37,662 bases of DNA from a virus. Both the position numbers and the translations under genes were made by a program. Below the pieces are notes generated by a model, which worked only from the letters and a program-made list of their open reading frames with translations, made no database searches and had not been told where the DNA came from. The stretch is from positions 1 to 37,662 of IMG/VR virus record IMGVR_UViG_3300046512_000231. One strand, written 5' to 3'. Every line of letters begins with the position of its first letter. Position 1 is the first letter of the stretch. This document shows, in pieces, positions 1-37,662 of the stretch.

Positions 1-57
1 GGCGTTTTGCCTCAAAGTCTCCTCAAAGTTGCGTCAAAGTTGCGTCGAGCTGGATAA
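1..57 (+). CDS. 3' end of Q-like late antiterminator gene (partial)
   Basis: These 18 codons and stop (GVLPQSLL...RRAG) match the last codons of the complete gene at 36970-37452, with one amino acid change (A here, V there, from C/T at base 50). The gene is cut by the start of the window. It carries tandem 11-bp repeats in its last codons, as the other copy does. See the full-length entry for function. Confidence 0.75.
   Translation, partial: GVLPQSLLKVASKLRRAG
12..55 (+). repeat. Four tandem 11-mers at end of Q-like gene
   Basis: Four consecutive 11-bp units start at bases 12, 23, 34 and 45. The second and third are identical (TCAAAGTTGCG); the first and last are degenerate (TCAAAGTCTCC, TCGAGCTGGAT). 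A period of 11 bp is about one helical turn, which suits repeated protein binding on one face of DNA. A possible promoter, TTGCGT (29-34), 18 bp, GATAAC (53-58), overlaps the array. This resembles the position of the Q-binding element at a late promoter. Function is inferred. Confidence 0.6.
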
Positions 58-80
58 CCGAAAATACCCCCTTTTCGGTT
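56..80 (+). promoter_or_regulatory. Late-leader hairpin
   Basis: AACCGAAAA (56-64) and TTTTCGGTT (72-80) form a perfect 9-bp stem around a 7-base loop. The hairpin lies just after the tandem 11-mers and upstream of the terminator at 186-208, so it may be a pause or antitermination signal in the late leader. The loop differs by one base in the second copy at 37451-37475. Confidence 0.5.
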
Positions 81-185
81 CCGTACTCAGGGGGTAAAAA
101 GTCACCACGATATGAAATTTGCGCCTTGGCGCTGACCTCGCACGTGCTGTGCAGCTTCACCCCGGCCTCCCTGAGCCGGTCACCT

Positions 186-208
186 AACCCCGCTTCGGCG
201 GGGTTTTT
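186..208 (+). terminator. Rho-independent terminator before the holin
   Basis: AACCCCGC, TTCG tetraloop, GCGGGG, then five T. It lies about 40 bases before the first holin gene, so transcription of the late genes would need read-through. This matches the terminator that Q proteins overcome in lambdoid phages. Confidence 0.85.
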
Positions 209-246
209 ATTTTCGGCCCACTGGGTGTCTGCAATGGAGAATCAGC

Positions 247-600
247 ATGAGCGAGCCGGCAACTATTGTCGTAGCCGGTGGTGTGGGACTGGCTGCTACT
301 GGGCTGGTGGCGGGTGTCGATATGCTCGCAGTGATCGGCGCGCTGGCTGGCTCGCTGGTCTTCTTCACCACGACTGAGGAACTGCCCGTATGGAAGCGAG
401 TGTTGTTCCTGCTCGTGTCTTTCGTGATGGGTTACATGTTCGCCCCTGGCATGGCCGAGGTTGAGTTGTTCGGTGTCAGGCCCTTCAAGTTCACCGGGCC
501 GGCGGCCTTCGGTGCTTCGGTTGTGGTTGTCACCGTTGCCCTGGCTGTCATCAAGCGGCGCGGCCTCGTTGCTGATGAGCAAGGGAGGCAGGATGGATAG
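247..600 (+). CDS. Putative phage holin (117 aa)
   Basis: This is a small, very hydrophobic protein of 117 residues. Membrane segments lie near residues 5-25, 27-42, 51-68 and 85-102, and a short charged C-terminus (KRRGLVADEQGRQ) follows. Size, topology and placement fit a holin of the kind annotated in Pseudomonas prophages. Such a protein would form lethal lesions in the inner membrane and release the endolysin. It is the first gene after the late terminator and overlaps the next gene by 8 bp. The muralytic enzyme lies 21 kb away after the tail genes, so the lysis module is split. The holin class cannot be fixed from sequence alone. Confidence 0.65.
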   Translation: MSEPATIVVAGGVGLAATGLVAGVDMLAVIGALAGSLVFFTTTEELPVWKRVLFLLVSFVMGYMFAPGMAEVELFGVRPFKFTGPAAFGASVVVVTVALAVIKRRGLVADEQGRQDG

Positions 601-883
601 TCAACTGGTGCAGCAGGTACTGACACAGGCCACCTTCTGGTTGTGTATCGCGTTGTTCGTTCGACTGTTTACGTTCAAGAGGCACGGTGCTCGGTTCCGG
701 CGGAACATGAGTTGCCTCGCTTGGTTGGTGATGGTCGCGTCGGGTTCAGCCGTGGTTTACATCGGCAAGGGTCTGTTGGTCATGCCGCATAACTCTTGGC
801 CGCTGGTGATTCTGCTTGCTGTGTTCGTAGGTTCTGTCTGCAAGAGCTCAGGGAACCTCGCGCGTGTATGGAAGATGGGCTGA
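593..883 (+). CDS. Second holin-like membrane protein (96 aa)
   Basis: The ATG at 593 is preceded by a good Shine-Dalgarno (AGGGAGGCAGG) inside the end of the previous gene. The 96-residue product has three hydrophobic segments (about 10-25, 42-59, 65-83) and a basic tail. This is the layout of the 3-TM phage holin superfamily III type. The paired arrangement of two small membrane proteins suggests a holin with a partner or antiholin. Its stop overlaps the ATG of the HNH gene (TGATG), so translation is probably coupled. Which of the two genes is the true holin is not determinable here. Confidence 0.55.
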   Translation: MDSQLVQQVLTQATFWLCIALFVRLFTFKRHGARFRRNMSCLAWLVMVASGSAVVYIGKGLLVMPHNSWPLVILLAVFVGSVCKSSGNLARVWKMG

Positions 884-1251
884 TGAGCGCAATCTCTGAT
901 GAGCGGCGCGGGAGCAGTACGGAGCGGGGGTATGGGTACAAGTGGCAGAAGTCCCGCGATGGGCATTTGCGTAATCATCCCTATTGCACGATGTGCTCGA
1001 CTGATCAGCGGCCAGTTGCGGCGACGATTGTCGACCACAAGATAGCGCCCAAGTTGAAGGATGCTAAGGACAGTGGCGACCCGGTTCGCATCAAGGCTGC
1101 CTGGAAGCTGTTCTGGAATCCGAAGAACTGGGCGAGCCTGTGCAAATTCTGTCATGACTCCACCAAGCAGAGGATGGAGAAGAGCGGTCGGCTTCCTGGC
1201 TGCGGGGTTGATGGTCGGCCGGTCGATCCGGGGCATCACTGGAACCGCTGA
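883..1251 (+). CDS. HNH endonuclease next to terminase
   Basis: The product is 122 residues with a classic zinc-containing HNH fold: CxxC at 35-38, the catalytic DH at 51-52 (IVDHKIAP), Asn in the FWNPKNW segment, and CxxCH at 87-91. In HK97-like cos phages an HNH protein of this size is encoded directly beside the terminase. There it acts with TerL to cut DNA at cos during packaging. The ATG at 883 overlaps the preceding stop, and longer upstream starts would run through the holin gene. A 154-bp gap that probably holds the cos site separates it from terS. Confidence 0.9.
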   Translation: MSAISDERRGSSTERGYGYKWQKSRDGHLRNHPYCTMCSTDQRPVAATIVDHKIAPKLKDAKDSGDPVRIKAAWKLFWNPKNWASLCKFCHDSTKQRMEKSGRLPGCGVDGRPVDPGHHWNR

Positions 1252-1405
1252 CCGTCCGCGTCTGACGCACCCAAAAATGTCACCCCCCCCTAGGGTAGGG
1301 GGGGTGAAAAACTTCTTTCGGACTTCGTTCTAGACCGCTCGCCCCCCTCGCTTCGCAAAGTCGGGAAAAATGAGGGGAGGGGGGTATCAATAGGCAGGGG
1401 TATTT
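1252..1405. other. Probable cos region between HNH and terS
   Basis: This non-coding gap has an extreme composition. A strong hairpin lies at 1280-1307 (C-run and G-run arms around GGG). A second C-run (CGCCCCCCTCG, 1340-1350) is followed by a G-rich stretch (GAGGGGAGGGGGG, 1372-1384). HNH/terS-flanked gaps in HK97-type phages usually contain the packaging cut site, and single-stranded ends there are often GC-rich. The exact cut and overhang cannot be read from sequence alone. Confidence 0.5.
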
Positions 1406-1939
1406 ATGGCCGGAAACGGAAACTCGGGTCGCCCTGGAAAACCAGCGGTGCTCAAACTTTTGCAGGGCAATCGGGGCCGGGAAAATCTCGATGATCTGCT
1501 GGCCGAAGCAACAACGCCAACGGTCCCCGTTGGGTCGCCGTCAATGCCAGACGTCCTGTCGGTAGAGGCAATTGAAGAATGGGAACAATTGATACCAGCA
1601 TTGATCTCCCTCGGTATCGTTTCACACCTGGATTCGATGGCGCTGGCGACTTATTGCCAGGCCGCGGCTGACTGGCGCCGCTACCAACGGCTGATCACCA
1701 GGCGCAACGCTGAATCCGATGACGAACTGGGCGGCGATATCCAGACCTTCAAAACTGGCGCGCAGCAAATGCACGTCCTCCGCCAGCTGGCGAACGACGC
1801 CGAAAAGCGCGCCAACGCCGCCGGCGCCCAGTTCGGCATGTCGCCAATGTCCCGGCGCAACCTGAAAACTGCCCCGGCCCCGCAAGGTGATCTATTCCCA
1901 AATGCCCAACGAGACGCTGCAGACAAGTACTTCAGCTGA
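1406..1939 (+). CDS. terS: Terminase small subunit, P27 family
   Basis: The protein has 177 residues and starts MAGNGNSGRPGKP, followed by VLKLLQGNRGRENL. That basic N-terminus followed by LLQGN is typical of P27-family small terminases (Terminase_4). The middle part (residues 50-100) is the predicted helical DNA-binding and oligomerisation region. It recognises the packaging site and hands DNA to TerL. The gene starts right after the G-rich presumed cos region and overlaps the start of terL. Confidence 0.88.
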   Translation: MAGNGNSGRPGKPAVLKLLQGNRGRENLDDLLAEATTPTVPVGSPSMPDVLSVEAIEEWEQLIPALISLGIVSHLDSMALATYCQAAADWRRYQRLITRRNAESDDELGGDIQTFKTGAQQMHVLRQLANDAEKRANAAGAQFGMSPMSRRNLKTAPAPQGDLFPNAQRDAADKYFS

Positions 1940-3716
1940 CGACCGAGTCACTGGCTTCGCCCACGCCGTCCTGGCTGGCGAACACGTCGCCGGCCCCAAC
2001 GTCCGTAACGCCTGTAAACGCCACCTTCGAGATCTTGAGCACGGCCCGTCTCGCGGTTTGGTCTGGGATCTTGAACGTGTCAACCGCGCCCTCGGCTTTT
2101 TCGAAGACGTTCTTTGCCTCAACGGTGGCGACTATGAGGGCATGCCTTTCATGCTCGCACCCTGGCAGGCCTTTGTTGTTGGCAGTTTGTTCGGTTGGAT
2201 GACCATTGATGGTTATCGCCGCTTCAGACTCGGTTACATCGAGACCGGGAAAGGGTCGGGCAAGAGCCCGTTGGTTGCTGGCATCGGCCTTTATGGGTTG
2301 GTGGCCGACGGTGAGCAGCGCGCCGAAATCTACGCTGCTGCCACCAAGCGCGACCAGGCAATGATCCTGTTTCGTGATGCTGTGTCGATGGTCGACATGT
2401 CGAAGAAACTTCGCTCGCGACTTGTTCAGTCGGGTCGTGATGAGAAGGTCTGGAACCTGTTCTATCCGAACACCAATTCCTTTTTCCGTCCCATCAGCGC
2501 CGACGAAGGGAAGTCCGGCCCGCGGCCGCATATTGGTTTGCTTGATGAGCTGCACGAGCACAAGACCGCATCCACCGTGAACATGATGCGCGCCGGTACA
2601 AAGAACCGCCGTAAAGCCATGGTGGTGATGATCACCAACAGCGGCTCTGACAAGAAGACGGTCTGCGGCCAGTACCACGATCTCGGCGTCCGGATCTGTG
2701 CGGCCATCGAAGAGGACGACAGTTTCTTCGCCTTCATCTGCTCGCTGGATGAAGGCGATGACCCGTTCAAAGATGAAGCCTGCTGGCCCAAGGTCAACCC
2801 CTCATTGGACTACATTGCCGAAGGGCAGAGCGATGGCATCCCCGGCCGCAAGTACCTGCGTGAGCAGGTCCAGTCGGCCCGGGGGTTGCCGGCTCAAGAG
2901 TCGGTGGTGCGCCGTCTCAACTTCTGCGAATGGACGCAAGCCGATGCCCCGTGGATTTCGTGGGGCGTTTGGAAGCAAGCCGAAGAGCGCGTGCCAATGC
3001 GGCTCCTACGCAACCGCCGTTGTGTCGGCGGGCTCGACCTTGCCAGCACCACCGACTTGACCGCATTCGTCCTGATCTTCTGGCCAGCCCCACACGACCC
3101 GCACTGGCGACTACTGCCGTACTTCTGGATCCCGGATGACGACCTGCAAGGGCGCGAGGATCGCGACAAGGTGCCCTACGCCATGTGGGTTAAAGATGGG
3201 CACCTTGAAACAACCCCGGGCCGGGCCATCAGCAAACTGCATGTGCTGCGTCGCCTGGTCACGATCTGCGCCTACTTCGACGTGGAGCGCATCGCTTATG
3301 ACCGCTGGCGCATTGAAGACCTGCTGCAACTGATGTCCGAATACGACATCTCGCTACCGGAAATGGTGGGCTTCGGCCAGGGCTACAAGGACATGGGGCC
3401 TGCGGTTGATGAGTTTGAACGCCGCTTGCTGGGTCTGGCCCCTGAGCAGGACGTGATCGATCTTGATCCCGCTGACTGGGAGGTTATCGAAAGCGAGACA
3501 GTTGAAACCCTGCGGCACGACGGCAACCCGGTAATGACCTGGTGCGCCGGCAACGCGGTGATCGTTTCCGATCCAGCCAACAACCGAAAGGCCGACAAGG
3601 CCAAGGCGACCGGGCGGATCGACGGCATCGTCGCATCCATCATGGCCGTCGGCATCAGCAGCAAGGCTGCTGGGCCGAGTGGCAAATCCATCTACGACGA
3701 AGGGGCGGGGATATGA
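1902..3716 (+). CDS. terL: Terminase large subunit, HK97-like
   Basis: The protein is about 604 residues with the layout of Terminase_1 (HK97 TerL). The N-terminal ATPase part contains a Walker A-like TGKGSGKSPLVAG segment and a Walker B-like IGLLDELHEH. The C-terminal nuclease part includes GGLDLASTTDLTA, with a metal-binding Asp. It powers DNA translocation into the prohead and cuts the concatemer. The reading frame is open from a GTG at 1887, but the ATG at 1902 (MPNETLQTS) is a more usual start; both overlap terS. The end overlaps the next ATG (ATATGA). Confidence 0.93.
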   Translation: MPNETLQTSTSADDRVTGFAHAVLAGEHVAGPNVRNACKRHLRDLEHGPSRGLVWDLERVNRALGFFEDVLCLNGGDYEGMPFMLAPWQAFVVGSLFGWMTIDGYRRFRLGYIETGKGSGKSPLVAGIGLYGLVADGEQRAEIYAAATKRDQAMILFRDAVSMVDMSKKLRSRLVQSGRDEKVWNLFYPNTNSFFRPISADEGKSGPRPHIGLLDELHEHKTASTVNMMRAGTKNRRKAMVVMITNSGSDKKTVCGQYHDLGVRICAAIEEDDSFFAFICSLDEGDDPFKDEACWPKVNPSLDYIAEGQSDGIPGRKYLREQVQSARGLPAQESVVRRLNFCEWTQADAPWISWGVWKQAEERVPMRLLRNRRCVGGLDLASTTDLTAFVLIFWPAPHDPHWRLLPYFWIPDDDLQGREDRDKVPYAMWVKDGHLETTPGRAISKLHVLRRLVTICAYFDVERIAYDRWRIEDLLQLMSEYDISLPEMVGFGQGYKDMGPAVDEFERRLLGLAPEQDVIDLDPADWEVIESETVETLRHDGNPVMTWCAGNAVIVSDPANNRKADKAKATGRIDGIVASIMAVGISSKAAGPSGKSIYDEGAGI

Positions 3717-3898
3717 AATTGAGCTTCCTGTCATGGGTGGCTGGGCTGCTGGGCTTCGCCCTGCTGGTGTACGGCGTGGCAATGATCAGCGCGCCGGCTG
3801 CCTGCATCGTCGCCGGTGTTGCCCTGATGGCATGGTCATTCCTTGCCGATCGCGCATCCGCTGCACTGAAAGCTAAATCCAAACCGCAAGGAGGTTGA
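3713..3898 (+). CDS. Small two-TM membrane protein between terL and portal
   Basis: This 61-residue protein starts in the terL stop (ATGA overlap) and ends just before the portal Shine-Dalgarno. Two hydrophobic helices (about 6-24 and 28-45) are followed by a basic tail (KAKSKPQGG). Such tiny membrane proteins at this position are common in HK97-like Pseudomonas phages, but I know of no assigned function. Tight coupling to its neighbours argues that it is a real gene. Confidence 0.65.
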   Translation: MKLSFLSWVAGLLGFALLVYGVAMISAPAACIVAGVALMAWSFLADRASAALKAKSKPQGG

Positions 3899-3900
3899 GC

Positions 3901-5172
3901 ATGTTCTTTTCAAGCGTGCTCGGCGAAGGGCGCGGAAATCTAACGGAAGCGGGCGGGGGATTTTGGCGCGGGCTTCTGGGTGGTGGTCGCAACAGTTCCG
4001 GCGTGAAGGTCACGCCCGAATCAGCGTTGGGTCTACCGATCCTGCAAAACTGCGTGACGCTGCTGGCCGAGACCATGGGGCAATTGCCCTGCGAGATGTA
4101 CCGGCGATTGGAAAAAGGCCAGCGCGAAGCGGCCATCAACCACCCGGCCTATGACGTGCTTCGGTACCAGCCGAACGGTTTTCAGACCCCGTACGAATAC
4201 CGGGAGTGCACGCAAGGTGCTGCCGGGCTGCGGGGCAATGCTTACAGCTTCATTGATCGACGGGACGACGGAAACGTCACCGCGCTTTGGCCGTTGTGCA
4301 ATGACAAAGTGCAGGTGCTGAAGGGGGGCGACATGTTGCCGTATTACCGGATCAGCGGAGGCGAAGCGCTGCCAATGCGCATGATTCATCACGTGCGGTG
4401 GTTCAGTACCAACCATTACGTGGGGCTGTCGCCGATCGAAGTGCACGCCGAATCGCTGGGACTGGCACAGGCCGTGAGGCAGTACACGGGCAAAAGCTTC
4501 GCCAATGGCGTGACCGTCTCCGGTGTGATCGAGCGACCACGCGAGGCGCCGGCGATCAAGGATCAGGGCAGCATCGATAAGATTGTCGATCAGTGGGGGC
4601 AGAAATTTGGCGGCATGGACAACGCCAAAAAGGTTGCGCTGCTGCAGGAGGGCATGACCTTCAAACCCGTCTCCATGAACAACGTTGACGCCGAGGTGTT
4701 GGGGATTCTCAAAACCACCGGCACCGACATTGCTCGGATCTACAAAATCCCGTTGCCCATGGTCAACGACCTGGAGAAGTCCAACTACAACACCCTTGAG
4801 CAACTGATGATTCAGTTCGTGGTGTTCGCCCTGTTGCCGTGGGTCAAGCGTCACGAGCAATCGATGATGCGTGACTTCCTGTTGCCTGCGGACCGACGCG
4901 AATACTTCATCGAATTCAACTTGTCCGGCCTGCTGCGCGGCGACCAGAAGAGTCGTTATGAAGCCTACGCCATCGGGCGTCAGTGGGGCTGGCTCAGCGT
5001 CAACGACATCCGGCGGTTGGAGAACATGCCGCCGGTACCAGGTGGCGATATCTATCTGCAACCGCTGAACATGGTGGACGCGGGCAAGGGTGCCCCCGAC
5101 CTGACTAAACCCAACGTGCGAGCACAGCTCGAACTGCAGCACGCTGAAATCGAGAGGATGTTGGCGCAATGA
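3901..5172 (+). CDS. Portal protein, HK97 family
   Basis: The 423-residue protein fits the Phage_portal (PF04860) family. Recognisable stretches are ALGLPILQNCVTLLAETMGQLP near the N-terminus, ENPHIEVHAESLG-type text near 180, and GTDIARIYKIPLPMVNDLEKSNYNTLEQ-type text near 280-310 that matches portal stem and wing regions. Twelve copies form the DNA channel at the capsid vertex and the docking site for terminase and connector. The ATG at 3901 has an ideal Shine-Dalgarno (AAGGAGG); a TTG six bases earlier is less likely. It overlaps the protease gene by 4 bp. Confidence 0.92.
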   Translation: MFFSSVLGEGRGNLTEAGGGFWRGLLGGGRNSSGVKVTPESALGLPILQNCVTLLAETMGQLPCEMYRRLEKGQREAAINHPAYDVLRYQPNGFQTPYEYRECTQGAAGLRGNAYSFIDRRDDGNVTALWPLCNDKVQVLKGGDMLPYYRISGGEALPMRMIHHVRWFSTNHYVGLSPIEVHAESLGLAQAVRQYTGKSFANGVTVSGVIERPREAPAIKDQGSIDKIVDQWGQKFGGMDNAKKVALLQEGMTFKPVSMNNVDAEVLGILKTTGTDIARIYKIPLPMVNDLEKSNYNTLEQLMIQFVVFALLPWVKRHEQSMMRDFLLPADRREYFIEFNLSGLLRGDQKSRYEAYAIGRQWGWLSVNDIRRLENMPPVPGGDIYLQPLNMVDAGKGAPDLTKPNVRAQLELQHAEIERMLAQ

Positions 5173-6113
5173 AACACTACCTGCGAGCCTCCAGCCTGCT
5201 GTTCAATCAGCCGCTGTTGGTCACGCCTGACATGTTGGACCTCGGCGTACGCTGGGCCAACCAGGCAATGAGCTTGAACATCGTCAACATTGGCGCCGTA
5301 ACAGGTGCCGGTCTCTGGTCCGATGATGGCTTGGATCGCATCGCCCAGCGTGAAGAAGAGCGCCGCACAGCAATTGCACGTACCGGTATCGAAGTGATTC
5401 CGGTCAGTGGCGTGTTGGTCAGTCGCGGCAGTCACGTCAGCATGTGCGAGACGATGACCAGCTATGAAACACTGCGGGCTCAGATTCGCAACGCTGTCGC
5501 GGATCCGATGGTCGAGCGCATCGTGTTGGATATCGACAGCCCGGGCGGTTCTGCCGTCGGTGCGTTCGAGCTGGCTGCCGACATTCGTGCCATGGCCCAG
5601 CAAAAACCCATCACCGGCATCGTCAACTTCATGGCCTACAGTGGCGGCTACCTGATCGGTGCCGCGTGTAGCGAACTGGTGGTAAGCCAGACCAGTGGCG
5701 TCGGTTCGATCGGTGTCATCGCCAGCCACATGGACCGATCCAAACAAGAGGAAGGGATGGGCGTCAAGGTGACTACGGTGTTTGCCGGCGCTCACAAAAA
5801 CGACCTTAGCCCTCACGAGCCGTTGAGCGACCAGTCGCTCAAGTACCTCAACGATGTTGTGCAGGAGAGCTATCAGCTCTTCGTCAATGCGATTGCCGAC
5901 TACCGGGGGCTCTCAGTGCAGCAGGTCATTGCCACTGAGGCGGGCCTATACCGAGGGCAGGCTGGTATCGCGGCGGGCCTTGCTGATCGCATGCAGAGCC
6001 CGCAACAAGCCGTCGATGATTTATCCAACTCGGTGGCATTGAGCCGAGCGAATCGCCAGCAAGGCCGGCTTTCGGTTCGAGCAGCCGCACTGAATTTTCA
6101 AACCCAGATCTGA
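5169..6113 (+). CDS. S49 (SppA/ClpP-fold) head maturation protease
   Basis: The protein has 314 residues. The ClpP-like core includes DIDSPGGSAVG at about 122-131. The probable nucleophile is Ser158 (MAYSGGYLIGAAC) and the probable catalytic base is Lys210 (AGAHKND). The spacing of 52 residues matches the Ser/Lys dyad of bacterial SppA. In this position, between portal and capsid, S49 peptidases replace the U35 prohead protease. They remove the scaffold-like delta domain of the capsid protein. No signal peptide is seen, so it is not the envelope SppA. It overlaps the portal gene by ATGA. Confidence 0.88.
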   Translation: MKHYLRASSLLFNQPLLVTPDMLDLGVRWANQAMSLNIVNIGAVTGAGLWSDDGLDRIAQREEERRTAIARTGIEVIPVSGVLVSRGSHVSMCETMTSYETLRAQIRNAVADPMVERIVLDIDSPGGSAVGAFELAADIRAMAQQKPITGIVNFMAYSGGYLIGAACSELVVSQTSGVGSIGVIASHMDRSKQEEGMGVKVTTVFAGAHKNDLSPHEPLSDQSLKYLNDVVQESYQLFVNAIADYRGLSVQQVIATEAGLYRGQAGIAAGLADRMQSPQQAVDDLSNSVALSRANRQQGRLSVRAAALNFQTQI

Positions 6114-6138
6114 CCGCGTTCGCGGCAGTCGTTCGAAG

Positions 6139-6160
6139 CCCGCCATGTGCGGGTTTTTTT
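6139..6160 (+). terminator. Terminator-like hairpin between protease and capsid genes
   Basis: CCCGC, loop CATGT, GCGGG and seven T. The stem is short (5 bp) but the T-run is strong. It may trim or attenuate transcripts so that capsid mRNA is made separately, or mark a processing end. Confidence 0.6.
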
Positions 6161-6176
6161 ATGCCCAGGAGGCACC

Positions 6177-7496
6177 ATGTCCCTTGTACTTCAATTGCGT
6201 AGCGAACGCGCCAAACTCAATGAGTCGCTACAGGCTCTGGCGAAACTTGAGTCTGGTGGTGAAACCTTATCGGCTGAGCAGCTGACTCAATTCACCAGTC
6301 TGGAAGCTCAGTTCAATGCGCTGACCGACAAGATCAGCCGCGCCGAACAGGCCGAGCGAATGGCTGCGGCCAGTGCGGTGCCGATCAGTGAGTCGGCGCA
6401 AGGCCGTACCGGCCCACCACCGGGTTACATTTCCGGGTCGGGTCCAGCCGATGCGCCTGGTGTGCGAATGGCCCAAATGGTCCGTTTGCTTGCTGCCGCG
6501 GGGGGCAATCAGCACCAGGCGGCTCAAATGGCAGAACAGGGAGGCTACTCCACCGACGTTGCCATGGCGTTGAGCACCGTAACACCGGGCGCCGGTGGTG
6601 TGCTGGTCCCCCAAAACTTTGCGACCGAGATCATCGAGGCCCTGCGCCCGATGTCGGTTGTGCGCAAGATGGGTACCCGTAGTTTGCCGTTGAACAATGG
6701 CAACCTGACGATGCCGCGTATCACTGGCAACACCATCGTGACCTACATCGGTACCGAGACCGATATCCCGATCACCGGCATGACGTTCGCTGATACAAAG
6801 CTATCCGCAAAAAAAGCGGCCGCGATTGTGCCCATCTCGAATGACCTGATTGCTAATGCCGGTATCAGCCCGCGCATCGACGACATCGTTGTGAACGACC
6901 TGGCGGTGTCGATGGGGCTTTCGGAAGACTTGCACTTCATCCGCGCCGATGGCACCGGCACGCTCCCCAAAGGTATGCGCTATTGGGCGCAAGCGTTCAA
7001 CGTCCTGACCGCTCCCGACATTGCCACCATCACCCTGGAAAAAATCGATCTGTTCTGCGGCGGCATGATGCTTCGCATCGAAACGGCCAACGTGATGATG
7101 AAGGACTGCGGCTGGTTGATGCATCCGCGCGTGTTCCGCTGGTTGCAGTCGCTGCGTGATGGCAATGGCAACAAGGCCTATCCGGAAATTGAACAGGGCC
7201 TGTTCAAGGGTTATCCGGTGGGTCTGAGCAATCAGATCCCGGTCAACCTTGGCGCTGGTGGCAACGAGACCGAATTCTACTTCGTCAACTTCGCCGACAT
7301 GATGATCGGCGAGGACATGGACCTGACGATCTCGTTCAGTAACGAGGCCTCGTATAAGGACTCCGAGGGCAACATGGTCAGCGCTTTCCAGCGTGACCAG
7401 ACTTTGGTCAAGGTTATTGCCAAACACGACTTCGGTCCGCGCCACGTGGAGTGCATCGTGGTCGCCGTCGCCGTGAAATGGGGCGCTGGCATGTAA
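6177..7496 (+). CDS. Major capsid protein, HK97 fold
   Basis: The 439-residue protein fits Phage_capsid (PF05065). The first roughly 100 residues are helical and charged (LRSERAKLNESLQALAKLE), matching the delta/scaffold domain that the S49 protease removes. The rest contains typical HK97-fold text: GGVLVPQNFATEIIEALRP, then DIPITGMTFADTKLSAKK, then LHFIRADGTGTLPKG. Start choice: the ATG at 6177 has AGGAGG seven bases upstream; earlier in-frame starts lie in the terminator hairpin. A terminator follows the gene, as is common for a highly expressed capsid gene. Confidence 0.94.
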   Translation: MSLVLQLRSERAKLNESLQALAKLESGGETLSAEQLTQFTSLEAQFNALTDKISRAEQAERMAAASAVPISESAQGRTGPPPGYISGSGPADAPGVRMAQMVRLLAAAGGNQHQAAQMAEQGGYSTDVAMALSTVTPGAGGVLVPQNFATEIIEALRPMSVVRKMGTRSLPLNNGNLTMPRITGNTIVTYIGTETDIPITGMTFADTKLSAKKAAAIVPISNDLIANAGISPRIDDIVVNDLAVSMGLSEDLHFIRADGTGTLPKGMRYWAQAFNVLTAPDIATITLEKIDLFCGGMMLRIETANVMMKDCGWLMHPRVFRWLQSLRDGNGNKAYPEIEQGLFKGYPVGLSNQIPVNLGAGGNETEFYFVNFADMMIGEDMDLTISFSNEASYKDSEGNMVSAFQRDQTLVKVIAKHDFGPRHVECIVVAVAVKWGAGM

Positions 7497-7503
7497 TCCT
7501 TTT

Positions 7504-7524
7504 GCCCCGCTACGGCGGGGCTTT
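7504..7524 (+). terminator. Terminator-like hairpin after capsid gene
   Basis: GCCCCGC, loop TACG, GCGGGGC, then only three T. It is a strong 7-bp stem with a weak T-tract, so partial termination or mRNA 3'-end protection of the capsid message is likelier than a full stop. Confidence 0.6.
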
Positions 7525-7544
7525 GCATATCTGAGGTCGAAAAG

Positions 7545-7832
7545 ATGAGCGATAAAGTTGTTGTGCGGTTTCTGAAAGCCTGGCGCGGTTACTCGGCTGA
7601 CGAGTTGGCAGGATTCGACGAAGAGGTCGTTGAGGGTCTGAAGTCGAAGGGTTTTGCTGAGGTCTACGAAAAGCCAAAAGCCGGTAAGGCGGCCTCGTCA
7701 AAAGCCAGTGGTGCAAAAAATTCTGGTGAAGCGGTCGCGACCAGTTCGACCACTGAGTCATCGGGCGCGGCGCCAAGCGGTGCTGAGGGCGGCGAGGGTA
7801 ATTCTGGTACCGATGACGACGCGAAGCCGTAA
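7545..7832 (+). CDS. Small head-region protein with disordered tail (95 aa)
   Basis: The N-terminal 40 residues (KVVVRFLKAWRGYSADELAG, then FDEEVVEGLKSKGFAEVYE) form a compact motif often found in small proteins encoded just after HK97-type capsid genes. The remaining 50 residues are rich in Ser, Gly, Ala, Lys and Glu and are probably unstructured. The function is not established. Its place between capsid and connector genes suggests a head accessory role. Start ATG at 7545, 20 bases after the terminator hairpin; ends 3 bp before the next gene. Confidence 0.65.
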   Translation: MSDKVVVRFLKAWRGYSADELAGFDEEVVEGLKSKGFAEVYEKPKAGKAASSKASGAKNSGEAVATSSTTESSGAAPSGAEGGEGNSGTDDDAKP

Positions 7833-7835
7833 GCC

Positions 7836-8387
7836 ATGGCCCGTCGAATCGAGTACTTCGGCGATCCGGCTCTGACCCTGGCGCAGGTAGCTTTCCAGTG
7901 CCGGGTTGAGCCAGAAGATATGGAACCGGCGTTTATTGAGCAAATCATCATCCCTGGCGTAACCACTCAATGCGAATCGAAGACGGGCGCTGCAATCCGT
8001 GGAGCGACATACGAAGAGGACTGGCCGGCTACCTTTACGTCTGGGCATGCCCTGGACGTTGGGCAGGCCAGCGAGATTGTCTCGATCATGTCGCAGCAGA
8101 GTGATGGCACATGGGCGGTGCTGCCCGTGACGTTTGAGTTGCAGCAAGGGCAGCGTGAAAGCTTTCTGTTTTTCTCCGGCTCTCGCCCTGCTGGTCCGCT
8201 TCGGATTCGCTATAAGGCGGGGCTCGACCTTGAACTTTATCCGGGCGTTCGCAACTGGCTGCTGATGGCAGCGGCAACAATCTACCGTCATCCGGAGTTG
8301 TTCCTCGTAGGTCAGACATTGTCTGAGTTGCCGTCAGCATTTCTTGACCACCTGATAGCGGATATCACTGTTCCTCCGAGGTTCTGA
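7836..8387 (+). CDS. Head-tail connector, gp6-like
   Basis: The 183-residue protein has helical ends and a central beta-rich insertion (about residues 85-130). The closing segment YPGVRNWLLMAAATIYRHPEL is characteristic of Phage_connect_1 / HK97 gp6-type adaptors, which usually end with a helix containing IRxAxLxLVxHxYxxR-like text. It would form the ring between portal and head-closure protein. It begins right after the preceding stop and ends 2 bp before the next gene, in the usual gp6-gp7-gp10 order. Confidence 0.75.
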   Translation: MARRIEYFGDPALTLAQVAFQCRVEPEDMEPAFIEQIIIPGVTTQCESKTGAAIRGATYEEDWPATFTSGHALDVGQASEIVSIMSQQSDGTWAVLPVTFELQQGQRESFLFFSGSRPAGPLRIRYKAGLDLELYPGVRNWLLMAAATIYRHPELFLVGQTLSELPSAFLDHLIADITVPPRF

Positions 8388-8389
8388 AT

Positions 8390-8767
8390 ATGACCGTGCG
8401 CGATATAACCATGCGCGAGCCAAGTGCTGGCGAGTTGGACCGGCGTATCACGCTGCGGCTAAGGGCGGACATTCCAGCGCCGGACCTGGGACTTAACTCT
8501 TTGTTCTCCGACCAGAAAAAGCGTTGGGCAAAGATCGAGCCGGTCGGCTCCGCTGTCTACGCGAACGGAGTGCAGACCGACGTCAAGATCACTCACAGGG
8601 TGACCTTCTACTACCTGAAAGGCATGAGTGAATCGCATGAAATCGTGCACGGGACCACGGTTTATCGCGTGCGAAGGGTCACAGACATGAACGGTAGGCG
8701 TCGTTACACCTTGCTTGAGGTTGAAGAGTTGGGTCCGGAAAAAGTTGGGGGCGGCATCTATGGCTAA
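8390..8767 (+). CDS. Head closure / head-tail joining protein
   Basis: The protein matches the Phage_H_T_join type (PF05521): AGELDRRITLRLRAD near the start, RWAKIEPVGSAVYANG, then KITHRVTFYYLKGMSESHEI and a beta-rich end. These proteins plug the connector and offer a docking surface for the tail. The 125-residue reading starts at ATG 8390. A second in-frame ATG at 8411 (MREPSAGEL) would give 118 residues and resembles the usual family start. It overlaps the next gene by 8 bp. Confidence 0.8.
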   Translation: MTVRDITMREPSAGELDRRITLRLRADIPAPDLGLNSLFSDQKKRWAKIEPVGSAVYANGVQTDVKITHRVTFYYLKGMSESHEIVHGTTVYRVRRVTDMNGRRRYTLLEVEELGPEKVGGGIYG

Positions 8768-9281
8768 GTCCGGCGCGCTTGAGGGTTACTTGCACATCGA
8801 GGGTTTTGACCAGTTCGGTCGCGAAGCCTTCGACAAGAAAAAGATCCGCGCCGGCATGCGCAAAATTGGCCGATTGGTCACCCAACGCGCACAGCTGAAC
8901 CTGGCTCTGGGCAAGGGTAAGGACGGCTACCCGGTCAGTCGAACCGGGACCACCCTGGAATCAATCACCGCCAAGGTGTCGCGCTCGGGTTTTATGGTCA
9001 AGATCGCGCCGCGCAAGACCAGTGCAATGAAAACTTACTATCCGGCCTTCCTGCACTACGGGGTGAAGCGCGGTAGGCGCTTGGGCAGGTTGGCACCGGG
9101 GCAAGGCAAGGGCAAATCCAACCGTCGCGCCAAGGGCGCGCGTGCCGCTGCCATGGCCGAACGTGCCGCCGGTGAATGGCGGATCAAGCCGCGCGACAAC
9201 TACATGGTCGACGCGCTGCAGGATTCGGCGTCGCAGGTGCAATCCATTCTCTCGGCCGCGTTTGAGGCCGCCTTGGGCTGA
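8760..9281 (+). CDS. HK97 gp10-like neck/tail-completion protein
   Basis: The protein is 173 residues and basic. The N-terminal region (GFDQFGREAFDKKKIRAGMR, then KIGRLVTQRAQ) matches the HK97-gp10_like family. These are small neck proteins that help join head and tail. The middle is rich in Arg, Lys and Gly (KRGRRLGRLAPGQGKGKSNR) and the C-terminus is helical. The ATG at 8760 lies inside the end of the previous gene, which suggests translational coupling; longer upstream starts would overlap too deeply. Confidence 0.75.
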   Translation: MAKSGALEGYLHIEGFDQFGREAFDKKKIRAGMRKIGRLVTQRAQLNLALGKGKDGYPVSRTGTTLESITAKVSRSGFMVKIAPRKTSAMKTYYPAFLHYGVKRGRRLGRLAPGQGKGKSNRRAKGARAAAMAERAAGEWRIKPRDNYMVDALQDSASQVQSILSAAFEAALG

Positions 9282-9295
9282 GCCCTGGAGCCAAT

Positions 9296-9886
9296 ATGAA
9301 ACTGAGCCCTATCGTCGCGCAGCTGCGCGCTTACTGTCCGACCTTTGTCCAACGGGTCACCGCTGGCATCGATTGGGATGCGGTGGTGGACAGCGCCCAT
9401 CTCGCCTTGCCGGCGGCCTATGTTATCGCCGCGGCCGATGTGGCAGGGGATAACCGGACACAGACTGGTGTGCTGCAGGACATGACGGACCTGTTCAGTG
9501 TGGTCGTCGTGCTGGAGTCCGGTGACGAGCGCGGGCAGGCGGCGAACGACGCTCTGCACGATTTGCGCGCCGAGCTCTGGCGCGCATTAGTCGGCTGGGT
9601 GCCTGGCGCCGAATACAGCCCTATCGAATACGTTAAGGGTGAGCTGCTGCACATCAGCCGGTCGCGCACCGTGTATCAGTACAGCTTTATCGCCGATTTC
9701 CAGCTGGGGCGTAACCGTCCGGGCGATCCGGCCGAAACCTGGCATGAGCGCGCGCTCGACGGCCTGCCGGGCTTTAACGGCATCACTGTCAACATGGACT
9801 GCATCGATCCCGCAGATCGCAACCTGCAGCACCCCGGCCCGGATGGGCGTATCGAAGTGACTTTCTCTGGAGACGTAACCCCATGA
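9296..9886 (+). CDS. Tail terminator-like protein (196 aa)
   Basis: The first part (LSPIVAQLRAYCPTF, then AHLALPAAYVI and FSVVVVLESGDERGQ) has the alternating pattern of phage tail terminator proteins of the Gp37 type. Such proteins cap the tail tube and join it to the neck. The location between gp10-like and sheath genes fits. The C-terminal third (from FNGITVNMDCIDPAD) is beta-rich. It overlaps the DUF2635 gene by 4 bp. Family assignment is by pattern and position. Confidence 0.65.
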   Translation: MKLSPIVAQLRAYCPTFVQRVTAGIDWDAVVDSAHLALPAAYVIAAADVAGDNRTQTGVLQDMTDLFSVVVVLESGDERGQAANDALHDLRAELWRALVGWVPGAEYSPIEYVKGELLHISRSRTVYQYSFIADFQLGRNRPGDPAETWHERALDGLPGFNGITVNMDCIDPADRNLQHPGPDGRIEVTFSGDVTP

Positions 9887-10086
9887 CTCAACGTATCACT
9901 GTGGTGCCGGCCGTTGGCCGCGCCGTGCCCGACCCGGAGGCCGGCGACCTGTTACCGCTCGAAGGCCGGGAGGTTCCCGACAACGCCTGGTGGCGCCGCC
10001 GCCAAGCGGATGGCGACGTAACCCTCAAGGCGGAGAAACCTTCATCCACCAAAGCCCCTCCGGCAAAAAATGAGGTAGCGCAATAA
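9883..10086 (+). CDS. DUF2635 protein (67 aa)
   Basis: This small protein contains GRAVPDPEAGDLLPLEGREV followed by PDNAWWRRRQADGDV. That is the hallmark of DUF2635 proteins, encoded directly before the tail sheath gene in Mu-like myophages. The role is unknown; the conserved position suggests involvement in sheath or tail assembly. The C-terminal 20 residues are Lys/Pro/Ala-rich. It overlaps both neighbours by one to four bases. Confidence 0.85.
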   Translation: MTQRITVVPAVGRAVPDPEAGDLLPLEGREVPDNAWWRRRQADGDVTLKAEKPSSTKAPPAKNEVAQ

Positions 10087-11582
10087 TGCCCATTGGATTC
10101 AGCAATATTCCGGGCGATATCCGTGTGCCGCTGTTCTATGCGGAGATGGATAACTCGGCCGCTAACAGTGCGTCGTCGGCCATGCGCCGGCTGATCGTGG
10201 CGCAGGTCAACGACGCTGTGATCAGCCCTGACCTGGGCAAACTCGTGCTGGTGTCCAGCGTGGCCCTTGCCAAGCAGTTGGGCGGCCCTGGCTCGATGCT
10301 GGCGGCGATGTACGAAGCCTTCCGCAAGGTTGATCCGATTGGCGAAATCTGGTGTCTGCCGCTGGAAAAGGGCGCCGGTGCAGCGGCTGCCGCGACGGTG
10401 ACCCTGACCGGTACCGCGACCGAAGCGGGGCTGTTGAACCTGTACATCGGCGGTGTGCGGGTGCAGTCGGTGGTGGTGTCGGCGGCGACTCCGACCGTGG
10501 CCGCCGCGGCGCTGGCGGTGAAGATCAATGCCACCCCCGACCTGCCAGTGACGGCGGTGGCGGTGGCGGGGGTGGTCACACTGACCTGCAAGTGGTCGGG
10601 TGATAGCGGCAATGACATCAGTCTGCAGTTGAATCGCCTGGGCAAGTCCAACGGCGAACAAACCCCGGCCGGCCTCAGCGTGGCGGTGACCGCGATGCTC
10701 GGTGGCGTCGGCACCCCGGACCAGGTGGATGCGGTGGCCGCGCTCGGCGACGAACCATTCGAGTTCCTCTGCATGCCGTGGTCCGATACCACCTCGCTCA
10801 ATGCCTGGCAGGCCGCGATGGATGACAGCGTCGGTCGCTGGAGCTGGGCCAAGCAGCTGTTTGGCCACGTTTACAGCGCCAAGCGCGGCACCCTTGGCAC
10901 CCTGGTGGCCGCGGGGCAGGCGCGTAACGACCAGCACATGACTATCCAAGCCATGGAGGTGGGCGTACCGCAGCCGTTCTGGCTGCAAGCGGCGGCGTTG
11001 GCGGCGCGTACAGCGGTGTTCATCTCGGCCGATGCCAGCCGTCCAACGCAAAGCGGCGCGCTGCCGGGTCTGGATCCGGCAGCGTCCAGTGAGCGCTTCA
11101 CCCTGACCGAGCGCCAATCCTTGCTCAGTTATGGCGTGGCCACGGCTTATTACGAAGGCGGTTATGTGCGCATCCAGCGCTCGATCACCACCTACCAGAA
11201 AAACGCCTTTGGCCAGGCCGACAACTCGTACCTGGACAGCGAGACCATGCACCAGTCGGCGTACATCATTCGCCGCCTGCAGGGCGTGATCACCAGCAAA
11301 TACGGCCGGCACAAACTGGCCAGCGATGGAACGCGCTTCGGTGCCGGTCAGGCCATCGTTACCCCGAGCACCATTCGCGGTGAATTGATCGCGCAGTACG
11401 CCAAGCTTGAGCTCGAAGGCCATGTGGAAAACGCCGAGCTGTTTGCCCAGCACCTGGTGGTCGAGCGTGATCCGCAGGATCCGAGTCGGGTCAACGTGCT
11501 GTTTCCGCCGGACTACATTAACGGCCTGCGCATCTTCGCGATGCTCAACCAGTTCCGTCTGCAGTACGACGCGGCGGCATAA
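10086..11582 (+). CDS. Contractile tail sheath protein (Mu gpL-like)
   Basis: The 498-residue protein starts MPIGFSNIPGDIRVPLFYAE, a typical Mu-type sheath N-terminus (Phage_tail_S, PF04984). It has a long Ala/Val/Thr-rich inserted domain at about residues 100-200, and a C-terminal part (NVLFPPDYINGLRIFAMLNQ) that matches the conserved sheath end. The sheath contracts to drive the tube through the envelope, so the phage is a myovirus. The inserted domain is the outward-facing, variable part of sheath subunits. Confidence 0.93.
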   Translation: MPIGFSNIPGDIRVPLFYAEMDNSAANSASSAMRRLIVAQVNDAVISPDLGKLVLVSSVALAKQLGGPGSMLAAMYEAFRKVDPIGEIWCLPLEKGAGAAAAATVTLTGTATEAGLLNLYIGGVRVQSVVVSAATPTVAAAALAVKINATPDLPVTAVAVAGVVTLTCKWSGDSGNDISLQLNRLGKSNGEQTPAGLSVAVTAMLGGVGTPDQVDAVAALGDEPFEFLCMPWSDTTSLNAWQAAMDDSVGRWSWAKQLFGHVYSAKRGTLGTLVAAGQARNDQHMTIQAMEVGVPQPFWLQAAALAARTAVFISADASRPTQSGALPGLDPAASSERFTLTERQSLLSYGVATAYYEGGYVRIQRSITTYQKNAFGQADNSYLDSETMHQSAYIIRRLQGVITSKYGRHKLASDGTRFGAGQAIVTPSTIRGELIAQYAKLELEGHVENAELFAQHLVVERDPQDPSRVNVLFPPDYINGLRIFAMLNQFRLQYDAAA

Positions 11583-11600
11583 GACGAGCCACCACCCTCT

Positions 11601-11624
11601 AGCCCGCCGCGTGCGGGCTTTTTC
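11601..11624 (+). terminator. Terminator-like hairpin between sheath and tube genes
   Basis: AGCCCGC, loop CGCGT, GCGGGCT and five T in all. It lies 19 bases after the sheath stop. As the tail genes downstream must be read in the same late transcript, it probably acts as a partial terminator or processing end, or is overridden by antitermination. Confidence 0.75.
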
Positions 11625-11641
11625 ATTCTGGAGCCAAGACC

Positions 11642-11989
11642 ATGGGGCAAAAAATCGCGGGCACTGCCTACGTCAAAGTCGACGGTGCGCAGTTGACCAT
11701 CACCGGCGGTGCCGAAGCGCCGCTGTCGGATAAAAAGCGGGAGACGTTGTATCCGGGCTTTTACAAGGAAGAGGAGCTGCCGGCGTACTTAAAAATGACC
11801 GCGCTGTATACACCGGACTTTCCGCGCAAACAGTTGGTCGAGGGTAAGGATATGACCATCACCTGCGAGTTCAACAACGGCACGGTGTATGTCCTGTCTG
11901 GCGCGTATCTGGTCGACGAGCCGTCCTCGAAAGGCGACGACGGCTCGGTGGAACTGCAATTCGACGGCACTAAAGGGGTATGGCAATGA
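11642..11989 (+). CDS. Tail tube protein (Mu gpM-like)
   Basis: The 115-residue protein starts GQKIAGTAYVKVDGAQLTIT and continues with GAEAPLSDKKRETLYPGFYK, the typical opening of the Phage_tube family (PF10618). It ends with a beta strand (SVELQFDGTKGVWQ). It polymerises into the inner tube beneath the sheath. A good ribosome site (CTGGAG) precedes ATG 11642. The stop overlaps the start of the tail chaperone gene. Confidence 0.92.
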   Translation: MGQKIAGTAYVKVDGAQLTITGGAEAPLSDKKRETLYPGFYKEEELPAYLKMTALYTPDFPRKQLVEGKDMTITCEFNNGTVYVLSGAYLVDEPSSKGDDGSVELQFDGTKGVWQ

Positions 11990-12282
11990 GTGATGTATTT
12001 AAGCTGCAGGTGGCCATTGAGGCCCACGGTGAGCCGCTGACCAGTCTGACCCTGCGCCGGCCCACGGTGGTGGAAGTGCGGACGATCAAGGCGTTGCCGT
12101 ACAAAATTGGCAAGGACGAGGAAGTCTCCCTGGACATGGATGTGGCGGGCAAATACATCGCGGTGTGTTGTGGCATCCCGCCGTCGTCGGTCAATCAGCT
12201 GGACCTGGCCGACCTCAACGCGTTGAGCTGGTCGGTGGCGGGTTTTTTCATGAGTGCGGCGTCGACGTCATCGACGACCTGA
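11986..12282 (+). CDS. Tail assembly chaperone, zero-frame product
   Basis: The 98-residue protein (VFKLQVAIEAHGEPLTSLTL, then RRPTVVEVRTIKALPYK) matches the Mu gp41-like tail assembly chaperone type (Phage_TAC_7). It sits between tube and tape measure genes, the fixed place of tail chaperones. These proteins coat the tape measure during tube polymerisation. The last in-frame residues after WSVAGFF are low-complexity (SAASTSSTT), as expected when the real longer product is made by frameshifting. ATG 11986 overlaps the tube stop; another ATG lies at 11980. Confidence 0.85.
   Translation: MSDVFKLQVAIEAHGEPLTSLTLRRPTVVEVRTIKALPYKIGKDEEVSLDMDVAGKYIAVCCGIPPSSVNQLDLADLNALSWSVAGFFMSAASTSSTT
12243..12249 (+). 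promoter_or_regulatory. Slippery heptamer T TTT TTC for -1 frameshift
   Basis: In the zero frame the codons read GGT TTT TTC, so the heptamer T-TTT-TTC is in the right register (X XXY YYZ) for a tandem -1 slip. Both tRNAs can re-pair after the slip. The site is 30-odd bases before the zero-frame stop, inside the tail chaperone gene, exactly where dsDNA tailed phages use programmed frameshifting. Confidence 0.8.
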
Positions 12283-12413
12283 CCGCCGTTGCTTATGACT
12301 TGGCCTGGTTCTGGAAGGTTGACCCCGACCAGATGTTGGCCAAGCCCCTGGACGTGCTGCAAGAGTCCCTGCAGCACGCGCAACGTATTAACAAAATCCA
12401 GCAGGTGCAGTGA
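12249..12413 (+). CDS. Tail assembly chaperone, -1 frameshift extension
   Basis: After slipping at 12243-12249 the frame continues HECGVDVIDDLTAVAYDLAW, then FWKVDPDQMLAKPLDVLQES, and ends at TGA 12411-12413. This 54-residue extension gives a fusion of about 142 residues (88 zero-frame plus 54). The YDLAWFWK.DP text resembles the GpE-like or gp42-like second part of tail chaperones, and no good independent start codon opens it. The extension would bind the tape measure protein encoded immediately downstream. Confidence 0.8.
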   Translation, partial: HECGVDVIDDLTAVAYDLAWFWKVDPDQMLAKPLDVLQESLQHAQRINKIQQVQ

Positions 12414-14569
12414 TGGCGGACAGGTTCCAGCTCAAGGCGTTGATCACCGGCGTCGACAAGCTGTCGCCGACCCTCAACGGCATACGCAAAAACGTCTCGG
12501 TCTTTCGTAAGCAGATGCAAGGTTCGGGGCTGGGCAACATCGGTTTTAAGGATGTGCTGGCGGGCGGCGCGTTTGCCGCTCCGTTCGTGGCTGGGGCGAA
12601 GGCGGCGATTGAGTTCGAGACGTCGATGGCCGACGTGAAGAAGGTGGTGACGTTCGATACGCCTGAGCAGTTCAAGCAGATGAGCCAGGACGTGCTCGAC
12701 CTGTCGGAAAAAATGCCCATGGCGGCCAGCGGTATTGCGGCGATTGTGGCCGCCGGCGGCCAGGCTGGTTTTGCCCGAGGTGAGTTAAAGCAGTTCGCCG
12801 AGGACGCGGTGAAGATGGGTATCGCCTTTGACCAGACGGCCGACCAGTCGGGCGACATGATGGCGAAGTGGCGCACCTCGTTCAAATTGACCCAGCCCGA
12901 AGTGGTCAATCTGGCGGACAAGATCAACTACCTGAGCAACATCGGTCCGTCTTCGGCGGCCCAGATTTCTGACATCGTCACCCGCATTGGCCCGCTGGGC
13001 GCCATTGCCGGTTTGGCCTCCGGGCAGATCGCGGCGATGGGCGCGACCCTGGCTGGTGTCGGGGTGCCGAGTGAAGTGGCGGCGACCGGCATGAAGAACT
13101 TTATGTTGGCCTTGACCAAGGGTGGCTCGGCGACCAAGCAACAAGCGCAGGCGTTTAAATCGTTGCACCTGGACGTCAAGCAGTTGGCCTCGAGCATGCA
13201 GAAGGATGCACAGGGTACGATAGAGGACGTGCTCGGGCGCATCGCTCAGGTCGATCCGTCCAAGCAGGCGGGGCTGCTGACGCAGCTTTTCGGCACTGAG
13301 TCGGTGTCGGCGATTGCCCCGCTGTTGACCAATTTGGATCTGTTGAAAAAGAGCTTTGATGCGGTCGCCGAGGGCGGCGGTTCGGCCGGCTCGATGCAGG
13401 CCGAGTACAACTCGCGGTCGGCCACCACGGCCAACGCCATGCAGCTTCTGACCAACAAGGTCACCCGCTTGGGAATTGTTGTGGGCGGGGCGCTGTTGCC
13501 GCCGCTCAATGACTTTATGGATCAGATCGGCCCGCTCATTTCGCAAGTGTCCAAGTTGGCCGCGGCGCACCCGGGTGTGATCCGTGGCGTGTTGGGCGCG
13601 GCGCTAGCCTTCGGCGTGCTGCGGCTCGCGGTGATGGGCGCCATGATGGCCACTAAAATCCTGAGTGCAGTCACGCTGATGTCACCCATCGGCCTCATCG
13701 TGCGTGGCATCGCACTGGCAGCGGGGTTGTTGATTGCCAACTGGGCCACCGTAGCGCCGTACTTTCAAGCGATGTGGGCCAAGATTCAGGGGCCGGCCAT
13801 GGTCCTCTGGGGTTGGTTTAAGCAGGCCTTTGCCTACACCCCCATTCCGATGATTATGGAAAACTGGGGGCCGCTGACCGAACTGTTTCAGGCGTTGTGG
13901 GGGGTGCTGGTCGCCGTCTCCACCCCGGTCATGGACTTTCTCGGCCGCATGTTTGACTGGAGCCCACTGGGCTTGATCGTCAAGCACTGGGCACCGATCA
14001 CCGCCTGGTTCCAGAGCCTGTGGGAAAAACTCAAACCGATCATCGAGCCGATGATGAAGTACTTCGGTGGCGGCGAAGGCGGCGAGGGCATTCTCAACAC
14101 CGCGACCAATAAGGCCAATGCGTTTGCTGAAGAGCAGCGCGTGCGCAATGCCGGTGTCGGCGGCGGTGACGGTTCGTTGCTTGCCGTTGGCGCCGTGGAA
14201 GGGGCGCAGGCGGCTCAGCGCCGGATGAACAGTGCGACGGGGGTGCCCAGTACGGCGCAGTTGTTGCGCCCGCCGGGCATGGCCCCTGCTGTGACGCCTG
14301 TGGCGCCTGTGGCGCAGGCTCGGCTGACCAGCGCGCCGGGCGTGTCCAGCACCGAGTCGTTGTTGCGCCGGCCCAATCTGGCGGCGCAGTCCGGCAATCT
14401 GCTGCAGCAGACGGCGGCCAATCAAGCGCAGAAAGTCGACGGTGAAATTAACGTCAACATCAACGGGGCGCCGCCGGGGACGACCGTGGAACAACCAAAG
14501 ACCAACCAGAGCGGGCTGAGCATTAAGCCCAGCGTGGGCACTCGCAGTATTGGCGTAATGAGGCCTTAG
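12413..14569 (+). CDS. Tail tape measure protein
   Basis: The 718-residue protein is the longest of the tail module. The N-terminal half matches the TP901-type tape measure domain (PF10145): EFETSMADVKKVVTFDTPEQ, then DVLDLSEKMPMAASGIAAIV. A hydrophobic region lies near residues 385-450 (VIRGVLGAALAFGVLRLAVM) and Trp-rich repeats (FQAMWAKIQGP, FQALWGVLV, FQSLWEKLKP) near 455-545. The C-terminus is Ala/Pro/Asn-rich. Tape length sets tail length. ATG 12413 overlaps the frameshift-product stop. Confidence 0.92.
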   Translation: MADRFQLKALITGVDKLSPTLNGIRKNVSVFRKQMQGSGLGNIGFKDVLAGGAFAAPFVAGAKAAIEFETSMADVKKVVTFDTPEQFKQMSQDVLDLSEKMPMAASGIAAIVAAGGQAGFARGELKQFAEDAVKMGIAFDQTADQSGDMMAKWRTSFKLTQPEVVNLADKINYLSNIGPSSAAQISDIVTRIGPLGAIAGLASGQIAAMGATLAGVGVPSEVAATGMKNFMLALTKGGSATKQQAQAFKSLHLDVKQLASSMQKDAQGTIEDVLGRIAQVDPSKQAGLLTQLFGTESVSAIAPLLTNLDLLKKSFDAVAEGGGSAGSMQAEYNSRSATTANAMQLLTNKVTRLGIVVGGALLPPLNDFMDQIGPLISQVSKLAAAHPGVIRGVLGAALAFGVLRLAVMGAMMATKILSAVTLMSPIGLIVRGIALAAGLLIANWATVAPYFQAMWAKIQGPAMVLWGWFKQAFAYTPIPMIMENWGPLTELFQALWGVLVAVSTPVMDFLGRMFDWSPLGLIVKHWAPITAWFQSLWEKLKPIIEPMMKYFGGGEGGEGILNTATNKANAFAEEQRVRNAGVGGGDGSLLAVGAVEGAQAAQRRMNSATGVPSTAQLLRPPGMAPAVTPVAPVAQARLTSAPGVSSTESLLRRPNLAAQSGNLLQQTAANQAQKVDGEINVNINGAPPGTTVEQPKTNQSGLSIKPSVGTRSIGVMRP

Positions 14570-14572
14570 TAA

Positions 14573-15931
14573 ATGGACAAGACTTGGCGTGAGGCAATGT
14601 TGCCGGCGTCGTTCCGCGGGATCAGTTTCTTGATTCCGCAGGCGTCGGTACCGGTGGGCATGAAGGGTCCGCTGCATGAGTTTCCGCAACGCGACACTCC
14701 GTTTTTTGAGCAGATGGGCAAGCAGGCCCAAGTGCACAAAATGACCGCGTGGGTGGTGGGCGATGACTGTTTTGAGCGGCGTGACAAGTTGATCGAGGCG
14801 CTGCAGACACCGGGTGCAGGTGAGCTGGTGCACCCTTGGATGGGGCGCCTACAGGTCAAAGTCGGTGAGTGCGAAATGAGCCATGAGCGCCCGCAGGGCG
14901 GGATGGTCATGTTCGAGTTGACCTTCTATCCCGACCTGCCGCTGAAATCGCCGGCGGCCAGAGTCAACAGCCAGCAGCAACTGGTGAAGTCCTCCAATGG
15001 CCTGTTGGACTCGTCACTGGGGCGCTACAAATCGACCATGGCCAAGGTCAACCAGGCGCGGCTTGGGATGCAGCAATTGCGCACCCGGCTGTCGGGGGTG
15101 TACGGGGTTATCGGGCAGCACTTTGGCCCATTTCTCAGCGTCTTCACCTCGAGCACGGGTTTTGCGCAGTCGCTGATGAACTCGCCGGGCGCGCTGTCGT
15201 CGCTGTTTACCAGCTACTTCAGCAGCTTCTCGGGGGGTAACTTCTTTCGTAGCAGCAGTTCTGGTGGATCCTCGGGCGGCACTTCCGGTTCGGGTACCGG
15301 TGGCACCTCGGGCGGCACCGCCGGTTCAGTTTCCAGCCTCAGTACCACCTCGGGCGCCTCCAGTGGCGGCTATCGGGCGGCGGTGGCCGCGACGACGCAG
15401 CAAAGCCAGGCGGTCAGCGCAATCGATACGCTCAGTCCGCTGGGCGGGCGCGACACCCAGCTCGCCTCGCAGGCCGCCGCTAACCTGGTGCAGGACGCTT
15501 TGTTGGTGCAGATCGGCTTGATCGTCAGCGACATGCCCGTGACCCAACAGCCCGCGCCGCCGAATGCAGCACCCTCGGTTGAGCAGCAGGCGCTGCAGCC
15601 CCTGGTGCGGCCCGAGGTGCCCGTGGCTGACGATGTGCTGGAACTGCGCGACACCCTCAATGAGGCGATTTACACGGCTTCGCTCAAAGCCGAGCCGGAC
15701 CACTATCAGGCGCTCAATCACTACCGCCAGACGCTGATCAAGCATCTGACGGCGGTGGCGGCGTCGGGGGTCAGCCTGGTCGACGTGACCCCGCCGGAGA
15801 CGCTCTCGGTCCTGGTGCTGGCCTATCGGCGGTTCGGTGACGCCACCCGCGAGGCTGAGGTGGTGCAACGCAACCGCATCCGCCATCCCGGTTTTGTCCC
15901 GGCCGTGCCGATCAAACTCGCCCAGAGGTAA
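14573..15931 (+). CDS. Mu gp43-like tail/DNA circularisation protein
   Basis: The 452-residue protein has an N-terminal DNA_circ_N-type domain (PF07157): WREAMLPASFRGISFLIPQA, then HEFPQRDTPFFEQMG and ELVHPWMGRLQVKVGE. A Gly/Ser-rich linker (residues about 225-270) follows, then an alpha-helical C-terminal part. In Mu this is gpN, which combines baseplate function with a reported role in DNA circularisation. Here it is most safely called a baseplate/tail hub protein. It begins 3 bp after the tape measure stop. Confidence 0.85.
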   Translation: MDKTWREAMLPASFRGISFLIPQASVPVGMKGPLHEFPQRDTPFFEQMGKQAQVHKMTAWVVGDDCFERRDKLIEALQTPGAGELVHPWMGRLQVKVGECEMSHERPQGGMVMFELTFYPDLPLKSPAARVNSQQQLVKSSNGLLDSSLGRYKSTMAKVNQARLGMQQLRTRLSGVYGVIGQHFGPFLSVFTSSTGFAQSLMNSPGALSSLFTSYFSSFSGGNFFRSSSSGGSSGGTSGSGTGGTSGGTAGSVSSLSTTSGASSGGYRAAVAATTQQSQAVSAIDTLSPLGGRDTQLASQAAANLVQDALLVQIGLIVSDMPVTQQPAPPNAAPSVEQQALQPLVRPEVPVADDVLELRDTLNEAIYTASLKAEPDHYQALNHYRQTLIKHLTAVAASGVSLVDVTPPETLSVLVLAYRRFGDATREAEVVQRNRIRHPGFVPAVPIKLAQR

Positions 15932-15933
15932 GC

Positions 15934-17049
15934 ATGCCCGATGAACAAAACGCCGTCAGCCTCACGGTCGACGGTCTGGATTATTTCGGCTGGAAAACGG
16001 TGGAGATCACCGCCGGCCTAGAAGATCAGGCCCGCTCGTTTAACCTCAGCCTGACCTGGAAATGGCCCGGCCAGCTTGAGAGTCGGGTCATTCGCGAGGG
16101 GGCCAAGTGTCAGGTGCGTATTGGTCCTGACCTGGTGCTGACCGGCTGGGCGTTTGCCACGCCGATTGGCTACGACGATAAACAAATCACCACGTCCATC
16201 AGCGGGCGGTCCTTGACCGCGGACCTGGTCGACTGCGCGGCGGTGAACAAACCCGGTCAGTGGAACAATCAGAGCGTGTTGGCCATCGTCAAGGCGCTGG
16301 CGGCGCCGTACAACATCGCGGTCAGCAGTGAGATACCGGAAGGCAGCAAGCTCTTCGATCACACCGTGGAGCCGGGCGAGACCGCCTTCGCCTCGATTGA
16401 CCGGTTGCTGACCTTGTTCCGGGTGTTCTCCACCGACGATGCGCGCGGCATGGCGGTGTTGGCCAGTCCTGGCAGCGGCGGTCGCGCCTTTGATGCCCTC
16501 GAGGTCGGCAAGAACATCAAGTCCGCCGACGCCGCGATGGATTTTTCCGGGGTGTTTTCCGAGTACCAGGTGCTGGGGCAGAAGAGCGGCACCGATGATG
16601 CGTTTGGTGTCGAGGCGTCGGAGGTGACCGCCACCTTGAGCGATGAGCGGGTCAAGCGTCGACGGGTGCAGATCATTCACGAATCCGGGCAGATGACCAA
16701 CGAGCTGGCCCAGGCCCGAGCCAACTGGGAGCGCGGTTCGCGCATGGGTAAAGCCCTGGCCTCCACCTACACGGTGTACGGCTGGCGTCAGTCCAACGGC
16801 CAGCTGTGGCGGCACAACACCCTGGTGCGGGTGATCGATCCGATCATTGGCTTTGACCGCGACCTGCTGATTTCGCGCATCACCTATTCGCTGAGCGAGG
16901 CGGGCATGTTGACCAAGCTCGAAGTGGCGCCGGCGGACAGTTTTGAGCCGGAGCCGAAGGATCCGCACAAGGCGCGTAAGGCGAAGAAAGGCGGTAAAGC
17001 CGACAACTTCGAGTACTTGCTTCCTGCCGACTACGAGAGCAAAAAATGA
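15934..17049 (+). CDS. Baseplate hub protein (Mu gpP/gp44-like)
   Basis: The 371-residue protein fits Mu gpP / gp27-like hub proteins: LTVDGLDYFGWKTVEITAGL near the start and NLSLTWKWPGQ with beta-barrel patterning. The middle region (GQWNNQSVLAIVKALAAPYN) and the LTWYGWRQSNGQLW-type end are also typical. The C-terminus is Lys-rich (KARKAKKGGKADN). It would form the trimeric hub that holds the spike gpV. It overlaps the spike gene by 4 bp. Confidence 0.85.
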   Translation: MPDEQNAVSLTVDGLDYFGWKTVEITAGLEDQARSFNLSLTWKWPGQLESRVIREGAKCQVRIGPDLVLTGWAFATPIGYDDKQITTSISGRSLTADLVDCAAVNKPGQWNNQSVLAIVKALAAPYNIAVSSEIPEGSKLFDHTVEPGETAFASIDRLLTLFRVFSTDDARGMAVLASPGSGGRAFDALEVGKNIKSADAAMDFSGVFSEYQVLGQKSGTDDAFGVEASEVTATLSDERVKRRRVQIIHESGQMTNELAQARANWERGSRMGKALASTYTVYGWRQSNGQLWRHNTLVRVIDPIIGFDRDLLISRITYSLSEAGMLTKLEVAPADSFEPEPKDPHKARKAKKGGKADNFEYLLPADYESKK

Positions 17050-17555
17050 ACCTGAAAAGCCTGTTGGTCCGTGGCACGGTGATCATGGCCGATGCGGCGC
17101 GCAAGATTCAAACCCTGCAGGTGCGACTCACCGCCGGGGAGATTAAGGACGGCGCTGAGCACTTCGAGCCGTATGGCTATACCAGCAATCCGCTGTCGGG
17201 GGCTGAAGTGCTGACCGCCTTCCTCGGCGGCGACCGTTCGCATGCTGTGGTGCTGGTGGCCTCTGATCGCCGGTACCGGTTCAAGGAACTGGCGCCGGGT
17301 GAGGTGGCGCTCTACACCGACGAAGGCGACAAGATCCACTTCAAGCGCGGGCGGATTATTGATATCGAAACCGTCACCTTGAACATCACGGCCAGCGGCG
17401 GCGTGCACTTCGACACCCCACTGATCACCCAGACCGGCCAGATTGAATCGCAGGGCGACCAGATCGCCGGTGGCGTCAGCCAGATTAATCACCCCCACGA
17501 TGACGTGCAGCCCGGTAGCGGCCAGAGCGGCCCGCCGGTGGGGGGTGCGGGATGA
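17046..17555 (+). CDS. Baseplate spike protein (Mu gp45/gpV-like)
   Basis: The 169-residue protein matches the Mu gp45 type (PF06890). KIQTLQVRLTAGEIKDGAEH is followed by FEPYGYTSNPLSGAEVLTAF, and the C-terminal beta-rich stretch ends in the metal-binding-like HPHDDVQPGSGQSGPP (NHPHDDV). Such His-containing apices bind a metal ion at the tip of the membrane-piercing spike. Order hub-spike-gp46-gp47-gp48 follows Mu exactly. Confidence 0.88.
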   Translation: MNLKSLLVRGTVIMADAARKIQTLQVRLTAGEIKDGAEHFEPYGYTSNPLSGAEVLTAFLGGDRSHAVVLVASDRRYRFKELAPGEVALYTDEGDKIHFKRGRIIDIETVTLNITASGGVHFDTPLITQTGQIESQGDQIAGGVSQINHPHDDVQPGSGQSGPPVGGAG

Positions 17556-17950
17556 CGCCCTCGGACGCGTTGCAAGCGGGCTTGACGCGCGCGGTGATCA
17601 TCAGCCTGTTCACCTGGCGCCGCGCTGCCACCGATGACCCGGTGGACGATGACGAGCGTTTCGGCTGGTGGGGCGATAGCTACCCAACGACGGCCGATGA
17701 CCGCATCGGCTCGCGGTTGTGGCTGCTGCGTCGGGTCAAGCTGACCGCGCAAACCCAGCGTGATGCCGAGTTCTACGCCCGTGAGGCGCTGCAGTGGCTT
17801 CTCGACGATGGCCACGTCATCGGCCTCGCGGTCAGCAGCGAACAGGTCGACCTCAACCGTTTAGGCCTGCGTGCCACGCTGACGATTCCCAGTGGCACGC
17901 AGTTGGACATCCATCCCCCTTCTGCCTGGCAGGTGATCTATGCCGTTTGA
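17552..17950 (+). CDS. Baseplate wedge protein GP46
   Basis: The 132-residue protein matches Phage_GP46 (PF07409): AVIISLFTWRRAATDDPVDD, then WWGDSYPTTADDRIGSRLWL and LLRRVKLTAQTQRDAEFYAR. It is the T4 gp25-like wedge component of Mu-type baseplates. It starts in the stop of the spike gene and overlaps the gp47 gene by 11 bp. Confidence 0.9.
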   Translation: MTPSDALQAGLTRAVIISLFTWRRAATDDPVDDDERFGWWGDSYPTTADDRIGSRLWLLRRVKLTAQTQRDAEFYAREALQWLLDDGHVIGLAVSSEQVDLNRLGLRATLTIPSGTQLDIHPPSAWQVIYAV

Positions 17951-18977
17951 AACTCCCTCTCTCCCGGTGCTGGTCGGCCGTGTCCAGGCGGATCTGGCCG
18001 GTGACGCTCTGCGCCGCTCCGATGCGCAAGTGCTGGCACGCGCGCATGCGGGGGTGGCCTATGGGCTGTACGGTTACCTAAGCTGGATGGCCGATCAAAT
18101 TTTGCCGGATTCGGCGGATGAGCAAACCCTGGAGCGCATCGCTGCGCTGCGCTTGAACGAGCCGCGCAAAACCGCTCAGTCTGCCGCCGGCGCGGCCAGT
18201 TTTATGGCCGCCGCCGGGGCCGTGCTCGATGTCGATACGGTGCTGCAGGCCAGCGATGGCCGAACGTACAAGGTCACAGGTGCGGTCACCACAGTGGCCG
18301 GGCTCAACAGCGCCACGCTGCAGGCGGTAGACGCTGGCACGCTCGGCAATGCCGATGCCGGCATGGTGTTGACCTTGGTGCAGCCAGTGGCGGGGGCGGC
18401 CAGCACGTTCACCGTGTTGGCGCCGGGGCTGGCTGGTGGCATTGCTCAGGAGAGTGTCGAGGCGTTGCGCGCGCGGGTGGTGCGTTCTTATCGGGTGATT
18501 GCCCAGGGCGGCTCGGCGAGTGACTACGAGACTTGGGCCTTGGAAGTGCCGGGCGTCACCCGCGCCTGGTGCCGGCGTAATTACTTAGGCCCAGGCACCG
18601 TGGGGCTGTTTGTGATGCGCGATAACGATGGCGTGTCGGTGCCCAACCCGGCGCAACTGGCCGAGGTGAAAGCCCATGTCGATCCGCTGCGCCCGGTGAC
18701 AGCGGAGTTGTATGTCTTGCCCCCGGTGCAGGTGCCGGTGCTCTACCGCATTCGTGCCGTGCCGGACACCTCGCAGGTGCGCGCCGCGATTGAGCTGGAG
18801 TTGCGCGATCTGCATCAGCGCGAAGCCGGGCTCGGCGACACCTTGCTGATCACTCACATCCGTGAAGCCGTCAGTGGCTCGGCGGGCGAAACCGACCATC
18901 AATTGACGACGCCAGTGGCTGACGTGGTCGCCGCTCCCAACCAGCTACTGACGTTTGGGGGTATCACATGGTTGTAG
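17940..18977 (+). CDS. Baseplate J-like protein (Mu gp47)
   Basis: The 345-residue protein matches Baseplate_J (PF04865). Residues 35-60 read AHAGVAYGLYGYLSWMADQI and LPDSADEQTLERIAALRLNE, typical of the family opening. ESVEALRARVVRSYRVIAQG, GGSASDYETWALEVPGVTRA and the TAELYVLPPVQVPV segment follow. It forms the wedge arms that connect hub to fibres. It overlaps the neighbours on both sides by about 10 bp. Confidence 0.92.
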   Translation: MPFETPSLPVLVGRVQADLAGDALRRSDAQVLARAHAGVAYGLYGYLSWMADQILPDSADEQTLERIAALRLNEPRKTAQSAAGAASFMAAAGAVLDVDTVLQASDGRTYKVTGAVTTVAGLNSATLQAVDAGTLGNADAGMVLTLVQPVAGAASTFTVLAPGLAGGIAQESVEALRARVVRSYRVIAQGGSASDYETWALEVPGVTRAWCRRNYLGPGTVGLFVMRDNDGVSVPNPAQLAEVKAHVDPLRPVTAELYVLPPVQVPVLYRIRAVPDTSQVRAAIELELRDLHQREAGLGDTLLITHIREAVSGSAGETDHQLTTPVADVVAAPNQLLTFGGITWL

Positions 18978-19567
18978 CGCGCACTGCCGAGGAGTACCGC
19001 CAGCAACTGCGGGGGCTGATGCCCACGGGACCGGCCTGGGATCCCGAGCTGGTTCCGGAGGTCGATCTGGTGCTGCAAGGGGTAGCCGTCGAGTTCGCGC
19101 GCCTTGAAGGCCGCGCCGTGGACCTGCTGAATGAAATGGACCCGTCTGGCGTCAGTGAGTTGGTGCCGGATTGGGAGGCGGTGATGGGCTTGCCGGATCC
19201 TTGCCTGGGCCTGAACCCGGCATTTGAGGATCGGCGCTTGGCGGTGCGTCGGCGCTTGGTCGAGGTCGGCGGTCAGAGCCTGGCCTACTTCCTGGAGATC
19301 GCCGTCAGCCAGGGCTACCCGCACCCGACCATCACCGAGCACCGAGCGCCGCGGATGGGGCGTTCGCGGTTTGGTTCGGCGCACTTCGGCACCTGGAGCG
19401 CGCAGTTCATGTGGACGCTCAACACCGGCGGCCGGCAGAAGCAGGGCCGGCGGTTCGGTGTTAGTTATTGGGGCGAACGCTTCGGTACCAATCCCGGCAA
19501 TGCCCTTGAATGCTTAATCCGCCGTCCGGCCCCGGCGCACACCGTTGTGCACATCAATTATGAGTAA
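18968..19567 (+). CDS. YmfQ/DUF2313 baseplate protein (Mu gp48)
   Basis: The 199-residue protein matches the DUF2313 family (PF10076): EEYRQQLRGLMPTGPAWDPE is the usual opening. VDLLNEMDPSGVSELVPDWE and MGLPDPCLGLNPAFEDRRLA are also characteristic. It is the last conserved wedge gene before the tail fibre. The C-terminus carries an Arg/Gly-rich strand and ends with the family-type HTVVHINYE. Confidence 0.9.
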   Translation: MVVARTAEEYRQQLRGLMPTGPAWDPELVPEVDLVLQGVAVEFARLEGRAVDLLNEMDPSGVSELVPDWEAVMGLPDPCLGLNPAFEDRRLAVRRRLVEVGGQSLAYFLEIAVSQGYPHPTITEHRAPRMGRSRFGSAHFGTWSAQFMWTLNTGGRQKQGRRFGVSYWGERFGTNPGNALECLIRRPAPAHTVVHINYE

Positions 19568-19578
19568 GGAGTAAAGGT

Positions 19579-20874
19579 ATGGATTTTCCGATTAGTGTGC
19601 CCAACATTGGGTTGGTGGGTGGCAAGTTCATCGATGAGGATCCGCTGGCTGGTACGCCCGGTTCGCTGATTCCGTCAGCTTGGGGGAACTCGATCACCGA
19701 CGAAGTCCTGAATGTCATCACCGCGGCGGGGCTGGCGCCGAGCGAGGCGAACCACGCGCAGTTGCTGGCGGCGATCCGCCTGATCAATCAGAAAGGCCAG
19801 GAGTCTTTTGCCGTCGACACCGGCGTGGCCAACGCCTATGTGTGTGCCTTCGCTCCGGCGATCACCGCCAGAAGCGAAAGCCGTGTGCTGCGCTTCAAAG
19901 TCAAGACGACCAATACCGGCGCTTCCACTTTGCATGATGGGGTGGGGCCGGCCCCCCTGGTCGGTGTGACTCATTCCGCGCTGCAAGCGGGTGAGCTGGT
20001 TGCCAATGGCGAATGCTGGGTGCAGTGGAATGCCTCTGTCGCGGGAGGTGCCTACGTCGTGCTGTTGAGCACGGGCGCTGCGCCACAGGTCGCCAGCGCC
20101 GCTCGGGTGTCGGGTTTGTCGGGCAAGAACAACGCGGGGACACCGGGTACCAAGTTCGATTTCAACGCGCTAAGCGTCACGCTACGAAACCCCGCGACAG
20201 GCGCGACGGCCGTGGTGAATAACACCGGAGTATTGGTCAACGACTTGATTGTGCCCGGCCCCGCCGCCAACGGACGCGATCAGGCGGCCGCTTTCACGGC
20301 TTCCCAGTGGTTGTACTACTACTTCATTTGGAATCCGGCCACATCGACGTTGTCGACGATTGTGAGCCTTGGCATGCCCACTACGGGGCCTGCATTGCCA
20401 GCCGGGTATACGCATTGGGCTTATATCGGCGCCGTGTATTTCGGCTCTGGGTCTGTTCTGGCTTTAGGTAACTTCAGAGGCTGTTGGTTTAACTACCTGA
20501 CAATGCAGCCGATCGTCACCAATGGGTCGGCCCTAACGCCGTCTGGTATCGCGGTGACGGCCTTTGTACCACCTGTTGCAGTCGCTCCCATGATGGAGCT
20601 TGCCATCCCCAACCTATCGATTGTTTCCAATGCAGGCGGTAGCTATTCGGTGACCTGCGCCATCTCGATGGAAGCGGGAGGCGCCACAACGATGCAATTG
20701 GGCCTGCAAGGCGGCGGCTTGGGGTCGACTAACTTTGGCGTGGCGGGCACCTCAAAACGCCTGCCAAACCTTTCGCAGGGGTTCAATTATCAGCTCTTTG
20801 TAAACGTCGGCACCGGTCACGTCGTGAGCATTGCCATGTGTGGGTACAGCAACGCTAACGGAGGTGAGGGATGA
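19579..20874 (+). CDS. Tail fibre protein
   Basis: The 431-residue protein begins MDFPISVPNIGLVGGKFIDE and continues PLAGTPGSLIPSAWGNSITD. This is the usual N-terminal attachment region of Pseudomonas phage tail fibres, followed by NHAQLLAAIRLINQ. The remainder is beta-rich with many Gly, Ala, Thr and Asn, as in trimeric fibre shafts, and should end with the receptor-binding tip. It overlaps the fibre chaperone gene by 4 bp. The receptor cannot be predicted. No nearby invertase or repeat suggests phase switching. Confidence 0.85.
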   Translation: MDFPISVPNIGLVGGKFIDEDPLAGTPGSLIPSAWGNSITDEVLNVITAAGLAPSEANHAQLLAAIRLINQKGQESFAVDTGVANAYVCAFAPAITARSESRVLRFKVKTTNTGASTLHDGVGPAPLVGVTHSALQAGELVANGECWVQWNASVAGGAYVVLLSTGAAPQVASAARVSGLSGKNNAGTPGTKFDFNALSVTLRNPATGATAVVNNTGVLVNDLIVPGPAANGRDQAAAFTASQWLYYYFIWNPATSTLSTIVSLGMPTTGPALPAGYTHWAYIGAVYFGSGSVLALGNFRGCWFNYLTMQPIVTNGSALTPSGIAVTAFVPPVAVAPMMELAIPNLSIVSNAGGSYSVTCAISMEAGGATTMQLGLQGGGLGSTNFGVAGTSKRLPNLSQGFNYQLFVNVGTGHVVSIAMCGYSNANGGEG

Positions 20875-21239
20875 AAAACGCATTTATCAACAGTAACGGC
20901 GTCTTGACGACGTGGGGTTACGCCGATTCCAACAACGATGACGCGTTGATCGTGGTGCCCGACGACTTCAACCTGTCGCCTGGCGCGGTCAAAACCAGCG
21001 ATGGTGGGCAAACGTGGGTGCCCTTTCCTGCGGAGTCCAACCCAGCCAAGACTCACGCCGAAATCGAAGCCTTGCGTCTTCGTGCCTACGCCGATCCCAT
21101 TACGGGTTCTGACCGCTACTTCGCCGAAGCCGCGCGTGTCCAGGCCATGGCCGGAACGGCTGAAGAGATAGAAGAGGCCCGTGCGGCGGGGGCCGCTCGT
21201 TCGGCAGAAATTCAGGCGCAATATCCTTGGCCGGTGTAA
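20871..21239 (+). CDS. Tail fibre assembly chaperone
   Basis: The 122-residue protein matches the tail fibre assembly type (Caudo_TAP / DUF4376-like). MKNAFINSNGVLTTWGYADS is followed by ALRLRAYADPITGSDRYFAE and ARVQAMAGTAEEIEEARAAG. The C-terminal half is helical. It is coupled to the fibre gene and would help fold or trimerise its tip. Confidence 0.82.
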   Translation: MKNAFINSNGVLTTWGYADSNNDDALIVVPDDFNLSPGAVKTSDGGQTWVPFPAESNPAKTHAEIEALRLRAYADPITGSDRYFAEAARVQAMAGTAEEIEEARAAGAARSAEIQAQYPWPV

Positions 21240-21261
21240 CCCGCGCCTGTTGATCATCTGG

Positions 21262-21280
21262 CCGCGAAAGCGGTTTTTTT
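21262..21280 (+). terminator. Terminator after fibre genes (first of two)
   Basis: CCGC, GAAA tetraloop, GCGG and seven T. It lies 23 bases after the fibre chaperone stop. The stem is only 4 bp but the T-run is strong. Confidence 0.65.
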
Positions 21281-21293
21281 GTGCCTGTGAATA

Positions 21294-21317
21294 GCCCGCC
21301 CTGCGCGGGCATTTTTT
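21294..21317 (+). terminator. Terminator after fibre genes (second of two)
   Basis: GCCCGC, loop CCTGC, GCGGGC, then A and six T. With the preceding hairpin it forms a double terminator between tail and lysis genes. The endolysin gene starts 16 bases later, so it is reached by read-through or antitermination, or has its own start site. Confidence 0.75.
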
Positions 21318-21333
21318 CGCCTGGAGAAAATCG

Positions 21334-21759
21334 ATGGCTGATACGGAAAAAGACCGCGACATCCTCGCGCGTACACTTTGGGGTGAGGCGCGCGGCGAAT
21401 CACTGACCGGCCAGATCGCCGTGGCTTGGACTATTCGCAACCGCGTAAATGACGGCAAGGCTAAGTCGTGGTGGGGTGAGGGCTATGTAGGCGTGTGCCA
21501 AAAACCTTATCAATTCAGCTGCTGGAACAAGAGCGATCCGAACTACACCTCCCTGAGTGGCGCGAAGTCGATCCCATTCCGCGAGCTCGCTCAAGCGAGA
21601 ATCGCCGCTGACCAGGTGATTGATGGAAAGGTGCCAGATCCAACCGGCGGTGCCACGCACTATTACGCGACCACCATGCCCGCGCCGCCTACCTGGGCAG
21701 CCAAGGCCAAGCAGACGCTGAAGATTGGCCGCCACATCTTTTTCAAGGACGTGCCATGA
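21334..21759 (+). CDS. Endolysin, SleB-like cell wall hydrolase
   Basis: The 141-residue protein matches Hydrolase_2 (SleB type, PF07486): DILARTLWGEARGESLTGQI (with the catalytic-type Glu in GEARGE) and VAWTIRNRVNDGKAKSWWGE. It continues VCQKPYQFSCWN and THYYATTMPAPPTWA. It would cut peptidoglycan at the MurNAc-GlcNAc bond. There is no signal peptide or anchor, so it needs the holin to reach the wall. It overlaps the i-spanin gene by 4 bp. Confidence 0.88.
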   Translation: MADTEKDRDILARTLWGEARGESLTGQIAVAWTIRNRVNDGKAKSWWGEGYVGVCQKPYQFSCWNKSDPNYTSLSGAKSIPFRELAQARIAADQVIDGKVPDPTGGATHYYATTMPAPPTWAAKAKQTLKIGRHIFFKDVP

Positions 21760-22268
21760 CTCTGGCCGAATTGAAGCTGGCGCTGGCCGGCGTACTTGTG
21801 CTGTTGGTGATTGCCGCTGGCGGCGTGTGGAAAGTGCAGGACTGGCGCTACGGCAAGCATTTGGCCGAGCAGGCCGGCTTACACCAGTCCGATCTGAACG
21901 CAATCAGCAATGCGGCCGCTGCCCAGGTTCGCGCCGATCAGGATAAGCGCCTCGCGCTTGAACTGCGCCTGTCGGCCAAGGACCAATCCCATTTCAAGGA
22001 ATTAAACGATGCTAAAAAAGACCAGGCTCGCCTGCGCGATCGCCTTGCCACTTCTGATTTGCGGCTGTCAGTCCTCCTCGCCGAGGATTCAGCCGGTGGC
22101 TGTTCAATGCCAGCCGGTACCGACGCCAGCGGCGTGGTTCATGGAGGAATACGCGCCCAACTTGACCCAGCGCATGCTCAACGAATTATCGCCATTACCG
22201 GAGCAGGCGACCGTGGACTGATCGCCTTGAAGGCATGCCAGTCGTACATAAAAGAAATCAACAACTAA
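21756..22268 (+). CDS. i-spanin (Rz-like)
   Basis: The 170-residue protein has one N-terminal membrane helix (about 5-24, LKLALAGVLVLLVIAAGGVW). A long charged, coiled-coil-prone periplasmic part (residues 30-105) follows, ending in a helical C-terminus. That is the Rz layout: an inner-membrane spanin subunit that joins an outer-membrane lipoprotein to fuse the membranes at the end of lysis. A separate lipoprotein gene is nested inside in the +1 frame, which strongly supports the call. Confidence 0.85.
   Translation: MTLAELKLALAGVLVLLVIAAGGVWKVQDWRYGKHLAEQAGLHQSDLNAISNAAAAQVRADQDKRLALELRLSAKDQSHFKELNDAKKDQARLRDRLATSDLRLSVLLAEDSAGGCSMPAGTDASGVVHGGIRAQLDPAHAQRIIAITGAGDRGLIALKACQSYIKEINN
22009..22221 (+). 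CDS. o-spanin lipoprotein (Rz1-like), nested in Rz
   Basis: The 70-residue reading frame lies wholly inside the i-spanin gene in another frame. It has a signal peptide (KKTRLACAIALPLLICGC) with a lipobox ending at Cys20. A short Pro-rich body follows (QPVAVQCQPVPTPAAWF). That is the Rz1 pattern of an outer-membrane lipoprotein pairing with Rz. Nested Rz1 genes are usual in phages. The frame would be easy to miss in automatic annotation. Confidence 0.85.
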   Translation: MLKKTRLACAIALPLLICGCQSSSPRIQPVAVQCQPVPTPAAWFMEEYAPNLTQRMLNELSPLPEQATVD

Positions 22269-23052
22269 ATTGGAAGTATTGCTGAAACACTTGAATCGTT
22301 AATTTGATAACAGCGGTCAAACCAAGCGCAACTGGTAACAGCAGTTCAATAACAATCCATCGAATCGACTGAGAGCTATTTAGTCGTCGTAGCCAAGTGT
22401 CGAAGTTTTTTATTGATTTGATTATTTGCGCATCAATTGGTGTTCGGGAAAATTCTTCAATAGATCTCACCCCTGATTCGATGTTCTGAATGACTCTGCG
22501 CTTTTCTGTATCGTCAATTTGATGGTCTTGAAGCTTAGTTTTTATATCTTCTAAGTCAGCGATGAAAGAATGTAATGGCTGCTGTCTGTGGAAAAGCCAT
22601 TTCATCATAGTGTGCTGCCGAGATTTTGGTCCGGGGTCTTCTTCCGGATTGTAATCCCACGTTCCGGGATTCATTTGCACTTCAGTCAGCCGAAGTCTCC
22701 ACTCGGCAAAATAATCTAATGCACACCAAATGAAATGCAAGAGCCAGTATGCCGTGAGTATCAGAAGTATGAGTTTTACAGTTTTGTCATCCAAGCCGGT
22801 GATCTTAAAGCCGCTGGTTGCAAAATCGGAGCTGATGGACACACCTGCAAAAATCATCACGAGTGAAATGGAACTAACTGCAACGCTGTTTCTTCTTATT
22901 TTTTGTACGTAGTCGGTGAATTCTGGAATGAAAGGGTCCATCATTGATGCTTTAAGTTCGCGGTCAACTTGACTTGAGCTTTTCTGGTTTCCGCTAAAGA
23001 AGTTCAATTGGCTGGGGCTCCATGATTGATTTTTATATAAGGGGATTTTCAA
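22258..23052 (-). CDS. Cargo membrane protein of unknown function (264 aa)
   Basis: I do not recognise this protein. It has hydrophobic segments near residues 55-73, 91-112 and 236-256. Between the last two lies a charged, helical region (about 115-230) containing MMKWLFHRQQPLHSFIADLE and EEFSRTPIDAQIIKSIKNFD. It is convergent with the spanin gene and overlaps its last 11 bases. Codon use is AT-richer than in the phage core, as for a cargo (moron) gene. The start is uncommon: TTG right after the stop of a decayed SRAP gene, with AGCAGGGA upstream as a ribosome site. The next in-frame Met is residue 37. Confidence 0.55.
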   Translation of the reverse strand: MKIPLYKNQSWSPSQLNFFSGNQKSSSQVDRELKASMMDPFIPEFTDYVQKIRRNSVAVSSISLVMIFAGVSISSDFATSGFKITGLDDKTVKLILLILTAYWLLHFIWCALDYFAEWRLRLTEVQMNPGTWDYNPEEDPGPKSRQHTMMKWLFHRQQPLHSFIADLEDIKTKLQDHQIDDTEKRRVIQNIESGVRSIEEFSRTPIDAQIIKSIKNFDTWLRRLNSSQSIRWIVIELLLPVALGLTAVIKLTIQVFQQYFQFSC

Positions 23053-23287
23053 TTAAGTCCCTGCTTGGTTTTTTACCTTCCCTACAGCTGTATCAATTTT
23101 AAACCATTCAAAGCAACCTGTGGACTCACCTTGAAGCAGTTCCATTTGTTCTGCACGTTCTTTTGGCGTGACCGGGTCAAGCCATTCGCGAGCCAATTCC
23201 GGCGACAACACCACGGGACGACGATTCGTGGATGTCCACCATCCCGCCTGCACTGTCGGCAGTAATGATCACCAAGGCGTCGTGTTC
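23053..23287 (-). pseudogene. C-terminal remnant of SRAP (YedK/HMCES-type) gene, frameshifted
   Basis: Read leftward the frame gives EHDALVIITADSAGGMVDIH and then, after a one-base shift, RRPVVLSPELAREWLDPVTP, KERAEQMELLQGES and AVGKVKNQAGT. This is the C-terminal third of an SOS-response-associated peptidase, normally running HDRRPVVLSPELAREWLD. One extra A/T in the TT at 23225-23226 breaks the frame. A stop closes the frame just upstream of EHD. The N-terminal part with the catalytic Cys2 is missing. It is either a decayed gene left by a recombination event or, for the frameshift alone, a sequencing error. Confidence 0.75.
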
Positions 23288-23454
23288 ACTTGGTCATCCT
23301 TCATTTGGGCTAGAGCAAGGCGACGAAGTGCCTGAACGTGAAGCCCTGCATCAATGGCAAGGAAATGGTTAGCATCAACGAACCATTCGAGCGTTAAGCC
23401 AGTGTACGATTGCCATCTCGAGGGCTGGATATCAGTTACCGCAACACCAACCAA
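23269..23454 (-). other. Unassigned open fragment upstream of SRAP remnant
   Basis: A frame of 61 codons opens at a TTG (VGVAVTDIQPSRWQSYTGLT, then ANHFLAIDAGLHVQALRRLA) and can be extended upstream only without an ATG. The text looks protein-like but has no start or ribosome site. It ends inside the SRAP remnant. It is probably a fragment of another former gene joined to the SRAP tail by illegitimate recombination. I cannot assign a family. Confidence 0.35.
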
Positions 23455-23522
23455 CGCCGGGGTGAGACTGAGTGAGTGCGGAGGTGGTGTTCATTAACGG
23501 TTTTAGCCGGTCGTGATAGGGC

Positions 23523-24365
23523 CTACATATCTTTCTCAATTTCTAATGCGAGTTGTGCCGCGTTTTTTGTATTGTTTGCAAATGTAATGTGGGAATTTGG
23601 TAGCCGGATATATGTCATTAGTATTTCTCTATCGTTGCGAACTTTGGATTTATAGAATCCAAATGAATAGAGTTCTCTTTGTATGGTTTTTAAATTTTCG
23701 GTTGAGTTTCGTGCAGCGTCGTTAGGCCATACGTACTTTGTGTTTGGGAACTGCTCTAATGTCTCGGCGGATGGCTGAAGGTGTAAATTTGCTACTGTAT
23801 CTTGAATGTCGATAAATAGGGCAATTAGATCATTTTCATCTGTGGCTGGATTATACAAAGTTGCCTGGAAGTCGAATGTGTCTCTGCGTAATATTTCGAG
23901 GAATTCATTAGTGTCTGGAGTGTCGGTTTCTTTCTTGGAGTGTGCTGCGAACGTGAAAGATGAGTAGTTGTTTTTTGGGAATATCAGTCTGTATAAAGTC
24001 AGTGGGTCTGTGAACCGACAAGAGCATTTTGATTCGATTTTCTCTAATATCTTAAAGAAGTCTTCTTGGTGTTTTATGTAATTGTTAAATGTGTTTTGTT
24101 TTAGGGTTTCTTCCATCTGTAAGTGCGCCTCCTCTGACCGATGAAGTGCTGCGACGATCGCTGTGAGTGGTACAGAGAGGCCTAGGATTGATAAGGGAAA
24201 TTTATATAGCTCGAAGAAATTATTTACACATTTTGAGGAAAAGCACCAATCAAAATTTTTGTTTGAAATAAAGGAAGCAACAAACAGAAGCGTGCCAGTC
24301 AAAATTGGGAAAAGTAAGGCTGTCCTGAAAAGGCGGGACTCGCCAAGCTTCTTAAGTGTCGTCAT
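23523..24365 (-). CDS. Two-TM cargo protein, retron-Ec48-effector-like / Abi-like (280 aa)
   Basis: The protein has two N-terminal membrane helices (about 15-33 and 56-73) around a short Cys-containing loop (FDWCFSSKCVNNFFELYKFP). A long soluble, mostly helical domain follows, starting HRSEEAHLQMEETLKQNTFN. This layout, and the loop-SPLxILG-PLTAIVA text, recall membrane effectors of retron Ec48 and similar phage-abortive-infection proteins; this is from memory of those proteins and not a domain match. No reverse transcriptase or msr/msd RNA gene is visible nearby. It has its own leftward start and low GC compared with the phage core, as for a lysogenic-conversion gene. Confidence 0.5.
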   Translation of the reverse strand: MTTLKKLGESRLFRTALLFPILTGTLLFVASFISNKNFDWCFSSKCVNNFFELYKFPLSILGLSVPLTAIVAALHRSEEAHLQMEETLKQNTFNNYIKHQEDFFKILEKIESKCSCRFTDPLTLYRLIFPKNNYSSFTFAAHSKKETDTPDTNEFLEILRRDTFDFQATLYNPATDENDLIALFIDIQDTVANLHLQPSAETLEQFPNTKYVWPNDAARNSTENLKTIQRELYSFGFYKSKVRNDREILMTYIRLPNSHITFANNTKNAAQLALEIEKDM

Positions 24366-24500
24366 CGTGGCTCTCTATGAGTGGGGATGGCCTCAGGCTA
24401 CTACGGTGCTTTGATATTAGCCATGAATGTACTGCGACAGCGGGGGGGGGGCGACGTTTAGGGAACGGGCGACAACTCGCCGGTTGTGGGTATGAAAAGA
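24366..24500. other. Non-coding stretch before attP
   Basis: This is the upstream region of the leftward 280-residue cargo gene and should hold its promoter, but I see no clear -35/-10 pair. A run of ten or eleven G (about 24441-24451) is prone to slippage and to sequencing error. Together with the attP arm it forms the gene-free gap 24366-24793. Confidence 0.4.
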
Positions 24501-24510
24501 GTTCCGCAAC
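24501..24510 (+). repeat. Integrase arm-type site P1
   Basis: GTTCCGCAAC, a perfect match to the four-site consensus, about 100 bp left of the core. Confidence 0.65.
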
Positions 24511-24563
24511 CGAAAATGCCCCCCTTGAAAACAAAGGCCCGCAGCTCCTTAAAAATCAGTGGC

Positions 24564-24572
24564 TTGCGGAAC
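24564..24572 (-). repeat. Integrase arm-type site P2 (inverted)
   Basis: TTGCGGAAC on the plus strand, which is GTTCCGCAA on the minus strand; about 40 bp left of the core. Confidence 0.65.
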
Positions 24573-24670
24573 GCTGAACGTGCTAAGCTTTTGATCTGCT
24601 TAGCTTTGTTAGTGGATTGCAAATCCGCCTACGCCGGTTCGATTCCGACCTCGGCCTCCACTATAAATAG

Positions 24671-24701
24671 CCCCGTAGATCAACGATCTACGGGGTTTTT
24701 T
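24671..24701 (+). terminator. Strong terminator directly after the tRNA core
   Basis: CCCCGTAGATC, loop AAC, GATCTACGGGG and six T: a perfect 11-bp stem. It lies 10 bases after the CCA. In a lysogen this phage arm would follow the rebuilt tRNA-Cys, so the phage supplies the tRNA gene with a new terminator. That would also insulate the cargo cassette from host tRNA transcription. Confidence 0.9.
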
Positions 24702-24723
24702 ATTGACCATAGAAAAGTTATAT

Positions 24724-24732
24724 TTTCCGCAA
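24724..24732 (+). repeat. Integrase arm-type site P'1
   Basis: TTTCCGCAA, one mismatch (first base) to the consensus GTTCCGCAA. Confidence 0.55.
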
Positions 24733-24744
24733 TATTCTGCTAGT

Positions 24745-24754
24745 GTTCCGCAAC
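24745..24754 (+). repeat. Integrase arm-type site P'2
   Basis: GTTCCGCAAC, identical to site P1. It is spaced 21 bp from P'1, two helical turns. Confidence 0.65.
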
Positions 24755-24793
24755 TGCGTTAGTAACGTTCACCGTTCAAGGAAGGGGATCGTA

Positions 24794-25051
24794 GTGGGGA
24801 TCATTAAATTTTTGGCAGCGATTGCCTTCATTGGATCTGTAATTTGGTTTTATGCAGCTCCCGATTATGAACCTGCGATCGCTATCGTTACGTCGTTTTC
24901 AGCACTGATCGGTGCTTGTCTCAGCACAGGCAAGCAAAAAGAAAAGACAAGTCAAGCGCAGATCGTGCAAGCGGACGGGATCGGCATCCAGGCTGGGGGT
25001 GATGTCAACATGGGGAGCATTACCAAAGGGAATTCCAGTGATGTTCGGTAA
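24794..25051 (+). CDS. Small 2-TM protein with IQAGGDV tail, first gene of cargo pair
   Basis: The chosen start is GTG 24794, six bases after a good ribosome site (AAGGAAGGGG). The ATG further upstream (24743) would lie inside the arm site P'2. The 85-residue product has two helices (about 3-23 and 27-46) separated by a short acidic turn (APDYEP). A cytoplasmic tail of about 40 residues ends QADGIGIQAGGDVNMGSITK. Its 3' end overlaps the next gene by 11 bp, so the two are probably translated together. The same IQAGG(D/N)V motif opens the partner protein. Function unknown; a membrane anchor or effector for the partner is plausible. Confidence 0.65.
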   Translation: MGIIKFLAAIAFIGSVIWFYAAPDYEPAIAIVTSFSALIGACLSTGKQKEKTSQAQIVQADGIGIQAGGDVNMGSITKGNSSDVR

Positions 25052-26090
25052 GGATCAACAACAAGATGTTGGAATTGGTGGCACGGCGATCCAAGCCGGA
25101 GGTAACGTAACGGTTGTAGGAGTCTCCTCGGCTGAGGCCCGAAATATTGCATTGGATGTTGCAAAGGCGACATTCTACGAGCTGACGGGGTTAGCTCGGG
25201 AAACGATGAGTAGCCGCGTAGAAGAAATCACAGAAAAGGTGATTTCAAAGCTCGAAAAAGATTTCCCTGAAGGCCTCAAAAAAGCAACAGATCCGGACTT
25301 TCAGCATGCACTGTATACTGTTCAGAAGCAGTTTGGGCGTACAGGGGATGAGGATTTAGGGGGGCTGCTGGTTGATCTTTTAGTTGATCGCAGTAAAGAG
25401 GATCAGCGGAATATTTTACAGATCGTTCTAAATGAATCGCTGGAAGTGGCTCCGAAGCTCACGGGTGCGCATTTAGCTTTACTTGCAGTTATATTTTTGC
25501 TTGGCTACACAAAGAATAATGCGCTGGACAGTAAAAAGAGATTCGGTGAGTATTTAGATGGGCATGTTTCTCACTTTGTCGGACAGTTGGTAAAAAATGT
25601 AGCAAGTTTTCAACATCTTGCATTTACAGGGTGTGGATCTGTCCAGGTTGGCCAGCGAGCTCTGGAAGAAATATTTTTGATTCATTACCCTGCGCTTTTT
25701 TCGAAGGGGTTCGAACCAAGTGAAATTGAAGCCAGATCTATATCTCTTGAGTGCCAAAAACTCTATATAATTCCGTGTCTCAATGATCCTTCTAAGTTTC
25801 AAATCTTGGCGATGGATCGACAAGTGCTTGATATGCTATTCGATCAGAATAAAACAAATCAAGATGATAGAGATAAGATTTATGGTTTGTTTGATCTTGG
25901 TCGAATGACTACCGAAGAGGTCCGTAGCGTGGTAGTGAAAATACGCCCTTATATGGAGTCGGTTTTCGATTGCTGGTCTAATTCGGACATGAAGAGCTTT
26001 ACGCTAACAAGTGTGGGTATGGCAATTGGTCATGCAAATCTAAAGCGATTAATTGGGGAGTTTGCAACATTATCGATCTGGATTAACTGA
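25041..26090 (+). CDS. LPO_1073/Vpar_1526-like protein, second gene of cargo pair (349 aa)
   Basis: The start ATG 25041 gives MFGKDQQQDVGIGGTAIQAG. A 14-codon longer start region would overlap the first gene further. After the IQAGGNVTVVGVSSAEARNI opening comes a mostly helical protein, including VEEITEKVISKLEKDF, then DPDFQHALYTVQKQFGRTGD and LLVDLLVDRSKEDQRNILQI. I recall this pattern from the family named LPO_1073/Vpar_1526, for which no activity is known to me; this is memory, not a search. No nuclease, NTPase or TIR signature is visible. Low GC and position beside attP mark it as accessory cargo; a defence or exclusion role is inferred. Confidence 0.6.
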   Translation: MFGKDQQQDVGIGGTAIQAGGNVTVVGVSSAEARNIALDVAKATFYELTGLARETMSSRVEEITEKVISKLEKDFPEGLKKATDPDFQHALYTVQKQFGRTGDEDLGGLLVDLLVDRSKEDQRNILQIVLNESLEVAPKLTGAHLALLAVIFLLGYTKNNALDSKKRFGEYLDGHVSHFVGQLVKNVASFQHLAFTGCGSVQVGQRALEEIFLIHYPALFSKGFEPSEIEARSISLECQKLYIIPCLNDPSKFQILAMDRQVLDMLFDQNKTNQDDRDKIYGLFDLGRMTTEEVRSVVVKIRPYMESVFDCWSNSDMKSFTLTSVGMAIGHANLKRLIGEFATLSIWIN

Positions 26091-26218
26091 TTGCGCCAAT
26101 CCCATAGCTAATATGTTTCCGGTAATCGCCCAGCCTAGGATTAGATTGGGCGGTTAGGAACGAGTTAAATTTATTTCGAGTTCTAATAAATCAGGAAGCT
26201 TCTATAAAAGATCTATCT

Positions 26219-27283
26219 TCATTTTGTTGGTCGTACAATCTCTCCAACTCGGCGGTACACTTTTTTCGTCATCTCTTCTGTCGAGTGGCCAAGAAGTCGG
26301 CTTGCATGGCCTAGCTCAATTTCGCTGGCCGCCTTTGGCCGAATGTCTCGGAACTGAAACTGTCGAATACTGACTGCCAAGGCGCCATCGCCTTGAGTGG
26401 CGGCCTTGACTGCTGCTTTCTCTCGGGCTTCATCCCACCGATTACGCAGCATCTGCTGGCTCATTCGAAGGCCGGAAGTATTTGTAATAAGAGTTGATGT
26501 TTTAATACCTTTGTAGGATTTCCGCTCAAGTAGCCCATTAATGAAGATGGATAGGTCGGATTCAGAGCCTGCTTCGTCTAAGCGTATACGTAGGCGTTTC
26601 TCCGTTTTACCCTGGCCGACCATCAAAAATCCGTTGTTCAGGTCCGTTTCAGCCGTTTTCAGTACGTCGGCTGGGCGCTGGCCAGTGAGGTAAGCCAGGT
26701 CCATGGCGTCTTTAAGCTCTTGAACGGCTTCAGCGTACACCGCATTCCACACAGCTTCGCCGGCGTAATAGTCCCGGGGCCTCTCTTTGTTACGTCGAAC
26801 ACCGAAGCAAGGGTTCGCCTTATCAGTGAGGCCCCATTCGCGAGCGATCGTGAACATGTGTGAGAGCAGGGCTATTTCACGGTTGGCCCTGACCTTCGCG
26901 GTGCGGGTGTCTCGATACAAAGCCACCACCTGGGGGGTGATGGACGCGATGGGGGCGTTCTCGAATGATTTTCTGAGTTGCTTCAGCTCCTTGAGATTGT
27001 CCTTCTGAGTGCGAGGCTTTTTCCCTGGAATGATTTTTTCTTCATAGCGATCAAACAGGGAGCCCATCAGGTGTGTGGGCTTCGGCGCGGCTTTGTGTTC
27101 CAGTCTGGCCCACTCGATTTTTGCTTGATCGATGTCGCTGCCCAAAGGGATCTCCTTTCGGTTGCCGGCGGCGTCCCTGCCGTTGTAATAGTACCCAACC
27201 CATACTTCACCATTTTTCCGAGTACGGGTTCTGCGGATCATGCGCGGGGGCATATCCCGGTTTGCTGCGTTCTTGTGGCGCAT
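26219..27283 (-). CDS. int: Tyrosine integrase
   Basis: The 354-residue protein has an N-terminal arm-binding region (KNGEVWVGYYYNGRDAAGNR), a core-binding SAM-like region (about 70-165) and the catalytic domain. Visible active-site residues are Arg203 (TGQRPAD), Lys226 (GQGKTEKR), Arg315 in FRDIRPKAA, His333 (LGHS) and Tyr343 (KKVYRR). The HxxR position reads RxxR (R312/R315), as in many phage integrases with the DIRPK motif. It is the last gene of the leftward operon, facing attP, with the cargo pair between. An internal Met at residue 11 is an alternative start. It catalyses integration at tRNA-Cys and excision. Confidence 0.93.
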   Translation of the reverse strand: MRHKNAANRDMPPRMIRRTRTRKNGEVWVGYYYNGRDAAGNRKEIPLGSDIDQAKIEWARLEHKAAPKPTHLMGSLFDRYEEKIIPGKKPRTQKDNLKELKQLRKSFENAPIASITPQVVALYRDTRTAKVRANREIALLSHMFTIAREWGLTDKANPCFGVRRNKERPRDYYAGEAVWNAVYAEAVQELKDAMDLAYLTGQRPADVLKTAETDLNNGFLMVGQGKTEKRLRIRLDEAGSESDLSIFINGLLERKSYKGIKTSTLITNTSGLRMSQQMLRNRWDEAREKAAVKAATQGDGALAVSIRQFQFRDIRPKAASEIELGHASRLLGHSTEEMTKKVYRRVGEIVRPTK

Positions 27284-27286
27284 TGA

Positions 27287-27523
27287 TTAACTCACGCTCG
27301 CGAGGTCGAGTGTCCAGGTTTCGGTAACTGCATTGGCCGCCGTGGGCTTCACGCCTGCTAGTTTCAATCGGGCATAAACTCGACCTACGATTGGGCGACG
27401 GGCACCAGTGAGGACAAACTGCCAGTTGTTATTGGTCAGCCACTGTATTTGCCGGGAGGGTGTCTGATAGCCGGTAATGACGGCCAGTTCGTCTTCGGCG
27501 AGTGTTTCACTTTGCATTTCCAT
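27287..27523 (-). CDS. DUF4224 protein, probable excisionase-type partner
   Basis: The 78-residue protein has the DUF4224 pattern at its N-terminus: LAEDELAVITGYQTPSRQIQ, then WLTNNNWQFVLTGARRPIVG. These small proteins are encoded directly upstream of phage integrases and are suspected recombination directionality factors or regulators. It ends 3 bp before the integrase ATG on the same strand. The ATG at 27523 follows GGAGTGACCC. Function is by family position only. Confidence 0.75.
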   Translation of the reverse strand: MEMQSETLAEDELAVITGYQTPSRQIQWLTNNNWQFVLTGARRPIVGRVYARLKLAGVKPTAANAVTETWTLDLASVS

Positions 27524-27536
27524 GGGTCACTCCATG

Positions 27537-27665
27537 CTAAGCGTGGCGGGTACCGGCGTCGCCACCGCCGCAGAAGAAATCGACAACGATCTTTTCGTCC
27601 TGGGCGTTGAAGCCAAGGCCGTATTGGGTTTTGAAATCGAACGGGTGCTTTTTGAAAGCCGTCAT
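27537..27665 (-). pseudogene. N-terminal remnant resembling a C5-cytosine methyltransferase
   Basis: A 42-codon frame with a strong ribosome site (AGGAGG, eight bases upstream) begins MTAFKKHPFDFKTQYGLGF. It continues KIVVDFFCGGGDAGTRHA and stops. The segment VVDFFCGGG(D)AGT matches motif I (SAM-binding, DxFCGxGG) of 5-methylcytosine methyltransferases, which normally continue for 300 or more residues. The rest of the gene is absent. Either the phage has lost an anti-restriction methylase by deletion, or a leftover start is still translated. It overlaps the HD gene stop (ATGA). Confidence 0.6.
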
Positions 27666-28207
27666 GCGCTCATCCTCCTGCGATGATCACCCTGCATCAG
27701 CTCCATCAGGCGGCTGAAGTACTGGATGCTCGCCTGTTGAGCGGGCATCGGAGTAATGAGGGCGGGGCGGGCCGGGACGCCCTTCAGGCAATCCCAATTG
27801 TCAGGATGGAACGGCATCAGGTCGCGGCGTTCGGTGGCAAGAACCACCAAGTCGGCACGGATCACGCTTTCTGGGAGGATTGGGTCAATGTTGAAGCGTT
27901 CGCAGATGGCGTACCAGACGCGCTGCTCGATCTCTCGGTATTCGGGCAACAAGGCCTTGAGCGGGCGAGTCATGTCGCCGAGGTATGCTTCTGTGGCGTC
28001 GTGCAATAGCGCCGGAAGCTGGTCGCGTTTCGGTACCAGGTTGCAGACGATCATGCTGTGTTGAGCCACGCTGTAGTGGGTACGTGTGTGGCCATTGAAG
28101 CGACAGAGCTGGGACAAGGCGTGGGCGATGTCGTGTGGGGTGACCATGGCAGCGGTTGGGTTCAAAAGGTTGAGCTGCCGGCCGCTATTAGTGAGTATCC
28201 AGCTCAT
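27662..28207 (-). CDS. HD-domain hydrolase (YfbR-like)
   Basis: The 181-residue protein has the HD superfamily signature: His at about 50 in YSVAQHSMIV, His69-Asp70 in PALLHDATEAYLGDM, and Asp118 in IRADLVV. The text resembles 5'-deoxynucleotidases and phosphohydrolases of the YfbR type found in many phages. It may process deoxynucleoside monophosphates or remove modified nucleotides. It starts in the stop of the next upstream gene. A role together with the dNMP kinase in nucleotide metabolism is inferred. Confidence 0.8.
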   Translation of the reverse strand: MSWILTNSGRQLNLLNPTAAMVTPHDIAHALSQLCRFNGHTRTHYSVAQHSMIVCNLVPKRDQLPALLHDATEAYLGDMTRPLKALLPEYREIEQRVWYAICERFNIDPILPESVIRADLVVLATERRDLMPFHPDNWDCLKGVPARPALITPMPAQQASIQYFSRLMELMQGDHRRRMSA

Positions 28208-28854
28208 GCTGCGTCCTCCGAGGGCAGATGACCCGGTTCAACGTCCTGGTGATTCATGTCAAGTTCAAAGGCTTCACGCAGCGCATCGCGCAAGTGCTGG
28301 TACCCCTCGGTGTTTGCTTCATGGGGGAAGCTGATCGTGCTCAGCTCGGGCTCTGCGTTAAAGTTGCCGCGTTTGTTCAGCCATTCGATGAGTTGGGTGT
28401 CCAGCGGCTGGGCGCTAAGGTTCGCTGATGATTCCACTGAATGGAAAACTCGATAGGCCATTGCTCGTGACAATTTGATCAGTTGTGCGGCTCGAGCTTG
28501 GGTTGCTTCAGTGCCGTGCAGTGCCTTCCAAGTCTGAAGTGCGAGCGCCAGGAACTGGGTGATATCCATCAGATCGCGGTAGTCACTCGACGTGAACGGT
28601 GTGGCCTTGATTCCGTGCATTTGTTTGCGAAGGTCAGCCAGTTGCTGAGCCTCACGGGTGCGCAGCTGCGTAATAGTGGCGATGTCAGCGTTCAGCGCGG
28701 CGATTCGTCCGCCGTGTTTCATCTTGTAGTCACGAGCGCCTTCCGCGTATTGCCGGTCGAGCGCTTGCAAGATCAACCTAAGGATGTAGTAACCCATCAT
28801 CAGCAGGGCGATGGTCGAGCAAATGGCGATGATCATTAGGTGTTGAGTTTGCAT
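28204..28854 (-). CDS. Single-TM, coiled-coil-like protein of unknown function (216 aa)
   Basis: An N-terminal membrane helix (about 6-30, LMIIAICSTIALLMMGYYIL) is followed by a charged helical region with coiled-coil character (about 40-80, RIAALNADIATITQLRTREA). The helical C-terminal half holds no motif I recognise. Such proteins are common in the leftward early operon of Pseudomonas phages. It follows a leader hairpin (28876-28913) and shares the ACAGCACATG start context with two other genes. Function unknown. Confidence 0.65.
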   Translation of the reverse strand: MQTQHLMIIAICSTIALLMMGYYILRLILQALDRQYAEGARDYKMKHGGRIAALNADIATITQLRTREAQQLADLRKQMHGIKATPFTSSDYRDLMDITQFLALALQTWKALHGTEATQARAAQLIKLSRAMAYRVFHSVESSANLSAQPLDTQLIEWLNKRGNFNAEPELSTISFPHEANTEGYQHLRDALREAFELDMNHQDVEPGHLPSEDAA

Positions 28855-28875
28855 GTGCTGTGTTCCTCGTTATGG

Positions 28876-28913
28876 CCCGGCGCCGGAATTCTTGGTGAGA
28901 GGACGGCGCCGGG
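28876..28913 (-). promoter_or_regulatory. Leader hairpin B with conserved CTCTCACCAA loop
   Basis: On the minus strand a 10-bp perfect stem (CCCGGCGCCG with CGGCGCCGGG) encloses an 18-base loop, TCCTCTCACCAAGAATTC. It lies in the gap between DUF2303 and the 216-aa gene, 22 bases before the latter's ATG. The loop is shared with the elements at 31859-31887 and 33126-33156, while the stem sequence differs. The repeated element is described under findings. Confidence 0.75.
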
Positions 28914-28934
28914 TACTGCTACGGGGTAGGGAGG

Positions 28935-29744
28935 TTATGCGTTGAACGTTCCCAAGATCAGAGTGGCCGCACCGCCGACTTCTTTGGCGAGGGTCGTCTT
29001 GAACTCTTGGGCGATTTCTTCGACTTGCTGCTCCTCTCCGGCCCAACGCAACTTCAGGGTTGGCTTGTCGTCGCCGGTCAGGATGCTGAGCTTCAGGGTG
29101 AATACTCGGGTGCCCAGGCCGTCATACGGGATCAGCGAAAAATGCAGAGCTTCTACGCGGGACTCGGCATTTGCGGCTTCGATGCTGTCCATTGCGCTAC
29201 GGGCGGCGCCGAAGTTGTGTTCGCTAGTAGTCGCGGTGCTGCGGGCCTCGATAGTGATGTTGCGAACGCTGGCAACCGCGGCGCTGATCGGCATGGTTTG
29301 GCCGCCTTCTTTTATAGCGACCAGGTTCAGGTTCCAGTCTTCGATCCACTCAGCCAGCTCGCGTTGGGTCAGCTTCTTTCCGGCAATTTGCTGGAGTGCC
29401 TTGAATGCGGCAGTCGGCTTAAGTTTCAGGATTGCCACGTCGTCTGCATGGCCGGGGCTGATTTCATCGCCGAGGTTGAAGAACACCTTGCAGCTCATGT
29501 CATCTTGATCGATGAAGCCCTGCGCCTCTGAGCCATTGCGAGAGATGGTGTAACCCGCGAAATCGCGCAGACTGGTGGTGTGCAGCGAGCCACGAAAGCG
29601 GGAGCGTAGCGCTTGGAACTGTTCCAAGTTGTGGATTTTCACGCCGATGGGCAGAGCGGTAACGGGGAATAGAGTGGGGGGCAGATCGCTTGCTGCATGG
29701 GCCTGGTCGATGATCAGTTCGAGTGTGTCTTTGTTGAGCGGCAT
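28935..29744 (-). CDS. DUF2303 protein
   Basis: The 269-residue protein matches DUF2303 (YfdQ-like, PF10065): TALPIGVKIHNLEQFQALRS, RFRGSLHTTSLRDFAGYTIS, then LKPTAAFKALQQIAGKKLTQ and QRELAEWIEDW. These proteins are abundant in early regions of phages and prophages; no activity is established. The C-terminal part carries a beta-rich stretch (LRWAGEEQQVEEIAQEFKTT). It starts near a weak copy of the leader motif and ends before leader hairpin B. Confidence 0.85.
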   Translation of the reverse strand: MPLNKDTLELIIDQAHAASDLPPTLFPVTALPIGVKIHNLEQFQALRSRFRGSLHTTSLRDFAGYTISRNGSEAQGFIDQDDMSCKVFFNLGDEISPGHADDVAILKLKPTAAFKALQQIAGKKLTQRELAEWIEDWNLNLVAIKEGGQTMPISAAVASVRNITIEARSTATTSEHNFGAARSAMDSIEAANAESRVEALHFSLIPYDGLGTRVFTLKLSILTGDDKPTLKLRWAGEEQQVEEIAQEFKTTLAKEVGGAATLILGTFNA

Positions 29745-29754
29745 TGGTGTTTCC

Positions 29755-29770
29755 TTTTTGGTGAGAGGAT
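29755..29770 (-). promoter_or_regulatory. Leader motif D (CCTCTCACCAAAAA, weak stem)
   Basis: On the minus strand ATCCTCTCACCAAAAA lies 11 bases before the DUF2303 start. It shares the 10-base core CTCTCACCAA with the hairpin loops, but only TCC/GGA can pair around it. It may be a degenerate copy of the leader element. Confidence 0.5.
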
Positions 29771-29795
29771 TTGGTGCTGCGTTTAGGTGTCCGCG

Positions 29796-30137
29796 TTAGC
29801 GAGCGGCCACTGGTGTGTCTTCGCTTTTGAAGAGCTGCGCGGTTGGGTCGTTCTGGAACAACGTCAGCCCTTGCGGGGTGAGATACAGCGGCGTGTCGAG
29901 TGTGGAGTCCTCGCGCAACTTTCCGCGTTTGGTGGGCTGCGAAAAGTCGAGGGTGTGGCTGACGGCGACTTGGTTGCTTTGGCCGATCTGCTTCATCTTC
30001 AGCTTGATGGTCACTTCACCGGCCTTGCCGTAGTCGATTACACCGGCGGCAACGTTCGAAAGGGCTTGGCCGATTTGCTGGGCAAATACACCGGCATTGA
30101 GTGAGCTGAAGAAGTCATTCGTGTCTGTGGCTTTCAT
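29796..30137 (-). CDS. Phage early protein of unknown function (113 aa)
   Basis: The start at 30137 is chosen because it has GAGGCACAGCAC upstream and the ACAGCACATG context seen at two other gene starts; the frame stays open further upstream without support. The protein reads DFFSSLNAGVFAQQIGQALS near the start and GEVTIKLKMKQIGQSNQVAV in the middle. I do not recognise a domain; its neighbour DUF2303 often has such a small partner. It ends 25 bases before the DUF2303 leader motif. Confidence 0.65.
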   Translation of the reverse strand: MKATDTNDFFSSLNAGVFAQQIGQALSNVAAGVIDYGKAGEVTIKLKMKQIGQSNQVAVSHTLDFSQPTKRGKLREDSTLDTPLYLTPQGLTLFQNDPTAQLFKSEDTPVAAR

Positions 30138-30196
30138 GTGCTGTGCCTCATTGGGTTTGTGTTGTTTGCCCCTGAACGGCAGGGGCCACCGTTGAA

Positions 30197-30439
30197 TCAG
30201 GCCGCTTCCTTCGTCGCTTGAGCGTCGAGGTAGTCGGCAAGGTCGTGCAGGTAGACCACCGGCTTGGCACGGGTTGAGCCGTGCAGGCGCTTGACCGTGA
30301 GCTTGATGCGGCCCTTCTTGATCTCGGTCAGCAGGTGCCGGTCGGTCCGAATATGCGAGAAGTAGTGCTCGCGAACGGCTGCCAGCGTTGGGCATGGCGT
30401 GGCGAACTGACGCCGAAGTTGATCGAGGGTGTTGCTCAT
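30197..30439 (-). CDS. PrtN-like transcriptional activator (80 aa)
   Basis: The protein follows the PrtN pattern: a short N-terminus, then LAAVREHYFSHIRTDRHLLT, EIKKGRIKLTVKRLHG and VVYLHDLADYLDAQ at the end. PrtN activates pyocin genes in Pseudomonas aeruginosa by binding P-box promoter sequences. Small PrtN homologues occur in prophages, perhaps as local activators. It overlaps the next upstream gene (ATGA). Whether it acts on this phage or on host bacteriocin genes is not visible. Confidence 0.75.
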   Translation of the reverse strand: MSNTLDQLRRQFATPCPTLAAVREHYFSHIRTDRHLLTEIKKGRIKLTVKRLHGSTRAKPVVYLHDLADYLDAQATKEAA

Positions 30440-30810
30440 GCTGCGTTCTCCCCGAACCCCTCCGATGGGGGCAGCAACTTGAGACGGATCAACTCGGCGA
30501 GACCTTCTTTGCTTTTGCCCATGGCTGCCGCGCAGATGTTGCCGCGTTGGTCAGCGACGACGGCGCCGTAGGGGTATTCCGGCGATTTAGTCGGGGTGAC
30601 GTAGGCGATTTGCCCTTCGCCAACGACCGCGTCGACGCAGCGGAACACCTCCGCCAGATCGGCGCTGACCGGTGGCAGCGATTCCAGAAGTTGTATCGCT
30701 TCGACCGACGCACCAATCAGCGTGGCGCGGCTGATCACGGTCGGGTGATTGAGGAACATCGGGACCAGCTTCAGTGCGCCGATGGCTTGGGTTATGGCGT
30801 TCTGGCTCAT
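30436..30810 (-). CDS. Early protein of unknown function (124 aa)
   Basis: The start at 30810 is the ATG overlapping the stop of the KilAC-like gene. The protein contains HPTVISRATLIGASVEAIQL, then ADLAEVFRCVDAVVGEGQIA and YPYGAVVADQRGNICAAAM, a soluble alpha/beta pattern. I recognise no family. It is tightly coupled on both sides. Confidence 0.6.
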   Translation of the reverse strand: MSQNAITQAIGALKLVPMFLNHPTVISRATLIGASVEAIQLLESLPPVSADLAEVFRCVDAVVGEGQIAYVTPTKSPEYPYGAVVADQRGNICAAAMGKSKEGLAELIRLKLLPPSEGFGENAA

Positions 30811-31082
30811 GCTGCGGCGTCCTTGTGCGTAATGGTGATGTTCAGTTTCTTGGCAACCCACTCAATGCCTGCTTCTTTCACCATCACTACCGCGTAGTGG
30901 CGGTACTGGCTGATGGCGGGTACCCAGGTGCTGCGTGGGTCCGAAAACAGATAGCCGCGGTCGCGGTGCTTGGTGGCGAGATCGCCGCTGGTGGTCAGGA
31001 TTCCCAGCTCCCGCAAACTGGTGCGGAAGGCGCGGGGCTTGAGGCCGAGCACGGCGGCCGTTTCGTCCAGGGTGCGGTTCAT
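30807..31082 (-). CDS. KilA-C/antirepressor-like DNA-binding protein (91 aa)
   Basis: The N-terminal half reads LDETAAVLGLKPRAFRTSLR, then ELGILTTSGDLATKHRDRGY, a winged-helix-like pattern typical of the ANT/KilAC domain found at the C-terminus of phage antirepressors. The protein is only 91 residues and has no N-terminal Bro or AntA domain, so it is a stand-alone domain. It ends with the KKLNITITHKD segment. It may counter the CI repressor or regulate early genes. Confidence 0.65.
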   Translation of the reverse strand: MNRTLDETAAVLGLKPRAFRTSLRELGILTTSGDLATKHRDRGYLFSDPRSTWVPAISQYRHYAVVMVKEAGIEWVAKKLNITITHKDAAA

Positions 31083-31092
31083 GGCGCCGTCC

Positions 31093-31665
31093 TCAGGCTG
31101 CGTCGCAGTCGACGCGTGCGGTCAAGGCGGTGAAGAACTCGTCCAACTGACCAAAGAGTTCGTCGAGGGCGCCATCGTTGTGCAGCACTAGGTCGTCGTC
31201 CTGAATGCCAATGCCTGATTCGCTGACATGTGGGTTCACCTCTGTCGCATCAGGGCGAAGGACGTGGACCACGATGCCGCCGCGCTTCCGTACAAAGTCA
31301 GCCTCGTTCTCGAATCGCAAGTCGCTGATCACGAAGCCGGTTGCGGTGTCGTGGGTCTGCCCGAGGAATTCGAGGTTCTGTTCAGCCAGTAGCAGCCAGA
31401 GCTCGGGATGCACCAGGTTGCGGCCCCACTCAGTACCCAATGACTGCATCAGTTCGCGAGCGGAGCGGCCGAGCCAGCCTATAGGCTGCTCTTTTCGGTC
31501 GCCGTCGAAGTCGCACGGACTCAGGTTGAAGATGTTCATCAGGCCTTCGCGCAGCGGGTCTGCGAATGCGTAGGTCTGGAAGCCGTGAACATTGGCCAGG
31601 TGAGTCGCTGCAGTGGTTTTGCCGGTGCGTGCGCGGCCGGCAAGGCCGATCAGGAGCTGCTTCAT
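31093..31665 (-). CDS. Deoxynucleoside monophosphate kinase
   Basis: The 190-residue protein has a P-loop at its start (GLAGRARTGKTTAATHLANV). FQTYAFADPLREGLMNIF is followed by RELMQSLGTEWGRNLVHPEL and VISDLRFENEADFVRKRGG. These match phage dNMP kinases of the T4 gp1 type. The enzyme converts dNMPs to dNDPs for phage DNA synthesis. It overlaps the 64-aa gene upstream by 4 bp. Confidence 0.88.
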   Translation of the reverse strand: MKQLLIGLAGRARTGKTTAATHLANVHGFQTYAFADPLREGLMNIFNLSPCDFDGDRKEQPIGWLGRSARELMQSLGTEWGRNLVHPELWLLLAEQNLEFLGQTHDTATGFVISDLRFENEADFVRKRGGIVVHVLRPDATEVNPHVSESGIGIQDDDLVLHNDGALDELFGQLDEFFTALTARVDCDAA

Positions 31666-31856
31666 GCTGCGTCACCTCCCCATGGGGAAGTGTCCATGCC
31701 GCTGATGAGTTGTGCAGCTGTGGACTTGCTGCGCGTATTGATAATGACGAGCAGGCCAGTGGTCTGCTGAATGGCAATGACGGCTGAAGGATTGGTTGCT
31801 GCTGTCGGATGTAGATAGACCGGGCAGCGGGTGTTGTTGTGCTGTGTGGTTTGCAT
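31662..31856 (-). CDS. First gene of leftward operon, unknown small protein (64 aa)
   Basis: The ATG at 31856 lies only two bases after leader hairpin A (31859-31887), so the hairpin may hide or position the ribosome site. The product (HNNTRCPVYLHPTAATNPSA, then AIQQTTGLLVIINTRSKSTA) has no domain I know. It ends in the ATGA overlap with the dNMP kinase gene. It may be a real short protein or mainly a leader cistron that couples translation of the kinase. Confidence 0.5.
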   Translation of the reverse strand: MQTTQHNNTRCPVYLHPTAATNPSAVIAIQQTTGLLVIINTRSKSTAAQLISGMDTSPWGGDAA

Positions 31857-31858
31857 GG

Positions 31859-31887
31859 CTCGTACTCTTTGGTGAGAGGGGTACGAG
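31859..31887 (-). promoter_or_regulatory. Leader hairpin A at the 5' end of the leftward operon
   Basis: On the minus strand CTCGTAC and GTACGAG pair (7 bp) around a 15-base loop, CCCTCTCACCAAAGA. The stem ends two bases before the ATG at 31856 and starts about five bases downstream of the -10 box at 31892-31897. The hairpin would therefore sit at or within a few bases of the 5' end of the transcript. Confidence 0.8.
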
Positions 31888-31891
31888 ATTT

Positions 31892-31919
31892 AGATTACAA
31901 GAAAACACGTTAATCGCAA
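31892..31919 (-). promoter_or_regulatory. Leftward sigma-70-like promoter for early operon
   Basis: Minus strand: -35 TTGCGA (31914-31919), 16-bp spacer, -10 TAATCT (31892-31897). It lies between the repressor terminator and hairpin A and points into the 64-aa, kinase, ..., integrase operon. Nearby AT-rich half-sites (TTTTTTGTAG, twice at about 31926-31947) may be repressor contacts. Confidence 0.6.
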
Positions 31920-31951
31920 CATGATTTTTTGTAGTGTTTTTTTGTAGGCAT

Positions 31952-31978
31952 AAAAAAACCCGCTTTCGCGGGCTTTTT
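31952..31978 (-). terminator. Terminator of the repressor gene
   Basis: CCCGC, TTTC, GCGGG flanked by A7 on one side and T5 on the other, so it can work in both directions. On the minus strand it follows the CI stop by 10 bases and separates the repressor message from the leftward early promoter. Confidence 0.85.
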
Positions 31979-31988
31979 CAGTTACGTA

Positions 31989-32756
31989 TCAGCGTAGAAC
32001 TGAGTACCAGAAGACTCGGCCGATGATGGAAAGATTCTGCTCTGCAATCTGCTCCGGGCCGTATTCTTCGTCTTCGTGCTCGTCTCGGTTGAAGCTGCGT
32101 AAGCGCATACCACCTGAAGGTAGTCGATAGAGGATCTTCACCCGCAATTGCCCATTGTGATCAAGCGCAAAAATATCGCCGTCTTTGACTGTTGTTTTGC
32201 CACGGTCAACGCCCACTGTACTTCCATGAGGCAATACAGGTTCCATGCTATTGCCGTACACGGAAACACATACGGCATTCTCTGGCTGAACACCCTGTTT
32301 TCTCAGGGTCATTTTACCGAACCGGAGTTTCGCTTTTGAGTGAGCTTGGATCGCGACGCGACCGGAACCTGCGGATAGCTCTACTTCCTTGAGCAATGGA
32401 ACCTCGACTTCGTCGTCATCTAAAGGCGTGTCGTCGTCCCAGGCTTCGATAGGTCCGAGCAGGGCTGCGTTGGATTCAAACCGTGGCGCCGGCATTTCGT
32501 AGTCTTCCCCAATGTCTAGGCAGAACAATCTGTCGAGGATTCCCATTGCCTTGGCAATGTAGGGGCTGTGCTTTGAAGATTGAGACTTACCGCTCTCGAA
32601 CGCTGCATAGGTCTGCTGAGAAAGGTGTTCGCCAGATGGAAGGATATTGGTGACCATCTCTGCAAGCTGGGCTTGAGTGAGGTTGAGCTCTAGCCGCCGG
32701 GCTTTAAATAGCCTGGCAGTTTCGCTGGGGCGGTTCATGTGGTCGCTTGAATTCAT
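31989..32756 (-). CDS. CI-like repressor (HTH + S24 peptidase)
   Basis: The 255-residue protein has an N-terminal HTH_3-type domain (about 10-75, LNLTQAQLAEMV...TYAAFESGKS). The C-terminal S24 domain contains the autocleavage site Ala129-Gly130 (ELSAGSG), Ser170 in YGNSMEP and Lys207 in LRVKILYR. It represses lytic promoters and is cleaved when RecA is activated, so the prophage should be SOS-inducible. It is divergent from cro, with operators in the 105-bp gap. Confidence 0.93.
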   Translation of the reverse strand: MNSSDHMNRPSETARLFKARRLELNLTQAQLAEMVTNILPSGEHLSQQTYAAFESGKSQSSKHSPYIAKAMGILDRLFCLDIGEDYEMPAPRFESNAALLGPIEAWDDDTPLDDDEVEVPLLKEVELSAGSGRVAIQAHSKAKLRFGKMTLRKQGVQPENAVCVSVYGNSMEPVLPHGSTVGVDRGKTTVKDGDIFALDHNGQLRVKILYRLPSGGMRLRSFNRDEHEDEEYGPEQIAEQNLSIIGRVFWYSVLR

Positions 32757-32861
32757 TGCGTGAGGCTACAAAAAAATTTGTTATCGATCAAACGTAAAAA
32801 GACGTTGAGATCTAACAAAAAAAGCCGTAAATTGAATTTGTAAACGACGCGTGAGGTTGAC
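32757..32861. promoter_or_regulatory. CI/Cro operator and divergent promoters
   Basis: The rightward promoter pR has -35 TTGAGA (32805-32810), a 17-bp spacer and -10 TAAATT (32828-32833). Palindromes that may be operators are ACAAA-AAAA-TTTGT (32768-32781) and AACGT-AAAAAG-ACGTT (32791-32806). The second touches the -35 box of pR, where a bound repressor would block polymerase. A leftward promoter for cI is probable but no clear box pair is seen. Confidence 0.7.
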
Positions 32862-33116
32862 ATGACTACTTCAGATTCCATGCGGAGGGCCTTTACCGAA
32901 GCAATTGAAAAGGCGGGAGGTCAATCAGATTTCGCTCGATTGATCACGACCTCTGCCAAACCGGTTTCGCAGCAGCTTGTTTCTTATTGGCTGAAGAAAG
33001 GGAAGCTCCCCGCTGAGCTTGTACTCCGAGTGGAGCGATTGACCGGTACATCCCGTTACGAATTGAGGCCCGACGTTTTTTGCGATCCTGAAGATCTCAA
33101 GCTCAACGTGGCTTAA
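32862..33116 (+). CDS. Cro/YdaS-like regulator
   Basis: The 84-residue protein (RRAFTEAIEKAGGQSDFARL, then KPVSQQLVSYWLKKGKLPAE and VERLTGTSRYELRPDVF) matches the YdaS/Cro-like HTH family (PF15943). The closing RYELRPDVFCDP text is the usual family end. It is the first gene rightward from pR, opposite the repressor, and should act as the lytic-side switch protein. Ribosome site GTGAGG precedes ATG 32862. Confidence 0.88.
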   Translation: MTTSDSMRRAFTEAIEKAGGQSDFARLITTSAKPVSQQLVSYWLKKGKLPAELVLRVERLTGTSRYELRPDVFCDPEDLKLNVA

Positions 33117-33125
33117 AGGTGCCGA

Positions 33126-33156
33126 GCTGGGGCCTCTCACCAAAGAATCCCCCAGC
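33126..33156 (+). promoter_or_regulatory. Leader hairpin C upstream of the CII-like gene
   Basis: GCTGGGG (33126-33132) pairs with CCCCAGC (33150-33156) around a 17-base loop, CCTCTCACCAAAGAATC. The loop matches hairpins A and B, which lie in the opposite transcript, and the stem sequence is again different. It starts 9 bases after the cro stop. Downstream ACACAGCACATGCA (33172-33185) also matches the start context of the 216-aa gene. Confidence 0.8.
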
Positions 33157-33230
33157 CCAGCTACGACGACACACAGCACATGCACATCGGTCGTGGTTGT
33201 AGGATAGGGGCTACCCCATCTTATGGCTAC

Positions 33231-33253
33231 ACCGTAAACAGGGGATTTACGGT
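33231..33253 (+). promoter_or_regulatory. Hairpin holding the CII-like gene's Shine-Dalgarno in its loop
   Basis: ACCGTAAA (33231-33238) and TTTACGGT (33246-33253) form a perfect 8-bp stem. The loop CAGGGGA contains the ribosome site for the ATG at 33255. It may display or hide the ribosome site, or serve as a DNA operator. Confidence 0.65.
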
Positions 33254-33254
33254 T

Positions 33255-33743
33255 ATGAGTCGCACAGATCTTTTGCCGGACGCGGGTCCGGTCCTTCCTT
33301 TGCGCCAAGCAATCTATCGCGCTGGTCGTGATTACAAGGGCGGAATCACCGCCCTTGCCTTTGACATGGTGTTGGAAAACGACACCCTTCAGAAGAAACT
33401 CAAGCTCGATGAAGAGCGCCGTTGGCTGAACCCTGATGAGCTTGAAGAGCTGATCAGGCTGACCGGTGATTCGCGTTTGCTTGACGCCTTGATGCGCCCG
33501 GCGGGTGCCGTGTGGTATCGCCCGGTGCCAGTGCCAGCGACTCGTGATGCCCTGAAAGCTGTGGGTAAGTTGCTCGGCGAGACTGGCGAATTCGTAGCAG
33601 CCATGCACGACGGCGCTGCGGACAACATCTGGGAACTTCACGAGGTCCTCGATCTTGAAAAACAGGGCATGGACGTGATCCGCGAAATTCTCGGAATCAT
33701 GGCGGGTGCCCGTCAGGCGATGGAGGATCGCGTCAATGGCTGA
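33255..33743 (+). CDS. CII-family phage regulator (Phage_CP76-like)
   Basis: From ATG 33255 the protein is 162 residues: LRQAIYRAGRDYKGGITALA, then LQKKLKLDEERRWLNPDELE and LIRLTGDSRLLDALMRPAG. This matches the CII/CP76 family of phage regulators (PF06892). An in-frame ATG at 33180 would add 25 residues, but lies in the leader and lacks a ribosome site. Such proteins activate or tune the lysogeny promoters in P2-like and lambdoid phages. It overlaps the zinc-finger gene by 8 bp. Confidence 0.85.
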   Translation: MSRTDLLPDAGPVLPLRQAIYRAGRDYKGGITALAFDMVLENDTLQKKLKLDEERRWLNPDELEELIRLTGDSRLLDALMRPAGAVWYRPVPVPATRDALKAVGKLLGETGEFVAAMHDGAADNIWELHEVLDLEKQGMDVIREILGIMAGARQAMEDRVNG

Positions 33744-33942
33744 CGATATCGACCGCGCCAACGACCAGGCGCAGTACCTGCTTGACGTTGCCCTTCATCG
33801 TAGTCGTCGCGTGGCATCGAGCCGTGTTAGCGCTCAGTTCTGCGAGGATTGTGACGATCCTATCCCGTTGCTTCGACAGCAGACGATTGAGGGTTGCGAG
33901 ACCTGCGTCCACTGTCAGGGGTTGCGGGAGGCTCGGCGATGA
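33736..33942 (+). CDS. TraR/DksA-type zinc-finger protein
   Basis: The 68-residue protein has a helical N-terminus (DRANDQAQYLLDVALHRSRR) and a C4 zinc finger (FCEDCDDPIPLLRQQ...ETCVHCQ), with CxxC and CxxC pairs about 20 residues apart. Small TraR/DksA-like proteins bind RNA polymerase through the secondary channel and can mimic the effect of ppGpp. It ends in the ATGA overlap with the primase gene. Confidence 0.85.
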   Translation: MADDIDRANDQAQYLLDVALHRSRRVASSRVSAQFCEDCDDPIPLLRQQTIEGCETCVHCQGLREARR

Positions 33943-36641
33943 GTGAACCGGCCAAAGGAATAGCCATCGCCAACTGGGCAAAGCGTTATATCGATACCTT
34001 CGACCTGGCCCTGGTCTCTATTGAGCCAGGTGAGAAAGGCCCAAAAGGTATGGGGTGGAACAAGCCGGGCGGATACATCACTGACGCCGCTGCTGCTGAG
34101 GCTTTCTGGCAGCGAAACCCTAATCACAACCTCGGCGTCGTGCTGGGACCCAGCCGTGTCTGCTCGTTGGACGTTGATGACGTTCAGTGGACGCGGCATG
34201 TGCTGTATGAACTGTTGGGTATCGATCTGGATGCCATGGCGGTGGTGTACCCGACCATTGTCGGTAACCCTGCGCGGTTTAGGGTGGTTTTCAAAGTGCC
34301 GGACGGCGTCGAGCTGACCCGGCATTCTCTGTCGTGGCCGAATGAAAAGGACCCTGATGGTTCGATTCACAAAGGCTTGATGGTTAAGGCCAAAGCGGCA
34401 AAAGATCAAGGCGATGCGGCCGGTGATGCTGCGGCGCGCGCCGAGGCTGAAGAGTACAAGCGTTTCACGGTATTCGAGTTGCGCGCTGGTCTGGTTCAGG
34501 ATGTGTTCCCACCTTCGATTCACCCGGGTACCGGCAAGCCTTACACCTGGCGAACACCGCCGAGCGCAACTGATGGTCTGCCGACGCTGAATGCTGACTT
34601 GCTGAACATCTGGCAAGGCTGGGACATCTTCAAGCGTGATGCCGAAGCAGCGTGCCCTTGGGCGATCAAACCTGCTGCGCCGGCGGCGAGGGTCGTCAGG
34701 CGTCCAGCACCTGCAACGGGTAATCGGCCATCGGTGATCGATGAGTTCAACCGTTGCCACGATGTGCAAGAGCTGCTGCGCTCCCACGGCTATATCAAGC
34801 GGGGCAGCAAGTGGCTGTACCCGCAGAGCAGTACCGGGCTGCCGGGCGTGACGATCAGTGAAGAAGGCAAGGTCTACTCGCACCATGGCGCCGATCCACT
34901 GGCGAACGGGCATCAGAACGACGCCTTTGAAGTGTTCTGTTTGCTCGAACACGGCGGGGATCAGTCGAAGGCGGTGAAGGATGCTGCGCGCATGTTGGGC
35001 ATGCAGCATTCATCCCGTCCTGATCCGCGTGATCTTCCCCCGACCCCATCTGATGTCATGCCCGAGCCGAGCTGCGCGAGCGCCGACATCAGCGAGGTCG
35101 CTCTGGCTCCTGATGGGGGTGCGGGGGAGGTGCTGTCACTTGAGCACGTCCTGCGTCGGTTTGCGTTGGTGGAGGGAACGACCCATGTCTGGGACTTTGA
35201 CCAATCGCGGGTAATGAAGAAGTCAGCCTTCGAGGCTCGCGTCGGAAAGCCATTGGCGAAGCAGTGGTTGGAAGACACCGAGCGGCGCAAGTTGATTTCT
35301 GATGACCATGTTCGTGACATCGAACAGGCACGGCGGATGTCGGGCAAGAAAGGTGGTGCTTTTGGTATGCCGCCCACCGAGCGTTACGTGTACATCGATG
35401 GCACGAAGGACGTGTGGGACCGGGAGAAAAAAAGGCGTGTGGCCGAGGGCGCTGTGAAGATGGCTCTGGGTGATACCTACCCGTTGTGGTTGAACAGCAG
35501 TGAGCGTCGGGTGGTTGATGTTGACCATATCGTGTTTGACCCGACGATGACTAAAGATCCGAGCGTGTACATCAACACGTTCGATGGCCTACCACTCGAA
35601 CCGACCAATGATGAGGCCGCCTGCGAGCATCTGCGGTGGTTGATTTCGTTCCTTTGCAACCATGATCAGGATGCCACGCTGTGGTTGACGCGGTGGATGG
35701 CGTACCCACTGCAACACCTCGGTGCCAAGATGGACACGGCCGTGTTGATGCACTCGATCATGGAGGGTTCCGGCAAGAGCCTGCTTTTTGCCGATGCGAT
35801 GGGCATGCTTTACGGTCAGTACGCGGCCACCGTTGGACAGACCCAGCTTGAAAGCAACTTCAACGCCTGGCAAAGCCGCAAGCTCTGGTCGGTGTTTGAA
35901 GAGGTCGTCAGCCGCGATCAGCGGTACAACCAGGTGGGCAAGATCAAGCATTTGATCACCGGCAAGACGGTGCGCATGGAGTCGAAGTTCATCAATGGCT
36001 GGGAAGAAGCCAACCACATGAACGCGGTGTTCCTGAGCAACGAGATCATGCCGTGGCCCATCAGCGAAAGCGACCGCCGAATGCTGGTGATGTGGCCCGA
36101 ACTTACCCTGCCGGCAGACCGCCAGAAGGCTATCGGCCAGGAGCTGAAGAACGGCGGAGTCGCGGCACTGTATGGCTGGCTGTTGTCGATTGACCTCGGC
36201 GACTTTGACCAGCGCACCCGGCCACCAAGTACGGCGGCACGTGAACGGCTGGTGGCATTGAGTCGGGCCGGCTGGCAGACATTCCTCAACCTTTGGAAGT
36301 ACGGCGAGCTGGGGCGTGATTTGTGGGGCGTGTGTCTTTCGACCGATCTCTATTCGCTGTTTCTGGAATGGTGCCACCGCAACAAAGAGCACGTGATGAG
36401 CCAGACGAAGTTTTCACTGTTCATCGGTTCCGAAGTGGATAAGACCCGATCTATTCCTTGGACTGAAGGCAGCAATCGGCGGTTTGGTGCTTTTTTCTTT
36501 CCGAGCGATCCCGGCGCTTCCCAGCCCCCATCACTGAAGGCGGCCGATCTGGGCAAGACCGTCAGCGACTGGCGTGCCCAGGCAAAGTTGGCCGGCTGGA
36601 ACGTGGATAACTGGGAACACGTGAAGGCGGCTGCAGCATGA
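33939..36641 (+). CDS. Replicative primase-polymerase/helicase (900 aa)
   Basis: The N-terminal part has the prim-pol pattern (PF09250): RYIDTFDLALVSIEPGEKGP, NPNHNLGVVLGPSRVCSLDV with a DxD metal site, then PARFRVVFKV. The C-terminal part is a DUF5906-type SF3 helicase with Walker A near residue 609 (MEGSGKSLLFADAMG), Walker B-like LWSVFEEVVSRD, and VFLSNEIMPWPISESDRRML as sensor region. It would prime and open the origin. It is the largest early gene and lies next to the iteron-like array. ATG 33939 overlaps the preceding stop. Confidence 0.9.
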   Translation: MSEPAKGIAIANWAKRYIDTFDLALVSIEPGEKGPKGMGWNKPGGYITDAAAAEAFWQRNPNHNLGVVLGPSRVCSLDVDDVQWTRHVLYELLGIDLDAMAVVYPTIVGNPARFRVVFKVPDGVELTRHSLSWPNEKDPDGSIHKGLMVKAKAAKDQGDAAGDAAARAEAEEYKRFTVFELRAGLVQDVFPPSIHPGTGKPYTWRTPPSATDGLPTLNADLLNIWQGWDIFKRDAEAACPWAIKPAAPAARVVRRPAPATGNRPSVIDEFNRCHDVQELLRSHGYIKRGSKWLYPQSSTGLPGVTISEEGKVYSHHGADPLANGHQNDAFEVFCLLEHGGDQSKAVKDAARMLGMQHSSRPDPRDLPPTPSDVMPEPSCASADISEVALAPDGGAGEVLSLEHVLRRFALVEGTTHVWDFDQSRVMKKSAFEARVGKPLAKQWLEDTERRKLISDDHVRDIEQARRMSGKKGGAFGMPPTERYVYIDGTKDVWDREKKRRVAEGAVKMALGDTYPLWLNSSERRVVDVDHIVFDPTMTKDPSVYINTFDGLPLEPTNDEAACEHLRWLISFLCNHDQDATLWLTRWMAYPLQHLGAKMDTAVLMHSIMEGSGKSLLFADAMGMLYGQYAATVGQTQLESNFNAWQSRKLWSVFEEVVSRDQRYNQVGKIKHLITGKTVRMESKFINGWEEANHMNAVFLSNEIMPWPISESDRRMLVMWPELTLPADRQKAIGQELKNGGVAALYGWLLSIDLGDFDQRTRPPSTAARERLVALSRAGWQTFLNLWKYGELGRDLWGVCLSTDLYSLFLEWCHRNKEHVMSQTKFSLFIGSEVDKTRSIPWTEGSNRRFGAFFFPSDPGASQPPSLKAADLGKTVSDWRAQAKLAGWNVDNWEHVKAAAA

Positions 36642-36969
36642 ATACGCCTAATAGTGTGTTGGGTGTGTCGGGTGTGTGTCGGGTTGGTTTTGGCTACCCA
36701 GCACAGTTTCGAGGCGTTGATTACGCGGGTTTGCGGGCTGCGTGTTGGGTGTGTTGGGTTTGGCGTCGCGTGCGCGCATGCATGACGTTATTCGCAGCGA
36801 AAATAGAGTGCAGAAATTTTTCTTATGCGAGAGCAGAAAAACCCCACAAACCCAACACACTCAACACAGACAGATTGAAAGTATTGATTTTAAAAAGATT
36901 TATTTGTGTTGGGTTTGTGTTGGGGTGTGGGTTTTCTGTGTTGGGTTCGATTGTTCGGGGGGAAGGGCG
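36642..36969. other. Gap between primase-helicase and Q-like gene
   Basis: Open frames through this region are made of the GTGTTGGGT repeats (giving GVLGV- and CWVCW-like text) and are not convincing proteins. The stretch contains the iteron-like array and an AT-rich segment. No tRNA or other RNA gene is seen. Confidence 0.6.
36656..36946. repeat. GT-rich iteron array, candidate replication origin
   Basis: The 9-mer GTGTTGGGT occurs perfectly at 36656, 36742, 36751, 36906 and 36938 and in reverse at 36850. One-mismatch copies lie at 36665, 36676 and 36917. Between the clusters lies an AT-rich stretch (about 36785-36905) suited to unwinding. The whole sits in a 328-bp stretch without a convincing gene right after the primase-helicase gene. 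Iterons plus an AT-rich element next to the replication gene is the usual plan of an initiator-dependent origin. Function is inferred. Confidence 0.7.
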
Positions 36970-37452
36970 ATGATCGGGGCAATGGAAGCGGTTTTGAAGC
37001 ACTGGGGTGAGCAATGCCGACTGAACGGTGAGAGCGGCGGTATGGGCAGCCCGATGGCGACCATCATGGAGTGGGGTGGGTCTGCACCTCGCGGTACACC
37101 GGGATCGCGGATCATCTTGGGTGCCGGCGCTGGGCCTGATGCGATTGCCCAGCAAGTTGGGGCTGCGCTGTCGGAAATCGGGCGGCAGGATGAGCAGGGT
37201 GAACGATTGATGCGGTTGGCCGGTTTGCGTTATGGCGATCATCCGGCGCCGACCTGGTTGATGCAGTTGCATCTGTTGGGGGTCGAGTCTAGGGCGAAAC
37301 AGACTTACTACGACCAGGTGCATCGCTTGCATGAGCGGCTGCTTGTTGTGCTGGCCGAGCGTGAAGATGCCCGTCAGTGGCTTACCGCTGGTCGGGGCGT
37401 TTTGCCTCAAAGTCTCCTCAAAGTTGCGTCAAAGTTGCGTCGAGTTGGATAA
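36970..37452 (+). CDS. Q-like late antiterminator
   Basis: ATG 36970 follows GGGGGGAAGGG; the frame is open further left only through the iterons. The 160-residue protein has an N-terminal AVLKHWGEQCRLNGESGGMG segment (aligned WG..CR....GM.SP text as in lambdoid Q-type and DUF1133 proteins). Near the end is an HTH-like part (PTWLMQLHLLGVESRAKQTY, then YDQVHRLHERLLVVLAE). It is the last early gene before the late leader and terminator, the place of Q. Its last codons contain the tandem 11-mers. It is an antiterminator or late activator by pattern and position. Confidence 0.6.
   Translation: MIGAMEAVLKHWGEQCRLNGESGGMGSPMATIMEWGGSAPRGTPGSRIILGAGAGPDAIAQQVGAALSEIGRQDEQGERLMRLAGLRYGDHPAPTWLMQLHLLGVESRAKQTYYDQVHRLHERLLVVLAEREDARQWLTAGRGVLPQSLLKVASKLRRVG
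37407..37450 (+). repeat. Tandem 11-mers, second copy
   Basis: This is the counterpart of 12-55: two identical TCAAAGTTGCG units flanked by degenerate ones at the end of the Q-like gene. The fourth unit reads TCGAGTTGGAT here, closer to the consensus than in the first copy. Confidence 0.6.
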
Positions 37453-37475
37453 CCGAAAATGCCCCCTTTTCGGTT
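37451..37475 (+). promoter_or_regulatory. Late-leader hairpin, second copy
   Basis: AACCGAAAA and TTTTCGGTT with loop TGCCCCC. The stem is unchanged relative to 56-80 and the single difference is in the loop. The left 16 bases recur in the attP arm at 24508. Confidence 0.5.
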
Positions 37476-37580
37476 CCGTACTCAAGGGGTAAAAAGTCAC
37501 CACGATATGAAATTTGCGCCTTGGGGCTGACCTCGCACGTGCTGTGCAGCTTCACCCGGCCACCCCTGAGCCGGTCACCT

Positions 37581-37603
37581 AACCCCGCTTCGGCGGGGTT
37601 TTT
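37581..37603 (+). terminator. Late terminator, second copy
   Basis: Identical to the terminator at 186-208 (AACCCCGC, TTCG, GCGGGG, T5). Confidence 0.85.
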
Positions 37604-37641
37604 ATTTTCGGCCCACTGGGTGTCTGCAATGGAGAATCAGC

Positions 37642-37662
37642 ATGAGCGAGCCGGCAACTATT
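37642..37662 (+). CDS. Start of holin gene, second copy (partial)
   Basis: The first seven codons (MSEPATI) equal those of the holin at 247-600; the window ends here. Confidence 0.8.

Follow-up and report, generated by a model that had tools for sequence, protein, structure and literature searches.

In a large group of temperate phages of Pseudomonas, the two early operons carry three to eight hairpins in constant positions; within a phage these nearly always present the same class of loop, on stems that are unrelated to each other. This concordance of loop classes within a phage is a new finding. When the loop of a phage changes, it changes jointly at nearly all of its sites, the stems differing freely, which points to what would be an undescribed recognition system, arranged like the nut sites of lambda. 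Our computations show that the pairing is under selection, that the placement is fixed, that the loops agree within a phage, that a constant second element accompanies the hairpins, and that the hairpins are restricted to this prophage type; that they act as RNA rather than as DNA is not established. The interpretation given in the sequence-only reading of this DNA is thus partly supported.

That reading described three hairpins, A, B and C, on the sense strand of the window (the whole stretch of DNA analysed, 37,662 nucleotides). All three are indeed present, and they are the top three matches in the window to a covariance model made of 20 hairpins, 3 of which come from the window itself (B 27.0, C 24.1 and A 20.5 bits; the next match has 13.5). 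Hairpin A (31859–31887, minus strand; stem CTCGTAC/GTACGAG, loop CCCTCTCACCAAAGA) stands at the head of the left early operon, its end 2 nt from the ATG of a 64-aa ORF (phrog_13491; 31662–31856, minus strand), which is the first gene of that operon and occupies the position of lambda N; in relatives, too, the site is found upstream of the 64-aa gene. Hairpin B (28876–28913, minus strand; z −4.95) has a 10-bp stem, CCCGGCGCCG, with the core loop CCTCTCACCAAGAA, and is intergenic, ahead of an ORF at 28204–28854, with 21 nt to the next start. Hairpin C (33122–33161, plus strand; core stem GCTGGGG/CCCCAGC, loop CCTCTCACCAAAGAATCC) is situated between cro and cII; its pairing was correctly recognized in the sequence-only reading, at 33126–33156, but it extends over more than the 7 bp given there. 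A second hairpin (33163–33194) comes after C. An in-frame ATG at 33180, upstream of the probable cII start, lies 23 nt beyond C; that start, at 33255, is about 98 nt away and belongs to the gene for a CII-like regulator (Pfam CP76; 33255–33743, plus strand).

A weak fourth copy of the loop had also been noticed, at 29755–29770 on the minus strand (site D, loop CCTCTCACCAAAAA). In the window its stem of 4 bp, which would cover the Shine-Dalgarno sequence of a DUF2303 gene, has little strength (z −1.1). D is nevertheless a genuine fourth position, because relatives have a loop of their own class there, some of them (KT1, L033, LPPA56, pAN) with a better stem. Two exact copies of the 14-mer CCTCTCACCAAAGA are present in the window; when up to three mismatches are allowed there are 11 matches, against 2.8 expected.

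Given so short a motif and so weak a site D, one may ask whether these are ordinary repeats that look alike by chance and have no function. We gathered 157 related early regions via the CII protein, without use of the loop, and in all 157 of these loci the cro-cII interval contains one to five such hairpins. In nearly all, another hairpin opens the left operon, and many have a further one within it, so that the placement in both divergent early transcripts, claimed from the window, holds for its relatives. Together with the covariation and the class concordance described below, this universality refutes the chance explanation, to which we assign a practically negligible probability. The pattern recurs beyond the window in well over 150 phage records. 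In a set of 199 Pseudomonas genomes the model has 19 matches, of which 16 lie beside genes of this prophage type; the remaining ones, outside prophages, are few and isolated. The bare 14-mer was discarded as a search probe, since in GTDB contigs it gave mainly chance matches. Comparison with Rfam yielded no family at gathering score, only subthreshold chance matches (E up to 1), and the open literature offered no description, for Pseudomonas phages, of nut sites or of hairpins with a conserved loop.

The loops are 8–18 nt long with a core CUCU-n-ACC or CU-n-ACC, and fall into classes (CUCUCACC, CUCUGACC, CUCUAC, CUCACCA, CUUACCA and others) whose variants differ at one loop position, where C, G, A, U or no base is found. 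Between site A and site C the loop class agrees in 141 of 146 phages, on unrelated stems, and for the internal hairpins of the left operon it agrees in nearly all cases; mixed loops occur in 6 of the 64 phages that have several C hairpins. The idea that one recognizer is shared by both transcripts is borne out to the extent that unrelated sites carry concordant loops. In LPPA56 the sites A, B, C1, C2 and D all read CCTCTAC; in Lodos, a close relative, A, B, C1 and C2 read CTCTCAC. Because these two phages differ in class yet both infect P. aeruginosa, the class is set by the phage. Hfq or another host factor alone, one of the partners suggested earlier, does not explain different loop classes among phages of one host species. 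A phage small RNA, also suggested, is disfavoured, as a search for antisense RNA found no positionally conserved complement in six phage genomes. The natural variants of the loop class make specificity directly testable by swaps.

Stems that change with their pairing kept were claimed from three hairpins, and the relatives confirm it. Two-sided stem changes fill 120 cells, compared with 49.9 ± 4.7 in shuffles, stem covariation is 0.528 versus 0.157, and 40 two-sided events were counted, 27 in the C family and 13 in the B family. Free breakage of the pairs in relatives was tested for and did not occur. What does not follow is the claim that this is the signature of an RNA structure and not of a DNA operator. 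Mismatch events in the stems, read on the sense strand, are 29 G-U to 37 A-C, that is, without preference for G-U. The cII leader also contains a neighbouring hairpin that does drift via G-U (96 G-U to 20 A-C events; Fisher p 1e-7 for the contrast, on events). With the neighbouring hairpin as a control, this test questions the usual step from covariation to RNA.

The mismatch pattern would fit an element that acts in DNA, as a cruciform or a single-stranded hairpin, its loop read by a DNA-binding, replication or recombination protein and its sites flanking exchangeable modules such as immunity. The arms of A covary across the predicted transcription start, and for replication starting between A and C every site would fall on the lagging-strand template, both of which fit. 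However, a strict need for Watson-Crick pairs in a protein-RNA complex would yield the same mismatches, and no integron- or IS-like enzyme was seen among the core genes. The phage primase is excluded as reader, since primases of the Prim-Pol and Toprim types replace one another inside a single loop class, and phages with different loops can share an identical primase. For that reason the likeness to the primase-read ssi hairpins of RSF1010 (which likewise surround a presumed origin on opposite strands and have an element on the 3' side) is incomplete, the primase here not following the loop. On balance we judge action at the DNA level to be unlikely. Slightly more doubtful to us is its variant in which the phages possess a new address system of many sites, the loop word changing in concert and the stems drifting, with pairing at the DNA level (cruciform or single strand) and a reader outside nut, put and ssi.

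The geometry of site A bears on the same question. From the sequence we predict a pL promoter, TTGCGA-16-TAATCT (31892–31919, minus strand), which would place +1 near 31885, within the 5' arm of A. As measured in 95 relatives, the 5' arm in many phages begins a few nucleotides from the −10 box, so that part or all of it would be untranscribed from pL, which again speaks against a purely RNA signature. In most phages the distance from the end of A to the ATG is −1 to +3 nt, and cI lies upstream of A on the same strand, with a terminator in between. This arrangement resembles the inverted repeats of IS10 and IS50 that prevent read-through expression, and A might be such an insulator: transcripts entering from cI would bury the start codon, and those from pL, devoid of the 5' arm, would be translated. 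Folding A from the predicted +1 changes the mean predicted energy from −10.7 to −4.9 kcal/mol, as this would require. We nonetheless hold this explanation improbable. It covers A only, leaving the shared loop and sites B, C and D unaccounted for, and the IS elements are not known to have a conserved loop; a literature search for the comparison gave no match.

The hairpins are accompanied by a second element that is constant. Of 500 hairpins, 375 have CACAGCA (the ACACAGCAC element) in the 110 nt on their 3' side, against a background of 2.65%; it is usually 5–25 nt and mostly 5–15 nt downstream. In the window its form is CACAGCAC. After A it lies at 31839–31846 (minus strand), within codons of the 64-aa ORF, and it is retained even in phages without that gene; after B it is at 28855–28862 (minus strand), abutting the ATG; after C it is at 33172–33179 (plus strand), in the loop of the second hairpin, and in pAN and PG1 the loop bearing it likewise belongs to a hairpin of its own.

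The explanation we favour, tentatively and with less than even confidence, is that the hairpins are nut-like control sites of the early operons, serving a putative phage factor. They would be cis-acting recognition sites in one lineage of Pseudomonas temperate phages, in which the address specific to the phage is given by the loop (core CU-n-ACC), the stem serving only to present it. Nascent early transcripts would display the loop to a presumably phage-encoded factor which, cooperating with a host factor that reads ACACAGCAC, would modify the elongation complex, so that processive antitermination or antipolarity controls both operons. Our preference for antitermination over translational control is an inference.

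In lambda, nutL comes just after pL and nutR between cro and cII, with boxA 5' of boxB. The orders pL-A-first gene and cro-C-cII are those of nutL and nutR, on the sense strand, and a hairpin loop peculiar to the phage is common to its sites and is joined by a constant second element. The presence of hairpins in 157 of 157 loci, the loop concordance, the CACAGCA element, the covariation and the restriction to this prophage type also favour nut-like sites. The differences are considerable. The boxB loop is GNRA-like, while here it is CUCU-n-ACC of 8–18 nt; boxA (CGCUCUUUA) precedes boxB, while here ACACAGCAC follows the hairpin, and inspection of the window by eye showed no boxA ahead of A, B or C. 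There are up to eight copies, their mismatches are not RNA-like, and in many phages the 5' arm of A is partly or wholly upstream of the predicted +1. No sense-strand intrinsic terminator in the early operons of the window stands out above chance, and the 6 of 64 phages with mixed loops add to these difficulties. The put RNAs of HK022 act on RNA polymerase without a phage factor. They are likewise structured sites in both early transcripts, and C followed by a second hairpin is reminiscent of them, but here the sites are reiterated and the loop co-varies; put RNAs are not known to come in loop classes. If true, the nut-like explanation would mean that a common group of Pseudomonas prophages has solved the nut-site problem in a second way.

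Who reads the loop is the weak point of nut-like control, since no core early protein was found to track the loop class. PrtN, the KilAC-like protein, the 124-aa protein and the primase are each identical or nearly so across loop classes I and III, which rejects them as determinants of specificity; cI and cro are rejected because unrelated versions occur inside one class. The 64-aa protein is dispensable in one lineage (L375, L315, L090, L285), which has lost its gene and retains the hairpins. It is not arginine-rich, and its predicted structure is of low confidence. No arginine-rich antiterminator of the N type was found in the left operon, and no member of a nut family was identified. AlpA is a proven processive antiterminator of Pseudomonas (PMC7969949), and a gene of the PrtN family is present in 157 of 157 phages. 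AlpA differs in that the site from which it acts is DNA and lies between −35 and −10, and PrtN in being nearly identical in phages with different loops.

The 124-aa protein (30436–30810, minus strand), present in 156 of 157 phages, is a candidate RNA binder. Its model has an α-β-β-β-α core with weak dsRBD matches (E 4e-3, TM about 0.35), RNase III dsRBDs in a viral library among them. HMM searches of the family against PDB and Pfam gave no significant match, therefore the dsRBD likeness is one of fold only. Such a protein could bind the loops near start codons and raise or lower translation or stability of early genes, the hairpins then being post-transcriptional operators. This would suit the ends of A next to the ATG, the overlap of D with a Shine-Dalgarno sequence, and B and the E-type sites directly ahead of ATGs; in compact operons, however, intergenic elements are always expected near ATGs. 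C lies some 100 nt from the cII start, whose Shine-Dalgarno sequence is in another hairpin, the protein is almost the same in classes I and III, and the G-U pattern is not that of RNA. We regard operators of this kind as rather unlikely. Whichever protein is the reader, the hairpins mark this early module and thereby narrow the search for the factor.

The window derives from a Pseudomonas temperate phage (IMG/VR record). Its early genes run leftward from cI (31989-32756) through a 64-aa ORF, a dNMP kinase, a KilAC-like protein, a 124-aa protein, PrtN, a YfdP-like protein, DUF2303 and others, and rightward through a YdaS/Cro-like protein, CII (CP76) and primase. Hairpin A (31859-31887, minus) is located where the left operon begins; D, a site with a 4-bp stem (29755-29770, minus), and hairpin B (28876-28913, minus) lie within that operon, and hairpin C (33122-33161, plus) lies in the cro-cII gap. 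The hairpin positions in the sequence-only reading are indeed correct, and a covariance-model search of the window returns B, C and A as its top three matches, the next being far lower.

Matches to the exact 14-mer occur in many IMG/VR contigs, frequently in pairs with one copy on the minus and one on the plus strand, separated by about 1.1-1.3 kb; these correspond to A and C. To avoid selection on the loop, we gathered loci via the CII protein, and all 157 with sufficient flank carry at least one family hairpin between cro and cII (one in 93, two in 50, three in 7, four in 2, five in 5). Named members are Lodos, LPPA56, KT1, SC_9_H1H8_2017, vB_PstS-pAN and PG1. In 199 Pseudomonas genomes the covariance model finds 19 matches, 16 of them adjoining these prophage genes, and of the 15 genomes in which the 124-aa protein has a strong match over its full length, 13 have a hit of the model. 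Across the whole order, this protein occurs in one of 195 sampled genomes, the Pseudomonas centre genome.

The stems are unrelated in sequence from site to site and variable within one site. In an alignment of 59 distinct hairpins, itself fitted to the structure, two-sided changes fill 120 cells against 49.9 +/- 4.7 in shuffles, and the covariation score reaches 0.528, compared with 0.157 for shuffles and 0.18 or less when partners are slid. By parsimony on CII trees, two-sided events number 27 for the C family and 13 for the B family. Judged by these substitutions, the pairing is under selection.

The sequence-only reading went further and took covariation as proof of RNA. Selection on pairing stands, but RNA is not established. 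C and B stems show no preference between changes to G-U (29 events) and to A-C (37; p 0.39). In contrast, an adjoining conserved hairpin of the same cII leader (33193-33230, plus; GTGGTCGTAGGAT...ATCCTAYGGCTAC type) shows 96 events to G-U and 20 to A-C (Fisher p 1e-7 for the contrast, the events being inferred and not independent observations). Counted as cells across 99 unique sequences, G-U outnumbers A-C in this neighbour by 245 to 30, a strong RNA signature. Next to it (33231-33253, plus), a perfect hairpin, ACCGTAAA-CAGGGGA-TTTACGGT, lies 2 nt short of the cII ATG and carries the SD of that gene in its loop; across relatives its arms are nearly invariant and its loop variable.

That the family hairpins act at the level of DNA is a serious rival, if a somewhat unlikely one. 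In most phages the repeat at site A lies within about 6 nt of the end of a clear sigma-70-type promoter. The repeat spans the predicted transcription start, as pairing between the arms is 82-97% from -2 to +5 and still 49-66% from -6 to -3. RNA folded from the predicted +1 retains about half the energy, and in the window five of the seven pairs of A would remain. One possible additional role of A is hiding the start codon solely in transcripts that read through from cI. A translational operator, the other serious rival, seems to us unlikely.

The loop core is CU-n-ACC(A), in which n is specific to the phage: C in most, G (CUCUGACC), A (CUCUAAC), U (CUUACCA) or absent (CUCUAC, CUACCA). The A-site class equals the majority C-site class in 141 of 146 phages, and the hairpins inside the left operon share it with few exceptions. 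Among P. aeruginosa-type phages some have mixed loops, 6 of the 64 phages with several C hairpins. The contrast is sharpest between LPPA56, with CCTCTAC at A, B, C1, C2 (both cro-cII hairpins) and D, and Lodos, with CTCTCAC at A, B, C1 and C2, their left operons being about 90% identical. Since both infect P. aeruginosa, it is the phage that determines the class, and since the stems differ, gene conversion is unlikely to explain the agreement. Ahead of the YfdP-like gene (30138-30145, minus) stands CACAGCAC-ATG without the loop motif; at the matching position L316 and L317, two related loci, have the loop word TTCTCACCA.

A second element, CACAGCA, follows 375 of 500 hairpins within 110 nt (background 2.65%), mostly 5-15 nt past the stem, and is constant across loop classes. 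In pAN and PG1 it sits within the loop of a separate hairpin. Four loci (L375, L315, L090, L285) have lost the 64-aa first gene, joining the A-site start codon to the dNMP kinase, and keep ACAGCACAGC at the new kinase-gene start; the element outlasts that gene, so a coding role does not explain its presence.

Three features taken together most resemble lambda nut sites: the position after the predicted left promoter pL and in the cro-cII interval, a hairpin address specific to the phage, and a second element that stays constant. Our preferred reading, quite possible if short of probable, is that the hairpins are nut-like control sites of the early operons. We do not class them as nut sites, because we sought a boxB loop, boxA and N without finding them. 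Rfam holds no matching family, and the open literature searched yielded no description of such a system.

What might read the loop? PrtN (157 of 157), the 124-aa protein (156), the 64-aa protein (155), CII and primase are common to all or nearly all members. As determinants of loop class, PrtN, the KilAC-like protein and primase are rejected, being identical across phages of different classes, as is the nearly identical 124-aa protein. Primase is further ruled out by the exchange of Prim-Pol and Toprim types within one class; in the primase gene (33939-36641, plus in the window) the N-terminal domain swaps between Prim-Pol and PriCT-2/Toprim, and the DUF5906 helicase part is retained. Among the core proteins, only the 64-aa protein lacks a near-identical pair from different classes; it is rejected as well, being absent from a lineage with intact sites.

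As a general RNA binder, the best candidate is the 124-aa protein (30436-30810, minus), judging by its dsRBD-like predicted fold (pLDDT 84, a-b-b-b-a order). Foldseek places DGCR8 dsRBDs first, and lower down ADAR, Staufen, Rnt1p and viral RNase III; E values are 1e-3 at best and TM is about 0.35. Its C-terminal half also matches parts of ORFs of 170-248 aa in other Pseudomonas genomes.

Near both record ends (124-151 and 37519-37546, minus) lie near-identical 28-nt stretches (GGTGAAGCTGCACAGCACGTGCGAGG). KT1 has them too, and they may represent a terminal repeat or the duplication of a gene.
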